A stretch of 56,281 nt of DNA from an uncultured Verrucomicrobiota bacterium. Its GTDB lineage: Bacteria; Verrucomicrobiota; Kiritimatiellia; Kiritimatiellales; Tichowtungiaceae. The stretch lies in NCBI GenBank assembly GCA_903826865.1, contig CAIKGD010000041.1, positions 1 through 56,281 on the forward strand. Reading direction: 5' to 3'. The notes beneath the pieces were generated by a model. The model was not told the DNA's origin, made no database searches, and was given only the letters and a program-made list of their open reading frames with translations. The translations under genes and the position numbers were made by a program. Shown here one piece after another: positions 1 to 56,281 of this stretch (positions within the stretch are counted from its first letter, which is position 1; each line of letters begins with the position of its first letter).

Positions 1-552
1 ACGAATGTGACGTATGGTTCGACTTACGGAACGCTTGCGGCTACGGCGCGCACAGGCTACACCTTTGCCGGGTGGTGGACGGGTGCGGGCGGCTCCGGCA
101 CAGAGGTGACTTCTTCGACAACCGTTACCATCACGGGAGCGCAAACGCTGTATGCAAACTGGACAGCCTCGGTTACTTCGCAGGGGACGCCTTGTCCGTG
201 GCTGGATCAGTACGGGCTGGTCACCGGCGGCGACTATGAAGCCGCCGCGCTGGCGGATACGGATGGCGACGGATTTGCGGCATGGCAGGAATACATCGCC
301 GGATCGAACCCGACCAATCAGCAGTCGTTCTTCGGCATCAGTTCCGTCAACACATCAACCAATAGTGTTGTGATCCAGTGGGCTCCAGGTACCACCGGGC
401 GGGTCTATGGCGTGCATTGGACCACTAATCTGCTGAATGGTTTCCAGCCTCTGGAAACCAACATCGTCTGGCCGCAGGCAAGTTATACTGATACGGCGCA
501 CAGCGCTGAAATCCGCAGTTTTTATAGAGTCAAAGTCCAGCTGGCACCCTGA
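1..552 (+). CDS. C-terminal part of a secreted InlB-repeat/TSP3 protein (5' partial)
   Basis: The reading frame is open from the first base, so the gene begins upstream. The visible 183 residues start with an InlB_B (Listeria-Bacteroides) type repeat, recognisable by the GYTFAGWWTG and TLYANW motifs. A spacer (WLDQYGLV) leads to one thrombospondin type-3 calcium-binding repeat (DTDGDGFAAWQEYIAGSNP) and then a roughly 75-residue beta-rich C-terminal module ending in FYRVKVQ. The same TSP3-plus-beta module ends the giant subtilase that stops near 47.43 kb, which suggests a shared surface-attachment or sorting tail. The product is probably secreted or cell-surface; its function cannot be told from this fragment. 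It ends 1 bp before panC, with no terminator seen. Confidence 0.8.
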   Translation, partial: TNVTYGSTYGTLAATARTGYTFAGWWTGAGGSGTEVTSSTTVTITGAQTLYANWTASVTSQGTPCPWLDQYGLVTGGDYEAAALADTDGDGFAAWQEYIAGSNPTNQQSFFGISSVNTSTNSVVIQWAPGTTGRVYGVHWTTNLLNGFQPLETNIVWPQASYTDTAHSAEIRSFYRVKVQLAP

Positions 553-553
553 C

Positions 554-1393
554 ATGAAAATCATTGATACACCGGAAGAAATGCAAAAACAGGCGCGCCT
601 GCTGATCCAGTCGGGCGAAGATATCGGTTTTGTGCCGACGATGGGCTGTCTGCATGAAGGCCATCTTTCGCTGATCCGGATTGCCAAAGAATATGCCGAT
701 GCCGTGGTCGTCAGTATTTTTGTCAATCCGGCGCAGTTCGGGCCGAATGAGGATCTCGACGCCTATCCGCGCGACTTTGAGCGTGACGAAAAGCTCTGCC
801 GCGAAACCGGTGCGGATTTCCTCTTTTATCCCACGCCGCAGAATATGTATCTCGACGGCCACAGCCTCTGGCTGTCCGAAGAGTCGCTCTCCACGGTGCT
901 GTGCGGTGCGTCGCGGCCCGGCCACTTCCGCGGCGTCTGCACGGTTGTCGCCAAGCTGCTGAATATTGTTATGCCGGATGTGATGGTGCTGGGCGAAAAA
1001 GACGCCCAGCAGCTGCGCGTTCTGCGCCGCATGGTGCGCGACCTGAACTTTCCCGTAAAGATCATCGCCGCACCGACCGTCCGCGAAGCCGACGGCCTCG
1101 CGATGAGCTCGCGCAACAAATATCTGACACCGGCCGAGCGGAAAGAGGCGGTCTGCCTGTCCCGGTCTCTGGAAAAAGCCAAGGCGCTGTTCGCCGCAGG
1201 CGAACGCGATGCGGAGAGAATCAAGGCGGCGATGCGGGCGGTCATCGAAAAAACATCCGGCCGGATTGATTATCTCGAAATCGTTGATGATGAGACGCTT
1301 CAGTGTGTCAGTAAGCTGGAAAATCCGGCGCTGACCGCGCTGGCCGTCAAATTTTCCGGCGCGCGCCTCATTGATAATGCCGTGCTCCGGTGA
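554..1393 (+). CDS. panC: Pantothenate synthetase
   Basis: Cytoplasmic enzyme joining pantoate and beta-alanine with ATP to give pantothenate, the precursor of coenzyme A. At 279 residues it has the usual family length. The nucleotidyltransferase HIGH-type motif is at residues 34-37 (HEGH, inside PTMGCLHEGHLSL), followed by FVNPAQFGPNEDL, LGEKDAQQL and the KMSKS-like MSSRNKYL near residue 185. An upstream in-frame extension exists, but the ATG at 554 matches the family N-terminus (MKIIDTPEEM). The start lies 1 bp after the stop of the secreted repeat protein, an odd partner that may simply read through. Genes for the last CoA steps (coaB, coaC) lie about 3 kb downstream on the other strand. 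Confidence 0.96.
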   Translation: MKIIDTPEEMQKQARLLIQSGEDIGFVPTMGCLHEGHLSLIRIAKEYADAVVVSIFVNPAQFGPNEDLDAYPRDFERDEKLCRETGADFLFYPTPQNMYLDGHSLWLSEESLSTVLCGASRPGHFRGVCTVVAKLLNIVMPDVMVLGEKDAQQLRVLRRMVRDLNFPVKIIAAPTVREADGLAMSSRNKYLTPAERKEAVCLSRSLEKAKALFAAGERDAERIKAAMRAVIEKTSGRIDYLEIVDDETLQCVSKLENPALTALAVKFSGARLIDNAVLR

Positions 1394-1489
1394 AGTGTCT
1401 GCCACGGGCTGACAAATTAAACGGCGATTTTTAAAAATTTTCCTTTAAACAATCGTTCAGCTCATTACATTGGGGAGCCTTAAAACGAG

Positions 1490-1563
1490 GGCGCGATGGC
1501 CGAGAGGTTAGGCACGGGTCTGCAAAACCTGCTAGAGCGGTTCAATTCCGCTTCGCGCCTCCA
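1490..1563 (+). tRNA. tRNA-Cys (GCA anticodon)
   Basis: A full cloverleaf can be drawn: a seven-pair acceptor stem (GGCGCGA with TCGCGCC), a three-pair D stem, an anticodon stem 1515-1519/1527-1531 with loop CTGCAAA giving anticodon GCA at 1522-1524, and a five-pair T stem AGCGG/CCGCT around a TTCAATT loop. The discriminator base is T, as expected for tRNA-Cys, and CCA is encoded at 1561-1563. Confidence 0.96.
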
Positions 1564-1598
1564 GACTTGAAGTGAAGCACTCATCGAAGGAGATAAAT

Positions 1599-2000
1599 AT
1601 GGCAGTACCGAATGACCTTTATTATGCGAAGACTCACGAATGGCTCAAGATTGACGAAAACATAGCCACCGTGGGAATTACTGATTTCGCCCAGAACCAG
1701 CTCTCGGACATTACTTTCGTTGAACTGCCCGATGTCGGCCGCGAAGTCGAAGCCGGCGATGAGGTCGCTGTCGTGGAATCCGTTAAAGCCGCCTCCGACA
1801 TTTACGCCCCGGTGGCCGGAACCATTGTGGAAGTCAATGCCGGGCTCGAGGACTCTCCCGATATGATCAATGCCAGTCCTTACGATGCCGGCTGGCTCTT
1901 CAAAATCGAAGTGCGCAAAGAAGAAGACGTCGACAACCTCATGAGCGCCGAAGAATACGCCGAGAGTTGCGACGAAGAGGCTGATGTCGAAGAGGATTAA
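1599..2000 (+). CDS. gcvH: Glycine cleavage system H protein
   Basis: Lipoyl carrier of the glycine cleavage complex; it shuttles the aminomethyl group between the P, T and L proteins. The 133 residues include the biotinyl/lipoyl fold with the lipoylation site [13 protein letters not shown], lysine at residue 63. The start is the ATG after AAGGAGATAAAT, a strong ribosome binding site. The C-terminus has a short acidic tail ([10 protein letters not shown]) beyond the usual end of the family. A perfect intrinsic terminator follows immediately and lipB comes next, so a lipoate acceptor sits beside the enzyme that loads it. The gcvP and gcvT genes are not in the window. Confidence 0.96.
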
Positions 2001-2001
2001 C

Positions 2002-2027
2002 AAAAGGGCGGCGCGGCCGCCCTTTTT
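2002..2027 (+). terminator. Intrinsic terminator after gcvH
   Basis: Perfect hairpin GGGCGGC-GCG-GCCGCCC at 2006-2022, preceded by AAAA and followed by TTTTT. It ends only a few bases before the lipB start codon, so lipB needs either readthrough or a promoter overlapping gcvH. Confidence 0.85.
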
Positions 2028-2030
2028 CAT

Positions 2031-2735
2031 ATGAAAGCCTGGGCCGTGCAGTTTGATGAACCGGTTCCGTACCAGACCGGACTCGACATGCAGTACCGCC
2101 TGCTCGCGGCGCGGCAGCGCGGTGAAATACCCGACACCGTTCTGATTCTCCAGCACACGCCGGTCATCACACTCGGCAACCGCGGCCGCGACAACTATCT
2201 GCTCAAAACGCCGGAAGAATATAAAGCGCTGGGCATCGAAGTGTTTCATGCCGAGCGCGGCGGCGACGTCACCTACCACGCGCCGGGGCAGTGGGTGCTT
2301 TATCCAATCATCTATCTTGGCGGCACCGATGCCGACTCGCACGGTTATCTCTGGAATCTCGAAGAGGTCGCTCTGCGCACACTGGCCGATTCCGGCATTA
2401 AAGGATTCCGGCGCGAAGGCAAAAACGGCGCGTGGACGGAACAGGGGAAGATCGCCGCCATCGGGTTCCGGCTCAAACGCTGGGTGGCATTTCACGGAAT
2501 GAGTTTCAACGTCAGCCTCGACCTTTCCGGCTTCCAGACCATCGTGCCGTGCGGACTGGTCGGCCAGCCCGTCGCCTCAATGAAGACGGTGCTCGGTGCC
2601 GCATGTCCGCCGATGGAAGCCGTCCGCGACCGTCTGCTGGCCAATTTTTCCGAAGTCTGCGCCCGCGATCTTGAACTTTTCAAAACGCCGGAACAGGCCC
2701 CGCTCAAACTGCGGGAAATAATCTTTTCATCCTGA
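2031..2735 (+). CDS. lipB: Octanoyl-[ACP]:protein octanoyltransferase
   Basis: Moves octanoate from acyl carrier protein to lipoyl domains such as GcvH, the first step of lipoate assembly in the cytoplasm. The 234 residues carry the family signature RGGDVTYHAPGQ at 76-87, the catalytic lysine K140 (GKIAAIG) and the catalytic cysteine C174 (VPCGL). Its ATG comes 3 bp after the T-run of the gcvH terminator and no clear Shine-Dalgarno is visible, so translation may be weak or the start slightly different. The order gcvH-lipB makes functional sense. lipA is not in the window. Confidence 0.95.
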   Translation: MKAWAVQFDEPVPYQTGLDMQYRLLAARQRGEIPDTVLILQHTPVITLGNRGRDNYLLKTPEEYKALGIEVFHAERGGDVTYHAPGQWVLYPIIYLGGTDADSHGYLWNLEEVALRTLADSGIKGFRREGKNGAWTEQGKIAAIGFRLKRWVAFHGMSFNVSLDLSGFQTIVPCGLVGQPVASMKTVLGAACPPMEAVRDRLLANFSEVCARDLELFKTPEQAPLKLREIIFSS

Positions 2736-2774
2736 CCATTAGGGCATTTAACGGATGAGGTGCCGTTGCTGAGA

Positions 2775-2864
2775 AACCCACCCCGCCGTTCCGGCACCCC
2801 TCCGCCGGAGGGGATTTGAAAAGCTCCCCTCCTTTGGAGGGGTGGCCAAAGGACGGGGTGGGTT
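2775..2864. repeat. Palindromic repeat, family C copy 1 (intergenic)
   Basis: 90 bp element with perfect 11-bp terminal inverted repeats (AACCCACCCCG / CGGGGTGGGTT) around two inner hairpins of the type CCCCTCC...GGAGGGG. A second copy sits in frame inside the TMTC-like gene at 21964-22055. Confidence 0.85.
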
Positions 2865-2952
2865 GCGCCCTTTCAATCGTGAAATACTATAGCTTTTAAT
2901 TCAGGAACTTCGCGGTTTGATTCTTCAGCGGCTTGCAGGCAGACTCCCGCCT

Positions 2953-3456
2953 ATGAAAAAACATATTCAGGCGTTCCTGTCGGAAAAAGATAATCGGCTT
3001 GTCCAGTTCATCAAATACGGAATGTGCGGCGGCGCGGCCACCGTGGTGGATGTCACCGGTTTCTTCCTCCTTGCCTGGCTGGTTTTCCCGGCGCTGACAA
3101 CGAGTGATCCTTTTACCAGACTGCTCGGCTTTCTGCACTTCGACATCCGCACTGTTTCCGAATCCGTCCGCCTGCGGAACTACTGGATCGATAAAGGCAT
3201 CTGCTTCATGTTCTCCAACTTCACGGCGTATATTCTCAACGTCCTGTTCGTCTTCAAAGCCGGTAAACATAAACGGCACCATGAACTGATGCTCTTCTAC
3301 GCCGTCTCGCTGGTTTCCTTCTTTATCGGAACATTTGTCGGTGCATGGCTCATCAAAGGCTTTGGACTCGACACGACCTATTCCTACGTTGCCGCCGCAA
3401 TTTCCTCCCTGCTCATCAACTACGCCGGCCGCAAGTTTTTCATTTTCCATGGGTAA
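2953..3456 (+). CDS. GtrA-like membrane protein
   Basis: A 167-residue integral membrane protein of the GtrA/DPMS_TMD family. Members are small four-helix proteins thought to help flip or position polyprenyl-linked sugars. Visible signs are the N-terminal VQFIKYGMCGGAATVVDV stretch, typical of GtrA, then three further hydrophobic segments, with INYAGRKFFIF at the end. There is a longer than usual loop between helices 1 and 2 (about residues 42-75). A TTG at 2917 would add 12 residues, but the ATG at 2953 fits the family N-terminus better. The stop overlaps the start of the next gene by 8 bp. The substrate is unknown. Confidence 0.85.
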   Translation: MKKHIQAFLSEKDNRLVQFIKYGMCGGAATVVDVTGFFLLAWLVFPALTTSDPFTRLLGFLHFDIRTVSESVRLRNYWIDKGICFMFSNFTAYILNVLFVFKAGKHKRHHELMLFYAVSLVSFFIGTFVGAWLIKGFGLDTTYSYVAAAISSLLINYAGRKFFIFHG

Positions 3457-4051
3457 TCAAAACCAAAAGAATGGAGAGACGGGATCCCCGTCCAAAAAAG
3501 GCTCAGGTGGAACCGAACCCTCCAAGCCGGACCGCAAACATCCGGCACATCTTCCGGTGGCGGAGGTATCCAACCGCTCAAATATCGTTTTTGTTACAGT
3601 CTGTTCCAAAGATCGGAAACCGATCTTGGCTTCACCTGAAATGCATCAACTGATTCGTAAAACTTGGTTGTTGGCGGACACGTGGCTGATCGGATGTTAT
3701 GTGATCATGCCTGATCACATCCATCTGTTCTGCGCTCCGGGGAAATATGATTATCCGCCGTTAAAAGAGTGGGTTCAGTTTTGGAAATCGTCGGTTGTTC
3801 GTGCCATGCAAGGTTACGGCCCGCTCGGCGGCACGGTCGCGGTGGAACGCGACCCTCCAGTTGGAGGGACGGCTTCCACGCCGTCCGGATTGTGGCAACG
3901 CGATTTTTGGGACACCCAGTTGCGGCGCGGCGAAAGTTACAGCGGGAAATGGGAATACGTCCGGAATAATCCTGTTCGTGCCGGCTTGGTCGCAACGCCG
4001 GAAGCATGGCCGTTTCAGGGAGAGATAAATATTTTGCGGTGGACAGAATAA
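3449..4051 (+). CDS. REP-associated tyrosine transposase (RAYT), Y1/HUH family
   Basis: 200-residue single-strand DNA transposase related to IS200/IS605 TnpA. The metal-binding HUH motif is H90-I-H92 (MPDHIHLF). The catalytic tyrosine is Y170 in KWEYVRNNPVRAGLV, a hallmark of RAYTs. No IS ends flank it, as usual for this domesticated family, whose members are linked to spread of REP palindromes. Two things are odd: residues 129-146 (VAVERDPPVGG and neighbours) are encoded by a palindromic repeat lying inside the gene, and a related triple-hairpin element begins 2 bp after the stop codon. The first 40 residues are low-complexity and may also be repeat-derived. The start overlaps the GtrA-like gene. 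Confidence 0.88.
   Translation: MGNQNQKNGETGSPSKKGSGGTEPSKPDRKHPAHLPVAEVSNRSNIVFVTVCSKDRKPILASPEMHQLIRKTWLLADTWLIGCYVIMPDHIHLFCAPGKYDYPPLKEWVQFWKSSVVRAMQGYGPLGGTVAVERDPPVGGTASTPSGLWQRDFWDTQLRRGESYSGKWEYVRNNPVRAGLVATPEAWPFQGEINILRWTE
3835..3886. repeat. Triple-hairpin repeat, family D copy 1, inside the RAYT gene
   Basis: 52 bp made of three adjacent hairpins: GGTCGC/GCGACC, CCTCCA/TGGAGG and GGACGGC/GCCGTCC. It is read in frame by the RAYT. Reading it through by hand, none of the six frames contains a stop codon. Confidence 0.8.
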
Positions 4052-4052
4052 C

Positions 4053-4102
4053 GGTTGCGACAGAGCGCAACCCTCCCGGGAGGGCGCTGCTCCGTCAGCG
4101 CC
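4053..4102. repeat. Triple-hairpin repeat, family D copy 2, between RAYT and coaB
   Basis: 50 bp with the same plan as the copy inside the RAYT: GGTTGCG/CGCAACC, then CCTCCCGGGAGG, then GGCGCTG/CAGCGCC. It starts just after the RAYT stop. Its right arm contains the last codons and the TGA of the convergent coaB gene. Confidence 0.78.
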
Positions 4103-4772
4103 GGGACTCCAAACGAATAAAAATCCTTTTAGCGCAATCCACTTTGTTGAGCGAGTTCCAGTTTTCCAAACCCTGCTTATCGATCCAGGTGAAGAGGCCG
4201 GATTCGGCGCCGAGGGTGGCGGGGGTATTCAGGACGATGCCATCCAGATTCTTGGAAACCAGTTTTTTGCGCGCCTTGGTTTCGCCGTCGTGTGTCTGGA
4301 GCGCAAAGCCGATGGCGATTTGATCTTTCCGTTTATTCGCGCAGAGCGCGGCGGCGATGTCGGGCGTCGGCTTGAGTTCAATCGTGATGTTGTTTCCAAC
4401 CTTTGGAAACTTTTCAGCCGATTTCTCCAAGGGCTGGAAGTCGGCGACGGCGGCGGCAAAGATGATGAGGTCGGCGGCGGCGAATTTCTTTTGCGCGGCG
4501 GCCAGCATTTCTTCGGCAGACGTTACGCGGGTGATATTCAGATCGGGTAGGGCGTGCTCGCCGAGCGCGCCGCTCGGACCGCTCGGCGAGCGGTCCCTGC
4601 CTGGAAGATTCGCATCCGGCACCGGCCCGGAGATGAATTCGACCTCCATGCCGCGTTTAAGCGCCTCTTCGGCGAGCGCCTTGCCCATTTTGCCGGAGCT
4701 GGCGTTACCGATGAAGCGAACCGGGTCAAAGTATTCGTGCGTCGGCCCGGAAAGGATGAGAACCTTTTTCAT
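4095..4772 (-). CDS. coaB: Phosphopantothenate-cysteine ligase (separate CoaB)
   Basis: Couples 4'-phosphopantothenate to cysteine using a nucleotide, the second step from pantothenate to CoA. The 225 residues match the CoaB half of the usual CoaBC (Dfp) fusion: nucleotide-binding SGPTHEYFDPVRFIGN at the N-terminus, the FAAAVADFQP loop near 105-114 and an LKPTPDI segment. It is a separate gene whose ATG overlaps the coaC stop by 4 bp (ATGA). Residues 57-76 (rich in G, S, P and R) are encoded by an in-frame palindromic repeat sitting in a loop. The stop codon lies inside another repeat. Last gene of the pyrH-frr-coaC-coaB operon. Confidence 0.92.
   Translation of the reverse strand: MKKVLILSGPTHEYFDPVRFIGNASSGKMGKALAEEALKRGMEVEFISGPVPDANLPGRDRSPSGPSGALGEHALPDLNITRVTSAEEMLAAAQKKFAAADLIIFAAAVADFQPLEKSAEKFPKVGNNITIELKPTPDIAAALCANKRKDQIAIGFALQTHDGETKARKKLVSKNLDGIVLNTPATLGAESGLFTWIDKQGLENWNSLNKVDCAKRIFIRLESRR
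4546..4601. repeat. Palindromic repeat core, family B, inside coaB
   Basis: 56 bp beginning GGTAGGGCG and ending GGTCCCTGCC, with nested GCCGAGCG/CGCTCGGC-type palindromes. It shares its ends and GC-rich core with the copies at 23.5, 47.6 and 52.0 kb and is translated as part of CoaB. Confidence 0.65.
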
Positions 4773-5320
4773 GCGAGGGCTTTATTAATCGCTTCGAGAA
4801 TGGCGGCCGGTTCGCTCATGCGCCCTGCGCCTTCGGTACCGCAGGCCATGCGGCCGGTTTCGGGGCCGATGCGCTGCCAGCCGCGTTTTTCCAGAGTCTG
4901 GACGTTTTCGCGGACGACCGGGTTGTCCCACATCTGCGTGTTCATGGCGGGGCAGAAAATTCTGACGCACTTTTTGCCGAGCGAGAGCGCGCTGGCGGAA
5001 ACGATGTCGTCGCCGAAGCCGTAAGCCAGTTTACCGATGATGTCGGCGGTGGCGGGCAGGACGGCGAAGAGATCGGCTTCGGTGGCGGGATAAAGGTGCG
5101 GGTAGAGCTGACCCTTGTCGGAAGTCGGATGCGCCGGGAAAAGCTCTGTGCGTACTTCTTTCTGCGACAGCGCAGCGAAGGTGAGCGGCGTGACGAACTG
5201 GCAGGCGGCGGGGGTCATCGCCACCTGTACGTCGTGTCCGGCCTGTTTAAGCGCACTGACGACGCTCGCGGCTTTGTACGCCGCGATTCCGCCTGTGATT
5301 CCTATAAGTATTTTTTTCAT
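4769..5320 (-). CDS. coaC: Phosphopantothenoylcysteine decarboxylase (separate CoaC)
   Basis: FMN-dependent HFCD-family flavoprotein that decarboxylates phosphopantothenoylcysteine to phosphopantetheine. At 183 residues it is the CoaC half only. It shows the N-terminal GITGGIAAYKA flavin loop, H75 as likely catalytic histidine, the PAMNTQMW substrate-binding motif at 124-131 and C160 in the flexible flap (MACGTEGAGRM). Translationally coupled to coaB by a 4-bp overlap. It follows frr after a 36-bp gap and probably shares its transcript. Confidence 0.95.
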   Translation of the reverse strand: MKKILIGITGGIAAYKAASVVSALKQAGHDVQVAMTPAACQFVTPLTFAALSQKEVRTELFPAHPTSDKGQLYPHLYPATEADLFAVLPATADIIGKLAYGFGDDIVSASALSLGKKCVRIFCPAMNTQMWDNPVVRENVQTLEKRGWQRIGPETGRMACGTEGAGRMSEPAAILEAINKALA

Positions 5321-5356
5321 TCAATCATCCAGTCTAAAATCGCCAATCGGCAATGC

Positions 5357-5920
5357 TCATACCACCATCATTTCTTTTTCTTTGGCGGCGAGCATGTCAT
5401 CCATTTTTTTAATACGGTTGTCGGTCAGCTTCTGGACTTCTTCCAGATTTTCGTCGCGGTCGTCTTCGGTGATTTTGCCGTTCTTCTGGAGTGTTTTCAG
5501 CAGCTCATTGGCGTCGCGGCGCACATTGCGTACGGCGATGCGCTGTTCTTCGGTGGCGCGGGATGCGACTTTGGCCATATCTTTGCGGCGCTGCTCGCTC
5601 ATTTCAGGAATCGGCACGCGGATAAGGCGTCCGTCGTTCATCGGGGTGATGCCGATGTTGGCCGCATTAATGGCTTTCTCGATGGCACCTAGCGACGAAG
5701 GGTCGAACGGGCTGATGACCAGCAGGCGCGGTTCGGGGGTCGAGATGGTGGCGATGTCGCGCCGACGGGTGGCGGTGCCGTAATACTCGACCGTGATATT
5801 TTCCACCAGGCTCGGGCTTGCCTTGCCGGTGCGCAGTCCGCTCAGCTCGTGGTGGAGAAACTCAACGCACTTGTCCATTTTTTCTTCAGCCGCCAGCAGT
5901 ACTTCAATGCTTGATTCCAT
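5357..5920 (-). CDS. frr: Ribosome recycling factor
   Basis: Splits post-termination ribosomes together with EF-G. The 187 residues have normal family length and the typical ends: N-terminal ELSGLRTGKASPSLVENI, the VNIP-like ISPFDPSSLGAIEKAI region, the RVPIPEMSEQRRKDM segment and a C-terminal helix rich in K and D. An in-frame ATG 72 bp further upstream exists, but the ATG at 5920 has GGAGAAGAAC just before it and begins at the conserved position. pyrH lies 16 bp upstream, the standard pyrH-frr pairing. Confidence 0.96.
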   Translation of the reverse strand: MESSIEVLLAAEEKMDKCVEFLHHELSGLRTGKASPSLVENITVEYYGTATRRRDIATISTPEPRLLVISPFDPSSLGAIEKAINAANIGITPMNDGRLIRVPIPEMSEQRRKDMAKVASRATEEQRIAVRNVRRDANELLKTLQKNGKITEDDRDENLEEVQKLTDNRIKKMDDMLAAKEKEMMVV

Positions 5921-5936
5921 GTTCTTCTCCTTGAAC

Positions 5937-6647
5937 TCAATGACAAACCAGTGTTCCGGCGTTTTCGCCGCGGAAGGCCCGCAGGATTTCACCTTCCTTG
6001 AAAAAGTTGAAAACGACGATTGGAATGTTGTTTTCCATGCAAAGCGAGAAGGCGGCGGCGTCCATCACCTTGAGTTGCTTGCTCAGCGCTTCGCCGTAAG
6101 AAATTTTCTCGAAGCGGACGGCGGTTTTGTCTTTTACCGGGTCGGCGGTGTAGATGCCGTCCACTTTGGTGGCTTTCATCAGCACGTCGGCACCGATTTC
6201 AGAGGCGCGCAGCGCGGCGGCGCTGTCAGTGGTGAAGTAGGGATTGCCGGTGCCTGCGCCGAAGATGACAACGCGGCCTTTTTCGAGGTGGCGCATCGCT
6301 TTGCGGCGGATGAACGGTTCGGCGACGGACGGCATGCTGATGGCGGTCATGACGCGCGTCTGGATACCGACATTTTCGAGGGCCGACTGGAGAGCGAGCG
6401 AATTAATCACGGTGGCAAGCATGCCCATGTGGTCGCCGGTGGTGCGGTCGGTTCCGCCCGCTTCGCCCGCGAGGCCGCGGAAGATGTTGCCGCCGCCGAC
6501 TACCACGGCGATTTCCGCGCCGGCTTCAATCAGCTGTTTAAACTGACGTCCGATGGAGGCGAGGACGGCGGGGTCGATGCTCAGACCTTTTTCTCTGTTC
6601 TGGAGTGCTTCGCCGCTGAGTTTGAGCAGAATGCGTTTATACTTCAT
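5937..6647 (-). CDS. pyrH: UMP kinase
   Basis: Phosphorylates UMP to UDP; homohexameric amino-acid-kinase family enzyme of the cytoplasm. 236 residues with KLSGEAL at the N-terminus, the GGGNIFRG glycine loop at 51-58, the [16 protein letters not shown] region, [13 protein letters not shown] and the [12 protein letters not shown] motif. It starts MKYKRILLK after GGGAGGAAAC. The usual tsf and rpsB genes are not upstream here; the gene before it is a TPR lipoprotein, so this looks like the first gene of the pyrH-frr-coaC-coaB operon. Confidence 0.97.
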
Positions 6648-6720
6648 AAAGTTTCCTCCCGAATGCTGCGCGAACCATAAAAAATCCGCCGCGAAGTGTA
6701 AATTTCCAATGTTTGTAAAA

Positions 6721-7872
6721 TCATTTCCGGATGCGGGTCTGCAAGTTCCTGGCCGGCTGGTAACCGGGTTGCTGGGTCAACACGATTTCGAGTTCACGCA
6801 AGGCGCGGTCATTGTGTCCCAGACGGTATTCCGCCAGCGCGCTGTTGTAGCGTGCGCCGGTAAAGGAGGGATTGAGCTGCACTGCGTGTGCAAAGGCTTC
6901 GGCGGCCAACTCCATCCGGTTTGCTGCGTAGTAGGACAGCCCCAGGTTGTAAAAGGCCTGTTCGTAAGTATCATCCTCTTCGACGGCCCGGATATACCAT
7001 CTGATTGCGTTCTCAAAGTCGTTTTTCTTTTGATACGCCAAAGCCTTCTCAAAGTTTTTCCCGGCATTAATGCGGTTCGGGCTGTGCGGCGGTGTGAACG
7101 CCAGCTTTTCGCCGCTGTTTCCTGCGGCAATAGCCTGAAGCCGGGCGCGGGCCTGTTCGGCAAAGGCATCGGTGCCGGAGGCTTTGCGGAGGTAGAGTTC
7201 GAACCAGCGTTTGGCTTCGGGCTGGTTTTTAAGCCAGTATTGATAGATGGATGCAATATTGAAAAGTGCCGGCGCATAGCCCGGATTTTGTTTTGCAACA
7301 GCTTGCAGCCGTTTCAGTGCTGCTTCAGCACCGGCGGTATGCAGTTCGGCGAGCGCCAGCGCAGTTTGCAGGCAGGAATCGTTCGGGGTACGTCCGAGTG
7401 CGCGGTTCAGATTGTTCGCGGCTTCGTCCCACCGCTGATTTTTTGCGTAAAGCACGCCCGCAAAGGCGAGCGGGCGGGGATCGCCGGGTTTAATCAGAGA
7501 AGCTTCGCGGAAGGTGCGTTCGGCGGCGGTAAAATCATTCTGCACGCTTAACGCCACGCCGAGGTTGCAGAGCACATCGTACTGCCCGGCATCCATACGG
7601 ATGCTTTCATTGAAGGCTTCAACTGCATCTTTTGAATTGCCCATTTCCCAGAGCAGTACGCCGAGCCGGTTGTAGGCCTCCGCATTTTCAGCGCTGCCTG
7701 CACGGCGGCGGATCGACTTTTCGAGCAGGGCGCGGGCCCGGACGAGGTTGCCATTGTTCCACGCTGCCAGCGCTTCATGGTAAAGCTTTTCACCCGGCTT
7801 GCGTTCGCAGCCGAAAAAAAGCGCACTTATCAGCAGGGCGGGCATAATCCAATGGAGCCAGTTTTTTTTCAT
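6721..7872 (-). CDS. TPR-repeat lipoprotein
   Basis: 383 residues with a lipoprotein-type signal peptide (hydrophobic residues 7-20, then FFGC with the acylated Cys at 22). Eight or more tetratricopeptide repeats follow, with the characteristic W, G, Y, A and P spacing, for example [20 protein letters not shown] and [19 protein letters not shown]. Such repeats form scaffolds for protein complexes. The partner and role are unknown; an outer-membrane or periplasmic assembly role is possible. Its start overlaps the stop of the YjbQ-family gene by 4 bp, so the two are translationally coupled. Confidence 0.85.
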
Positions 7873-8261
7873 ACCAGCTCCTTCAGCCAGACGGTGCGTG
7901 TTCGCGGGCCGTCAAATTCACAGAAATAGATGCTTTGCCATGTGCCGAGCAGGAGTTTTCCGTTTTTCACGAGCACCTGTGCGGAGGAGCCCGTCAGGCT
8001 GGCTTTGACATGCGCGGCGGCGTTCCCCTCACTGTGCCGGTAACCGCCGCTCCAGGGCACCATGCGGTCGAGTGCGGTTTCCATGTCGACCGTTACATCG
8101 GGATCGGCGTTTTCGTTGATGGTAACGCCTGCCGTGGTGTGCGGAACAAAAACTGTAATGACACCGTTTTTCATCTCTTTTTCAGCGGCGAACTGCTGCA
8201 CGGCAGAAGTGATGTCGATGAAAACGGTACGGGCTTTTGACTGGACGGTAATCTCGTTCAT
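7869..8261 (-). CDS. YjbQ/UPF0047 family protein
   Basis: 130-residue single-domain protein of the UPF0047 family, annotated in databases as secondary thiamine-phosphate synthase because E. coli YjbQ shows weak activity of that kind. The true role is not settled. The family motifs are clear: VPHTTAGVTINENADPDV, RHSEGNAAAHVKASLTG, the G-rich LLLGTWQSIYFCEFDGPR and the final RTVWLKEL. Its histidines probably bind metal. Coupled to the TPR lipoprotein gene downstream. Confidence 0.9.
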   Translation of the reverse strand: MNEITVQSKARTVFIDITSAVQQFAAEKEMKNGVITVFVPHTTAGVTINENADPDVTVDMETALDRMVPWSGGYRHSEGNAAAHVKASLTGSSAQVLVKNGKLLLGTWQSIYFCEFDGPRTRTVWLKELV

Positions 8262-8331
8262 GCTTAGCCTTCACTCTAATCATCCGGCTATTTGAAGCCA
8301 GTCAAATTGTATAAAAAACAGGGACTTGACC

Positions 8332-9282
8332 ATGAATACGCTCTATCCGTTGCGCTTCAGCCCGGTTTATAAGGATTACATCTGGGGCGGAAGCCGTATT
8401 CCTGAACTTTTTAACCGCAACGAGCCCGGCGGTATTTATGCCGAGTCGTGGGAAATATCCACGCATCCCGACGGCCAAACGGTGATCGCCAACGGCCTGC
8501 TGGCCGGGAAAACACTCAGCGATCTTCTGCCGGAGAATAAAACCGCGCTGCTGGGCACGAATATTAAAGGCGATGATTTTCCGCTGCTCATCAAACTGAT
8601 CGACGCACGGGACACGCTGAGCGTGCAGGTGCATCCCAACGATGCCAATGCCGCCGCTGTTCACGGCGATCCGAAAACCGAAATGTGGTATTTCCTCGAA
8701 GGTGACGGCTCCGCGCAGATCTACTGCGGGCTCAAACCAGGAACCGGTAAAGCGGAGTTCCTGAAGGCTGTTGAAAACAAAACTTTTGCCGGTATCCTGC
8801 AATCTTTTCCCGCCAGAAAGGGCGAAGCGGTCTTTGTGCCGGGCGGGCGCGTTCACGCCATTGGTGCGGGCTGCCTGATTCTTGAAATTCAGCAGAACTC
8901 CAACACCACCTACCGCATTTACGACTGGGATCGCACAGACGCAAGCGGTAAAGGACGCGAGCTGCATATTGATAAAGCGCTGAAAGTGATCGACTGGGAA
9001 AACAACGTCGATCCGGTCTGCAAAAGGAACGGTACGGAAATCAAAACTTCGCCCTATTTCCGGCTTGATCGTTTTGAACTGACTGCCGCGAAGGAGTTTA
9101 CGATGACCGGAAAATCCTTCGATGTGCTATTTATCGCCGAAGGTTCGGGGAAAATTTTGTGGGCGGACTGCGAAGAAAAACTTCTGCCCGGGCAGTCGTG
9201 GCTGGTACCTGCCGCGCTCGGAAGCTTCACGGTCTGCCCCGCCGGGGCTGCGTTGACACTGCTTTGCGTCACAGTTCCCTGA
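8332..9282 (+). CDS. manA: Mannose-6-phosphate isomerase, class I
   Basis: Zinc enzyme interconverting mannose 6-phosphate and fructose 6-phosphate, feeding GDP-mannose and glycan synthesis. The 316 residues match the short bacterial class I type. Zinc ligands are visible in QVHPND (H101), TEMWY (E117) and PGGRVHAIGAG (H175); FLEGDG and NSNTTYRIYDWDR complete the cupin core. A TTG at 8326 is also in frame, but the ATG at 8332 fits the AGGGA upstream better. It is followed by a terminator shared with the convergent PEGA gene. Confidence 0.94.
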   Translation: MNTLYPLRFSPVYKDYIWGGSRIPELFNRNEPGGIYAESWEISTHPDGQTVIANGLLAGKTLSDLLPENKTALLGTNIKGDDFPLLIKLIDARDTLSVQVHPNDANAAAVHGDPKTEMWYFLEGDGSAQIYCGLKPGTGKAEFLKAVENKTFAGILQSFPARKGEAVFVPGGRVHAIGAGCLILEIQQNSNTTYRIYDWDRTDASGKGRELHIDKALKVIDWENNVDPVCKRNGTEIKTSPYFRLDRFELTAAKEFTMTGKSFDVLFIAEGSGKILWADCEEKLLPGQSWLVPAALGSFTVCPAGAALTLLCVTVP

Positions 9283-9302
9283 TAATAAAAGTTTGGAAGC
9301 GG

Positions 9303-9336
9303 GCAAAAAAAAGAGCCGCATGAGCGGCTCTTTTCT
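9303..9336. terminator. Bidirectional terminator between manA and the PEGA gene
   Basis: AAGAGCCGC-ATGA-GCGGCTCTT hairpin at 9311-9332, with an A-run on the left and a T-run on the right, so it can stop transcription in both directions. Confidence 0.85.
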
Positions 9337-9344
9337 GTTTCAGA

Positions 9345-10448
9345 TCACTTATTTTTTTTAACTTTAACGGGCGCAATATCGGTTTGCACCGGCGGCGGAG
9401 GAACCGCTTCGAGCGTTACAGTGACCTGTTTGTCAGCACCGGTGAGGGTGGCGGTCTTGGTTATAAAACCTTCTTTGCGCAATTCGACGACCGTATCTTT
9501 TTCAATCAGCTGTTCGACCGGAGCAGCGCCGATGGATTTACCGGCGATCACAACTTCAGCACCGGCGGGGGCGCTATTGATCATAACGTACGGCATAGCT
9601 TTCAGCACGACATTAACTTTCGCAGATGATTCGGGTGTGAGCGTGACGTTCTGAGTATAGCACCGGTCAGCGCGGACTTCCAGGACGGTTTTTTCGCCAA
9701 CGGAAAGTTTGACCGGTGCTTTGCCGATCAAACCGCCTGCACGATAGACTTGCGCATCAGACGGAGATGCCGCGACAGTGATGACCGGAAAGGGTTTGAG
9801 TTCGACAGCCACTTCGTACGGCGGTGCGCCGGCGAGCGTGATGCTCTTAGTGAAATGACCGGGCTTGCGCAGTTCAAAAGTGCGGCTGGTCAGGATTTCT
9901 TCTCTGACCGGTGCAGCACCGATGAGTTTGCCGTTTTCGTAGATTTCAACCCCGGCCGGAACGGCGGAGAGAGTTACGAAGGGGCGACGGGTCAGTTCTA
10001 CGACAAGCGGGTCGGCGGTTTCCGGCCCAACGGTGATATCCTTATCGAAGTAATCTGCAGCCTTCAGGGTGTAGTTGCGCTCTTTGTCATACACCGTCAC
10101 TTTCATCGGGGTGCCGCCTATCGGGTTTTCGGAGCCGGTCTGATAGATTTTAGCGGAGGGTTTGCTGTAGACCAGTACCGGTACCGGGCGGAGTTTAAGA
10201 TCAATGGTACGGGCCGAGGCGAAGTCAAGCTTGACGGCTTCTTCAAAGTAACGGTCTTTGCGGATGCTAAAACCCTTTTCTCTGACGACAACACGGGTAT
10301 CAAACGGCGTAGTGCCCAGCTGGTTTTTCCCGTCAGCGCTGTACACCGTTGCACCGGCCGGAACGGTGTTAATGGTAACCGGAGCGCAACTGCAGATTGC
10401 AAGGACGAGACTCAGCATAAAAAACAGACTGGCGTATTTCTTGATCAT
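9345..10448 (-). CDS. PEGA-domain lipoprotein
   Basis: 367 residues beginning with a signal peptide and lipobox-like LAICSC (C21 as likely lipidated residue). It then carries about five PEGA repeats of 60-70 residues. Each starts with a TVPAGATVY-like strand (SKPSAKIY, AVPAGVEIY, ASPSDAQVY, SAPAGAEVV), continues with GxTP or GxAPV and ends in a LRKPGHF-like strand. PEGA domains are beta-sandwiches of surface or S-layer-linked proteins. A strong AAAGGAGT ribosome binding site precedes the ATG. The tail is short, basic and proline-rich. Function unknown; probably envelope structure or adhesion. Confidence 0.87.
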   Translation of the reverse strand: MIKKYASLFFMLSLVLAICSCAPVTINTVPAGATVYSADGKNQLGTTPFDTRVVVREKGFSIRKDRYFEEAVKLDFASARTIDLKLRPVPVLVYSKPSAKIYQTGSENPIGGTPMKVTVYDKERNYTLKAADYFDKDITVGPETADPLVVELTRRPFVTLSAVPAGVEIYENGKLIGAAPVREEILTSRTFELRKPGHFTKSITLAGAPPYEVAVELKPFPVITVAASPSDAQVYRAGGLIGKAPVKLSVGEKTVLEVRADRCYTQNVTLTPESSAKVNVVLKAMPYVMINSAPAGAEVVIAGKSIGAAPVEQLIEKDTVVELRKEGFITKTATLTGADKQVTVTLEAVPPPPVQTDIAPVKVKKNK

Positions 10449-10502
10449 ATGTGGACTCCTTTGTGGTTTGCAGATATGCCTTTTATACCGCAGTGGGCAC
10501 TT

Positions 10503-11396
10503 TTAAGTCAAACGGGCGGAGCTTTTATTTTCGGCTGAACACAGGGTTTTCTCTTGGTCTTTGAGGGCGTTGACGGCCAGAGCCAGCACCATCAGCGCGC
10601 CGCCGCCCAGCAGGCGCGGCCAATCGGCGGTTTCTCCGAAGAAGAACATGGAAACAAGGATGCCAAGCGGTATTTTCAGGTTGTTGAAAACCGCCAGTGT
10701 TCCCGAGCTGACTTTTCGTGCACCAATGTTCCAGAGGAAAAAACCGAGGCCGGAGGCGATAGCGCCGAGATAAAGGAGAATTCCTGCCTGTTTCAGGGTG
10801 ATGGACAGTGTGGCGGGCGGGGTTCCGGAGGCGGCCAGCGCGGCGGTGAGCGCCGCGCCGAGGTAGAGCAGGCCGAACACCTGCAGGTCGGTGCGGACTT
10901 CCGGCAGGCGGGCCATGGTGCGGCGGTAGAAAATCTGTCCGAAAGCGAAGCAGAGGTTGGCTCCTTGCATCAGCAGAAAGCCGGTCCAGAGTTCCGGAGA
11001 ACTGAGCTTTTGGTATTCGATCACAACTCCTCCGGCGACGGCCAGTACGCCGGCGGCCAGAGCAATAAAACCGATCCGCTTATCGAAGAGATCATTGATG
11101 ACGGTGACGTAGATGGGCGTAAAGACGGTAAAAAGCGCTACTTCGTAGGCCTTGAGATAACTGAAGGCGTGGATGTAGGCGACATACATCAGACCGTACT
11201 GTACGGCACCGGTTAGAAACAGACGGACGGCATCCGCGACACGCAGAGTGCGCAGGCGTAGAAACGGCGCGAAGACAGCCAGCGCGACAGCCAGTCGAAT
11301 GAAAGCGATAGAGGACGAAGGCAGACCGGTCAGTCCGTCTTTAATCAGTCCGAATGAAAAGGCCCAAATGAGTGAGACGAGCAGAAGCAGCGGCAT
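10503..11396 (-). CDS. EamA/DMT-family transporter
   Basis: 297-residue integral membrane protein with ten hydrophobic segments in two EamA halves (drug/metabolite transporter superfamily). The N-terminal LLLLVSLIWAFSFGLIKDGL and PSSSIAFIRLAVAL segments are typical, and GARKVSSGTLAVFNNLKIPLG marks the second half. Members export amino acids, nucleobases or other small metabolites; the substrate cannot be read from sequence. The start at 11396 (MPLLLLV) is preferred over 11441, because the upstream 15 codons run into a dispersed repeat. Confidence 0.85.
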   Translation of the reverse strand: MPLLLLVSLIWAFSFGLIKDGLTGLPSSSIAFIRLAVALAVFAPFLRLRTLRVADAVRLFLTGAVQYGLMYVAYIHAFSYLKAYEVALFTVFTPIYVTVINDLFDKRIGFIALAAGVLAVAGGVVIEYQKLSSPELWTGFLLMQGANLCFAFGQIFYRRTMARLPEVRTDLQVFGLLYLGAALTAALAASGTPPATLSITLKQAGILLYLGAIASGLGFFLWNIGARKVSSGTLAVFNNLKIPLGILVSMFFFGETADWPRLLGGGALMVLALAVNALKDQEKTLCSAENKSSARLT

Positions 11397-11421
11397 GGTT
11401 TTAAAACTCCCGGTGAATATC

Positions 11422-11501
11422 GAACATCGAATATTGAACAAGGAACGTTGAAGTTGATGAGTTTAAAAACTTCGACATTCGAAATTCCTTATTCGGTGTT
11501 C
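11422..11501. repeat. AT-rich inverted repeat (GAACATCGAATA type)
   Basis: Two 33-bp arms, one reading GAACATCGAATATTGAAC... and the other its imperfect inverted copy ending ...TTATTCGGTGTTC, agree at about 24 positions around a 14-bp loop. It lies just upstream of the EamA gene and just after the isochorismatase-like gene. Confidence 0.6.
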
Positions 11502-11507
11502 TGCGGT

Positions 11508-12044
11508 TTACTTAACGATGTTAAGTACGGATTTAAACGCCGGATCTTTGGCATCGCCGAGCAGTTCAAAAAGAACCATTTCCGTGCCGGTCAGCTTTAC
11601 TCCTTCGGCCTCCATACGGCGCAGAGCGAGCGCCTTGTTGGCCGGATCGCGCGAGGAGACCGCATCGGCAACGGCATAAACTTCGCAGCCCGATTCCAGC
11701 AGATGCATCGCCGTCTGGTAAACGCAGACATGGGTTTCGATGCCGCAGAGAATAACGTGGCGGCGGCCGGTCTTTTCCAGTGACTTCAAAAACGCCGGTT
11801 CACCGCAGCAGCTGAACGAGGTTTTGGTAACCGGAGGCGTTGTAATGAACGGCTGGAATTCATCGCGGGTCGGGCCGAGCTTTTCCGGAATCTGTTCGGT
11901 GACGATGACCGGAACATTCAGCGCTTTCATTCCTTCGAGCAGGCGGCGCAGGTTTTTAAACAGTGCATCCGCGCCGTCCGCCAGCTCTGCGAGCCGGCCC
12001 TGCACGTCGATGAAAATTAAAACGGCATTTTCTTTACTCAGCAT
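11508..12044 (-). CDS. Isochorismatase-like cysteine hydrolase
   Basis: 178 residues of the isochorismatase superfamily. The catalytic triad is visible: D13 (IFIDVQGRL), K74 (VTKTSFSCC) and C107 (GIETHVCVYQTA), with the cis-peptide region preserved. The protein is small, like YcaC and nicotinamidase-type hydrolases. Substrates in this family range from nicotinamide to carbamoyl compounds, so the exact reaction is open. Start ATG with AGGGAGGAAC just upstream. It follows nrdG on the same strand after 43 bp, but a functional link with ribonucleotide reduction is not evident. Confidence 0.88.
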   Translation of the reverse strand: MLSKENAVLIFIDVQGRLAELADGADALFKNLRRLLEGMKALNVPVIVTEQIPEKLGPTRDEFQPFITTPPVTKTSFSCCGEPAFLKSLEKTGRRHVILCGIETHVCVYQTAMHLLESGCEVYAVADAVSSRDPANKALALRRMEAEGVKLTGTEMVLFELLGDAKDPAFKSVLNIVK

Positions 12045-12087
12045 ATGTTCCTCCCTGGCGGAGACTTTTAATTTTATGATTTCTGCC

Positions 12088-12834
12088 TTACGCGCCGCGG
12101 ACGATGATTTCTTTGGCGTAAGGTTTCATGAGTTTTTCGAGCAGGCGGAGGCGGGCGGGGGTGGTGCGTTTAAGTTCGCGGAACTCCGGGCCGGGCAAAT
12201 TATCTTTCGGGATGAAAGCTTGCAGGCAGTAGCGCCGGGCGCCTTTGATGAGTTCGCCGGCCTCGAGCATCTGTTCGTCGGTGTGGAACGGCTCGATCAC
12301 GGTCGTGCGGAATTCATGATCCACGCCGCTGCTCATGATGAGTTTGACTGATTCGGCGATTTTTTCAGTGCAAGTGAAGCCGACGAGTTCAGGATAACCC
12401 GACAGCCCGGCTTTGATGTCCATGGCAATATAATCAATCAGCGGCAGACATTCTTTGAGCACTTCGGGCCGCGCGCCGTTGGAGTCTAGTTTGATTTTAA
12501 ATCCATAACTGCGGAAGAATTCAATGAGCGCGACGAGGTCCGGGGTCAGTGTCGGCTCGCCGCCGGTGATGCAAACGGCGTCAGTCCATTCTTTTTTAAA
12601 TTTGCGGCAGATTCCGTCGAGGCGGCTCCACGGCAGACCTTTCTGCTTTTTGCCCATGAGCGGGGCGTTATGGCAGAAGCCGCATGAAAAATTGCAACCG
12701 CTGGTGAAAAAAACCCCGCATAGCCGACCGGGATAGTCGATGAGGGAAGGTTTCTCTAAAAATGCGTAAACAGGTGATTCGCCTTGCGGTAGAGCCGCCT
12801 GTTTGCGCGGAGCTGCTGCTCCAGAGGACATCAT
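12088..12834 (-). CDS. nrdG: Anaerobic ribonucleotide reductase activase (radical SAM)
   Basis: 248-residue radical SAM enzyme that generates the glycyl radical on NrdD. The [4Fe-4S]/SAM motif is C47-x3-C51-x2-C54 (GCNFSCGFCHN), followed by the ITGGEPTL SAM-contact loop and DIKAGL. The N-terminal SLIDYPGRLCGVFFT stretch is typical of NrdG and related activases. The gene start overlaps the stop of the redoxin gene by 4 bp. The order nrdD-redoxin-nrdG makes the assignment firm. The first 20 residues are poorly conserved, so a start slightly downstream is possible. Confidence 0.93.
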   Translation of the reverse strand: MMSSGAAAPRKQAALPQGESPVYAFLEKPSLIDYPGRLCGVFFTSGCNFSCGFCHNAPLMGKKQKGLPWSRLDGICRKFKKEWTDAVCITGGEPTLTPDLVALIEFFRSYGFKIKLDSNGARPEVLKECLPLIDYIAMDIKAGLSGYPELVGFTCTEKIAESVKLIMSSGVDHEFRTTVIEPFHTDEQMLEAGELIKGARRYCLQAFIPKDNLPGPEFRELKRTTPARLRLLEKLMKPYAKEIIVRGA

Positions 12835-13223
12835 CCGCAGGCCTCTTCGAGGACGGCGGTGATCATCCCGGGAGAGATGACGCCTTTACCTTCGTCGCTG
12901 TAGTCGGTTTGCAGGCCGACGTACTGGTAGAGCTTTGATTTGCCGCACACGGGGTCGCGCGGCTGCGGGCTGCGGGCCTCAACCGGAACATAGCGTTCGG
13001 TTTCATCCTGACGGCGGGTGACGAGCAGGGCCGGAATCCGCTGGGGGTTGATGCATTCGGCGGAGGCGAAGGCCACGAGGCCGTCAACCGTTTCGACATC
13101 GCAGTATTCCTTCTCGAAGTCGGACCATTTTTTTTCTTCGAGCAGCTTGTCGAGGCGCTGGTTGAGCATCTTGCACTTAGCGCAGCCTTCTTTGCCGAAC
13201 ACTTTGATTTTATAAGGTTTCAT
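12831..13223 (-). CDS. Glutaredoxin/NrdH-like redoxin of the class III RNR operon
   Basis: 130-residue thioredoxin-fold protein with the redox motif C14-x2-C17 (GKEGCAKCKM) and a cis-proline segment INPQRIPALLV. The region between (EARSPQPRDPVCGKSK) is longer than in classical NrdH. It lies between nrdD and nrdG with 17-bp and overlapping junctions. Class III reductases come in formate-dependent and redoxin-dependent forms, and a dedicated NrdH-like redoxin is known for the latter (Methanosarcina type). The position therefore suggests this protein supplies electrons to NrdD. AAAGGAGC precedes the start. Confidence 0.82.
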   Translation of the reverse strand: MKPYKIKVFGKEGCAKCKMLNQRLDKLLEEKKWSDFEKEYCDVETVDGLVAFASAECINPQRIPALLVTRRQDETERYVPVEARSPQPRDPVCGKSKLYQYVGLQTDYSDEGKGVISPGMITAVLEEACG

Positions 13224-13240
13224 TGTGGAAAAGCTCCTTT

Positions 13241-15964
13241 TCAGCTTTCGACGGACACCGGTTTCTGTTCGGTACAGGACTCTGCGGTGCCAATCGCGTA
13301 TTGGCCTTTCTGCCGCGCTTTGAGTTCGCCGTAACGCTTGGATTTGTTCCAGTTCTGGATCTTGCTGAAGTAGCCGACCACGCGGGTTTCACCGACGACA
13401 TCGCCGGATTCGCAGGCGGGGCAGGTTTCGACCAGTCCGCGCACCTGATGGTGGCAGTTGTTGCAGAAGGTGAATTCGGGCGAGATGCATACTTGCGCCG
13501 ACTGCGTACGGAAGAAAGTCTCGGTCATGAGCTTCTCGATGGAAGCGGCCGACGGCTGTTCTTCGCCGACGAAGGCGTGGGTGATGGCTCCGGACTCAAT
13601 CAGGCTGTGATATTTGGCCTGCTCAACAATGCGGCCGACCAGACCGACGGGAGCGTCGGCGGTGAGGTGAATGGAGTTGGTGTAGTAGCAGACGTCTTCG
13701 CTTTCGCCTTTAACGATATCCTTGGCCTCGTCGTGAAAGTAGATGAGGTCGGTCTTGGCGAGACGGCGCGCAGCGCTTTCGGCCGGTGATTCCTCCAGTG
13801 TGAACTTGAGATTGTACTTTTTGCTGAGTTTTTTGGTCCGGGTGTACATGTGAGCCACAATACGCAGTCCGAACTGCTGGGCTTCGTCGCTGTCGTGCAA
13901 TTCCTGGCCGATCAGGAATTTCACGGTGTCGTTCACACCGATAAGCCCGATGATGTAAGTGCAGGTGTCGAGATTGACGTACGGTTTGCCGTCGCACGAT
14001 TCTTTGCCGATCTGCCAGAGCGGGTGGCCGTTGCCGCTCATCATTTCAGAAATCTTGGACTTTTTCTGCAGATGAGCCTGTGCGACGAGTTCCATCATCC
14101 GGTCGAGCTCTTCGTAGAAGTTCTGCAGAATGTCGCCGCCTTTGCGCGCCGCGCGGTACGCGGCCTGCGGAATGTTGATGGTGACGTTCTGGAAGCCGCA
14201 AAAGCGCATATTTTCGGGATGGCGCAGCATGCGGTTATCGCTGATAGTGGTACGTAAACGGCAGCAGGCCGACAGCGTGACTTCGTCGCGGTCGAAGATA
14301 AAGTAGGTTGAGCCGTTCTTTGCGGCCAGCTGGCAGGCGGCCTGATAAATCTGATACTGCTCGGGATCGGTGAAGGTCTCATCGCTGATGTGGAAGTCGC
14401 ATTTCGGGAATTCAAAAATGCGTCCGTTGCTGTCGCCGTCACCCCAGACTTCGAGCAGGGCGCGGCAGAAGTTCTGAGCTTCTTTGGTGTAGTCGCCATA
14501 CGTGACAATTTTTTCGCCGCGCGCTTCGAGGTCGGCAGCGACTGCGGGATCGTACTCAAGGCCGTCTTTTCCTTTGATTTCGCGCATGACGAGGCGCTGC
14601 GAGCCGTCTTCCTCTTCGAGGTAGAGATCCATCAGTTTATAGTTGCTGGCGTCGCGCTCGTCGCGCAGAACTTCTTCGAGACGGACGGTCAGTCCGGATT
14701 TGAGTTTGAGCATGTATTTGCCGCCCGGGCCGATGGCCGGAACGGTTTTCATATAGCCCGGAACGCCGGAGTGAATGTTGAAATCAAGAAACAGCGTCTG
14801 ACCGCCGCGGCTGAAAGCATTCTGTGAACCGTTGAAAATCAGCTCCTGAGCGATCTGTTTGAGCTCGCGGGCATTCATGCTTTCGAGGTACGGGGCATAG
14901 AGAATGTTGATGTACGCGATGCCGAGCGCGCCGGCATAGTTGGCCTGCATGGAGGCGAGAAAGGTGTTTAGGTGACCGGTCAGCACGGAGGCTGTTTTTG
15001 CCGGGCTTGATTCGGTGTTGAGATTGATCAGTCCTTTGAGGCCGTATTTTTTGACATATTCAATGGAGTGGCTGGAGCAGTAAACGCGGTGCGGATAGCC
15101 GAGGTCATGCAGATGCACAGCACCGGTGTTGTGTGCGCGTTTGATGTCGGGGGTGAAAATGGTGTCGAGCGCCCACTGTTTAAGGACGAGTTCGGCGATG
15201 CCGAGATTGACCGCTTCGGGATTGTTGTTGACGATATTGCTGTTTTCGGTGGACTTGGTGAACATCAGTTTTTCGACGTAGTCGCGCGGCACGCCGTAAA
15301 GGGAAAGATCGCGCAACTGCGCCTGATAGCCGCGCTCCGCCAGCTCATTGTTGACCATCTCGCGGATGAGCGTGGTGTTAATGGCTTTCATGTTGCTCGC
15401 GATGATGCGGTTTTCAACCGACTTCGCGATGCTGATGGCGGTGTCGACGGCCAGATCAGTTTTGTCGAGAATCTGTTTAACGATGCGCTTGCGATCCCAC
15501 GGCAGAGTGACTTCGGCAGAGGATGATTCGACCAGCAGCAGGCTGGCGTCGGTGACATCCACTTTATCTTTTTTCGTGCTGCCATCACGCACCCGGATGC
15601 TGTTGCGGGCTATTTCGCGCTGTTTGCGGTAGCGTTTGTAGGCGGCAACAACCAGCGTTTCGCCGCTTTCGGCCAGCAGAATTTCAACCAGATCCTGAAC
15701 GTCTTCGATATGGGGCGTGCGCTTATTGTCGGTTTCAGGACGCACATAAAATTCGGACTGAGGGTTGTTGAGCTGTTCAAGAACCTGCGTAGTAATTTTC
15801 GGGGCGAGGCCTTCGTTGCGCGGAGTATTCTGCTTGCGGGCGACCTCGTCGACTGCAAGGTGAATGGCCATTTCAATTTTTTTATGACTGAAAGGCACGA
15901 TCAGCCCTGAACGTTTCCTGAATCCGTCGAAAAGTGCATCTTTTGTTGTAATAGTTTCAGCCAT
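13241..15964 (-). CDS. nrdD: Anaerobic ribonucleoside-triphosphate reductase
   Basis: 907-residue class III ribonucleotide reductase making dNTPs under anoxia. The N-terminus seems to hold two ATP-cone allosteric domains (about 15-105, IVPFSHKKIEMAI; and about 150-235, VTLPWDRKRIVKQIL), more than the single cone of many NrdDs. The catalytic barrel includes SSHSIEYVKKYGLKGL and FGLRIVAHMYTRTKKL. Near the C-terminus are a zinc site (CNNC and CPAC) and the glycyl-radical loop RVVGYFS with G864. GGGAGAAC stands before the ATG. The operon continues with a redoxin and nrdG. An NrdR-like palindrome lies about 110 bp upstream. Confidence 0.96.
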   Translation of the reverse strand: MAETITTKDALFDGFRKRSGLIVPFSHKKIEMAIHLAVDEVARKQNTPRNEGLAPKITTQVLEQLNNPQSEFYVRPETDNKRTPHIEDVQDLVEILLAESGETLVVAAYKRYRKQREIARNSIRVRDGSTKKDKVDVTDASLLLVESSSAEVTLPWDRKRIVKQILDKTDLAVDTAISIAKSVENRIIASNMKAINTTLIREMVNNELAERGYQAQLRDLSLYGVPRDYVEKLMFTKSTENSNIVNNNPEAVNLGIAELVLKQWALDTIFTPDIKRAHNTGAVHLHDLGYPHRVYCSSHSIEYVKKYGLKGLINLNTESSPAKTASVLTGHLNTFLASMQANYAGALGIAYINILYAPYLESMNARELKQIAQELIFNGSQNAFSRGGQTLFLDFNIHSGVPGYMKTVPAIGPGGKYMLKLKSGLTVRLEEVLRDERDASNYKLMDLYLEEEDGSQRLVMREIKGKDGLEYDPAVAADLEARGEKIVTYGDYTKEAQNFCRALLEVWGDGDSNGRIFEFPKCDFHISDETFTDPEQYQIYQAACQLAAKNGSTYFIFDRDEVTLSACCRLRTTISDNRMLRHPENMRFCGFQNVTINIPQAAYRAARKGGDILQNFYEELDRMMELVAQAHLQKKSKISEMMSGNGHPLWQIGKESCDGKPYVNLDTCTYIIGLIGVNDTVKFLIGQELHDSDEAQQFGLRIVAHMYTRTKKLSKKYNLKFTLEESPAESAARRLAKTDLIYFHDEAKDIVKGESEDVCYYTNSIHLTADAPVGLVGRIVEQAKYHSLIESGAITHAFVGEEQPSAASIEKLMTETFFRTQSAQVCISPEFTFCNNCHHQVRGLVETCPACESGDVVGETRVVGYFSKIQNWNKSKRYGELKARQKGQYAIGTAESCTEQKPVSVES

Positions 15965-16071
15965 AAAAAGTTCTCCCTGTTGATAACTTGTCGATAACCG
16001 ACTTTTTTATTAAATGTTCGCTGAACGACGGGACGAAAATTATCCAAATGCTGTATGGCTGTCAAATTAAA

Positions 16072-16087
16072 CCACAACATATTGTGT
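16072..16087. promoter_or_regulatory. NrdR-box-like palindrome upstream of nrdD
   Basis: CCACAACATATTGTGT agrees at 14 of 16 positions with the NrdR consensus ACACWATATATWGTGT, the operator through which NrdR represses RNR operons. NrdR normally binds two boxes spaced about 31 bp. The equivalent position at 16041-16056 matches only about half the consensus, so a second box is at best degenerate. Confidence 0.6.
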
Positions 16088-16326
16088 TTTTTACGTAAAT
16101 CCATGCGCTTTAAACTCTTCTGAAAAAAATGCCCTCGGGGCGTTGTTATTACCATTTTTTATTCAAAATCATGGGGATAACGTATCGCTGTTAAATCTGT
16201 TTTTTCGAACATCTTGGAAACTGCGGCACATGCGGAGACTCCGTCACGATTCTCTTTTCCGATGGTTGGAAAAAACTCTACGATCCTGAAACAGATGTGC
16301 TATAAAACTGTCACGAGGTGATGCGT
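16088..16326. other. Rest of the divergent nrdD/cvpA intergenic region
   Basis: The 15965-16326 gap holds promoters for two divergent units. Besides the NrdR-like box, a TATAAA at 16301-16306 could be a -10 element for cvpA, but no matching -35 is visible at 17 bp. No further gene or repeat is seen. Confidence 0.4.
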
Positions 16327-16890
16327 ATGTGGTTTCCCGAATGGATTTATACGATTGATATTTTATTTGTGGTGTTTGTCGTGGTTTTTACAATCAGCGG
16401 AACGCGACACGGGCTTTCCGGAGAGCTGGCTCATGTAGTGACGCTAATCGCGTTACTGACAGGCTTCTGTTTTTTCTATCCGCAACTCATGCAACTGGCG
16501 GAGGATTACTGGAGAGTACTGCCTCCGGCGGCGCTTCGTATTGCTGTGCCGACAGTGCTGCTGCTGGCGGCAATACTGATCTTCATACTGGTACGGGCGC
16601 TGTTTAAGCAGATGCTCAAAAACTCACTGGGTGAGACGGCGGACAAGGTGACCGGCGGACTGACCGGTACGCTGCGCGGTGCAGTGATGGGGCTGGCTGT
16701 TTTTGCGGCACTCAGCCTGATTCCAAGCGATGCACTCTATCAGGCGCTTTCTGAAAAATCTTCAATCGGGGGATGGGTCTGCAAAACTCTCACGCCATGG
16801 GTGCAGCCGCGCATTATGAAACTGCCGGCACTAAAAGGCGTCGAAAGGTTAGAACGTGTCGATTTAAAACATTTAGATATAACGGAGTAA
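16327..16890 (+). CDS. CvpA family membrane protein
   Basis: 187 residues with four hydrophobic segments and the CvpA-family pattern: an N-terminal helix (IDILFVVFVVVFTISGTRHG) ending in a conserved R/G pair, a central long helix (VPTVLLLAAILIFILVRALF), then GLTGTLRGAVMGLAVFAAL. CvpA proteins affect colicin V secretion, envelope stress and bile resistance; their biochemistry is unclear. GTG (16318), ATG (16321) and ATG (16327) are all in frame; the last has GAGG at the best distance. dnaG follows 13 bp after the stop, so the two are probably co-transcribed. Confidence 0.83.
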   Translation: MWFPEWIYTIDILFVVFVVVFTISGTRHGLSGELAHVVTLIALLTGFCFFYPQLMQLAEDYWRVLPPAALRIAVPTVLLLAAILIFILVRALFKQMLKNSLGETADKVTGGLTGTLRGAVMGLAVFAALSLIPSDALYQALSEKSSIGGWVCKTLTPWVQPRIMKLPALKGVERLERVDLKHLDITE

Positions 16891-16903
16891 ACCGGCCCGA
16901 TTC

Positions 16904-18664
16904 ATGAAGCAGATTCCCAGAGAAACCATCGAAGAAGTTCGTACACGCAATGATATCGCTGATGTGATCGGCTCCTGCCTTTCGCTGAAAAACGCCGGAA
17001 CACGCTTCAAAGCACTCTGTCCGTTCCATAAAGAGAAAAGTCCGTCGTTTACGGTCAGTCCTGACCGGCAGATATATCACTGTTTTGGCTGCGGTGCAGG
17101 CGGCGATGTGATCCGCTTTGTGCAGGAGTATGAAAAAGTCGATTTCATGACAGCTTTGCAAATGCTGGCTGATCGTGCGGGCATGGAGCTGAATCTCGAA
17201 GAGGGCGGCGAGGGAAACGGCGCGGACAAGCGGAAGCTTTTTCAGATTCATGAAGGCGTTGCCCAGCTCTATCACCGCATTCTGCTTGAACACGAAGCAG
17301 GCGAAGCGGGCCGGGCCTATCTCTCCACGCGCGCACTGCAGCCGCAGACGGTAAAGGATTTTCAGATCGGCTTCGCGCCTGATCGTTTTGACGCGCTGGA
17401 AAAATGGGCGCAGCAGAAAAAAATTCCGCTCGAACTCATGGAGCAGGCCGGACTGATGATCAAGTCCGATAAACACAGCGGATATTATGACCGCTTCCGC
17501 AACCGCCTGATGTTTCCGATCCGCGACGAAGCCGGCCGGGTGATCGGCTTCAGCGGACGGGCCATCGTGAAAGACGAAAAAAGCGGAAAATATGTCAACA
17601 GTCCCGAAACGCCGCTTTTCCACAAAAGCCGTGTACTGTTCGCCATTGACAAGGCCCGCCGGGCTATGGCCGAAAGCCGCACCGCCATTGTCTGTGAAGG
17701 GCAGCTCGATGCCATCCGCTGCCACGAAGCAGGCATTGTTAATGTGGTCGCCTCGCAGGGCACTGCGCTTACCGCTGACCACGCGCGCATGATCCGGCGC
17801 TATGCCGACGAAGTGATTCTGGTGCTTGATGCCGATGCCGCCGGACAGAAGGCCGCACTGCGCTCCTCGGAAGCCTTTATTGCCGAAGAACTCAGCGTAC
17901 GCGTGGCTTCGCTTCCCGACGGAGAAGATCCCGACTCGCTGGTACGCGACCACGGTGCGGCAGTGCTGCGCTCGCGTGTTTCCGCCGCTGTTTCTGCGCT
18001 CGATTTTTTGATCGACGTGATGGCGGCGCACGAAAACCTGAAAACGGAGACCGGATTGATGCGCACAGCCCGCGCGGTGCAGGCGCTGATTGCGCAGGCA
18101 CCGGGCGCTGTGCAGCGCGACCGCATGGTGCAGCATGCGGCTGAACGCCTTGGTCTTTCGCCTGCCGCACTGCGGCGCGATATGGCGCGTAAAAAAGAAC
18201 GCCCCGCACCGTCTGCGGCACCGGAGGTGTCTGTTGCGCCGATCAAACATCCCGGCGAAGAGGTGGCGCTTATCCAGATGCTGTTTCTCCATCCCGCAGA
18301 AGTTCTGCCGGTGGTGGCCGACCATCTTCCGCCAGCGCATCTCACCGATCCTGATTGCCGTCTACTGCTGGAACTGATGCTCGAAGACCCGTCGGCGCTG
18401 ATGGAAAGTATTCCGGCAGACCGGATGGAGGCGCAGCGCCTGGCGGTTCGGATTCAGATGGAGGATACCAAACTGCGCGGCAAGGACATTTCTCCCGCGA
18501 AGGCAGCGCAGGATATGGTGATGACGCTCTGGCGGCAGGCCTTGACGCGCCGCCGCCGCGAGTTGCAAGCTGCGGGTTGTGCCACTGAAGCGAGAGAAAT
18601 CACGCACCAACTCTATCGCCTTAAACAGGATTGGACGCATGCGGTTGATTTTCTGGTGGTCTAA
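16904..18664 (+). CDS. dnaG: DNA primase
   Basis: Synthesises RNA primers at the replication fork. 586 residues in three parts. The CHC2 zinc finger has C39-H42 and C60-C63 (ALCPFHKEKSPSFTV, HCFGCGAGGD). The catalytic core has a TOPRIM fold, with E265 in VCEGQLDAIRC and DADAAG near 309. The less conserved C-terminal region (about 440-586) should contact the DnaB helicase. Length is typical. Unlike the classical rpsU-dnaG-rpoD operon, here it follows a CvpA gene and precedes a two-component pair, with rpoD absent. Confidence 0.96.
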   Translation: MKQIPRETIEEVRTRNDIADVIGSCLSLKNAGTRFKALCPFHKEKSPSFTVSPDRQIYHCFGCGAGGDVIRFVQEYEKVDFMTALQMLADRAGMELNLEEGGEGNGADKRKLFQIHEGVAQLYHRILLEHEAGEAGRAYLSTRALQPQTVKDFQIGFAPDRFDALEKWAQQKKIPLELMEQAGLMIKSDKHSGYYDRFRNRLMFPIRDEAGRVIGFSGRAIVKDEKSGKYVNSPETPLFHKSRVLFAIDKARRAMAESRTAIVCEGQLDAIRCHEAGIVNVVASQGTALTADHARMIRRYADEVILVLDADAAGQKAALRSSEAFIAEELSVRVASLPDGEDPDSLVRDHGAAVLRSRVSAAVSALDFLIDVMAAHENLKTETGLMRTARAVQALIAQAPGAVQRDRMVQHAAERLGLSPAALRRDMARKKERPAPSAAPEVSVAPIKHPGEEVALIQMLFLHPAEVLPVVADHLPPAHLTDPDCRLLLELMLEDPSALMESIPADRMEAQRLAVRIQMEDTKLRGKDISPAKAAQDMVMTLWRQALTRRRRELQAAGCATEAREITHQLYRLKQDWTHAVDFLVV

Positions 18665-18680
18665 TATATAAAGCGGCTTG

Positions 18681-18707
18681 TTGACAGGTAGGGGATTACA
18701 TTACACT
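18681..18707 (+). promoter_or_regulatory. Possible sigma-70 promoter of the two-component pair
   Basis: TTGACA at 18681-18686 and TACACT at 18702-18707 with a 15-bp spacer, shorter than ideal, 24 bp before the response regulator start. Seen only as a motif match. Confidence 0.35.
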
Positions 18708-18730
18708 GCTTAACCGAACAGAGACAATTT

Positions 18731-19363
18731 ATGCGTATTCTGATTGCAGAGGATGAGAAAGTGACCCGCATGCGGCTTGAGAAAACGCTGAGCGGGTGGG
18801 GTTTTGAGGTCGAGACCGTTGCCGACGGGCAAGCGGCGTGGGATCGTCTTTGCAGTGACGATCCGCCGCGTCTTTGCATCATTGACTGGCTGATGCCGGC
18901 GATGGAAGGGCCGGAACTCTGCCGTCGGGTGCGCGAAAAATTTCCAGAAGAGTATTTCTATCTCATCATCCTCTCGGCGCAACAGGGGGTGGATAATCTG
19001 ATTGAGGGCCTCAGCGCCGGGGCGGATGATTATGTTACGAAACCCTTTATCGGGCGCGAGCTGCGCTCGCGGATCGACGTAGGCGTGCGCGTGATCGGTC
19101 TTGAGCGGATGCTGGCCAATAAGGTTCACCAGCTTGAGACGGCGCTGGAAGATGTAAAACAATTGCGAGGACTGCTGCCGATCTGTTCGTATTGTAACAA
19201 AATCCGCAACGACGAAGATTACTGGGAACAGGTGGACAGCTATATTACGAGACATTCGGACATTGAATTCAGCCATTCAATCTGTCCATCGTGCTACGAA
19301 AAACATGTTCAGCCAATGCTGGACGGCAAACGGAAGGACGAGTCTGATCAGCCTGCTCAATAA
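18731..19363 (+). CDS. Response regulator with cysteine-rich C-terminal tail
   Basis: 210 residues. Residues 1-120 are a CheY-like receiver with acidic pocket E7/D8, phospho-acceptor D52 (IIDWLMP) and the TKPF lysine. A short coiled linker follows, then a conserved module LRGLLPICSYCNKIRNDEDYW...FSHSICPSCYEKH with two CxxC pairs that could hold zinc. This tail is familiar from many environmental hybrid kinases and stand-alone receivers; its job is not known. No DNA-binding domain is present, so output is probably by protein contact. The hybrid kinase gene follows directly. Confidence 0.88.
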   Translation: MRILIAEDEKVTRMRLEKTLSGWGFEVETVADGQAAWDRLCSDDPPRLCIIDWLMPAMEGPELCRRVREKFPEEYFYLIILSAQQGVDNLIEGLSAGADDYVTKPFIGRELRSRIDVGVRVIGLERMLANKVHQLETALEDVKQLRGLLPICSYCNKIRNDEDYWEQVDSYITRHSDIEFSHSICPSCYEKHVQPMLDGKRKDESDQPAQ

Positions 19364-19391
19364 CCTTTTCCGGGGCGGCGCAGGACGGTGG

Positions 19392-21101
19392 ATGCCGGCT
19401 GCCCTTCCGTTGATGTATAACGACGTCACGTTGCATTACATTGCACTCTGGACGTTTGTTCTGGGTGCCGCGCTGATCTGGTCGGTAATGCACCTCAAAC
19501 GCAACGCCCGTATTCGCCAGACTGCGCACGATGTCGAATTGCTTCGGGCACGCATCCGGAAAATTCTGCAGCATTCGCGTGAGGCGCTTTTCGGGTTTGA
19601 TTTGCGCAACGGACGGTTTGATTATTTAAGTCCTTCCTGTCTCAGCCTGACGGGATATACACCTGAAGAGATCGGGGGCATGAAGCCGCCGGAACTGCTT
19701 CAGCGACTTCACCCTGAAGACCGGGAAGGAGTATTCCAGCTCATCAGCCGCCTGCGGCAGCGGACCAAAGAGCGCGAATGGTTCGGCATTGTGGAGTACC
19801 GCTTTCTCCACCGCGACGGTCAGTACCGTTCTTTCAGCGACCATTCGCATGTGATGTACGATGAAACAGGTGCTGCAGTTTATTTAAGCGGTTCGGTGCG
19901 CGATGTCACTCAGGTGACCCGTCTGGAGGAAAGCCTGCGCATCCTTGAAAAGAAATTCCAGGACAGTCAGAAGATGGCTGGTCTGGGATTGCTGGCCAGC
20001 GGTATAGCGCATGATTTTAATAATCTGATGACGGTGGTGCTTGGTAATGCCGAGCTGGCGCTGCTCGACTGCGGCGGCACGGATGGCGGCGTACTCGACG
20101 AAATAAAAAGAACCTCTCTGCGCGCAGCCGAACTGGCCAATCAAATGCTGGTTTACACCGGCAAAACCTCGCTGGTGGTCAGCAGCATCAACCTCAGTGT
20201 AATTGTTAAAGAGATGGGGTCTTTGCTGGATGTCTCCATTTCTAAGAAAGTATCGATCCAATACTGTCTTTCCGAAAATGTTCCGCTTATTCGCGGGGAT
20301 GTTTCCCAGATCCGGCAAGTGGCCATGAACCTCATCACCAACGCTTCCGAGGCTATCGGCGACCGGTCCGGAGTCATCGCCATCAGCATTCATGAAGTTG
20401 AACTCAAATCAGGCGAACTGGAGCGGACCTTTCCTCCGGGCGGCCTGCCTGCCGGAAGTTATGTGCGGCTCGAAGTTTCCGATACCGGTGATGGTATGAA
20501 TGAAGAGACCATGCAGAAAATTTTTGACCCGCTGTTTACGACCAAAGTCACCGGGCGCGGGCTGGGACTTGCTTCGCTGCTCAACGTAGTGCAAAGGCAC
20601 ACCGGTGCCGTTGAAGTCAAAAGCGAAGTGGGACACGGCACTGTTTTCCGCGTATATTTTCCGGCAGAAGAACAGGACGGCGGATCGAACGTCGAAGAGA
20701 CTCCGCCGTCGGACGGCGAATGGCGCGGTTACGGTACCGCGCTGGTGGCGGACGATGAAGAGGCTATTCGCGACATCACCGCCGCACTGCTGGAGCGGAT
20801 CGGTTTCCGTGTAATCACTGCGGCCGACGGATTTGAGATAGTTGACCTCTACATGGAACACGCCGATGACATTACTCTGCTTATCATGGATTTGAATATG
20901 CCGCGCCTGAACGGAATAGAAGCGACCTTGCGTATCCGGCATATCAACCCGAAAGTGCCTGTACTCTTCATGAGCGGCTATCCGCGTGAACAGGTGATGG
21001 AACGTTTCGGGCAGCAGCCACATACCGATTTTATCCGGAAGCCCTTTCAAAGCGACGAGCTGCTGGCCGGTATCCGCAGTGTTCTGGAAGCCCGGCGATA
21101 A
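19392..21101 (+). CDS. PAS-containing hybrid histidine kinase
   Basis: About 569 residues: one membrane helix near 15-35 (HYIALWTFVLGAALIWSVMHL), a PAS/PAC sensor (about 60-185, FGFDLRNGRFDYLSPSC to YLSGSVRDVTQ), HisKA with phospho-acceptor H207 (ASGIAHDFNNLM), HATPase (NASEAIGD, DTGDGM, GRGLGLASL) and a C-terminal receiver with D500 (LLIMDLNMP). The open frame extends back to 19263, but that would overlap the upstream regulator by 100 bp, so the ATG at 19392 after AGGACGGTGG is preferred. With the preceding response regulator it forms a probable phosphorelay; the signal is unknown. Confidence 0.9.
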   Translation: MPAALPLMYNDVTLHYIALWTFVLGAALIWSVMHLKRNARIRQTAHDVELLRARIRKILQHSREALFGFDLRNGRFDYLSPSCLSLTGYTPEEIGGMKPPELLQRLHPEDREGVFQLISRLRQRTKEREWFGIVEYRFLHRDGQYRSFSDHSHVMYDETGAAVYLSGSVRDVTQVTRLEESLRILEKKFQDSQKMAGLGLLASGIAHDFNNLMTVVLGNAELALLDCGGTDGGVLDEIKRTSLRAAELANQMLVYTGKTSLVVSSINLSVIVKEMGSLLDVSISKKVSIQYCLSENVPLIRGDVSQIRQVAMNLITNASEAIGDRSGVIAISIHEVELKSGELERTFPPGGLPAGSYVRLEVSDTGDGMNEETMQKIFDPLFTTKVTGRGLGLASLLNVVQRHTGAVEVKSEVGHGTVFRVYFPAEEQDGGSNVEETPPSDGEWRGYGTALVADDEEAIRDITAALLERIGFRVITAADGFEIVDLYMEHADDITLLIMDLNMPRLNGIEATLRIRHINPKVPVLFMSGYPREQVMERFGQQPHTDFIRKPFQSDELLAGIRSVLEARR

Positions 21102-21102
21102 A

Positions 21103-21188
21103 TGGAATGCTGGATTAACGGGGTGCGGAAGGTCTGAAAAACCTTCTGTTGTTCTGGTTCCCCGCCCGGATGCTATCCTGCCATTCCA
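21103..21188. repeat. Imperfect inverted repeat between convergent genes
   Basis: GGAATGCTGGAT... on the left pairs imperfectly with ...ATCCTGCCATTCC on the right, with an inner AAGGTCTGAAAAACCTT hairpin. It could terminate both convergent genes or be another REP-like element; no long T-run is present. Confidence 0.4.
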
Positions 21189-21191
21189 TGC

Positions 21192-21503
21192 TTAATAGGA
21201 CGCGCTGGTGCCGATGTTGCCGAGGGTGATAGCGCAGCCGCTCACGGTCAACCCGCTCTGATTGGTGATACTGTTGCCGATGTAAGGTGCAATATTGGTC
21301 CAAACTACGGCGGTGCCGGTCGTTTTGTTATTAATGATTGCCCATTGGTCTTTAGCGGCGTTGACTGCGGCCACATTGATATCTTTAATTTCATCCTGTG
21401 CATTTTGTTGTGAATTGCGAAAAGCGGGGATGCCGACGGCGGCAAGCAGTCCGATGATGGCCACGACAATCAGAATTTCAATCAAGGTAAACGCTTTTTT
21501 CAT
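21192..21503 (-). CDS. Type IV pilin-like/pseudopilin protein
   Basis: 103 residues starting MKKAFTLIEILIVVAIIGLLAAVGIPAF, a classical prepilin signal in which a four-residue leader is cut before Phe although the residue before the cut is Ala rather than Gly. The hydrophobic spine helix follows, then a short soluble domain with one Cys. GGAG stands 7 bp before the ATG; a GTG two codons upstream is an alternative. It is isolated from the main pilus cluster but has its own sigma-54-like promoter, so it probably belongs to the same regulon as a minor or alternative pilin. Confidence 0.85.
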   Translation of the reverse strand: MKKAFTLIEILIVVAIIGLLAAVGIPAFRNSQQNAQDEIKDINVAAVNAAKDQWAIINNKTTGTAVVWTNIAPYIGNSITNQSGLTVSGCAITLGNIGTSASY

Positions 21504-21534
21504 ACGCACACTCCAACACTATAAGCTTTATTTA

Positions 21535-21549
21535 GCATAGTTTATGCCG
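21535..21549 (-). promoter_or_regulatory. Candidate sigma-54 promoter of the lone pilin gene
   Basis: CGGCAT-N5-ATGC on the minus strand, with GG and GC at correct -24/-12 spacing. The expected start of transcription is about 20 bp before the ATG. Confidence 0.5.
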
Positions 21550-21565
21550 GGCGGACAGAGAAATA

Positions 21566-23431
21566 ATGAACTGGAAGGATTCACGGGTGTCCGGTAAAAC
21601 ATTCCCGATGAAATGGAATTTCAGACTTTTACTGTTGTGGACTCTTCCGGTGGCGGGGCTGACGGCGGTTTGTTTCCTCCCGGTTTTTCAAGGCGGATTT
21701 CTGGACTGGGATGACAGCAGGTTGTTTGTGCAGAATCCGTATTACCGCGGCTTGAGTCCGGTGCATTGGCAGTGGATGTGCACCACCTTTCTGATGGGAC
21801 ACTGGCAGCCGCTGAGCTGGCTGAGTTGTGCTTTGGATTATACGGTTTGGGGTATGAACCCTCACGGGTGGCATGCAACCAATCTGCTGTTGCACACAGT
21901 TAACGCCGTGCTGGTTTATCTGCTGTGTCTGGCTTTTTTGCGGCAGCGGCAATCAGAAAAGAAAACCCGCCCCGCCCTGACGGGCACCCCTCCGGCGGAG
22001 GGGTGTCCCCTCCATGGGAGGGGTGGCAGGAACGAAGTGACGGACGGGGTGGGTTGTTACGTGGTAGCGGCGCTGGCGGCGCTTTTCTGGGCAGTTCATC
22101 CGCTCCGCGTAGAGGCGGTAGCGTGGCTGGCAACCCGAGGGTATCTGCTGTGCGGAACCTTTTGTCTGCTGACGGTTCTGTTTTATCTGCGGGCAGTTAA
22201 ACAAAAGCGCTATCCCCTTATTGCGTTGCTCTGTTTTGCGCTCGCGACCTTTACTAAAGGTATCGGCATGATGCTTCCGCTGGTGCTGTTGCTGATCGAC
22301 TGGCTGGAGAAACAAGAAAGAGAGTTTGAGAGTAGAGGCGCTTGGCTGTGGTGGAGACGGCGGGTAACAGAAAAAATCCCGTTTTTTTTGCTTTCGCTGC
22401 TGACCGGTGTTGCGGCCTTCTGGTCTAAAAACACACAGGGCGGAATGGTTTCAGTCGAGCAATACCAACTGGGCGAACGCTTCGGACAGGCGCTTTACGG
22501 CATTTGGTTTTATCTGCTCAAAACTGTTTTGCCGGTCAATCTTTCGCCGCTGTATTATAAGCGGCCGGAAGCCGGACCGGTGATGATTGCCTTGGTGCTG
22601 ACAGCCGCGGTGATGGTTGCTCTTTTTCTTTTACGCCGCCGGGTACGCCCCGTGATGGTCGCGCTGGGCGCATTTTTGCTGCTGGTCTTTCCAATGCTCG
22701 GATTCACCCAGAGCGGACCGCAACTGTTTGCCGACCGTTTCACTTATCTGCCGGCGGTTCCGTTTTCCATCTTGCTGGCTGCCGGGCTGATCCGGCTGAC
22801 GGCGCTGCGCCGGTTGATCTTTGGCGCGCTGATCGTGCTGCTGCTGCTTTTCGGGGCGCAGACTGCGGTCTGGGCTGTCTCCTGGAACCATAATCTGACG
22901 CTTTGGCTGCGGGCTGCGTCAGTGGATAAAAACAATGCAGAGGCCTTTAACAACGCAGGGTTGGCATTGATGGATTATCAGCACTACGGAAAAGCACTGG
23001 AATACTTTACCCGGGCTGTTCAGCTCAAACCGGGATGTCCTTGGGCGATGCATAACCGGGCGATGGCGCTTTCAGTCATCGGTCGTTATGATGAGGCTTT
23101 TTCCGAATGGGAGATCGCGCTGGCTCTGCCGGATGTTCCCGGAGAGTTGCGTGCGAAAATGTTGCGGATGCGCGGGTGGGTTTTCGAACAAACAGGGAAT
23201 TTTAAAGCCGCAGCAGACAATTACTCAAGTGCGGTGGATGATGACAGGATTAATCCGGTGCAACGGGCCGATATTCTGCAGTTGCGCGCGGCGCTTTATG
23301 TCCGGATGGGGCAGAAAGAAAAAGCATTGGCGGACTTAAAAACAATACTCGAACTGCCGGATCTTTTTGGCGACCAGCGGCAGAAGGCACTGGCCGCGAT
23401 CAATGAGATCAGTAAGGAGGAAACTCCCTGA
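21566..23431 (+). CDS. TMTC-like membrane glycosyltransferase with TPR repeats
   Basis: 621 residues. The first 450 hold about ten hydrophobic helices with the bacterial TMTC/PMT-like pattern: WDDSRLF near 50, GHWQPLSWLSCALDYTVWG, then HATNLLLHTVNAVLVYLL. These are GT-C enzymes thought to put sugars on exported proteins from polyprenyl-linked donors. The C-terminal 170 residues form four TPR-like repeats (NAEAFNNAGLALMDYQHYGKA). Residues 133-164 are encoded by a palindromic repeat inserted in frame, probably in a loop between helices. ATGs at 21566 and 21608 are both possible starts, neither with a strong ribosome binding site. Acceptor unknown; pilins or secreted proteins are plausible. Confidence 0.78.
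   Translation: MNWKDSRVSGKTFPMKWNFRLLLLWTLPVAGLTAVCFLPVFQGGFLDWDDSRLFVQNPYYRGLSPVHWQWMCTTFLMGHWQPLSWLSCALDYTVWGMNPHGWHATNLLLHTVNAVLVYLLCLAFLRQRQSEKKTRPALTGTPPAEGCPLHGRGGRNEVTDGVGCYVVAALAALFWAVHPLRVEAVAWLATRGYLLCGTFCLLTVLFYLRAVKQKRYPLIALLCFALATFTKGIGMMLPLVLLLIDWLEKQEREFESRGAWLWWRRRVTEKIPFFLLSLLTGVAAFWSKNTQGGMVSVEQYQLGERFGQALYGIWFYLLKTVLPVNLSPLYYKRPEAGPVMIALVLTAAVMVALFLLRRRVRPVMVALGAFLLLVFPMLGFTQSGPQLFADRFTYLPAVPFSILLAAGLIRLTALRRLIFGALIVLLLLFGAQTAVWAVSWNHNLTLWLRAASVDKNNAEAFNNAGLALMDYQHYGKALEYFTRAVQLKPGCPWAMHNRAMALSVIGRYDEAFSEWEIALALPDVPGELRAKMLRMRGWVFEQTGNFKAAADNYSSAVDDDRINPVQRADILQLRAALYVRMGQKEKALADLKTILELPDLFGDQRQKALAAINEISKEETP
21964..22055. repeat. Palindromic repeat, family C copy 2, inside the TMTC-like gene
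   Basis: 92 bp from AACCCGCCCCG to CGGGGTGGGTT with the same inner CCCCTCC/GGAGGGG hairpins as the intergenic copy at 2775-2864. It is translated without interrupting the frame. Confidence 0.85.
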
Positions 23432-23449
23432 GCTGTTCTACAGCGGTTA

Positions 23450-23599
23450 TAATACCAAAAACGCATGATAATCAGCAAAATGGCAACTTTCCAAAAGGCA
23501 GGACGCGGTCGCCGAACGCGCCGCCAGTCCAGCGAGCGGACGGCTCGGCGAGCCGTCCCCAATCGAATAAATACCGAATCCCATACAGAACTGGTATAA
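23450..23599. mobile_element. MITE-like element, family B copy 1
   Basis: About 150 bp with imperfect terminal inverted repeats (TAATACCA... / ...TGGTATAA) and a GC-rich core containing GGACGGCTCGGCGAGCCGTCC-type and CGGTCGCCGAACGCG palindromes. It is strongly similar, in inverted orientation, to 47593-47745. It ends 2 bp from the stop codon of the pilin gene at 23602. It encodes no transposase. Confidence 0.75.
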
Positions 23600-23601
23600 G
23601 T

Positions 23602-23952
23602 TCAGTTTCCGTAGCTGGCTTTTGTGGATAAGGTTCCGATCGCAATATCTCTGTCGCCAACTTTAAGTTCCGCCGGGCTCTGGATGCGCAGAGCCGACAT
23701 CAAGTTGGTATAGGCTTCGCCGCTTTCGAGCGGCAAGGTCGTGTCAGTCAGCGCCATGGCTCCCGGCAGAAGGGAGGATCTCGGGAGCGTGAGAACGCCC
23801 TTGGCCTTTTCGACTTCAGCAACATTACGGTTGCGGGCATTGCTCTGCGAGGAAGAAAAGGCGTTCATGATGGTCGGGATGCCGATGACGGCCAGCAACC
23901 CGAGGATGGCCGCAACAATCACAATTTCAACCAGAGTGAATCCTTTATTCAT
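23602..23952 (-). CDS. Type IV pilin, paralogue of the next gene
   Basis: 116 residues beginning MNKGFTLVEIVIVAAILGLLAVIGIP, a short leader cut after Gly with Glu at mature position 5. The soluble part is closely similar to the pilin ending at 24464: NVAEVEKAKGVLTLP, LPGAMALTDTTL and TLSTKASY are shared. Start ATG preceded by TGGAGG. It ends in two extra residues compared with its paralogue, where a MITE-like element abuts the stop. No good sigma-54 site is seen upstream; it follows the terminator of its paralogue, so expression is uncertain. Confidence 0.88.
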   Translation of the reverse strand: MNKGFTLVEIVIVAAILGLLAVIGIPTIMNAFSSSQSNARNRNVAEVEKAKGVLTLPRSSLLPGAMALTDTTLPLESGEAYTNLMSALRIQSPAELKVGDRDIAIGTLSTKASYGN

Positions 23953-24058
23953 ACGCCTCCAGACGCAGAGCAATGATAGACCGGATTACCTCGGATGCAC
24001 AGGTAAAAAGCAGATCGCCGACGATTTTCGCCCGCCGCATGTTGATGCTGTAAAGCAA

Positions 24059-24092
24059 AAAAATCCCCGGAGAAAATTCCCCGGGGATTTTT
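24059..24092 (-). terminator. Intrinsic terminator of the main pilin gene
   Basis: AAAAATCCCCGG paired with CCGGGGATTTTT around a ten-base loop, with an A/T-rich run on both sides. It lies 16 bp after the pilin stop, between the two pilin paralogues. Confidence 0.85.
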
Positions 24093-24107
24093 CAAGCAGA
24101 CCTGTAA

Positions 24108-24464
24108 TTAGTAGGACGCTTTGGTGGACAGGGTGCCAATTGTAATGGCAGTTCCGCCTACAGCCAGTTCGCTCTTGGCTGTGATGCGCAGGGCTGACAT
24201 CAGGTTGGTGTAAGCTGCGCCGCTCTCAAGCGTCAGCGTTGTGTCGGTCAATGCCATGGCACCCGGCAGTCCGGAAGTCGTGGGGAGCGTGAGAACGCCT
24301 TTGGCCTTTTCAACTTCTGCGACATTACGGGCTTTGGCATTAACCTGCGAGGTGGAATAGGCATTCAGAATGGACGGAATACCGATGGCTGCCAGGAGAC
24401 CGATGATCGCTACGACGATCATAATTTCAACGAGGGTGAAACCCTTCTTATTCATCTTTTTCAT
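24108..24464 (-). CDS. Probable major type IV pilin
   Basis: 118 residues starting MKKMNKKGFTLVEIMIVVAIIGLLAAIGIP: leader cut after Gly8, Glu5 of the mature protein conserved, long hydrophobic spine helix. The soluble domain is small and contains no cysteine pair, more like a GspG-type or short pilin than PilA of Pseudomonas. AAAAGGAATAAAA precedes the ATG. It has the best sigma-54 promoter of the region and a strong terminator, the arrangement of a highly expressed single-gene unit, and lies just downstream of pilR. A close paralogue follows at 23602. Confidence 0.92.
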   Translation of the reverse strand: MKKMNKKGFTLVEIMIVVAIIGLLAAIGIPSILNAYSTSQVNAKARNVAEVEKAKGVLTLPTTSGLPGAMALTDTTLTLESGAAYTNLMSALRITAKSELAVGGTAITIGTLSTKASY

Positions 24465-24572
24465 TTTTATTCCTTTTATTTTTATTTTTCTTTTTTTAAC
24501 CGCCGGTTTTCCGTTTTGTGACTTCTGGCATTTGTTTTGTGTACCGGTTTCAAATTTCAACGATTATATAAA

Positions 24573-24587
24573 GCAATGGATATGCCA
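24573..24587 (-). promoter_or_regulatory. Sigma-54 promoter of the main pilin gene
   Basis: Minus strand reads TGGCAT-ATCCA-TTGC, nearly the full -24/-12 consensus TGGCAC-N5-TTGC. The predicted start of transcription near 24561 leaves a leader of about 97 bases. A PilR-type activator is encoded next door. Confidence 0.8.
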
Positions 24588-24607
24588 CAAATATTAAAGC
24601 TTCGATG

Positions 24608-24624
24608 CAATGATTGTATCATTG
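24608..24624. promoter_or_regulatory. Palindrome upstream of the pilin promoter, possible PilR site
   Basis: Perfect 7-3-7 palindrome CAATGAT-TGT-ATCATTG centred about 55 bp upstream of the predicted transcription start. Activator sites for sigma-54 often lie further away, so the role is a guess. Confidence 0.4.
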
Positions 24625-24730
24625 TAAAACAGACTTGCAACTTGTTTTTTAAAAGCATCTTATGACGACATCCTCATTCGCCCTGAACACTCTATAAGGA
24701 CTTACCCGACAATCAAAACATCTCCTGTTC

Positions 24731-24744
24731 TTGAGAATTCTCAA
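24731..24744. promoter_or_regulatory. Second palindrome in the pilR-pilin gap
   Basis: Perfect 14-bp palindrome TTGAGAATTCTCAA, about 175 bp upstream of the predicted pilin transcription start and 45 bp after the pilR stop. It may be an enhancer site for the activator or a fortuitous palindrome. The rest of the 24465-24788 gap is AT-rich and holds no gene. Confidence 0.35.
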
Positions 24745-24788
24745 CATGCACGTCAGGTCAAACGAGAAAACAGAACATCCGTTGGAAC

Positions 24789-26165
24789 TTATTTTTTTAA
24801 ATCAGGGGGGAGCTTGCGGTAGAGCGTGGCCAGACTTATTCCCAGTTCATTAGCGGCTTTTTCCTTATCGCCATGCATGCTCTCAATAGTCCGCTGTAGA
24901 AATTCCTTTTCCTTATCGTGCAGGAACGCTTTAAGCGATTTGCCCTTAAACTGGTCGCGGCGGCTGGCGATTACACCGGATTTGATGCCTTCCTCAACCG
25001 TATTGACGATTTTAGCCGGCAGGGTGTCTTTGGTGATGTTGCCATTTTGCGCGAAAGTAAGAGCGTGCTGAATAGTGTTTTCGAGTTCGCGCACGTTGCC
25101 GGGCCAGTTGTAATTGTCGAGAATGCCTTGCGTTTCGTGGTCGATCAGCGGGAGTTTGGCGTCAGGGCCGAGTTCCCTGCGCAGGATGTGGTCTACAAGC
25201 GGCAGAATGTCTTCGGGACGGTTGCGCAAGGGCGGGATATCAATGCTGATGACGCTGAGGCGGTAGTAGAGGTCTTCGCGGAACCGGCCCTGTTCGATGA
25301 GTTTCTCCAGTTTTTCATTGGAGGCGGCGACAATCCGCACATCTACTTCCGTATGGTCTGAACCGCCGACTTTACGGATTTTTTTGTCCTGCAGAACGCG
25401 CAGAAGCTTGGACTGGATTTCGAGCGGCATGGAGCCGATTTCGTCGAGGAAGAGTGTGCCGCCGTGTGCGGTCTCGAATAAGCCGGCTTTGGTGGCGGAG
25501 GCCCCGGTGAAAGCTCCTTTGACGTACCCGAACATTTCGGATTCCATCAGCTGGGCAGGCAGGGCGGCGCAGTTGACAGCCATGAAAGTTGACGCTTTAC
25601 GCGGGCTGTAGTGGTGCAGAGCGCGGGCGACGAGTTCTTTGCCGGTTCCACTTTCGCCGTAAATGAGTACGGTGGTTGAAGTCGGAGCAACCCGTTCAAT
25701 CATATCGCACACTTTGCGCATACCGGCGCTTTCGGCCACGATGCCGTCGAGATGCTCCTTGTATTCAAGGCGGGCTTTCAGATCTTTGTTTTCGGCGATG
25801 GCGTTGTGATAGGCCAGAGCCCGCTGCACGGTCAATACCAGTTCATCCAGTTTGAAGGGTTTGGTGATGTAATCAAACGCACCTTCTTTCATGGCTTCAA
25901 CAGCGGTGGCCACTGTACCATAAGCGGTGAGCATGATGACGCCCATATCGGGCCAGTCCCCGGCGGCTTTGCGGAGCAGCTCCATACCATTGATGGGAGT
26001 CATGTTGATATCAGAAATCATCAGATCGAATTTTTCGGTCTGAAGGAGCTGGAGCGCTTTTTCGCCGTTACTGGCGGGAGTCGAATCATATCCCTGCCCG
26101 ATAAGGATCTTGTTAAGCAGGTTTAAAATGGTCGGTTCGTCATCAACAATGAGTATCCGTGGCAT
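24789..26165 (-). CDS. pilR: Sigma-54 dependent response regulator, PilR type
   Basis: 458 residues: receiver domain (acidic pocket D8/D9, phospho-acceptor D52 in LMISDINM), AAA+ domain with Walker A GESGTGKE near 170, the sigma-54 contact loop GAFTGA near 217, Walker B GTLFLDEIG and the R-finger region, and a FIS-type helix-turn-helix at the end (NELGISLATLYRKL). All functional motifs are intact. Lying after pilB-pilC-pilS, it is best called PilR, the activator of pilin transcription; NtrC-family regulators of other systems look alike. The target promoters are probably the -24/-12 sites found in front of five units here. Confidence 0.9.
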   Translation of the reverse strand: MPRILIVDDEPTILNLLNKILIGQGYDSTPASNGEKALQLLQTEKFDLMISDINMTPINGMELLRKAAGDWPDMGVIMLTAYGTVATAVEAMKEGAFDYITKPFKLDELVLTVQRALAYHNAIAENKDLKARLEYKEHLDGIVAESAGMRKVCDMIERVAPTSTTVLIYGESGTGKELVARALHHYSPRKASTFMAVNCAALPAQLMESEMFGYVKGAFTGASATKAGLFETAHGGTLFLDEIGSMPLEIQSKLLRVLQDKKIRKVGGSDHTEVDVRIVAASNEKLEKLIEQGRFREDLYYRLSVISIDIPPLRNRPEDILPLVDHILRRELGPDAKLPLIDHETQGILDNYNWPGNVRELENTIQHALTFAQNGNITKDTLPAKIVNTVEEGIKSGVIASRRDQFKGKSLKAFLHDKEKEFLQRTIESMHGDKEKAANELGISLATLYRKLPPDLKK

Positions 26166-26319
26166 GGCCCGCCTCGTTTCTTATTTTAAAACGGGCAGAA
26201 ATTATCATTTTCGAGAATGGACGTCCATAGGTAAATAATAGAGAATGGAAACCGGAAACAATGGAGCATGGGAGCGCTGGAGCAGAATTTCTGACTCTGA
26301 TGTTTTTCTCCTGACTTCG

Positions 26320-27579
26320 TCAGTGCCGTTTTGCTTCTTGGTCGATATCCATTTGAATGAGGTCGCGGACATCTTTGGGCGAGAATTCGGCATAATCGAG
26401 AAAGTTCTGGATCACTTTATCCATACGGATGGATTCCATGACGATTTGTTGGCACAGTTCCTGACGTTCTTTAGCGAAGAAGGATTCATCGTTGCCGCCG
26501 CTCCTGATATTGATCTGAAGCAGCTGGACAGCACCGGAAATGCCGGTGAGCGGGGTGCGGATCTGGTGAGCCATTTCTTTTGCCATGTTGGCGGCGGCCT
26601 TAATGCGTTCAAGCTGGCGGGTCTGGCTTTGCAGCCGCAGAAAATGGGAGAGGTCATTGAAGTTAAGAATACGCGTGTCTACCAGACCGCGGGCCTCTGC
26701 ATTTGTATGAGGGACGGCTTCGGAGGGCAGGGTGATGCGTGCATCTTCTATGCTGACCGGGAATATGGAGCCGTCAGAGCGGCGGAAATAATCAGAGGCA
26801 CCCCGCAGATCGGTGTCTCCGCTTTTTATTTCTGAAGGTTTCAGATGGATGGAGGCGAGCGCTTTACCGGCCAGTTCGGATTCGTCGCGTCCCAGCAGGA
26901 CGCAGGCGCGGCCATTGGCCATCAGAATCCGGTCGTCGGCGTCGAGCAGCAACAGACCTGTTTTAACATTTTCGAAAACGAGTTTGGTGATGTCACGGAA
27001 CTGTTTTTCTTTTTTACTGATGTAGTCGCACCGGCGCGAAACATACGCGCTGGCGATGCCGAAGGCGACGAAAATCGCAATACGCAAGGCCATGGCGCCG
27101 GAGGTATCAACCAGACTTTGCGCCGCCTCCGCAGAAGGATATTGCACCAGAATATGCTGCGACATCAGCAGAATGACCAGCGTGTAGGAAATGATGGCCA
27201 GCACCGTGATCTGCACCGTTTGCTTGAGCGGCAGGATGATGCCGGCGGACAGAATGATCAGCGGATAGAGCAGAATCAGAAAATCATTCTGTACGCCGCC
27301 GGCGAAGTAAACCAGTCCGGAGACAAAAACGAGGTCAACCAGGAATTGTAACGGAGCCAGCCGCCGCATCCGGTTCTGATTGCGCATCCAGAGCGAATAG
27401 GGAATGGTGATGATATAAGAAAAGGCGATGAAGGCGTAGAACGCAACGCTGTCCTGCTTCAGTACGAAGGAGAGAACGACCAGAAAAACACTAATGGCGG
27501 TAAGGCGTCCGCCGAGGAGCCCCATCATGGTGATCCACGGTACAGTGCGCTCTTCTTCTACCGGATTTTCTTTTGTCAT
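26320..27579 (-). CDS. pilS: PilS-like membrane sensor lacking the ATPase domain
   Basis: 419 residues: six hydrophobic segments within about 15-190, a PAS domain (about 205-310, LLLDADDRILMANGRACVLLGR) and a HisKA dimerisation helix with phospho-acceptor H338 (EMAHQIRTPLTGISGA). It then stops some 30 residues after HisKA. The N, G1, F and G2 boxes of the HATPase domain are missing, and the 154-bp gap before pilR is too short to hold them and shows no remnant. As written it cannot bind ATP; it could be a receptor/phosphatase half or a phosphotransfer partner of another kinase. It sits between pilC (13-bp gap) and pilR. Confidence 0.85.
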   Translation of the reverse strand: MTKENPVEEERTVPWITMMGLLGGRLTAISVFLVVLSFVLKQDSVAFYAFIAFSYIITIPYSLWMRNQNRMRRLAPLQFLVDLVFVSGLVYFAGGVQNDFLILLYPLIILSAGIILPLKQTVQITVLAIISYTLVILLMSQHILVQYPSAEAAQSLVDTSGAMALRIAIFVAFGIASAYVSRRCDYISKKEKQFRDITKLVFENVKTGLLLLDADDRILMANGRACVLLGRDESELAGKALASIHLKPSEIKSGDTDLRGASDYFRRSDGSIFPVSIEDARITLPSEAVPHTNAEARGLVDTRILNFNDLSHFLRLQSQTRQLERIKAAANMAKEMAHQIRTPLTGISGAVQLLQINIRSGGNDESFFAKERQELCQQIVMESIRMDKVIQNFLDYAEFSPKDVRDLIQMDIDQEAKRH

Positions 27580-27592
27580 AGTTGCGTCTTTC

Positions 27593-28675
27593 TCACATTA
27601 CGACTTCGGTCATCTTGAAGATCGGCATAAACATAGCCAGCACGATTCCGCCGATCATTACCCCGATTACCACCATCAGCAGCGGTTCAAGCATAGAGGT
27701 GAGCCCTTCGAGCATGGTGTCGACCTCCTCCTGGTAGAACTCGGCCAGCTTGCTGAGCATTTCCTCCATCTTGCCGGTCTGTTCTCCGGCCGAAAGCATA
27801 TGGATGAGCATGCTGGGAAATTCTTTATTGCCCTTGAGTGTTTCGGAGACCGTCTTGCCCTGTTCAACGCTGGCGCGGGCGCTGAGAATGGCCTTGCCGA
27901 TCACTTTATTGCCGGTGGCCAGACCGACAATGCTCATTGCCTGAATAATGGGCACGCCGCTGGAGATCAGCTGGGCGAAGGTCGAGGCGAACCGGGTGAT
28001 GGCAATCTTGCGCGCCAGCTTGCCGATCAGCGGAAAACGCAAACGGAACATATCGAACGCATAGCCGCCTTTTTCAGTCTGGCCATAGCGGCGCAGGCTG
28101 TAGATCGTGGCAGCCGCGGCGGCCAGTACAATATACCAGTAGTCGCGGATAAAATTGCTGACATTCAGCAACATCTGTGTCGGCGCGGGCAGTTTAGCTC
28201 CGAAGCCCGCAAACATAGTGGCGAATGTCGGCACAATAAACACGATCAGACCGGTTGAGATGATAAGAGCCACGCACATGACAACGGTCGGATACATCAT
28301 GGCGGATTTCACTTTGGCGCGCAGGCGGTTGGAAGCTTCCAGAAAAGTGGCCACCCGCTCTGAGGTTTCGGCCAGCATCCCGCCGGTTTCCCCGGCGCGC
28401 ATCATGTTTACATAAAGCCCGTCAAACACCTGCGGGTATTCATCCAGCGCGTCGGAATACATGGATCCGCCCTCGACACTAACCCGCACACCGGCGAGCA
28501 CGGTGCGGAAATTTTTGTTTAAGGTCTGTTCCTCCAGCGCGAAGATTGACTGCACCAGCGGCATACCCGAAGAGAGCATGGCCGCCATCTGGCGGGTGTA
28601 CATCGGCAGTTCTTTGAGCCGGATTTTCCGTGCGCCGCTCACCCGTTTTTTTACAGTTTTTTTTGCCGTCGCCAT
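27593..28675 (-). CDS. pilC: Inner-membrane platform protein PilC/GspF
   Basis: 360 residues, polytopic inner-membrane protein on which the pilus or pseudopilus is built. Two T2SSF domains are visible, each with the family pattern: the first from MYTRQMAAMLSSGMPLVQSI and GGSMYSDALDEYP, the second from ITRFASTFAQLISSGVPIIQAM. Hydrophobic segments lie near 135-160, 180-200 and at the C-terminus (MVVIGVMIGGIVLAMFMPIF). The N-terminal cytoplasmic extension is shorter than in Pseudomonas PilC. It follows pilB after 15 bp and precedes the pilS-like gene. Confidence 0.94.
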   Translation of the reverse strand: MATAKKTVKKRVSGARKIRLKELPMYTRQMAAMLSSGMPLVQSIFALEEQTLNKNFRTVLAGVRVSVEGGSMYSDALDEYPQVFDGLYVNMMRAGETGGMLAETSERVATFLEASNRLRAKVKSAMMYPTVVMCVALIISTGLIVFIVPTFATMFAGFGAKLPAPTQMLLNVSNFIRDYWYIVLAAAAATIYSLRRYGQTEKGGYAFDMFRLRFPLIGKLARKIAITRFASTFAQLISSGVPIIQAMSIVGLATGNKVIGKAILSARASVEQGKTVSETLKGNKEFPSMLIHMLSAGEQTGKMEEMLSKLAEFYQEEVDTMLEGLTSMLEPLLMVVIGVMIGGIVLAMFMPIFKMTEVVM

Positions 28676-28690
28676 AAAATGATTTCCTGA

Positions 28691-30400
28691 TTATCCGGTA
28701 GTCACCCTCAAAACCTCATCAATCGTCGTTAGTCCCTCGCCCACCTTGGCCAGGCCGGTATCGCGCAGTGTCCGCATGCCGTTGCGCACGGCCACCTCGC
28801 GCAACGCGCTGGCTTCGGCGGTTTCCAGAATCTTTGCCTTGATTTCATCGTTGAGCAGCAGAATCTCCATCAGCGCGCCGCGTCCCTTATAACCCAGTCC
28901 GCTGCACTTCGGGCAGCCTTTGGCGTTGAAAAAGGTCACATCCTTGAACAGATCGGGATCCAGATGGTTCAACCGCAAGGTTTTTTCCGGCAGATCAATC
29001 TGCTGTTTGCAGAAGGGGCAGAGCTTGCGGTAAAGGCGCTGCGCCTGTGTCATCACCAGCGACGACGAAAGCAGGAACGGTTCAATGCCCATATAGGCCA
29101 TACGGGCGATCGCGCCGGCAGCGTCGTTGGTGTGCAAGGTGCTCAGCACCAGATGGCCGGTCAGTGCCGCCTGCACCGCGATGGATGCGGTTTCATTGTC
29201 GCGGATTTCCCCGATCATCACGATGTCTGGATCCTGACGGAGAATGGAGCGCAGACCGGTTGCGAAGGTCAGCCCCACCTCCGGTTTGGCCTGCACCTGA
29301 TTGATCCCTGCGAGCTGATACTCTACCGGATCTTCAACGGTGATGATGTTCACATCTTCGGTGTTCAGCTCCTGCAGCGCCGAATAAAGCGTGGTGGTCT
29401 TGCCGCTGCCGGTTGGTCCGGTCACCAGCAGCATGCCGTGCGGCTTGGCGATGGCGAATTTCAGATCCTCCAGTGCCTTCTGTTCCAGCCCCAGCGCTTC
29501 CAGATTGGGCGCCAGTGCCGTTTTGTCCAGAATACGCATTACAATCTTTTCACCGTGCACGGTCGGCAGATAACTTATGCGCAGATCCACCTCTTTGCCC
29601 AGCGCCTTGATCTTGAAGCGGCCGTCCTGCGGAATACGCCGCTCCGCAATGTCGAGGTTCGCCATGATTTTAATGCGCGATGAAAGCGCCGACTGCACAC
29701 TTTTGGGCGGGCTGGGATTTTCGTAGAGGATGCCGTCTACGCGGTAGCGCAGACGGATTCTCTTTTCCATCGGCTCAATGTGAATATCACTGGCTTGTTT
29801 GCGGAGTGCTTCAATCAGAATCGAGTTGACGATCCGCACCACCGGCGCGTCCGAAGCACTTTCGAGCATTTCTTCGAGGTTATCGGCACTGGTTGCGTCG
29901 TGGCCGACCTCCAGTTCACTGTCATCCTCGATATCCCTGAGAATATCCTCCAGCCCGATTGAGCCTTCTTTGTTTGAGCCCTCCAGTGCGCTGAGCACAT
30001 CCTTCGGATCGGCAATCACGGGAAAAATCTGATAATCGATCTGTGATTTGAGATTCTCGATACCCATGATATTGAAAGGATCGGCCACCGCGACGGTGAG
30101 CAGCTTGCCTGTTTTGCAAAGCGGCAGCATATTCAGTTGCAACCAGGTGGTGCGCGGGAGCATCTCCACCAGCGAGCGGTCGAGCTGGAAACCATCGAGA
30201 CTGAAGGGTGTCATCTCGAGATATTCGGCTTTGGCCAGCAGCAGCATCGTTGCGGGTACTGTGCCCTGCGCAACCAGCACTTCTTCGAGCGGGATCCCGC
30301 TTTTTCCGGAATCTGCACGCGCCGCCGCCATGGCCTCTTCCCGGACAGGGAAACGATCCAAGAGGATTTCCATTAAAGTTCTGTAGGCTTTATCGCTCAT
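28691..30400 (-). CDS. pilB: Pilus/secretion assembly ATPase PilB/GspE
   Basis: 569-residue cytoplasmic AAA-type ATPase that powers fibre extension. An N-terminal MshEN domain (about 1-150, with RTTWLQLNMLPL and PVIADPKDVL) may bind cyclic di-GMP in some members. The C-terminal motor has Walker A GPTGSGKTTT near 326, Asp and His boxes (TVEDPVEYQLAG, LSTLHTNDA) and Walker B (PDIVMIGEIRD). A zinc-binding CPFC near 463 and CPKC near 495 mark the extension, not retraction, ATPase. First gene of the pilB-pilC-pilS-pilR unit, with a sigma-54-like site 34 bp upstream. Confidence 0.95.
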   Translation of the reverse strand: MSDKAYRTLMEILLDRFPVREEAMAAARADSGKSGIPLEEVLVAQGTVPATMLLLAKAEYLEMTPFSLDGFQLDRSLVEMLPRTTWLQLNMLPLCKTGKLLTVAVADPFNIMGIENLKSQIDYQIFPVIADPKDVLSALEGSNKEGSIGLEDILRDIEDDSELEVGHDATSADNLEEMLESASDAPVVRIVNSILIEALRKQASDIHIEPMEKRIRLRYRVDGILYENPSPPKSVQSALSSRIKIMANLDIAERRIPQDGRFKIKALGKEVDLRISYLPTVHGEKIVMRILDKTALAPNLEALGLEQKALEDLKFAIAKPHGMLLVTGPTGSGKTTTLYSALQELNTEDVNIITVEDPVEYQLAGINQVQAKPEVGLTFATGLRSILRQDPDIVMIGEIRDNETASIAVQAALTGHLVLSTLHTNDAAGAIARMAYMGIEPFLLSSSLVMTQAQRLYRKLCPFCKQQIDLPEKTLRLNHLDPDLFKDVTFFNAKGCPKCSGLGYKGRGALMEILLLNDEIKAKILETAEASALREVAVRNGMRTLRDTGLAKVGEGLTTIDEVLRVTTG

Positions 30401-30433
30401 AATTTTACTGCCGCCTCAAAAGTTCGATAACAA

Positions 30434-30448
30434 GCACAAACGGTGCCG
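30434..30448 (-). promoter_or_regulatory. Candidate sigma-54 promoter of pilB
   Basis: Minus strand CGGCAC-CGTTT-GTGC: conserved GGCAC and GC with exact spacing. The predicted transcription start near 30422 is about 22 bp before the pilB ATG. Confidence 0.55.
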
Positions 30449-30603
30449 AGAACGAACCGACGTTAGGCTTTTCAAAGACTGGAAACAAGCAGGAAGCGGA
30501 ATGGAGTACCGGAATTGGAACCGGGTGAACGTGTATTGAACCTCGGGGATCAGTATTCCGGCCGCCGGTTGGTAAAGGTTTTGAAAAAGAGATGGTGCAT
30601 CTG

Positions 30604-30618
30604 AGGCACAAATCGTGC
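30604..30618 (+). promoter_or_regulatory. Candidate sigma-54 promoter of the MshEN-like gene
   Basis: AGGCAC-AAATC-GTGC with correct -24/-12 spacing, 40 bp before the ATG. It is divergent from the pilB promoter and only about 155 bp away, so one activator site could serve both. Confidence 0.55.
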
Positions 30619-30657
30619 TTTTATATGCGCGCTGTTTATTTTATTCAGGAGAGGAAT

Positions 30658-31470
30658 ATGAGCAAATCAGTCACGGCCCGTGAGGAACTGCAACAGACCG
30701 CCACCATGCTCGAGCAGATTCTCGAGGTGATGCCGGATGATCTTTTCACACTGCGTGCGCTCTACGAGACTTCGCTGAAACTTGAACTGCCGGAAAAGGC
30801 GCTGAACTGCCTGAAGCGGCTGGATGATGGCGCGCGTGCTTCGCAAAACGCGGAGATGATCGCCTTCGTGCTCAATCAGTATGCTTCCATTGTCGGTGAA
30901 ATTCCGGAATTACAGAAACGCATAGTGCGGTTGCAGGAACTGCAGCTGGTGACGAATCTGATGAGCGATGAAGTGCCGGAACGTCCGTCGGCCATGCACA
31001 AGAGCGGCATCGAGTCCGAGATGGCCTTGGCTTGGGAGCTGTTTCAGGACGAACAGCTTTCGCAGGAGGAATACTCCAATGTACTGCACGACCTCGCGGA
31101 AATGTCGTCGCGCGAAGTGAGTGTTCCGGTGACTGTATTGCATATTCTTCACGACCGTAATTTCAGCCGGTTCGAGCGGCTTTTGACTTATCTGTGCCAG
31201 AAAAGCGGGGTGCCGATAATGGCACTGAACCAGTTTGAGGAACGCGAGGAATTGCGGGAGATATTACCTCTGGAGTTCATCACTCATCACGGAATAATGC
31301 CGTTTGCGGAGGTCGGCGGTGATCTGTTGCTGGCGGTACTCAATCCGTTTGATAAGGAGCTGCTCCGCCGTGCAGGCGAGATTTCGGGCCGCTGCGGCCA
31401 CGCCTATCTGGTAACACCGCAGGAATATGACCAGCGGCTGGCGCAGATTAAAAAGGCGCTGAAAAAATAA
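30658..31470 (+). CDS. Stand-alone MshEN-like (GspE N-terminal) protein
   Basis: 270 residues. The N-terminal third is helical, with a TPR-like stretch (DDLFTLRALYETSLKLELPEKAL). The C-terminal 110 residues resemble the GspE/PilB N-terminal (MshEN) domain: FERLLTYLCQKSGVPIMAL, REILPLEFITHHGIMPFAEV, GDLLLAVLNPFDKELL. No ATPase motor follows. It may regulate the neighbouring PilB or sense a nucleotide second messenger, which is inferred only from the domain. GGAGAGGAAT precedes the ATG. It is transcribed divergently from pilB and behind its own sigma-54-like site. Confidence 0.72.
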   Translation: MSKSVTAREELQQTATMLEQILEVMPDDLFTLRALYETSLKLELPEKALNCLKRLDDGARASQNAEMIAFVLNQYASIVGEIPELQKRIVRLQELQLVTNLMSDEVPERPSAMHKSGIESEMALAWELFQDEQLSQEEYSNVLHDLAEMSSREVSVPVTVLHILHDRNFSRFERLLTYLCQKSGVPIMALNQFEEREELREILPLEFITHHGIMPFAEVGGDLLLAVLNPFDKELLRRAGEISGRCGHAYLVTPQEYDQRLAQIKKALKK

Positions 31471-31489
31471 TTTGCAAAGGGCAAAACGA

Positions 31490-31537
31490 AACCGGAATTT
31501 TTTCCGGATGATTTCTCCGTTCCCGGTTATTTTTTTG
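31490..31537 (+). terminator. Terminator after the MshEN-like gene
   Basis: AACCGG...CCGGTT outer stem with an inner CCGGAA-TTTT-TTCCGG hairpin, then ATTTTTTT. It overlaps the 3' end of the convergent gene. Confidence 0.55.
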
Positions 31538-31976
31538 CGGGAGTAAAACGGTCGCCAGGCTTCAGACGGCGGGTCTTTCCCCGGTATTCAACCAGCACAT
31601 GGCTGCGGGTGATTTCAAGAATCTTAACGCCGTCGATAATATTACCGGCGTAAACCGTCCGGTCGTTGATTATCGCCAATGCTTTGCCGTTTTCCTGTAT
31701 CAGAGTGCCTTGACAGGTGATGGATCCGTCAGAGGATTTTTTGCGATCAAAGTCAGTTTTTCCGGTAAAATTTGAAAACCCTCTGAAATTCATTGCGCCG
31801 GAGTTGAACGGTTTGCCGGACGGGGCGGAGGCCCGGCATGCGGGCTTTTTTAACTGACGTGAGCCGGAGGCCAGCCCGGTGAGGGATGCAGCAAAAAGCA
31901 GAACAAGCAGCGTCCATTTCAGCCATGCCGGAGTGTTTTTCGCAGGGGCTTTTTCTTCCGCAAGGGTTGGATTCAT
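31527..31976 (-). CDS. GspB/PilP-like single-pass protein
   Basis: 149 residues: a short cytoplasmic N-terminus, one membrane helix (WTLLVLLFAASLTGLASG, about 19-38), a low-complexity linker and a 50-residue C-terminal beta domain (IQENGKALAIINDRTVYAG ... VLVEYRGKTRRLKPGD). The end domain resembles the C-terminal part of GspB/GspC/PilP proteins, where a NGKALAIING-like motif is common; these link the inner-membrane platform to the secretin. AGAAGG stands before the ATG. It lies between the pilB unit and the pseudopilin operon on the minus strand, with no clear sigma-54 site of its own. Confidence 0.68.
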   Translation of the reverse strand: MNPTLAEEKAPAKNTPAWLKWTLLVLLFAASLTGLASGSRQLKKPACRASAPSGKPFNSGAMNFRGFSNFTGKTDFDRKKSSDGSITCQGTLIQENGKALAIINDRTVYAGNIIDGVKILEITRSHVLVEYRGKTRRLKPGDRFTPAKK

Positions 31977-32184
31977 AACACCTTCTTTCTCAATTATTGG
32001 AAAATACGCCTATTGCCGTTTTTTATGAATCTTTTTTTGGCAGGATTTTCAGGGTTTGGAAGGTTTTTTCTGGAGCCTGGACAAAGCAATACGGTTCCGC
32101 CAACTCTCCCGGAGCGGCTTTACACAACGCCGAGCACACAATAGACCTTTTTTATGTATCATCAGTGAGAACGTATTTGAATCG

Positions 32185-32199
32185 TGGCACGTGCAATGC
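32185..32199 (+). promoter_or_regulatory. Sigma-54 promoter of the pseudopilin operon
   Basis: TGGCAC-GTGCA-ATGC, a perfect -24 element with correct spacing to the -12. The predicted transcription start near 32211 leaves only about ten bases before the first ATG, and no Shine-Dalgarno is visible. Confidence 0.65.
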
Positions 32200-32220
32200 T
32201 TTTTACCTAAATTAGTCAAA

Positions 32221-32703
32221 ATGAATACAAACAACATCCGTTGGAAAGATATCTCAGTGCTGGATGCAGCAATTATTGCCGGTCTGACGGCTGTTTTTAT
32301 GGCGGTTGCCACGCCGCTCATACGCGGAGCAATTCTTCGTCAGCACACAGCCGAATGTGCGCAGAAAATCATGCGGGCTGCAGAAGCTTTTGATTTTTAT
32401 GCTGCAGCACTCGGCTCTTATCCGCCCAATCCGGGCAATTCACAGCAGGCCGACATAACTATGCGCGGTGTGTTTTCTGTTTTCCATATCGACTGGTGGG
32501 AAAACCAGACAGAACTGGGCGGGCAGTGGAATTGGTACAGCGTCGGGAAGGGCAACTGTTCGGTTGTAATTTCCGGTTCGCGGATTTCCGAGCGGCAGAT
32601 GGTGCAGCTCGACGCTTTGCTGGATGACGGCGATCTGGAAACAGGCGCATTTCAGCGTCGCGTCGGCCGCTACCATTATATTATAAGAGACCATGTACTA
32701 TGA
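32221..32703 (+). CDS. Pseudopilin-like protein without a prepilin leader motif
   Basis: 160 residues. It has an N-terminal hydrophobic helix (LDAAIIAGLTAVFMAVATPLI) and a soluble domain clearly paralogous to the next gene product: EAFDFYAAALGSYPPN matches EAFELCAAETGSYPAD, and IDWWENQTELGGQWNW matches IDWWGNTTELGGNWDW. Both end in a YHYII motif. It lacks the GFTLVE-type cleavage site, so prepilin peptidase should not process it. It could be a membrane-anchored cap or assembly factor, or a diverged pseudopilin. The stop overlaps the next ATG by 4 bp. First gene behind a good sigma-54 promoter. Confidence 0.75.
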   Translation: MNTNNIRWKDISVLDAAIIAGLTAVFMAVATPLIRGAILRQHTAECAQKIMRAAEAFDFYAAALGSYPPNPGNSQQADITMRGVFSVFHIDWWENQTELGGQWNWYSVGKGNCSVVISGSRISERQMVQLDALLDDGDLETGAFQRRVGRYHYIIRDHVL

Positions 32704-33173
32704 CTAAACCGGGTTACAGATACGGGTTCACACTGGTGGAGATGCTGCTGGCGGCGGCGATTGTCGGCCTGCTCGCGGCATTGCTTATTCCCGCAGTTAA
32801 TCTGGCCGTTCGCAGCCGGGAAAATGCACAGGCGGCCCGCAGGCTGCAGACGGCGGTGGAAGCCTTCGAGCTTTGTGCGGCCGAGACCGGCAGCTATCCG
32901 GCAGACCAGAATCAAGGCGTTGTTCCGCCGGATATGGCGGATTATTATTTTCCGTATTTCAAAATAGACTGGTGGGGCAATACCACCGAACTGGGCGGGA
33001 ACTGGGACTGGGATGCGGGCTACCACGGATTTAACTTTTCAGTTTCACTCTGCAACCCTTCCAGATCACAGTCGCAGATGGAGGATTTTGACCGGTTGGT
33101 TGATGACGGAAATCTGAATACCGGCAACTTCCGCAAGGTGGACGTGCAGTATCACTACATCATTGAGGAATGA
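32700..33173 (+). CDS. Pseudopilin (GspG-like)
   Basis: 157 residues with leader MTKPGYRYG cut before FTLVEMLLAAAIVGLLAALLIP, Glu5 conserved. The soluble domain carries the GSYP motif and the IDWWGNTTELGG segment shared with the preceding protein, suggesting a GspG-type fold. Translationally coupled at both ends (ATGA overlaps). Probably a pseudopilus subunit of the secretion system encoded downstream. Confidence 0.88.
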   Translation: MTKPGYRYGFTLVEMLLAAAIVGLLAALLIPAVNLAVRSRENAQAARRLQTAVEAFELCAAETGSYPADQNQGVVPPDMADYYFPYFKIDWWGNTTELGGNWDWDAGYHGFNFSVSLCNPSRSQSQMEDFDRLVDDGNLNTGNFRKVDVQYHYIIEE

Positions 33174-33652
33174 GTATGCGCAAAACGAGCGGCAGTGCGG
33201 GGATGACGCTGGTGGAGGTGCTGATTGCTGTTGTACTGACGGCCGCCGCCGCCGCAATTATCTACGAAGGTGTTTTTTACTCTTATAAAACCGTCATGCG
33301 TTCCCGGGCGCGGCTGGATGCGCAAGGTATAGCGTTTGATAAACTCTGGGAGATTTATAATCAGTCGCTTGATACGATCATGGAAATGGCACTGCCGACT
33401 TATACTGATCCGACCAGTACGTCTACACCTCCTTCCAGCGTTTTTTCAACAAACGGAATTGTGCAATGGGCGGTTTTGCCGGAGACCAATCCGCCGGTTC
33501 TCAGGGTTGATTACTGGGAGATTGATGTGCAGGTGTGGGCTCCCAGCAACAGTCCGCTTTTTTCAGTCATCGACACCAACGGCACCGTGACGGCGGCCTA
33601 CGACCGTCCCCTTGCGGAATACCGGGAGCGGCGTTACCGGGGAGACCGTTAA
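33170..33652 (+). CDS. Pseudopilin (GspI/PilV-like)
   Basis: 160 residues, leader MSMRKTSGSAG cut before MTLVEVLIAVVLTAAAAAIIYEG; Met at mature position 1 is common for GspI/PilV types, and Glu5 is present. The soluble domain has no cysteines and ends in RERRYRGDR. An ATG at 33176 is an alternative start. Its ATG overlaps the stop of the previous gene and it is followed after 1 bp by the next pseudopilin gene. Confidence 0.85.
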   Translation: MSMRKTSGSAGMTLVEVLIAVVLTAAAAAIIYEGVFYSYKTVMRSRARLDAQGIAFDKLWEIYNQSLDTIMEMALPTYTDPTSTSTPPSSVFSTNGIVQWAVLPETNPPVLRVDYWEIDVQVWAPSNSPLFSVIDTNGTVTAAYDRPLAEYRERRYRGDR

Positions 33653-33653
33653 G

Positions 33654-34322
33654 ATGAGGAACAGAGGACAGAGATCAGGGATCAGGAGTCAGCGGTCAGG
33701 AGGCCAACGGCACGCTAATACTCCGGCGCGCTCATACTCCGTCACTCCCGCACTCCCGTATCCCGTATCCCGGAAAAGCGGGTTTACGCTGGTGGAGATC
33801 ATGCTGGCTGCGGTGATTTCCGTCATGGTGTTTGTCACCATGGGCATGCTGCTCACCCGTTCTTTCACTCTCTGGATGGATGCCATGGCGAACTGGAAGC
33901 TTGCCCAGCACGCACGGGTTGCGCGGTCGCGCCTGCTGGACGGCGGCTTTTATTTTGCGGCAGGCAGTAATATCGTGGTCAAAACAGGCTGGTTGTCGTC
34001 CACCGGGGTAACCAAGGCGGTTTCATCCGGAGAGGCCTATGTCCAGTATTACCCGCTGGGAGCGACCGGGGGAGCCTTTCGTGCCTACGGGTGGACTAAT
34101 TCCATTGCCGGGAAAGACCTCCGGTTGCAGTCCGGAAGTTCGGTCTGGGCTTTGGGTCAGAGTGTGGCAGCCACCAATTACGCAACCGATGTCAAAGTGG
34201 ATATGTTTCAACCCCTCGTAACAAACATCATGGTGACAGCTACTTTCCGGCTGAGTCTTTTTACGATGGGGAAAACGAATACTCAGTTGTGTACGGTGCA
34301 GGCCTACCTGATCAACCAATAA
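33654..34322 (+). CDS. Pseudopilin (GspJ/PilW-like) with a long repeat-derived leader
   Basis: 222 residues. The prepilin site is KSG cut before FTLVEIMLAAVISVMVFVTMG, as in GspJ/PilW-type minor pilins. The leader is 43 residues long, against 5-15 in most, and residues 4-39 are encoded by a low-complexity repeat, so the native leader was probably just MRN...RKSG. No in-frame ATG, GTG or TTG lies between 33654 and the cleavage site, so the long leader must be translated unless an unusual start is used. It lies 1 bp after the previous gene and overlaps the next ATG. Confidence 0.83.
   Translation: MRNRGQRSGIRSQRSGGQRHANTPARSYSVTPALPYPVSRKSGFTLVEIMLAAVISVMVFVTMGMLLTRSFTLWMDAMANWKLAQHARVARSRLLDGGFYFAAGSNIVVKTGWLSSTGVTKAVSSGEAYVQYYPLGATGGAFRAYGWTNSIAGKDLRLQSGSSVWALGQSVAATNYATDVKVDMFQPLVTNIMVTATFRLSLFTMGKTNTQLCTVQAYLINQ
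33660..33774. repeat. Low-complexity dispersed repeat inside a pseudopilin leader
   Basis: About 115 bp: first a run of GGTCAG/GATCAGG-like units (CAGAGATCAGGGATCAGGAG), then CACTCCCGTATCCCG-like units. Such degenerate tandem units look like intergenic repeats but are here read as protein. Confidence 0.6.
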
Positions 34323-34333
34323 TGAGGTATTCC

Positions 34334-36097
34334 ATGAAAAGAACCGGAAAACAGAATAACGAAGGCTTCGTTCTGGCGGCCGTGCTGATGCTGTTACTGA
34401 TCGGGTCGCTGGTGGCGGGAGCGTTTATGATTTCATCCCGGCAGACCCAGCGCACCGTTGAGCGCTGGCAGGCCTATGATGAATGTCTGTGGGCGGCGCA
34501 GATGGCGATGGAGAAGGTTAAATCGAATATATACACGAACTTCGATGTCTATAACAATTTTACGTTCAGCTGGACCAATATTTACTGGCTGGTGGCTCAT
34601 GCGAAAGACTATAGCACGAACGGTTCGTTGACCACTATTGTGGGGGCGGACAGTCTGTATCCCACTGCTGTTATTACGGCAACGGTAACCAACAGTTCTG
34701 TGTCCGGGACTTTTGAGTCCCAGATGCTTTACATCACGAATCGAGTCACAGCAACCTGGCGCGGGGTTACGCGGACGACCGAAGAAACTGTACGCTACAT
34801 CCTCAGCAGATCCGAAGTTTTTGACTACGCCTATTTTATCAATAATTTCGGCTGGTTCAGGGGCGTCGATATGGTGGTAAACGGTGATATCCGTTCAAAC
34901 TACAACATCGAGCTGAACTCAACGACGCTGGTGCTAAATGGGCGATCGTATGCTCACGGTACGAATCAAGTGCTTAAGACCCCTGTTAAATGGACATATA
35001 CTGCTTACAGTAATGACATCTACCACGCCTATTCCCGTCCCGGCTTCAATGTGGATTTCAACACAAATAATTCCGCCAGCGTATGGTCAAACGGATATAA
35101 TGTTAACTCTACGTTTCGTTCCAATAATGTGGATGCGCTGGAGATGTCTTATATCGGCAATCTGGACGACTATAGATATTATGCGCAGGAGAAAAACGGG
35201 ACGATTTCCAACAACTATGGAATTATCGTGGATGCCGTGTTCAGCGGGATCGGACCCAGCGGTTACACGAATGCGGCGGACAGAACAGGATTTACCGGTT
35301 TCACGAACGGTGCAGACAGGGGAAGCCTCGTCTTGATTGGAACATCGAACAATCCGATCCGGATCAACGGGCCGGTTGTCATTGACGGCGATCTGATTAT
35401 CAAAGGGTATTATACGGGGCAGGGTACCATCTATGCCGGACGAAACATACACGTTATCGGCGATCTTATTGCAACCAATCCAGTGATCTGGAAGCATCCG
35501 GATACCGCCTCCGGCTTCACCAATACGACACTCCCCGTCAACCTTACGAAGGATTTTCTGGGGTTATGCTCTAAAGGGTCTATTGTGTTGGGCGACTATA
35601 ATGAAAGCTCGTTTGACTCATCAGTTGCAACCTATCTGAAACCGTCTTTTACCGACAGGTATCAGGTAACGGCGACGGATGCAGATATCGGCTATGTTTC
35701 TTACAAGGAAAACGGCACCAATTTTTTTAACGGAGATTACACCGCGACCTTCGGGGTCAAGTGCGGCGCTGCGGAGACAAACACGGCGGCGCGTAAATAT
35801 TATGAATCCAGTATTTCAGATGCAAAACTGAGTACATTGTCGCCGCAGGCCACGATCAAGCGGATTGACGCAACGCTTTATAACAACCATTTGACGGTCG
35901 GCAAGCTCGGTGCAACCGGTACAAATTCCTTGATCAACGGCGGGATTATCTGCCGTGACGAGGCGCTTTTACCGACCGGCAGACTGTATCTGAACTGGGA
36001 TCCAAGAATCGCTTTGGATACAGTCTTCAGACCTTATCTGCCTATGGGGCTTAAACCGGCTAAAACGATTCTTTGGCGGGAGTTGAAGTCACCATGA
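34334..36097 (+). CDS. PilX-like pilus-associated protein
   Basis: 587 residues. The N-terminus MKRTGKQNNEGFVLAAVLMLLLIGSLVAG is a prepilin-like helix lacking Glu5, as in PilX/GspK-type proteins, followed by the family's SSRQTQRTVERWQAYDECLWAAQMAMEK stretch. The large remainder (about 170-587) is beta-rich, with segments such as VVIDGDLIIKGYYTGQGTIYAGRNIHVIGD that resemble the polymer-forming part of similar PVC proteins. ATG at 34334 is chosen for GAGG six bases upstream; 34322 is possible. It may cap the pseudopilus or bind substrate. Confidence 0.77.
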   Translation: MKRTGKQNNEGFVLAAVLMLLLIGSLVAGAFMISSRQTQRTVERWQAYDECLWAAQMAMEKVKSNIYTNFDVYNNFTFSWTNIYWLVAHAKDYSTNGSLTTIVGADSLYPTAVITATVTNSSVSGTFESQMLYITNRVTATWRGVTRTTEETVRYILSRSEVFDYAYFINNFGWFRGVDMVVNGDIRSNYNIELNSTTLVLNGRSYAHGTNQVLKTPVKWTYTAYSNDIYHAYSRPGFNVDFNTNNSASVWSNGYNVNSTFRSNNVDALEMSYIGNLDDYRYYAQEKNGTISNNYGIIVDAVFSGIGPSGYTNAADRTGFTGFTNGADRGSLVLIGTSNNPIRINGPVVIDGDLIIKGYYTGQGTIYAGRNIHVIGDLIATNPVIWKHPDTASGFTNTTLPVNLTKDFLGLCSKGSIVLGDYNESSFDSSVATYLKPSFTDRYQVTATDADIGYVSYKENGTNFFNGDYTATFGVKCGAAETNTAARKYYESSISDAKLSTLSPQATIKRIDATLYNNHLTVGKLGATGTNSLINGGIICRDEALLPTGRLYLNWDPRIALDTVFRPYLPMGLKPAKTILWRELKSP

Positions 36098-36474
36098 AAG
36101 CGGTACGCCTGTTAATATTTGGAGTTGTTGCGCTGCAGGCACTGCCGCTGCTGGCGTTTCTGCCGCCCGATGCCGAATTCAGGCAAAAGGAAATCATTCA
36201 AAACCGGATGCGTGCGCGGGCGGAGTATGAACAGCAGCAGAAAGATTACGGACAAGCCGTGGTCGCCAGCCGCATCAGGATGCAGGCCGCCATGGAAAAG
36301 CCGCCGTGGATGCGTAAAGCCGGAAATAAAGCAGTCGCCGGGGATGAACTCTTTCGTCCTGCGCAAAGCGCAGCAAAAATAAATCATCGCTTTTTAGTGT
36401 CCATCGTGCTTTTAATTCTAATCGGGGTTGGTGCCGGGCTGGTTCGGTATAAAACACGGAAACTCGACGGATAA
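36094..36474 (+). CDS. Small two-helix membrane protein of the secretion cluster
   Basis: 126 residues, not recognised. A hydrophobic N-terminal segment (LLIFGVVALQALPLLAFL), possibly a signal peptide, is followed by a charged helical region rich in Q, R and K (about 25-100). A C-terminal membrane helix (FLVSIVLLILIGVGAGLV) and a short basic tail finish it. The start overlaps the stop of the PilX-like gene (ATGA), so it is translated with the pseudopilins. A 196-bp gap to pilM follows. Confidence 0.65.
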   Translation: MKAVRLLIFGVVALQALPLLAFLPPDAEFRQKEIIQNRMRARAEYEQQQKDYGQAVVASRIRMQAAMEKPPWMRKAGNKAVAGDELFRPAQSAAKINHRFLVSIVLLILIGVGAGLVRYKTRKLDG

Positions 36475-36670
36475 CGTTTTATAACGCGAGGTTGAACGCA
36501 TTCTGCGAAAAACCTCCCCGGAAATGATCGGATAACGGGATGACTGGAGTGATGGAACAGAGCATATCGCTGAGCGCAGGCGGATTCCCGGACGGGAGCG
36601 GCGGATTGCAGCGGCAGCGGACTCTTTCATTCCGGAACGCGGACTCCTTATTCCATGGGATAAAACGCAC

Positions 36671-37684
36671 ATGGCGTTAAAGTTTAAAGCACCGATCAGT
36701 AAAGAGCAGGGCGGACGCCGGCTGGCGAATCTGCTGGCGCTTGATTTCGCCACCACCGGGATCAAAGCCGTTCGTCTGAAAAAGACCAAAGACCATATCG
36801 TGCTGGTTGCTGCCGATATCCTGCCGCCCTTCGATCCGGAAGCTGAAGAACGGCCGGTGCTGTTCAAGCCGCTGTCCGCTTATTACACCGCACTGTGCGC
36901 CACCATGGACAATGTCCTTTTGCGCGTTTTTGCCCAGGTGCTTCCGGAAGACGAAGACCTTGAAGCGCTGGTGCGCGATAATCTCAGTGCGGCCGCAGAC
37001 TATCGTGCCGGCGGCCTTGTGCTTTCCCGCGCCCGCGGCAAGCGCGAAAGCACCGTGCTGGGCGTCGCAGTGCCCGAAAAAACAGTTCAGCACTATCTCT
37101 CGCTCTTCTCCAGCGGCGCACCCGCGCCGCGCTCGCTTGAGCTTTCCGGGCTGGCGGCGTTCTCCGCTTTTCTGTTTAATTGCGGAGCGCAGACCGAAAC
37201 CCAGACGGTCTGCCTTATCGAAACCGGCGCGCGCTATACTTATGTCGCCTTTCTGCACCGCAACCAGCTGCAGATTGTCAACCGCTTCGAAGTCGGCGGT
37301 GAAGCCCTGCAGCGGCAGATTCAGATGGCGCTGGGTGTGGATGCCGAGATGGCCGACACTATTCTTTCCGGCGGATCCATTGATGTCTCTTCGCCGGTCC
37401 GTCAGGTGCTCAACCCGTTTGCTAAACAGCTTTCCATCTACCGCGAATTTGTCGAACGCCAGAACAAGAGTCCGCTTTCCGCCGTTTATATCTCCGGCGG
37501 GCAGGCGGAGTCGCCATACTGGCAGGCGGCCGTCAAAGAGGTGCTCGGCTTTGTTCCCCAGGTTTGGAATCCGTTCGGAAAAATCCAGATTCCGCCCGGA
37601 ACCTTCCCGGAAAAACTGAAAGGGCAGGAGCCCCGCTTTGCGGCGGCGGTAGGCGCGGCGCTCGCGGGAATGGAGACGCCATGA
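36671..37684 (+). CDS. pilM: Actin-like assembly protein PilM
   Basis: 337 residues of the PilM/GspL-like actin fold, a cytoplasmic ring protein that binds the N-terminal tail of PilN. Nucleotide-fold signatures are visible: LLALDFATTGIKAVRL at the N-terminus, TVCLIETGARYTYVAFL in the middle, NRFEVGGEALQRQIQ, and the second phosphate-like loop AVYISGGQAESP. It is the first of a tight pilM-N-O-P-Q run with ATGA overlaps at each junction up to pilP. No strong promoter is visible in the gap upstream, so it may be read from the pseudopilin operon. Confidence 0.9.
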   Translation: MALKFKAPISKEQGGRRLANLLALDFATTGIKAVRLKKTKDHIVLVAADILPPFDPEAEERPVLFKPLSAYYTALCATMDNVLLRVFAQVLPEDEDLEALVRDNLSAAADYRAGGLVLSRARGKRESTVLGVAVPEKTVQHYLSLFSSGAPAPRSLELSGLAAFSAFLFNCGAQTETQTVCLIETGARYTYVAFLHRNQLQIVNRFEVGGEALQRQIQMALGVDAEMADTILSGGSIDVSSPVRQVLNPFAKQLSIYREFVERQNKSPLSAVYISGGQAESPYWQAAVKEVLGFVPQVWNPFGKIQIPPGTFPEKLKGQEPRFAAAVGAALAGMETP

Positions 37685-38268
37685 ATCTGCAAGTCAACCT
37701 CCTGAAAAAAGTGGAACGGCGCTATCAGGGCATCGTCAGCATGAAAGTGATGGCGCTCGGTTCTGTCAGCGTTCTGGCGGGTATTACCATTCTGGTTTTT
37801 TCGCTGGCGGGTATTTCTAAAATGACGCTCAACGCCAATCTGGATCGTGCCCGGCGTGAATTCGAACGTCTTGATCCGCAGGCCAAAGTGATTCGCGCAG
37901 GGCAGGCTGCTATTGAGGCCAATCGCAAAACCCTCGCCGATCTGGAAACCTGGTCGCAGGGCGACCACCCCTCCATGTTCAGCATTCTGCGGGCGGTTCA
38001 GCGGGAAATTCCGGCGCCGATGGCACTGGAGAATCTGTTTGCCGGGCTGGAACAGGAGACTCCAACTGATCCGTCTTATTACACGCTCCGGATCAACGGG
38101 CGCGCCCAGGGCGAACTGACGGCTGTTGATGCCAAACGCCAGCTCAACTCCAGCGCCGAATTGCGCCGCTTTTGCGGTGAAGCCAAACTGATCTCTTCGC
38201 AGCGCGAAACGGGCGAAAACTGGAAGTTTGCGCTCGAAGGGCGCCGTTTGGCGGGAGGTGCCAAATGA
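37681..38268 (+). CDS. pilN: PilN-like inner-membrane alignment protein
   Basis: 195 residues. It begins MNLQVNLLKKVERRYQG, matching the NLL tail through which PilN docks into PilM. One membrane helix (about 22-42, VMALGSVSVLAGITILVFSLAG), a periplasmic coiled coil (about 45-85) and a ferredoxin-like domain follow. It heads the PilN-PilO pair that forms the periplasmic alignment complex. ATGA overlaps both neighbours. Assigned mainly by position plus architecture. Confidence 0.82.
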   Translation: MNLQVNLLKKVERRYQGIVSMKVMALGSVSVLAGITILVFSLAGISKMTLNANLDRARREFERLDPQAKVIRAGQAAIEANRKTLADLETWSQGDHPSMFSILRAVQREIPAPMALENLFAGLEQETPTDPSYYTLRINGRAQGELTAVDAKRQLNSSAELRRFCGEAKLISSQRETGENWKFALEGRRLAGGAK

Positions 38269-38861
38269 TGAACTGGTCGGCCCTCACCAAAAAACAGCAG
38301 CAGATGGTTATTGCCACGGCGGTGCTGGCGGTGGTGCAGATCGTTTTGATGGCCCACTTTCTCGGCTGGACCAAGCCCCCGGCGGCGCGCGGCGGAGCGG
38401 TTAAAAAAGAGCTGGTCGCGCTGGAACAGAAACTCAGTGATGCCCGCGCAATTATCAAGCGGGAGGAGACCATCCGCAGTGAACTTGCTCAGAGTATCGA
38501 AAAACTGGAAGCGCTGACGTCTTATGCGCCCACACTGTCTGACCGCTATGCCTGGGCCTATGAATATGTTTCGCGCTGTGCCACGCAGGCCCGGGTTGAG
38601 CTCGACAACCTCGAAGAAGCAGTGACTCTGGCTGACGAAAGCAAAAAAGACGCAGCCGCCCCGCCTTATGAAATCAGCGTTTCCACCCGGTGCGGGTATA
38701 ACAACCTCGTAGAACTTCTCTGGCGGCTTGAAAAAGACAATCCGCTGCTGCGGATCAAAGCAGTCACGGTTTCTGCTTTATCCGACAAGCCGCAGGCTCA
38801 TCAGGTGCGCATCGTCATGCAGTGGCCTTCCTCAGTGAAAATAGAGAAAGGGACGCAATGA
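38265..38861 (+). CDS. pilO: PilO-like inner-membrane alignment protein
   Basis: 198 residues: a short cytoplasmic start, a membrane helix (VIATAVLAVVQIVLMAHFLG), a coiled coil (about 45-85, VKKELVALEQKLSDARAII) and a C-terminal ferredoxin-like domain with YEISVSTRCGYNNLVELLWRL. This matches PilO/GspM-type partners of PilN. Identification rests on position between pilN and pilP and on this architecture. Confidence 0.8.
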   Translation: MMNWSALTKKQQQMVIATAVLAVVQIVLMAHFLGWTKPPAARGGAVKKELVALEQKLSDARAIIKREETIRSELAQSIEKLEALTSYAPTLSDRYAWAYEYVSRCATQARVELDNLEEAVTLADESKKDAAAPPYEISVSTRCGYNNLVELLWRLEKDNPLLRIKAVTVSALSDKPQAHQVRIVMQWPSSVKIEKGTQ

Positions 38862-39367
38862 ACAGCGGCTTTTCTGTTAAGGTTCCAGCCGGAAAAGGAT
38901 TTTTGTTCTTTGTTCTGCTGGGCTTTTCTCTGACCGCATTCGCGCAGGACGACCTTTTGATCACTGTCGCTGCGCCGGCGGCGGAAACCGGTACGGTCTC
39001 GTCATCCGCCATTGTGCCGCCGACCGTGTCTGCTGTCCCTGACAAAGGATCTGCCGAACAAAAGGAACAGGAATTGCTCAGAGATCCATTCTGGCCGGTC
39101 GGTTTTTTCCCCGAAGGCTGGCAGAAGAAATCGTCTGCTCAGAGCGAACCGAATATGGATGTATCGGGCTGGAAAGCGGCCGCCGGAAAAATCCGGATCA
39201 GCGGAACCAGCCGGATGGGCGGACGGACGGCGGCTCTTGTGAACGGAGAATTGAAGAGTACCGGCGATCTGGTAGACGTATTGTCTGAAGGAAAAAACTA
39301 TCAGTGGCAGATTGTTGGAATTGAAGCGGATGGACGGGTGAAATTAAAAAAACTGGGAATAAAATAA
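38858..39367 (+). CDS. pilP: PilP-like periplasmic protein
   Basis: 169 residues with an N-terminal signal peptide (FLFFVLLGFSLTAFA, cleavage after AFAQ possible; no lipobox, unlike classical PilP lipoproteins). A linker carries the RDPFWPVGFFPEGW motif, typical of PilP/GspC-like proteins. A small beta domain (about 105-169, KIRISGTSRMGGRTAALVNGEL to IVGIEADGRVKLKKLG) would dock on the secretin N0 domain. The start overlaps pilO and pilQ follows after 17 bp. Confidence 0.78.
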   Translation: MNSGFSVKVPAGKGFLFFVLLGFSLTAFAQDDLLITVAAPAAETGTVSSSAIVPPTVSAVPDKGSAEQKEQELLRDPFWPVGFFPEGWQKKSSAQSEPNMDVSGWKAAAGKIRISGTSRMGGRTAALVNGELKSTGDLVDVLSEGKNYQWQIVGIEADGRVKLKKLGIK

Positions 39368-39384
39368 AAAGCAGGAGCTGATCC

Positions 39385-41451
39385 ATGAGAGTGAAAAGAA
39401 TAGCAGTTTTAGTAATACTGACGGCGGCTGCAGTGATTTATGCTCAGGACGTGGCTCAGATATTCAATGAACTGAAGGCCAAAGCCGATGCCGCTCCTGC
39501 TCCGGCAGCCGCTCCGGAGGTAAGGGCAATCCCGGTGCCTGCGGCCGTGGAGCCGCCGGCGGCTCCTGAAGTAAAAGCGGTTTCTGCACCTGTTGCTGTC
39601 GAACCGCCAGCTGCTCCTGAAGTAAAGGCGGTTTCTGCGCCTGCGGCCGTGGAACCGATCCCGGCTGTTGTTGAAACGTCCGCCCAGACTGCCGTGGCGG
39701 CGAAACCCGCAGTTGCGCCGGACAGCGATATTCAAAATGTCGCGATCATTCGTGAACCGTCCAGCGGCTCGATCAAGGGAGGACTGATTTCGCTCGCGCT
39801 CAAAGAGGTTGAACTCAACAGCGTCATTCGTCTTTTTGCGACGCTTTCCGACGCCAATATTATTGTTCCGACCCTTGAAGGCGCCACCGGTGCCGTGAAA
39901 GTGGATGTAAACCTCAAAAATGTGGAATGGAAACCTGCCTTGCAGGCCATTCTCGACGCGCACAGCCTTGAACTGTACGAAAAGGTTCCCGGCACCGAGG
40001 TTTACAGTGTCCGGAAAAAACCGGCCGATGCACCGCCTGTCATGAATGTGAAAATATTTAAACTCGACTACGCCTCCGTCTCCAACGTCAACGATATGAT
40101 CAGCAGTATGGTGCCCAAAACCGGGACGGCGGCGGGAAAAATATCGATCTATCCCGCCCGCAATACGATTGTGGTGCAGAGTACGCCCGAAAATCTGATG
40201 GAAATACAGACTATGATCACGGCGGTGGATCTGCCGCGTCAGCAGGTTTTTATCGAAGCTAAATTCATGGAACTCACCGACAGTGCCTCCAAACAGCTGG
40301 GGATCGACTGGAGGATGCTTGGCGGCTCAAAAAATGAAAATGGCGGTTACAGACTCGGGAGCAGCCTCAACGGGTCTTATGACTTCAACGACAGCAAAAT
40401 CGACGGTATAGATAAAACCCAAACGGACAACCGGAGCACCAGCTTCAGCAGCGCGGAAAACCGCTACACGGATATTGCAGGCAGGCCGTATGAAAATCTA
40501 ACAGCAACTCCCGGCTCCGCTGCTATTGATTATCCCGCCCGTCCCGGCAGTTTCGGGCCTAATGACACCCGTTCATTCGGCGTTACGCCTACCGTCAAGA
40601 CAACAACACTCGCCGATTCCCTTTCACAATCGCTGTCAAAAATCACCTCGCTGGATCAAAGCACGGTGACGCGGGCATTGGGAGCCACGTTAAACGCAGA
40701 CGACTTCAATCTGGTGCTGGCCGCGCTGAAAGAAATCAACGGGATAAAGATTGTCTCGAATCCTAAAATAATCGTGGCCAATGAAGAAACGGCCCAGATA
40801 TACATTGGACAGAAGGAGCCGAATATCAAGCAGTCAACCACACAGGCGCAGCAGGCGGATGCGGTTACGACTTATAACCTTGATCCCGACCGGCCGTTCT
40901 TTGAATACGGTATCAAACTGGATGTAACTCCGGTGGTTAATACCGCCAGCAATATTTCGGTGACCATTGCGCCTTCTTTGTCACGCTGGGTGAAGGACAA
41001 AACGGTTGGTAATGGCGGCACCATTAACACCTTTCCGGTAACGGATGAAAAAACCATTAAAACAGTTTTCGCGCTGGAAAGCGGACAGACGGCGGCCATC
41101 GGCGGGCTGACCGAATTGACGACCAATGATACGGAACGGAAAATCCCTCTGCTTGGAAGTATTCCGCTGATCGGGCGGCTTTTCAGTTACAGCGATAAGC
41201 AGAATAAACAAGTCGAGACCGTCATTTTTGTGACAGTCGGGCTGGCCAATCCGGCAAACATTGACATGGAAACCGGCCTGCCGCAGGAATCCACTTTGGC
41301 GATGCGCTATGACGCCAAAGCACGGTCTGACCGGCAGATTAAAACGCAGGAGCAGAAGCTGCTTGACCAGCATGAATCTGAACGGGCACAGAGCGCGGTT
41401 AAAAAACTGCAGGATGCGGAACAGAAACGGCTTGATAAAAAGAAGAAATAG
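39385..41451 (+). CDS. pilQ: Secretin PilQ/GspD
   Basis: 688 residues, the outer-membrane channel. A signal peptide (residues 1-20) is followed by an Ala/Pro-rich linker (about 30-110) with near-identical units of the form PAAPEVKAVSAPVAVEP. Then come N0/N1-like domains (IKGGLISLALKEVELNSVIRLF; FKLDYASVSNVNDMISSM; TIVVQSTPENLMEIQTMI) and the secretin domain from about 410 (LVLAALKEINGIKIVSNPKI, LESGQTAAIGGLTEL, KIPLLGSIPLIGRLFSYS). The tail is a charged K/Q/E-rich coiled coil. No AMIN domains are seen, which leans towards a GspD-like role. GCAGGAG stands before the ATG. The subtilase gene follows. Confidence 0.93.
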   Translation: MRVKRIAVLVILTAAAVIYAQDVAQIFNELKAKADAAPAPAAAPEVRAIPVPAAVEPPAAPEVKAVSAPVAVEPPAAPEVKAVSAPAAVEPIPAVVETSAQTAVAAKPAVAPDSDIQNVAIIREPSSGSIKGGLISLALKEVELNSVIRLFATLSDANIIVPTLEGATGAVKVDVNLKNVEWKPALQAILDAHSLELYEKVPGTEVYSVRKKPADAPPVMNVKIFKLDYASVSNVNDMISSMVPKTGTAAGKISIYPARNTIVVQSTPENLMEIQTMITAVDLPRQQVFIEAKFMELTDSASKQLGIDWRMLGGSKNENGGYRLGSSLNGSYDFNDSKIDGIDKTQTDNRSTSFSSAENRYTDIAGRPYENLTATPGSAAIDYPARPGSFGPNDTRSFGVTPTVKTTTLADSLSQSLSKITSLDQSTVTRALGATLNADDFNLVLAALKEINGIKIVSNPKIIVANEETAQIYIGQKEPNIKQSTTQAQQADAVTTYNLDPDRPFFEYGIKLDVTPVVNTASNISVTIAPSLSRWVKDKTVGNGGTINTFPVTDEKTIKTVFALESGQTAAIGGLTELTTNDTERKIPLLGSIPLIGRLFSYSDKQNKQVETVIFVTVGLANPANIDMETGLPQESTLAMRYDAKARSDRQIKTQEQKLLDQHESERAQSAVKKLQDAEQKRLDKKKK

Positions 41452-41509
41452 TTCCGGCTGTGCGGGATATTCAACAGACCATGACAAGCTGAACATCCCG
41501 GCTCCGGAA
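41452..41509. repeat. Inverted repeat between the secretin and subtilase genes
   Basis: TTCCGG...CGGGATATTCA pairs with TGAACATCCCG...CCGGAA, starting directly after the secretin stop. There is no T-run, so it may attenuate or protect the message rather than end it, or be another REP-like unit. Confidence 0.55.
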
Positions 41510-41530
41510 CAACTCCAAGGCGGGTGAATT

Positions 41531-44500
41531 ATGAAAAAATCGCGGTTATTGATCATCGGTGCCGGGCTCCTGCTGGCGGCCGGACTCTTCGTGTTCCGGG
41601 TCTCGCACCATACCGGTTCCGCCGTTGCAGAAAAAACACCGGCGGCGGCCGGTTTAAACTCCAGCGAACAGGTTGCTGCGGCCGCGCCGCAAGCCGCGTC
41701 AGCTTTTTCTGATCCGCTGCCGGTTGCCGCGCCGCGTGTGTCTGCCGCGGAAAAATCCGGTCAGCCCGAGGCGCCTGTGCAGGTGGTTGCCGCTCCCGGC
41801 GACCGCTTCCAGCCCATCGCCGAAGCGCAGATTGTTGACCGGCGGATCAAGACTGTTTCCAAAGATCGGAAAACCCGCGAACTGCTGGTCAAGGCGGGCG
41901 GAAAATATCCTTTTCACCGTGTTGAAGAGACGCTGGTGAAGAATGAAGGAGCGGACACCTACACGGTCTCCGCCCGCACCGAAATGGTGGCGGATCATGT
42001 GCTGGTTAAATTGCAGGACGGTAAGAGCGAAGCGGATTTGAAAGCAATGTTGCAAAGCTACGGCCTCTCGGTTCTGCACGAATTGACGCTGCCCGGCCAC
42101 TACATCATCAGCCTTAAAAAACCGACGCTGGATGCCGTTCCGGAAGCACTTTCCGTTTTTTCGATGGAAAAGATTCTGGCCTATGTCGAGCCGGATTATT
42201 TTTCGCACATCACCACAACTCCAAACGATGCGCGCTGGAGCGATTTGTGGGGCATGGTTAAGGTCAACGCGACCGGCGCGTGGGACGTGACTACCGGCAG
42301 TACCAATGTAATTGTCGCAGTGATTGATACCGGCATTGACCTGACGCATCCCGATCTGGTTTCCAACCTTTGGGTTAATGCGGCCGAAACAAACGGTTTG
42401 ACCGGCGTTGATGACGACGGGAACGGAAAAATCGACGATGTGTACGGCTGGGATTTTGTGAATAACGATAAAACTCCCGCCGATGACAACAGCCATGGCA
42501 CTCATTGCGCGGGAACGGTCGGTGCGGTCGGCAACAATGCGCTGGGCGTGGCCGGTGTCTGCTGGAAAGTCCGGCTGATGGCGCTGAAGGCCGCAGATGC
42601 GGCCGGCCTGCTGGCGGATTCGGATATTGCAGAGGCCGTGCATTATGCTTCCGACAAAAATGCGGATGTGATTTCAGCCTCTTTCGGAGGTTCGGACTCA
42701 AGCGATACGATGCGCGATGCGATCATCTATGCCAACAGCAAGGGCGTTTTGTTTGTGGCGGCGGCCGGCAACGATGGGTCGAACAACGATTCAATGCCGG
42801 TTTATCCGGCCGGTTATGATATTCCCAATGTGGTGGCGGTCGCCGCGACGGATCAGAGTGATGCGCTGGCCTCTTTTTCGAATTACGGCCAGTCTTCGGT
42901 GGATCTGGCCGCTCCTGGAGTGAATATTTACAGCACCATTCCCGGCGGAAACATCGGCTCGATGCAGGGAACTTCCATGGCGTGTCCGCATGTGGCGGGT
43001 GCTGCAGCGCTGCTGCTGAGCGCCAATCCGTCATTCACCCAGCTGCAGCTCAAAGCGGCTCTGCTGAATACGGTGGACAAACTTCCGGCGCTGGCGGCCA
43101 AGACGGTCTCCGGCGGACGCCTGAATGTTAAAAATCTGATCGCACTTCAGGATACAGACGGCGACGGGATGCCCGATAAATGGGAAGATGAGAACGGGCT
43201 CGATAAGAACAATCCGGCGGATGCCGGTCTGGATCCGGACGGAGACCATTTAACAAACCGCCGCGAATATGAAAACGGGTGTAATCCGCACAATGCTGAT
43301 AGCGACGGGGACAGTCTTTGGGACGGGTGGGAAGTCACTTACGGATTCAGTCCTAATTCGCCGACCGGCGGTCTTGCTCTTGCCACCAGTCAGGGCGGGT
43401 TCAATACAGCCGGCGATGCAAAAAATATCGCGGTGGCGGGCAGCTACGCCTATGTGGCCGACGGCCTGAACGGGCTGGTTGTCCTGAATATTTCCAATCC
43501 GCAAAGTCCGGCGCAGGTCGGCTGGTGTGACACCGCCGGAACTGCGAATGATGTCGCCGTCGCCGGCAATTATGCGTATGTGGCCGACGGCACTAACGGA
43601 CTGGTTGTCATCAATGTTGCCGATCCGGCCGCGCCTGTGCGGGCGGGCGGTTGCGACACCTCCGGCACAGCCGAAGGGGTGTTTGTTCAGGGAAATTATG
43701 CCTATCTGGCGGACGGTGCCAATGAGCTGATGGTTTTTGATGTATCGAATCCGGCTTTGCCTCAGGTCAGGAGTGATACAGTCGGCTCCTTGCGGACGAT
43801 GCACGATGTTTTTGTGCAGGGAACTTCGGCCTATCTGGCGGAGAACGAGGAAGTGCGGCGCTTTAATGTCGGTAATCCCGCAGCTCCGGCCGCTGATGCA
43901 GCCGTTGGATTTACAAGCTGGAATATAACCGGGGTGCACGGCAACGGCTCCGTGATTGCGGCAGTTGCAGGTGTCAACGGCGTGAAGATTATGGATTCCG
44001 GTTTGACGGTGCTGGGTTCTTACGACACCGACGGAACCGCTTCCGGAGTTTTTGTGAACGGCAATTTTGCCTATATCGCCGACGGGAACAACGGACTGGT
44101 GGTTTTGAATATCAGTACACCGTCTGCTCCCTCGCTGGCCGTGCATGTACCGACGGCGGGCACGGCTTCCGGAGTTTTTGTCAGCGGCGGGTACACCTAT
44201 GTGTCCGAAGGCTCGGCCGGAATGGAAATATTTTCCATTCTGCCGGATACGGATGCCGACGGGCTGGCCGATGCCTGGGAGTTGCAGTATTTCAGCAGCC
44301 TCGCTCAGAGCGCCACCAATGATCCCGACAGCGACGGAATCATCAACCGGGGCGAATATCTGGCCGGGCTGAACCCGACCAATTCCGATCAGGATGCCGA
44401 TGGTCTGATTGACGGAACTCAGGAAGTCCGCATTTATAATACCGATCCCCGTCTGGCTGATACCGACACCGACGGTCTCGTGGACGGCTACGATGGAGTC

Positions 44501-47428
44501 GTTTCCACCAACTGGTATGCGGCAGGAGTGGACGCAAACCATAACGGCTTTGTGGACGGCGAACTGGATGCCGGAACTGAAACGGATCCGACACTTGCCG
44601 ATACCGACGGGGACGGCATGAACGACGGCTGGGAACATCGCTACGGTCTGGATCCCCGCGTTCCCGGCGGTTCCGGCGACGGTGATGGCGACGGTCTGAC
44701 TGATATTGAGGAATCGCAAAACAATACCGATCCCAGTGATCCGGATACCGACAACGACGGCATGCCTGACGGCTGGGAGGTGCATAACGGGTTGAACCCG
44801 CTGGTGAATGATGCCGCGCTGGATCCGGATAACGACGGACTGACCAATCTGCAAGAATATGTTTTGGGCACGAACCCGAAAAATAATGACAGTGACGGTG
44901 ATACCATGCCGGACGGCTGGGAATACACCTATAGGCCGACGCTTAATCCGACCAACAGTGCAGATGCCTTGCTGGACTCTGACGGCGACGGGTTGACCAA
45001 TAAATTTGAATATATCAATAACTGCAACCCAACTATTGCCGATACCGATGGCGACGGCATGCCGGACGGCTGGGAAGTAGCACACGGTCTGCTGGCTTCC
45101 GCAGCAACGGGCGTGAACGGAGCTAACGGCGATCCGGATGGCGACAAGCTGCTGAATATTCAGGAATACAGTCTCTGTTCCAACAGTCTTTGGTCGGCGG
45201 TTTACACCAGTGTTACCGGCGCGCCTTCTTCTTTTATGTTCGGGTTGCCTTTCCCCTCGTCCGGAATGCCGGGGTCAACCGATCCGCGCAACTCCGATAG
45301 CGACGTGGATGGTTTGACCGACTACTATGAAATCACCGCACACATTGGCACCAACGTTACTCTTGGCGTCACCAATATTTTCACCTATGTCACCAATCCG
45401 AATAATCCCGATACCGATGGGGACGGTTTTTCTGATTCATGGGAAGTCGCCAACGGGTTCAATCCCATAACGGTTGAACCTTCGGCAACAACCGATCGTG
45501 ATCACGACGGATTATTTGATGCCGAAGAGCTCGCGCTGGGAACCCAGCCGTTCAATGCCCGCGATCCGGTCTTTGTGGATGATGATGCACCGGGGGATCA
45601 TGCTGTTTACGGCGATAAAGACCCTCAGATAAGTGATCCTCTTGAAAACGGTACCCGGGCTCATCCGTTTGACGCCATTCAGGAGGCCATCGATACCAAT
45701 ACAACAGTGAACGGCATGACCGTGCTGGTCACCAACGGCACTTATTTGGGCGTGGGGAACTACAATATCAATTCCCATGGCAAAGCCATCACTATCAAGT
45801 CGTGGAACAATAATCCGGATCAGACCGTCATTAAAAGTCTGGGGTATGGCACGGTGTTTACGATGAATAGCGGTGAAACGACCAATACAGTAATCAAAGG
45901 GTTTCGTATTACCGTCGGCATAAACACCTGCTCGGATGGCGATTGCGATTATGAACATGCCGTGGCCTTGAGCAACGCCAGCCCCCGGATCGAAAACTGC
46001 ACAATATACAATGGCGCGCTGGATGGAATTCGCTGTGAAGTCAATTCAAGTCCGGTCATTCAAGGCTGTACGGTTTCCAATGTTTTGAACGGTATCTGGT
46101 GCGAGGGCGGATCGTCGCCGCGCATTGAAAATTGCACCATTGCCGGTATCGGCCGCGGTCTGGCCGGCGATGTCGGCATCGGTGTCTATGCCAGTGCGAG
46201 CAGCGGCCTTTATATCGGCGGGACGAATGGCACCTTTGTCAGCAACTGCAATGGACGCGGCATCTCACTCAAAGACAGTGCGAATGCCACCGTCTTTCGA
46301 ACGACGCTGACAGGCAACAGCGGCGGGATCACCTGTGATAACAGCAGCCCGCGCATTGAGCGTTGCACTATCCGGAATAACGAGGCCCCCGAATACTACG
46401 TCAATTCCAATAATGTGGAGGTAGTGGCCAGGCATCTTTTCCCGGACGGCCTGGCGCGAACGAGAGACAAAACCGATGAAGATGAAAACGGCGGCGGTAT
46501 TCTTATGCTGCGCGGCAGTTCGCCCTTCATCGTGAACAGTCTGATTGTCAGCAACCGGACATGGGCTGAAGATTCGGATTATTTGACTGCCAAAATGCGT
46601 CCCGACTTCGGTCTGGGCGGCGGGTTCTATATCGGCACCGGCTGTTCACCAACCGGCGTAAACTGCACCGTGGCGGATAATCATGCCAATACACGCGGCG
46701 GCGGGCTGACCTCGCTTGAAAGGCCGTTCCTGCGCAATATGATCTTCTGGGGTAATACGGCGTCAAACTCTATGATTGTGAGCGAAATCCGTTATACATT
46801 CGCGGATTCGCTTTACCTCAACCTGCACTGCCGTTCAGGAAGCATTAACATCTGGTACAGCGATGTTCAGTATGGCTACCCCATAGATGGCGACCCGGCA
46901 GATACATTGTGCACGACCAGTAATCCGGGCTTTGCCGGCAGCGGGGATTATCGTTTCGCGGACAGCAATTCCCCTTGTTTTAACAGCGCCACCTTCTATC
47001 TGGCTCCCACGAATGATCTGGACGGCAATCCGCGGCCGGTAGTTTTGGCAGAAGGACGTGTGGATATGGGTTGCTATGAACTGCAAAAAGCCCCGCCGGA
47101 CTCAGGGCCGATGGGTATCGGCAATCCAGATGCCGACAGCGACGGCGACGGATTCTCCAATGGTGCTGAAGCCATTGCCGGCACCAATCCAGCGAATCCG
47201 GCCAGCTATTTCGATGTCAGCCGCTCCGGCGACGGAGCGGGCAATATGTTACTGACCTGGAGCAGTGTCACCGGACGGCAGTACACGGTGCAGACCACAA
47301 CCAACCTGATGAGCGGCTGGAGCCCGGTTACCAATATGACCGGAACCGGTTCGGTTATGAGCTTTACCGGGCTCACGCCGGGGGATGCCGCCCGTTACTA
47401 CCGCGTTCAGGTGCGCCAGCTGCCGTAG
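41531..47428 (+). CDS. Giant secreted subtilase with LVIVD, TSP3 and beta-helix domains
   Basis: 1965 residues. An N-terminal signal/anchor helix (about 5-22) and a prodomain (about 150-225) precede a peptidase S8 domain with an intact triad: D266 (VAVIDTGID), H322 (SHGTHCAG) and S482 (GTSMACPHVAG). Next are thrombospondin type-3 repeats (about 540-612), LVIVD-type propeller repeats (about 615-900, such as GNYAYVADGTNGLVVIN), a long TSP3 block (about 905-1340, DTDGDGMPDGWE units) and a right-handed beta-helix (about 1355-1850, ASPRIENCTI units). It ends with a TSP3 plus beta-sandwich module like that of the protein at the left edge. Placed right after pilQ, it is a likely secretion substrate, degrading or binding polymers at the cell surface. 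Confidence 0.9.
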   Translation: MKKSRLLIIGAGLLLAAGLFVFRVSHHTGSAVAEKTPAAAGLNSSEQVAAAAPQAASAFSDPLPVAAPRVSAAEKSGQPEAPVQVVAAPGDRFQPIAEAQIVDRRIKTVSKDRKTRELLVKAGGKYPFHRVEETLVKNEGADTYTVSARTEMVADHVLVKLQDGKSEADLKAMLQSYGLSVLHELTLPGHYIISLKKPTLDAVPEALSVFSMEKILAYVEPDYFSHITTTPNDARWSDLWGMVKVNATGAWDVTTGSTNVIVAVIDTGIDLTHPDLVSNLWVNAAETNGLTGVDDDGNGKIDDVYGWDFVNNDKTPADDNSHGTHCAGTVGAVGNNALGVAGVCWKVRLMALKAADAAGLLADSDIAEAVHYASDKNADVISASFGGSDSSDTMRDAIIYANSKGVLFVAAAGNDGSNNDSMPVYPAGYDIPNVVAVAATDQSDALASFSNYGQSSVDLAAPGVNIYSTIPGGNIGSMQGTSMACPHVAGAAALLLSANPSFTQLQLKAALLNTVDKLPALAAKTVSGGRLNVKNLIALQDTDGDGMPDKWEDENGLDKNNPADAGLDPDGDHLTNRREYENGCNPHNADSDGDSLWDGWEVTYGFSPNSPTGGLALATSQGGFNTAGDAKNIAVAGSYAYVADGLNGLVVLNISNPQSPAQVGWCDTAGTANDVAVAGNYAYVADGTNGLVVINVADPAAPVRAGGCDTSGTAEGVFVQGNYAYLADGANELMVFDVSNPALPQVRSDTVGSLRTMHDVFVQGTSAYLAENEEVRRFNVGNPAAPAADAAVGFTSWNITGVHGNGSVIAAVAGVNGVKIMDSGLTVLGSYDTDGTASGVFVNGNFAYIADGNNGLVVLNISTPSAPSLAVHVPTAGTASGVFVSGGYTYVSEGSAGMEIFSILPDTDADGLADAWELQYFSSLAQSATNDPDSDGIINRGEYLAGLNPTNSDQDADGLIDGTQEVRIYNTDPRLADTDTDGLVDGYDGVVSTNWYAAGVDANHNGFVDGELDAGTETDPTLADTDGDGMNDGWEHRYGLDPRVPGGSGDGDGDGLTDIEESQNNTDPSDPDTDNDGMPDGWEVHNGLNPLVNDAALDPDNDGLTNLQEYVLGTNPKNNDSDGDTMPDGWEYTYRPTLNPTNSADALLDSDGDGLTNKFEYINNCNPTIADTDGDGMPDGWEVAHGLLASAATGVNGANGDPDGDKLLNIQEYSLCSNSLWSAVYTSVTGAPSSFMFGLPFPSSGMPGSTDPRNSDSDVDGLTDYYEITAHIGTNVTLGVTNIFTYVTNPNNPDTDGDGFSDSWEVANGFNPITVEPSATTDRDHDGLFDAEELALGTQPFNARDPVFVDDDAPGDHAVYGDKDPQISDPLENGTRAHPFDAIQEAIDTNTTVNGMTVLVTNGTYLGVGNYNINSHGKAITIKSWNNNPDQTVIKSLGYGTVFTMNSGETTNTVIKGFRITVGINTCSDGDCDYEHAVALSNASPRIENCTIYNGALDGIRCEVNSSPVIQGCTVSNVLNGIWCEGGSSPRIENCTIAGIGRGLAGDVGIGVYASASSGLYIGGTNGTFVSNCNGRGISLKDSANATVFRTTLTGNSGGITCDNSSPRIERCTIRNNEAPEYYVNSNNVEVVARHLFPDGLARTRDKTDEDENGGGILMLRGSSPFIVNSLIVSNRTWAEDSDYLTAKMRPDFGLGGGFYIGTGCSPTGVNCTVADNHANTRGGGLTSLERPFLRNMIFWGNTASNSMIVSEIRYTFADSLYLNLHCRSGSINIWYSDVQYGYPIDGDPADTLCTTSNPGFAGSGDYRFADSNSPCFNSATFYLAPTNDLDGNPRPVVLAEGRVDMGCYELQKAPPDSGPMGIGNPDADSDGDGFSNGAEAIAGTNPANPASYFDVSRSGDGAGNMLLTWSSVTGRQYTVQTTTNLMSGWSPVTNMTGTGSVMSFTGLTPGDAARYYRVQVRQLP

Positions 47429-47592
47429 CGGTAAGAGGCGGAACCGGCGGAATAAAGACAGCAGGTTTCCCTATGTGCCGGTATCAGACCGCATGATATC
47501 CGGTACAGGCGGCACCTACAGTTAAGAACGATTTCCTGCAGCCGCGTCCGGTGGGCGTGGTAATAAAAACCGGAAGTCATGCGGAAGTGGTA
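47429..47592. other. Gap after the subtilase with a hairpin
   Basis: Within the non-coding 47429-47742 stretch, GTGCCGGTATC at 47475-47485 pairs with GATATCCGG...GGCAC up to 47515. No T-run follows. Beyond it lies the MITE-like element; no gene is seen. Confidence 0.4.
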
Positions 47593-47745
47593 TGACACCA
47601 GTATCCGTATATGATCGGTATTTATTCGATTGGGTAGGGACGGCCCGCCGAGTCGTCCGCTCTCTGGACTGGCGGCGCGTTCGGCGACCGCGCCCTACCT
47701 TTGGAATGTCGCCATTTTACCGAACCTCATACGCATTTGGTATCA
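47593..47745. mobile_element. MITE-like element, family B copy 2
   Basis: About 153 bp with imperfect terminal inverted repeats TGACACCA... / ...TGGTATCA and a core GGTATTTATTCGATTGGG, GGACGGCCCGCCGAGTCGTCC, GGCGGCGCGTTCGGCGACCG shared with 23450-23599 in reverse orientation. Its right end provides the TGA stop codon of purN. Confidence 0.75.
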
Positions 47746-48324
47746 GCCGACGGAACCTGCGGCGATTTTCCGCAGCGCTTCCGGGTAGGCAAGATGTTCC
47801 TGCACGTGGATGCGGTTCATCAGTGTTTCAACGGTGTCACCGGGAAGCACTGCTACTTTGCGCTGGCAGATGACCGGGCCGCTGTCGATGCCGCCGTCAA
47901 CGAAGTGCACGGTGCAGCCGGTTTCTTTAACGCCGGCTTCAAGCGCCTGGCGTCCGGCTTCGAGGCCGGGAAAGGCGGGAAGCAGCGACGGGTGGATATT
48001 GATGATGCGTCCGGCAAACGCGTTGAGCAGCCCGGGTTTGACGATCCGCATAAAGCCGGCGAGGACAATGAAGTCGCCCCCGTGCTGTTTGATGAGTTCA
48101 ATGGCGCGCTGTTCCGCTGCGCCGTCGAGTTTGGTTTTAAACGGAGCACAGTCAAGGTAGACGGCGGGATGACCGAGGTTGCGGGCGCGCTGGAGAATGT
48201 AGGCCTCTTTCACGTCTGAGATGACGCACGCAATGCGGGCGTTGATGCGCCCGGCCTTAATCGCTTCAGCAACAGCCTGATAGTTGGAGCCCGATCCTGA
48301 GCCGAAAACCGCCAAATTGAGCAT
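47743..48324 (-). CDS. purN: Phosphoribosylglycinamide formyltransferase
   Basis: Third step of purine synthesis, formylating GAR with 10-formyltetrahydrofolate. 193 residues, normal length. N-terminal GSGSGSNYQA phosphate loop, the catalytic triad region with N and H in INIHPSLLPAFPG, D in HFVDGGIDSGPVI, and VLAGFMRIVKPG before it. GGAGGATTCC precedes the ATG. The TGA stop falls exactly at the terminus of a MITE-like element, so the original 3' end may have been trimmed or replaced. Confidence 0.95.
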   Translation of the reverse strand: MLNLAVFGSGSGSNYQAVAEAIKAGRINARIACVISDVKEAYILQRARNLGHPAVYLDCAPFKTKLDGAAEQRAIELIKQHGGDFIVLAGFMRIVKPGLLNAFAGRIINIHPSLLPAFPGLEAGRQALEAGVKETGCTVHFVDGGIDSGPVICQRKVAVLPGDTVETLMNRIHVQEHLAYPEALRKIAAGSVG

Positions 48325-48343
48325 GGAATCCTCCAGATAGTTC

Positions 48344-48446
48344 GACCGCTAATAAACGCTAATGACCGCGAATCTTCCAGCTTCAAAATAATTTTGTTCG
48401 CATTCACCGCTTTCCCTGTTCGCGGTTGTTCGCGTATATTCGCGGC
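48344..48446. repeat. Inverted repeat (ACCGCGAA type) between purN and dut
   Basis: Left arm GACCGCTAATAAACGC...ACCGCGAA and right arm TTCGCGGTTGTTCGCG...TTCGCGGC are imperfect inverted copies of about 28 bp, separated by an AT-rich middle. It fills most of the divergent promoter gap. Confidence 0.6.
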
Positions 48447-48464
48447 TTAAAAAAAGGACAGCCT

Positions 48465-48902
48465 ATGAAACTTTTCATCAAACCGCATAATGAAACCGCC
48501 CGCGAGTTCTACCGGAATCATGGACATTTCCATGACGGCGATGCCGGGCTCGATCTGTATGTGCTTGAGGACATCACCTTTGAACCGGGCGAAACCAAGC
48601 CGATCAAGCTGGGCATATCCTGTGAGCCGGCAGACGGGCGCGCCTATTATCTTTTCCCCCGTTCCAGCATTTCCAAGACCCCGCTGCGCATGGCCAATTC
48701 CATCGGCCTGATCGACGGCGGCTATCGCGGCGAGATTATGGCGATGTGCGACAACATCAAGGGTGAAACCTACACGGCGCAGAAGGGGCAGCGGCTTTTT
48801 CAGCTGGTCGCGACGGACAGTTCGCCGGTTCATTATGAGCTGGTCGAAGAGCTTTCGCAGACAACCCGGGGACAGGGCGGGTTCGGCAGCACAGGGGCTT
48901 AG
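48465..48902 (+). CDS. dut: dUTP diphosphatase
   Basis: Hydrolyses dUTP to dUMP, preventing uracil incorporation and feeding dTMP synthesis. 145 residues with the trimeric dUTPase motifs in order: DAGLDLYV, PRSSISK, GLIDGGYRGEI with the catalytic Asp, GQRLFQLV and the C-terminal RGQGGFGSTG. The SISK/TPLRM region is slightly diverged from E. coli Dut, resembling the viral and Bacteroidetes-like branch. ATG at 48465 has AGGA upstream; a longer frame to 48426 runs into the repeat and is less likely. Confidence 0.93.
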   Translation: MKLFIKPHNETAREFYRNHGHFHDGDAGLDLYVLEDITFEPGETKPIKLGISCEPADGRAYYLFPRSSISKTPLRMANSIGLIDGGYRGEIMAMCDNIKGETYTAQKGQRLFQLVATDSSPVHYELVEELSQTTRGQGGFGSTGA

Positions 48903-48920
48903 AAATCAGCGGCGGTGTTT

Positions 48921-49622
48921 TTACAGCGTCCCGTTGAGGTACGCTTTTCTTCGGGCCTCCGGGAAGCGCTCGATGGCGTAACGGAGCATGGTGCGCGGCA
49001 TTTTTTTATAGCGCGGAAGCAGGAAGGTCTCTTCGGCTTGCAGATCGCGTTTGCCCGTTTCGCGGAGCATCCAGCCGACCGCTTTATGTATCAGGTCCTC
49101 CCGATCGTTCAGCAGCAGGCCGGCGATGGCGAGTGTGTCGTCGAATTGATTGCGGCGGATAAAATAAAAAGTGGAGAGGATGGCAATCCGCCGCTCCCAG
49201 AGGTTTTTTGATTTCGCCAGCCGATAGAGCGGTTTCCTGTCGCGTTCAAACAGGTGCGCGCCAATGATGTGCTCCGCCGTTACATCCACCAGATCCCAGT
49301 TGTTGATTTTGTGCGTGTTGCGGAGATAGGCGCGATAGATGGCCGCTTCATGACCGCCCTGTTTGTACTGAAGCGTCATGATCAGCAGCGCCAGTAACCG
49401 CGCTTCGTGAAAAGGGGATTGCAAAAGTTCTCCGGCGTCGTCCCGTGATATCCCGGCCAGTTTCTTCGCCAGCTTCCGGAGAACCGGTACGCGGATGCCG
49501 ATGAAAAGATCGCCTTCGCCGTACTGTCCGGGGCCGGTCTTGAAAAACCGCCGGGCATGTCCGGCGGCTTCGGCGCTGCCCAGTGCGCGCAACTGTTGTG
49601 TGATTTTTCCGGCGGCAGTCAT
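48921..49622 (-). CDS. AlkD-like DNA alkylation repair protein
   Basis: 233 residues of the AlkD/ALK HEAT-repeat family, which removes N3- and N7-alkylpurines. Family signs are the G-IRVPVLRKLAKKL segment, NNWDLVDVTAEHIIG with the conserved W-D-L-V-D, SKNLWERRIAILSTFYFIR and HKAVGWMLRETGKRD. The lesion-contacting W/D/R positions appear present. The short C-terminus is normal. Convergent with dut; substrate range cannot be told from sequence. Confidence 0.9.
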   Translation of the reverse strand: MTAAGKITQQLRALGSAEAAGHARRFFKTGPGQYGEGDLFIGIRVPVLRKLAKKLAGISRDDAGELLQSPFHEARLLALLIMTLQYKQGGHEAAIYRAYLRNTHKINNWDLVDVTAEHIIGAHLFERDRKPLYRLAKSKNLWERRIAILSTFYFIRRNQFDDTLAIAGLLLNDREDLIHKAVGWMLRETGKRDLQAEETFLLPRYKKMPRTMLRYAIERFPEARRKAYLNGTL

Positions 49623-49702
49623 GAGAAGAAGGGTTGCTGGAGAGAACGAAAACCCGAAGACAGGATTCGCCGCAACAAACCGGTGCGGCGTCCGTTCTTC
49701 GT

Positions 49703-50617
49703 TCAGCAGTCAATCCGCTGAATGTTCATATTGCTGATGTCGGTTTCGCCGATTTTCATTTCTTTGGCGATGGCAAGGTATTTTACCGCGCCGAACGGAT
49801 CGTCGTGGAACAGCAGCGCGGCGACAACGTCGGCGGCGACCTGATCTTTGGACAGAATAACCTGCTGCGGATAAATCATATCCGGCGACGGACCGCCGGG
49901 CCCTTTGCTGGTCATGCAGCGCGTGGCATCAATAATCGTCCAGGTTGGCTTCATGAAGAGGCAGAAGTCGGCAATACATTGCGGAAGATCGTTCTGGTGC
50001 CACCAGCGCGGATCTTTGACGACGCCCATCCAGTTTTTCATCGCTATGGTCAGCTTGGCGCCGCCATGGTGTTTGGCAACCGGTATATTAACCACGGCAT
50101 CCGCCTCCAGCAGTTCGGTGCAGACCTCGACGGTTTTCAGGCTTTTGGCGTTCTCGATTTTGATCGTTTTGAAGTGCGAATCAGCCGACTTGGTCGGAAC
50201 GAGTTTCACATTGTATTTGCTGAGCACCGGCCCGATGCCGTTGCGTTCGGGTAATTGGTTTTTGCCGGCCGAACTTTCAAACCGTTCCGGGAGAATGAAA
50301 TCTTTGAACCCGTTATCTGCGGCGGCTTTCAAAAACCCTTCGACGACATCGGGGTGAGTTGCGGCAGCTTCCTCCGGCAAACGGTTGAACATGGCGTTCG
50401 GTTTCAGAGCCACTTTTTTGACATTTTCCCCGAACCCGCCGTTGGCAAAAAGGGTTTCCATGCACTTTTTCATCAGCGTTTTGTTGTCCGGTCCCTTAAA
50501 GACCCAGACGTCTGTCTTGGGTTTGCTTTCGGCGAGCAGGGCGGACGGGCCGGCGGCGAGGACGGCGGAGCCAAGAGCTCCGGCCTTTACGAAGTTACGG
50601 CGTGACAGTTGTTGCAT
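49703..50617 (-). CDS. Tat-exported DUF362 protein
   Basis: 304 residues. The N-terminus LSRRNFVKAGALGSAVLAAGPSALLA is a twin-arginine signal (RRNFVK), so the folded protein is exported, possibly with a cofactor. The rest matches DUF362: KVALKPNAMFN, ADAVVNIPVAKHHGGAKLTIAMKNWMGVV and GPGGPSPDMIYPQQVILSKD. No ferredoxin-type cysteine clusters follow, unlike in the DUF362-ferredoxin fusions. Its role is unknown. GGAGGCTACCC precedes the ATG. Confidence 0.88.
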   Translation of the reverse strand: MQQLSRRNFVKAGALGSAVLAAGPSALLAESKPKTDVWVFKGPDNKTLMKKCMETLFANGGFGENVKKVALKPNAMFNRLPEEAAATHPDVVEGFLKAAADNGFKDFILPERFESSAGKNQLPERNGIGPVLSKYNVKLVPTKSADSHFKTIKIENAKSLKTVEVCTELLEADAVVNIPVAKHHGGAKLTIAMKNWMGVVKDPRWWHQNDLPQCIADFCLFMKPTWTIIDATRCMTSKGPGGPSPDMIYPQQVILSKDQVAADVVAALLFHDDPFGAVKYLAIAKEMKIGETDISNMNIQRIDC

Positions 50618-50791
50618 GGGTAGCCTCCTTTAATATGGCGCGCAGTATAGCCTGGTTTTCCGAATATGGGAAACTCTCCCTTGCGGCATTTTTCATACCG
50701 GCCGAGGCGGCGTGTCAACAAAGGCTGGTATTCGATGGATTCTCTGGGCTATCCTTTGCCATTCAAATTCAGGTTGTGATACGGATTACGC

Positions 50792-52213
50792 ATGAAATAT
50801 ATCAGTACCAGAGGACAGATGGAGCCGGTCGGATTCCTCGACGCCGTGATGACGGGGCTGGCGTCCGACGGCGGACTGCTTCTGCCCGCAAGTCTGCCGG
50901 ATGTTTCCGGCAAACTGGCGGCGTGGAAGGATCTTTCCTATCAGGAGCTGGCGTTTGAGGTGATGCGTCTGTTCGCGACCGACCTGCCGCCCGCCGATCT
51001 CAAGGCGCTGATTGAAAAAAGTTATTCCACCTTCCGCGTGCCGGAAGTGGCGCCGGTCATTCCGGTTGACGGATTCCATGTATTGGAACTCTGGCACGGC
51101 CCGACGCTGGCCTTCAAAGATATCGCGCTGCAATTTCTCGGCAATCTGTTCGAATACATTCTGCAAAAGCGCGGCGGCCGGCTGAACATTCTCGGCGCGA
51201 CCAGCGGCGACACCGGATCGGCCGCCATCTGCGGCGTGCGCGGCAAAAAAAACATCCGCATTTTTATCATGCACCCGAAAGGGCGCACCAGTCCGGTTCA
51301 GGAAAAGCAGATGACCAGTGTACTCGACGATAATGTCTTCAACCTCGCGGTCGAAGGCACGTTCGACGACTGCCAGCATTTGATGAAATCCATTTTTTCC
51401 GACGTGGAATTCAAAGAGAAGCATTCGCTCGGCTCGGTCAACTCGGTCAACTGGGCGCGGGTGCTGGCGCAGATCGTCTACTATTTCTATGCCGCCTTCC
51501 GGGTACAGGAAACCACCGGCGCGAAGCAGGTTCAGTTCGCCGTGCCGACCGGCAACTTCGGCGACATCATGGCCGGATACATCGCCGCAAAAATGGGCCT
51601 GCCGGTTAAAAAGCTGATTCTGGCCACCAACGAAAACAACATTCTCTCGCGCTTTTTCAATACCGGCGTCTACAGCATCGGCAAAGTCGTGCCGACGCTC
51701 AGCCCCTCAATGGATATTCAGGTGGCCAGCAATTTTGAGCGCTATCTCTATTACCGCACCGGCCAGAACGCCGCCAAGTTGTGCGAACTGATGAACGGCT
51801 TTGCCAAAAACAAATCGCTGACGGTTCCCGGCGCTGACGATCTTTTCGCCGCCGGCGAAGCCGGCACGGCGCAGACGCTGGCCGTGATTAAAAAAGTGTA
51901 TGAACAAGAGGGCTATACGCTTGATCCGCACACCGCCGTCGGCGTGGTCGTTGCTGAGAGATTGGGTAGGGCGATTTTGCCGAAAGCGCCGCCAGTCATA
52001 GGCTCAGACGAAGAGCGGACGGCTCGGCGATCCGTCCCTACCATTTGTCTTGCCACCGCGCACCCGGCCAAATTTACCGACGCGATTCAGCAGGCGATCG
52101 GCATCGCCGCGCACCATCCGGTGCTCGATAAACTCGCCAGTGCCGAAACCCGCTGCGACACCATCGCCAACGACGAATCCGCCGTACGCGATTATCTGGT
52201 GCGGAAAACGTAA
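50792..52213 (+). CDS. thrC: Threonine synthase
   Basis: PLP enzyme converting O-phosphohomoserine to threonine. 473 residues; the start MKYISTRG is typical of the long bacterial/fungal type. PLP lysine K109 lies in LAFKDIALQFLGN, and the cofactor phosphate loop is GATSGDTGSAA. VPTGNFGDIMAGYIA and LATAHPAKFTDAI complete the core. Residues 392-417 (GRAILPKAPPVIG... to RSVPT) do not belong to the family and are encoded by a 78-bp family B repeat, exactly 26 codons. They separate VVAERL from PTICLATAHPAK, which are adjacent in homologues. Activity may be retained if the insert forms a surface loop. Confidence 0.95.
   Translation: MKYISTRGQMEPVGFLDAVMTGLASDGGLLLPASLPDVSGKLAAWKDLSYQELAFEVMRLFATDLPPADLKALIEKSYSTFRVPEVAPVIPVDGFHVLELWHGPTLAFKDIALQFLGNLFEYILQKRGGRLNILGATSGDTGSAAICGVRGKKNIRIFIMHPKGRTSPVQEKQMTSVLDDNVFNLAVEGTFDDCQHLMKSIFSDVEFKEKHSLGSVNSVNWARVLAQIVYYFYAAFRVQETTGAKQVQFAVPTGNFGDIMAGYIAAKMGLPVKKLILATNENNILSRFFNTGVYSIGKVVPTLSPSMDIQVASNFERYLYYRTGQNAAKLCELMNGFAKNKSLTVPGADDLFAAGEAGTAQTLAVIKKVYEQEGYTLDPHTAVGVVVAERLGRAILPKAPPVIGSDEERTARRSVPTICLATAHPAKFTDAIQQAIGIAAHHPVLDKLASAETRCDTIANDESAVRDYLVRKT
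51965..52042. repeat. Family B repeat core inside thrC
   Basis: 78 bp with terminal GGTAGGG/CCCTACC and the GGACGGCTCGGCGATCCGTCC and GCCGAAAGCGCCGCCAGTC blocks of the MITE-like elements at 23.5 and 47.6 kb, but without their outer arms. Read in frame as 26 codons. Confidence 0.8.
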
Positions 52214-52239
52214 GACAAGGTGGCCTACTCTTTGGCGGA

Positions 52240-52953
52240 TTACTTATTGCGCCGGATTTCCACGTCATCGACCGCCGCATTGCGGGGTACGGCGAGCCGG
52301 AGTGTTCGCTTGGTCGGGTGAGCGAATCCTTCGGACTTAAAGCTGCCGGCCGGCTTGCCGTCTATACTGGCGGAAAATTCATCGCCTTCGACTTTCACAA
52401 TCAGGTTGTGCCATTTACCAGTCTCCGTCGGGAAGGGAATGATTTTTTCTTTTCCCTTTAGCATTTGCGTCTGCTCTTTGGTCAGGGTCTTTGCCAGACG
52501 GGCTTCGTAAGCTGCAAGATCCATATTGCCGGTCTTGAGATCCTGAAGTGTCACCTGCTTCGGGTTGATCCGGGCGGCGAAGAGGTGTCCGGCATGAACG
52601 GTCTTGCACTCCAGATCGGCGAAATCGAGACCGAGGCTGTCTTTTTCGTCGTCCAGTTTGAAGCGCAAAGCCACCGAGCCGTCGGTAAATTCCGCTGGAT
52701 GCGTCACGGATACCGCATGGTTGGCCTCCGGGCTGATGTAGATATATAGTGCGCCGTCGCGCAGATCGACCTGCTTATTGTTCTTCGCGCGGCTTTTGCT
52801 GTTGGTGCCCCAGCCGTTGCCGGGCGCATCCGTAACCTCCTGCGATTCATTCCGCTGGAAGTCGTCCTGGAAGATCAGCTGGCCTGACTCTTCGGCCGTC
52901 AGGTTGAGACAGACCGCAAGAAAAACACCGCAAAGACTGAGGATTGTTTTCAT
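52240..52953 (-). CDS. Secreted jelly-roll (DUF1080/LamG-like) protein
   Basis: 237 residues with a Sec signal peptide (MKTILSLCGVFLAVCLNLTA). The mature part opens with LIFQDDFQRNES and contains TETGKWHNLIVKVEGDEFSASIDGKPAGSF, the pattern of concanavalin-like beta-sandwiches such as DUF1080, which is abundant in PVC bacteria and often linked to glycan use. The last strand AVDDVEIRR is typical. No catalytic residues can be named. Convergent with thrC. Confidence 0.75.
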   Translation of the reverse strand: MKTILSLCGVFLAVCLNLTAEESGQLIFQDDFQRNESQEVTDAPGNGWGTNSKSRAKNNKQVDLRDGALYIYISPEANHAVSVTHPAEFTDGSVALRFKLDDEKDSLGLDFADLECKTVHAGHLFAARINPKQVTLQDLKTGNMDLAAYEARLAKTLTKEQTQMLKGKEKIIPFPTETGKWHNLIVKVEGDEFSASIDGKPAGSFKSEGFAHPTKRTLRLAVPRNAAVDDVEIRRNK

Positions 52954-53034
52954 GCGCGGATTCTTGCGCGGTACGCCGCAAAGTCAAGGGCGATTTCCGG
53001 TCGGTCGGGAGCGGGAGGCTACGCAGAGCTCTCT

Positions 53035-53087
53035 GGAGTGCGCTGGCTCGACAGCGCTTTGAAAGCGGCGTCCAGCCGCCGCACTCC
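53035..53087. repeat. Palindromic repeat with GGAGTGCG ends
   Basis: 53 bp with perfect 8-bp ends GGAGTGCG/CGCACTCC and inner GCGCTTTGAAAGCGGC and GGC/GCC pairings. Intergenic, upstream of the zincin gene. Confidence 0.75.
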
Positions 53088-53138
53088 AAAAATATCTGAT
53101 TGCTCGGTTTCTGTTCAGATGTCTGCTATGTTTTAGAA

Positions 53139-53501
53139 ATGACCGGAAAAATAAAGCGGCTGGAAAAGCTGGCGATGGACGAAGTGGAGGCGGTGCTTGC
53201 ATCGCTGCCGGCACCGCTGGCCGGACCGGCGCGGCAGGTGCCGGTACTGTTTGAGCGGATGCCCGCCAGAAACAGCGGAGTTGAAGATGACACGCTCGGC
53301 CTTTTCACCGGCCCGGAACTGGCGCATGAAGGCGACGAGCCGGTGCCGCCGCAAATTATCCTGTTCCTCGAAAACCTTTGGGACGAAGCGGAAGAAAACG
53401 AAGCCGCTTTTCGTGAGGAAGTCCGCATCACCTATCTGCATGAACTCGGCCATTACCTCGGCCTCGACGAAGACGATCTGTTTGAGCGCGGGCTGGAGTA
53501 A
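53139..53501 (+). CDS. Minimal zincin metallopeptidase-like protein
   Basis: 120 residues of the Zincin_1 (DUF1025, possibly metzincin-like) family. The zinc motif HELGHYLGLDEDDL near residue 105 gives HExxHxxGxxE/D. LFERMP, DDTLGLFTG and PPQIILFLENLWDEAEEN are further family landmarks. It starts at the ATG at 53139. The substrate is unknown; family members are small cytoplasmic proteins. A short copy of its last codons lies downstream of the next gene. Confidence 0.88.
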   Translation: MTGKIKRLEKLAMDEVEAVLASLPAPLAGPARQVPVLFERMPARNSGVEDDTLGLFTGPELAHEGDEPVPPQIILFLENLWDEAEENEAAFREEVRITYLHELGHYLGLDEDDLFERGLE

Positions 53502-53561
53502 TCCGCTTTTCATCCGCTGGAATGAGTTGTATGCGGATGTCCGGTCTGATAGAAGGGCGCC

Positions 53562-54065
53562 GTGAATGACACAACGATCAACCCGTGTGCCGGATGTCAG
53601 TCCAACTGCTGCTGTGACCTGCGAAAGCTCAAGCTGTCGCCGCCGGAGTATCAGCAAATCTACGAACGCTTCAGCGACCGGTTTACGGTAGAGCGGAAAG
53701 GGTTGCTCTATGAACTGTCGGTGCATAAAGAATACAACTGTCCGCACCTGAACGATCAAAGGCTGTGCACCATCTACGACCGCCGTCCGGTGGAGTGCCG
53801 CATTTTTCCCTATACCGTCAACCAGACCTATCACCTCGGACCGCTGGTTCTCTTCACCTATCACGGCAAAACGCCCTGTCTGCGCAAGAAAGAGCTGTTC
53901 CCCTCGCACAGGGAAACGCGGCGGCAGGTCCACCGTCTGGCGCGCGATACATACGGTTCCGTAAAAATCTGTCTGGTCTGCTGCGAAGGCCCGGCCTATC
54001 GCGCTGTCAGCAAACTCGCCCGTTTACTCTGCCTGAAAAAGCTCGCCGGTCTCTTCCGCCGCTGA
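53562..54065 (+). CDS. YkgJ-type cysteine cluster protein
   Basis: 167 residues, GTG start. The N-terminal cluster CAGCQSNCCCDL, then CPHL, LCTIYDRRPVECRIFPY and the later CLRKK and CLVCCEG cysteines match the zinc/iron-chelating YkgJ family (CxxCxxxCC). Members may bind a metal centre; no reaction is established. It lies 60 bp after the zincin gene, with a shared transcript likely. Confidence 0.85.
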   Translation: MNDTTINPCAGCQSNCCCDLRKLKLSPPEYQQIYERFSDRFTVERKGLLYELSVHKEYNCPHLNDQRLCTIYDRRPVECRIFPYTVNQTYHLGPLVLFTYHGKTPCLRKKELFPSHRETRRQVHRLARDTYGSVKICLVCCEGPAYRAVSKLARLLCLKKLAGLFRR

Positions 54066-54097
54066 CAGCGCCCTTGTTCCGGAAACAAGTCGGCATC

Positions 54098-54157
54098 ATC
54101 TGTCAGCATTCTCTCGGCCTCGACGAAGACGGTCTGCCGGAGCGCGGGCTGGAGTAG
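54098..54157 (+). pseudogene. Partial duplicate of the zincin gene 3' end
   Basis: The sequence ends CTCGGCCTCGACGAAGACG...GAGCGCGGGCTGGAGTAG, nearly the same as the last 40-odd bases of the zincin gene (LGLDEDDLFERGLE versus LGLDEDGLPERGLE, both followed by stop). The upstream HExxH part is degraded (CQHS). It is not a functional gene. Confidence 0.7.
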
Positions 54158-54162
54158 GGAGA

Positions 54163-54225
54163 GTTTTCTCGCAAAGGCGCAAAGACACCAAGAGCTCCGT
54201 GGACTCTGAATCTCTGCGTGTGTCT
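54163..54225. repeat. Dispersed repeat (TCTCGCAAAGGCGCAAAGAC type)
   Basis: TTTTCTCGCAAAGGCGCAAAGACACCAAG followed by an imperfect inverted half (CTCTGCGTGTGTCTTC). A repeat of this kind is widespread in many bacterial genomes. It abuts the alaS stop. Confidence 0.55.
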
Positions 54226-54229
54226 TCAG

Positions 54230-56281
54230 TTAAATCAGTGCGACTGCACTCGACAGAGCCTCGGCCAGTTTTTCGGGGAGTTTACCGCCGGCCTGAGCGC
54301 GGTCGGGTTTGCCGCCGCCGCCGCCGCCGCACTGTTTGGCGATGGCGCCGATAATTTTTCCGGCATTCTTTCCGGCTTTGACTAAATCCGGCGTAACCGC
54401 GCAGACGAGGGCGACTTTACCGTCGGAAACTCCGCCGAGGATGACGACGGCGCTGGTGAGTTTCTGTTGTAAGGCGTCCATGACGGCGCTGAGCAGTTCG
54501 GCGTCGGCTTCGCCCATGTTTTCGATGAGCAGTCCGTCTTTGATTTTGCCGAGCAGTGAATCGGCGATGGCCGGAGCCTTCGCTTGCATTTCGGCCTGTC
54601 TTTGCTTGGCGAGCTGTTTCTGCCGTTCGACTTCTTTGGCGCGTTCGGCTTCGGCGGCTCCGGCGGCTTTCTGTTCTTCGATAAACTGTTCGGCATGTTT
54701 TCCGCAGACGGCTTCGATACGGCGGATACCGGCGGCGATGGCCGATTCGCGCATGACTTTAAAGAGACCGATGTCACCGGTGTTGCGGACGTGACAGCCG
54801 CCGCACAGTTCCATGGAAAAACCGTCAAACTTGCCTTTGTGTCCGCCGAGCTGGAGGACGCGGACAGTGTCGCCGTACTTCTCGCCGAAGAACTGCTGGA
54901 TGGCCGGCTGTTTCTGAACTTCGGTGAACGGAACTTCTGTCCAAAACACCGGTTCACTGGCTTTAATCCGGTCGTTGACGAGCTTTTCAATTTTGGCGAT
55001 CTGTTCGTCGGACAGTTTTTCCGGCGAGTTGAAATCGAAGCGCATCCGTTCCGGCGCGACGAGCGAGCCGCGCTGGCGGGATTCTTTACTGACCGCTTCG
55101 TGAAGCGCCCAATGGAAAAGGTGCGTGGCGGTATGATGGCGCTGAATATCGGCGCGGCGCTCGGTATCGACATCAACGAGAACACCTTCGCCCGGTTCCG
55201 GTGCGCGTCCGCTGATGAGTTGAGCGCGGTGAACGATCAGTTCGCCCTGCCGCTGCGTATCGAGAATCTTCAGTTCGCCGATCAGTTTTTCGTCGGCGAT
55301 GAGACGGATTCTTCCGGTATCGCCGGACTGGCCGCCCATTTCGGCGTAGCAGGGGGTTTTGTCGAGGATGATGTTAAATGTGAGGCAGACGCCCTCGTCT
55401 GCCATTTTTCCGCAGGCGGGGGCGCCTGCGCCACTTTCAGGAGAAACCGCTTCAACGAGAGCTTCCGCTACGAGACTGTCGAAGCCGACGAAGACGGTCG
55501 GGTTCACTTCGAGACCTTCGCTTTCAACGGTCACGACGGTTTTCTTTTTGGCGTGGTCGGCGCGGGCACGGTTGCGCTGCTTTTCCATCAGTTTTTCAAA
55601 GCCGGCAACGTCGACAGCGAGTCCGCGTTCGCGGGCCATCAGTTCGGTAAGGTCGAGCGGGAAGCCGAAAGTGTCGTAGAGTTTGAAGGCTTCGTCGGCC
55701 GGGAAAATTGAGGTGGGGCAGACGCCCTCGTCTGCCGTTTTTCCGCAGGCGGGGGCGCCTGCGCCACAAAGAGAAGATACAACCTGCTCGAAGAGGTCAA
55801 TGCCGCGGTCGAGCGTGCGGTTGAAGCTGTCTTCTTCGGCTTTGAGGGTTTTAGTGACGCGGGCCGCATTTTTCCGCAGTTCGGGAAAAGCGTTGCCGAA
55901 GCTGTCGGCGACGGTGTCGGCCAGTTTGTAGAAGAAGGGTTTGCGAAAACCGAGCGAGCGGCCGTAGCGGACGGCGCGGCGCAGGATGCGGCGCAGGACG
56001 TAGCCGCGGCCTTCGTTCGACGGCGCGATACCGTCGGCGATGGAGAAGGTGAGGCAGCGGATGTGGTCGGCGATGACGCGGAAAGCGATATCAATGGAGA
56101 CTTGAGGCTTCAGGCTTGAGGCTTGAGGTTCCAGCGTTGAACAGTACTTCATACCGCTCATCTGTTCGAGCTGGCGGAAGATCGGCGTGAAGACGTCGGT
56201 TTCATAGTTGGAGATGACGCCGGAGAAATCCTTGAAGCCTTTGGTGCACTGGATGACGGAGCAGGCGCGCTCGAAGCCCAT
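54230..56281 (-). CDS. alaS: Alanyl-tRNA synthetase (N-terminus beyond the window)
   Basis: 683 residues are visible. The first codon shown is the internal Met of the conserved GMGFERACSVIQ motif, so the catalytic N-terminus (about 230 residues) lies outside. Seen here are the tRNA-recognition helices (RVIADHIRCLTFSIADG, GRGYVLRRILRRAVRYG), the editing domain with HHTATHLFHWAL and CGGCHVRNTGDIG zinc/editing ligands, a coiled coil, and the C-Ala oligomerisation domain ending GGGGGGKPDRAQAGG. Three in-frame insertions coded by repeats sit in loops (visible residues 49-60, 172-190, 283-301). Housekeeping and almost certainly essential. Confidence 0.95.
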   Translation of the reverse strand: MGFERACSVIQCTKGFKDFSGVISNYETDVFTPIFRQLEQMSGMKYCSTLEPQASSLKPQVSIDIAFRVIADHIRCLTFSIADGIAPSNEGRGYVLRRILRRAVRYGRSLGFRKPFFYKLADTVADSFGNAFPELRKNAARVTKTLKAEEDSFNRTLDRGIDLFEQVVSSLCGAGAPACGKTADEGVCPTSIFPADEAFKLYDTFGFPLDLTELMARERGLAVDVAGFEKLMEKQRNRARADHAKKKTVVTVESEGLEVNPTVFVGFDSLVAEALVEAVSPESGAGAPACGKMADEGVCLTFNIILDKTPCYAEMGGQSGDTGRIRLIADEKLIGELKILDTQRQGELIVHRAQLISGRAPEPGEGVLVDVDTERRADIQRHHTATHLFHWALHEAVSKESRQRGSLVAPERMRFDFNSPEKLSDEQIAKIEKLVNDRIKASEPVFWTEVPFTEVQKQPAIQQFFGEKYGDTVRVLQLGGHKGKFDGFSMELCGGCHVRNTGDIGLFKVMRESAIAAGIRRIEAVCGKHAEQFIEEQKAAGAAEAERAKEVERQKQLAKQRQAEMQAKAPAIADSLLGKIKDGLLIENMGEADAELLSAVMDALQQKLTSAVVILGGVSDGKVALVCAVTPDLVKAGKNAGKIIGAIAKQCGGGGGGKPDRAQAGGKLPEKLAEALSSAVALI
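55380..55434. repeat. Double-hairpin repeat, family A copy 1, inside alaS
   Basis: 55 bp: GGCAGAC-GCCCTC-GTCTGCC hairpin, a TTTTTCC spacer, then GCAGGCG-GGGG-CGCCTGC hairpin. Differs from the second copy at two positions. Encodes GAGAPACGKMADEGVC. Confidence 0.88.
55713..55767. repeat. Double-hairpin repeat, family A copy 2, inside alaS
   Basis: 55 bp, 53 identical to the copy at 55380. Read by alaS in the same frame and orientation as CGAGAPACGKTADEGVCPT. Checked by hand, this copy has no stop codon in any of six frames. Confidence 0.88.
56101..56137. repeat. Short GGCTTGAG tandem repeat inside alaS
   Basis: CTTGAGGCTTCAGGCTTGAGGCTTGAGGTTCC-type tandem of 8-9 bp units (read on the minus strand as CCTCAAGCCTCAAG). 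It encodes a 12-residue loop (LEPQASSLKPQV) absent from other AlaS proteins. Confidence 0.6.

Follow-up and report, generated by a model that had tools for sequence, protein, structure and literature searches.

In-frame REP hairpins inside a RAYT gene of a GGAG-tagged lineage in an uncultured Verrucomicrobiota bacterium

The 56,281-nucleotide stretch of DNA analysed here (the window) carries a RAYT (TnpAREP) gene whose reading frame contains an inverted pair of REPs, each preceded by the tetranucleotide GGAG. We propose that the locus is a REPtron (a REP/RAYT unit) of a GGAG-tagged lineage, in which the internal REPs probably persist, or are replenished, because the cognate enzyme recognises them. 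In-frame REPs located between HuH and Y are a published feature of subclass 2.4 tnpAREP genes (Quentin et al. 2018, PMC6006769), and the phenomenon itself is thus known. The idea that in-frame REPs had never been described in RAYT genes was therefore rejected, and the remark of an earlier sequence-only reading that a copy within the transposase frame is unusual held only in that a different loop is occupied here. New are the GGAG tag, the placement of the loop next to the guide-reading motif, and, in step with GTAG versus GGAG, a switch from His to Thr or Arg.

The RAYT open frame matched the NCBIfam family NF047646, “REP-associated tyrosine transposase” (E 1.2e-24, 86.9 bits for a cut-off of 80), and showed no Pfam match at E 0.001. 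With E 9e-8, the best PDB match of the predicted model was 4ER8, a complex of TnpAREP and a REP hairpin. The protein combined an HUH motif and a single catalytic tyrosine with the Y1 transposase fold, as expected of a RAYT/TnpAREP. H90-I-H92 and Y170 had been read as intact, in agreement with the invariance of H90, H92, and Y170 among relatives. In the E. coli TnpAREP the guide-interacting residues are W94, Q95, E100, H101, and R104 (PMC6006769), and their counterpart was located through the 4ER8 alignment. No other RAYT of the REP type was found in the genome. A distant Y1-type protein also encoded there (locus L279, 1333-1962; genome G000, contig C9, 51149-51577) showed the motifs NHYHF and KYVHQNP and resembled RAYTs without REP linkage.

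Table 1. Position of the RAYT gene, its motifs, and the neighbouring GGAG REPs in the window.
Feature	Position	Strand	Remarks
RAYT (TnpAREP) gene	3449..4051	+	200 aa, open frame intact
Decayed GGAG REP	3500..3523	-	N-terminal coding part (GSGGTEPS); 5/7 pairs left
HUH motif H90-I91-H92	3716..3724	+	invariant among relatives
Inverted REP pair in frame	3835-3886		starts within codon 129, ends within codon 146
Embedded REP	3835..3858	-	GGAG-GGTCGCG ttccac CGCGACC; identical copies on contigs C9, C57, C60, C69
Embedded REP	3863..3886	+	GGAG-GGACGGC ttccac GCCGTCC; identical copies on contigs C9, C57, C60, C64, C69
W149-Q150 ... D155-T156	3893..3916	+	counterpart of the E. coli guide-contacting motif, via 4ER8 alignment
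Catalytic Y170	3956..3958	+	invariant among relatives
REP past stop codon	4053..4076	-	GGAG-GGTTGCG ctctgt CGCAACC
REP past stop codon	4079..4102	+	GGAG-GGCGCTG ctccgt CAGCGCC; forms the 3' pair with 4053..4076

The embedded element reads GGTCGCG-gtggaa-CGCGACC / CTCC-AGTT-GGAG / GGACGGC-ttccac-GCCGTCC, i.e., two hairpins with a 7-bp stem and a 6-base loop each, separated by CTCC-AGTT-GGAG. As the loops GTGGAA and TTCCAC are reverse complements, each REP consists of GGAG followed by a 20-base hairpin, and its length of 24 nt corresponds to exactly eight codons. A three-hairpin element encoding residues 129-146 had been proposed. The in-frame element was confirmed at these codons, but the triple hairpin as a unit was discarded in favour of two GGAG-tagged 24-nt inverted REPs with facing tags, the middle “stem” being mostly the two tags. 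The second element (GGTTGCG-acagag-CGCAACC / CTCC-CG-GGAG / GGCGCTG-ctccgt-CAGCGCC) followed the same plan, as had been noticed; it starts one base past the TAA stop codon (4049-4051) and not 2 bp after it. DNA folding of both elements gave z values of -2.6 to -2.9 on both strands. The minimum free energy structure of 3835-3886 showed three stems, and in 4053-4102 the middle part paired otherwise. An Rfam search over the embedded element returned no match.

A REP pair lies at the 3' side of the RAYT gene, and at its 5' side only the decayed REP inside the coding part was seen. The 3' pair was also present after the RAYT of G003, a genome of the same genus with a RAYT at the same locus, after a GtrA-like gene; in its N-terminal coding part, G003 in addition has an intact inverted REP pair close to the position of the decayed REP. 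The embedded REPs belong to the TTCCAC loop class and those after the gene to the CTCCGT class. The similarity of the internal REPs of the window to their own flanking REPs was 0.62, versus 0.78 to those of other loci, and owing to this mismatch the cognate REP of the window enzyme is uncertain. In the predicted model, the loop encoded by the embedded pair lies between helix C (105-120) and strand 4 (154-157), with a mean pLDDT of 62 and 73 for residues 131-150, marking a lower-confidence loop. Codons 129-146 end three residues ahead of W149-Q150, which correspond to W94-Q95 in E. coli.

A genome-wide count, which had been suggested as a check, confirmed that the motif recurs. The pattern GGAGGGN5YTYYRYN5CC, which imposed no stem pairing, gave 32 exact matches in the 2.64 Mb assembly and 0 with the reversed-pattern control. 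Twenty-four of them had a TTCCAC loop and eight were of the CTCCGT type, and most were in inverted pairs with a short spacer, scattered over the genome in the manner of REPINs. Across the genus, all five variable stem pairs were intact in 78 of 96 matches, with 18 different stems, and 28 of the 46 distinct matches were perfectly paired, versus 1.6 with shuffled arms. The tags face each other in 3835-3886, whereas they are outside in the REPs of the same class on contigs C9, C57, C60, C64, and C69. The facing arrangement of 4053-4102 recurs at C48:93221 and in genomes G002 and G013; the latter has such REPs yet no RAYT match.

Other repeats were observed in the window. CCCTCC..GGAGGG proved misleading as a lone search motif: most of its 64 sites in the genome probably belong to another family, seen in the window at 2771-2850 and 21961-22040, with two tandem CCCCTCC..GGAGGGG hairpins within CCCCGCC...GGGGTGG. 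Two 68-nt copies, 88% identical, were located at 55380-55447 and 55713-55780 with two hairpins each (GGCAGACGCCCTCGTCTGCC and CGCAGGCGGGGGCGCCTGCG).

Internal REPs were searched for in 112 distinct RAYT ORFs with complete anchors, from public genomes and from the class of the window genome, an internal REP being counted when a perfect G[GT]AG hairpin was found inside the RAYT core. Thirty-two of the 112 ORFs contained in-frame REPs, 67 in total, a prevalence biased by the third region list, part of which was picked for long gaps; in the subset picked by protein similarity alone, 20 of 54 RAYTs were carriers. In the GGAG lineage, the internal REPs occurred between HUH and WQxxFWD, in the helix C/strand 4 loop, and the HUH-to-W distance was 57-149 residues in carriers compared to 37-46 in most non-carriers. 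Three RAYTs (L125, L132, and L194) had long loops devoid of perfect REPs and look decayed. In L132 and L125, from Kiritimatiellae, degenerate repeats occupy the same loop (AARVDARPPVAARADARPP...); they are probably REP arrays too decayed for the strict search to detect. A mostly Clostridia clade, from which the GGAG lineage of the window stood apart in the tree (99/97), carried GTAG-tagged REPs in two other loops, usually as one inverted pair, and these matched REPs dispersed in most of the genomes concerned. The copy number may differ between close relatives, as the sister RAYTs L208 and L258 showed an in-frame difference of one 66-nt unit. The RAYT seen as L200/L218 (genome G116, contig C7, about 12000-13400) has eight in-frame REPs in one loop and sits in a 1396-aa open frame also holding a second RAYT match.

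The internal REPs resembled the flanking REPs of their own locus, with a similarity of 0.894 versus 0.726 after permutation, and 0 of 5000 permutations was as high. Among rows chosen for pairing, the internal REPs were 100% paired, with both sides changed at five of the seven pairs. In an example pair of genes, the identity at third codon positions was 1.00 in the REPs versus 0.46 elsewhere (p 1.5e-5). Similarly, in Clostridia pairs the third positions were mostly identical in the REPs and near 0.4-0.5 in the remainder. The opposite trend was seen in L122/L223 and L199/L207 (Verrucomicrobia/Kiritimatiellae), where the REPs were swapped for others that still pair. The perfection of the hairpins despite stem changes, the usual match with the flanking REPs, and the third positions kept in several pairs suggest that the internal REPs persist, or are replenished, because they serve as recognition sites and not for the peptide they encode. 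Most of these conservation data could be explained either by selection for the site or by renewal through conversion.

We propose the following model. The RAYT probably acts as a HUH/Tyr nuclease on single strands, recognising a hairpin preceded by GGAG, and it would process or move GGAG REPs via single-stranded DNA. An inverted REP pair would have inserted in frame between helix C and strand 4, into a loop where 24-nt stop-free REPs are tolerated. The same loop is filled in several related lineages, with the copy number shifting by in-frame steps, and the internal copies would be maintained by renewal or selection.

Another explanation, to which we give an even chance, is that the internal REPs are neutral debris. 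REPs would preferentially land near their own transposase gene, only the in-frame, stop-free copies situated in flexible loops would survive, and these functionless copies would be renewed by gene conversion or re-insertion. Identical REP copies are indeed present elsewhere in the window genome, and the REP loop is of low confidence in the model. In-frame REPs also occur in unrelated genes: the aconitase AcnA (L077 3982-4031, contig C60; 895 aa) has an in-frame inverted GGAG REP pair in a linker; this site is a short PTG loop in most relatives and holds a different insert in G010. Intragenic REPs have been published for many proteins (PMC3733652), and internal REPs were proposed to affect activity little (PMC6006769). 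On the other hand, several lineages have filled the same loop with perfect hairpins of differing sequence, and the Clostridia-clade pair, mostly a single inverted one, occupies two fixed loops with conserved third positions. In G358, moreover, the internal pair represents the sole two pattern matches, which by that pattern leaves no donor for renewal.

CoaB (4095-4772), the gene adjoining the RAYT, contains a REP pair of another kind at 4547-4600, with GTAG and GCAG tags, in a loop where relatives have other inserts or none. Short inserts differing between the window and loci L098, L099, L102, and L107 make this loop a hotspot for tolerated insertions in the genus. The CoaB pair is one of three such pairs in the window, with 47634-47698 and 51966-52041. 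All have stems of 9 bp, a GCC loop, and tags that are mostly GTAG, and the window genome yielded no RAYT cognate to them. The RAYT of G010 (L034) is flanked by such GTAG/GCC-loop REPs, and the window copies are apparently orphans.

The internal and flanking REPs could also be cis-regulatory sites, bound by the RAYT in single-stranded DNA or mRNA and limiting its own expression. This would fit the usual match between internal and flanking REPs and the third positions conserved in several pairs. In the Clostridia clade, none of the 18 loci with an internal REP had a canonical inverted pair, one REP on either side of the gene, in 400-500 bp flanks, and the reverse was seen in L173 and L178, which lack an internal REP and possess a canonical flanking pair. 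This either/or pattern comes from few loci with flanks of that size, and the activity of E. coli TnpAREP is documented on single-stranded DNA, not on mRNA; we consider such a regulatory role rather unlikely. Our confidence is similarly low in a stricter proposal, in which the internal REPs are functional cis-elements, a RAYT needing its own hairpin pair either flanking the gene or within the coding sequence, and the loops are permanent slots for them.

Same-genus RAYTs devoid of the extra loop exist and allow the comparison with homologues without the insert that had been suggested. In G003, the FWK-to-WQ distance is 15 residues compared to 35 in the window RAYT, a difference of 20 codons. The sequence flanking the embedded pair fails to align with G003, and for this reason a clean insertion is not claimed: judging from the sequences, the loop may have originated by insertion plus change or by exchange with another RAYT. 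An exchange is suggested by the segment RAMQGYGPL of the window protein, which resembles that of REP-carrying RAYTs elsewhere (RALRGHGPL in L111 and L112). The gene could thus be a mosaic whose loop came from a TTCCAC-type RAYT, no insertion having taken place in the window gene itself. The motif RA..G.GPL before the REPs is common to L111, L112, and L200, and less closely to L138 and L194, and the loops are TTCCAC inside the gene and CTCCGT after it. The identity to G003 was 86.5% in the C-terminal half and 63% in the N-terminal half, but a similar contrast between halves in other relatives may reflect rate variation. The tree, moreover, groups the window RAYT with G003 and L216 (96/86), and a mosaic origin seems improbable to us. 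Chance palindromes resulting from codon usage in a GC-rich gene can be dismissed with near certainty, although the window has other hairpins of similar length, since synonymous shuffling removed the REPs (mean 1.1, maximum 4 in 100 shuffles, versus the 67 observed) and the same REPs recur in intergenic DNA.

Without any tag being imposed, GGAG was the commonest 4-mer preceding hairpins (191 of 452). The guide tetranucleotide GT[AG]G was absent from the lineage of the window, which has GGAG throughout, and related RAYTs within the same genus use GTAG. The earlier suggestion that the enzyme mobilises the coding-embedded repeats may hold for the copies in the RAYT and aconitase genes, as this is the sole REP-type RAYT seen in the genome and its lineage is associated with GGAG REPs, but the differing loop classes inside and after the RAYT gene and the GTAG pair in CoaB do not fit it. 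Directly behind the acidic residue in the guide motif (at E. coli H101), a His was present in every one of the 23 RAYTs that have GTAG REPs, and a Thr or Arg in 41 of the 42 RAYTs with GGAG REPs. This contrast mostly follows deep splits of one tree, and it is a lead for a specificity swap rather than a proof.

The mostly Clostridia clade of the survey resembles subclass 2.4 tnpAREP. In that subclass, it is the stretch joining strand 3 to helix C that varies, remote from the surface that binds DNA, and the REPs have a GT[AG]G guide (PMC6006769); the loop of the window RAYT is instead between helix C and strand 4, with GGAG, near where the same report places REP recognition. The neighbourhood of the window lineage differs as well. 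In REPINs and BIMEs (PMC3116915, PMC2817692), too, two REPs lie inverted within a few bases of each other, in dispersed copies and near a RAYT. They differ by their GT[AG]G tag from the GGAG REPs of the window genome, which are in low copy (32) with strongly varying stems; in addition, the RAYT-borne pairs have facing tags here, whereas most other pairs have tags outside. The intragenic GTAG/CGTC REPs and Rickettsia palindromic elements (PMC3733652) are also in-frame palindromes in linkers and loops of unrelated proteins, but the tyrosine transposase genes of that report only have REPs overlapping their 5' or 3' end, and the tags differ. E. coli TnpAREP (4ER8; PMC8266576) shares the HUH and Tyr core and the WQ...[DE]...R guide motif with the window RAYT, and is 19% identical to it in the structural alignment. 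It has GTAG, a bulged hairpin, no REP loop, and a His in place of the Thr of the window RAYT. Published REP searches used GTAG, GTGG, or CGTC tags. “GGAG” did not occur in the main text of the REP papers checked for the word, and in the open-access literature, to which our search was confined, no description of GGAG-tagged REPs of RAYTs was found.

If the stricter proposal, of internal REPs as functional cis-elements, were correct, the hairpins in the coding slots would evolve with the specificity of the enzyme, and the same DNA would be both protein sequence and the binding site of that protein. RAYT genes with in-frame REPs bear on the questions of how RAYTs retain their REPs and what binds the two together. 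As the REP sequence can be recoded synonymously with the protein unchanged, genes with internal recognition sites offer a clean test. The His-to-Thr/Arg change of the GGAG lineage at the guide-contacting position would allow a simple specificity swap, and a REP search that admits GT[AG]G alone overlooks a lineage that is common in this class.
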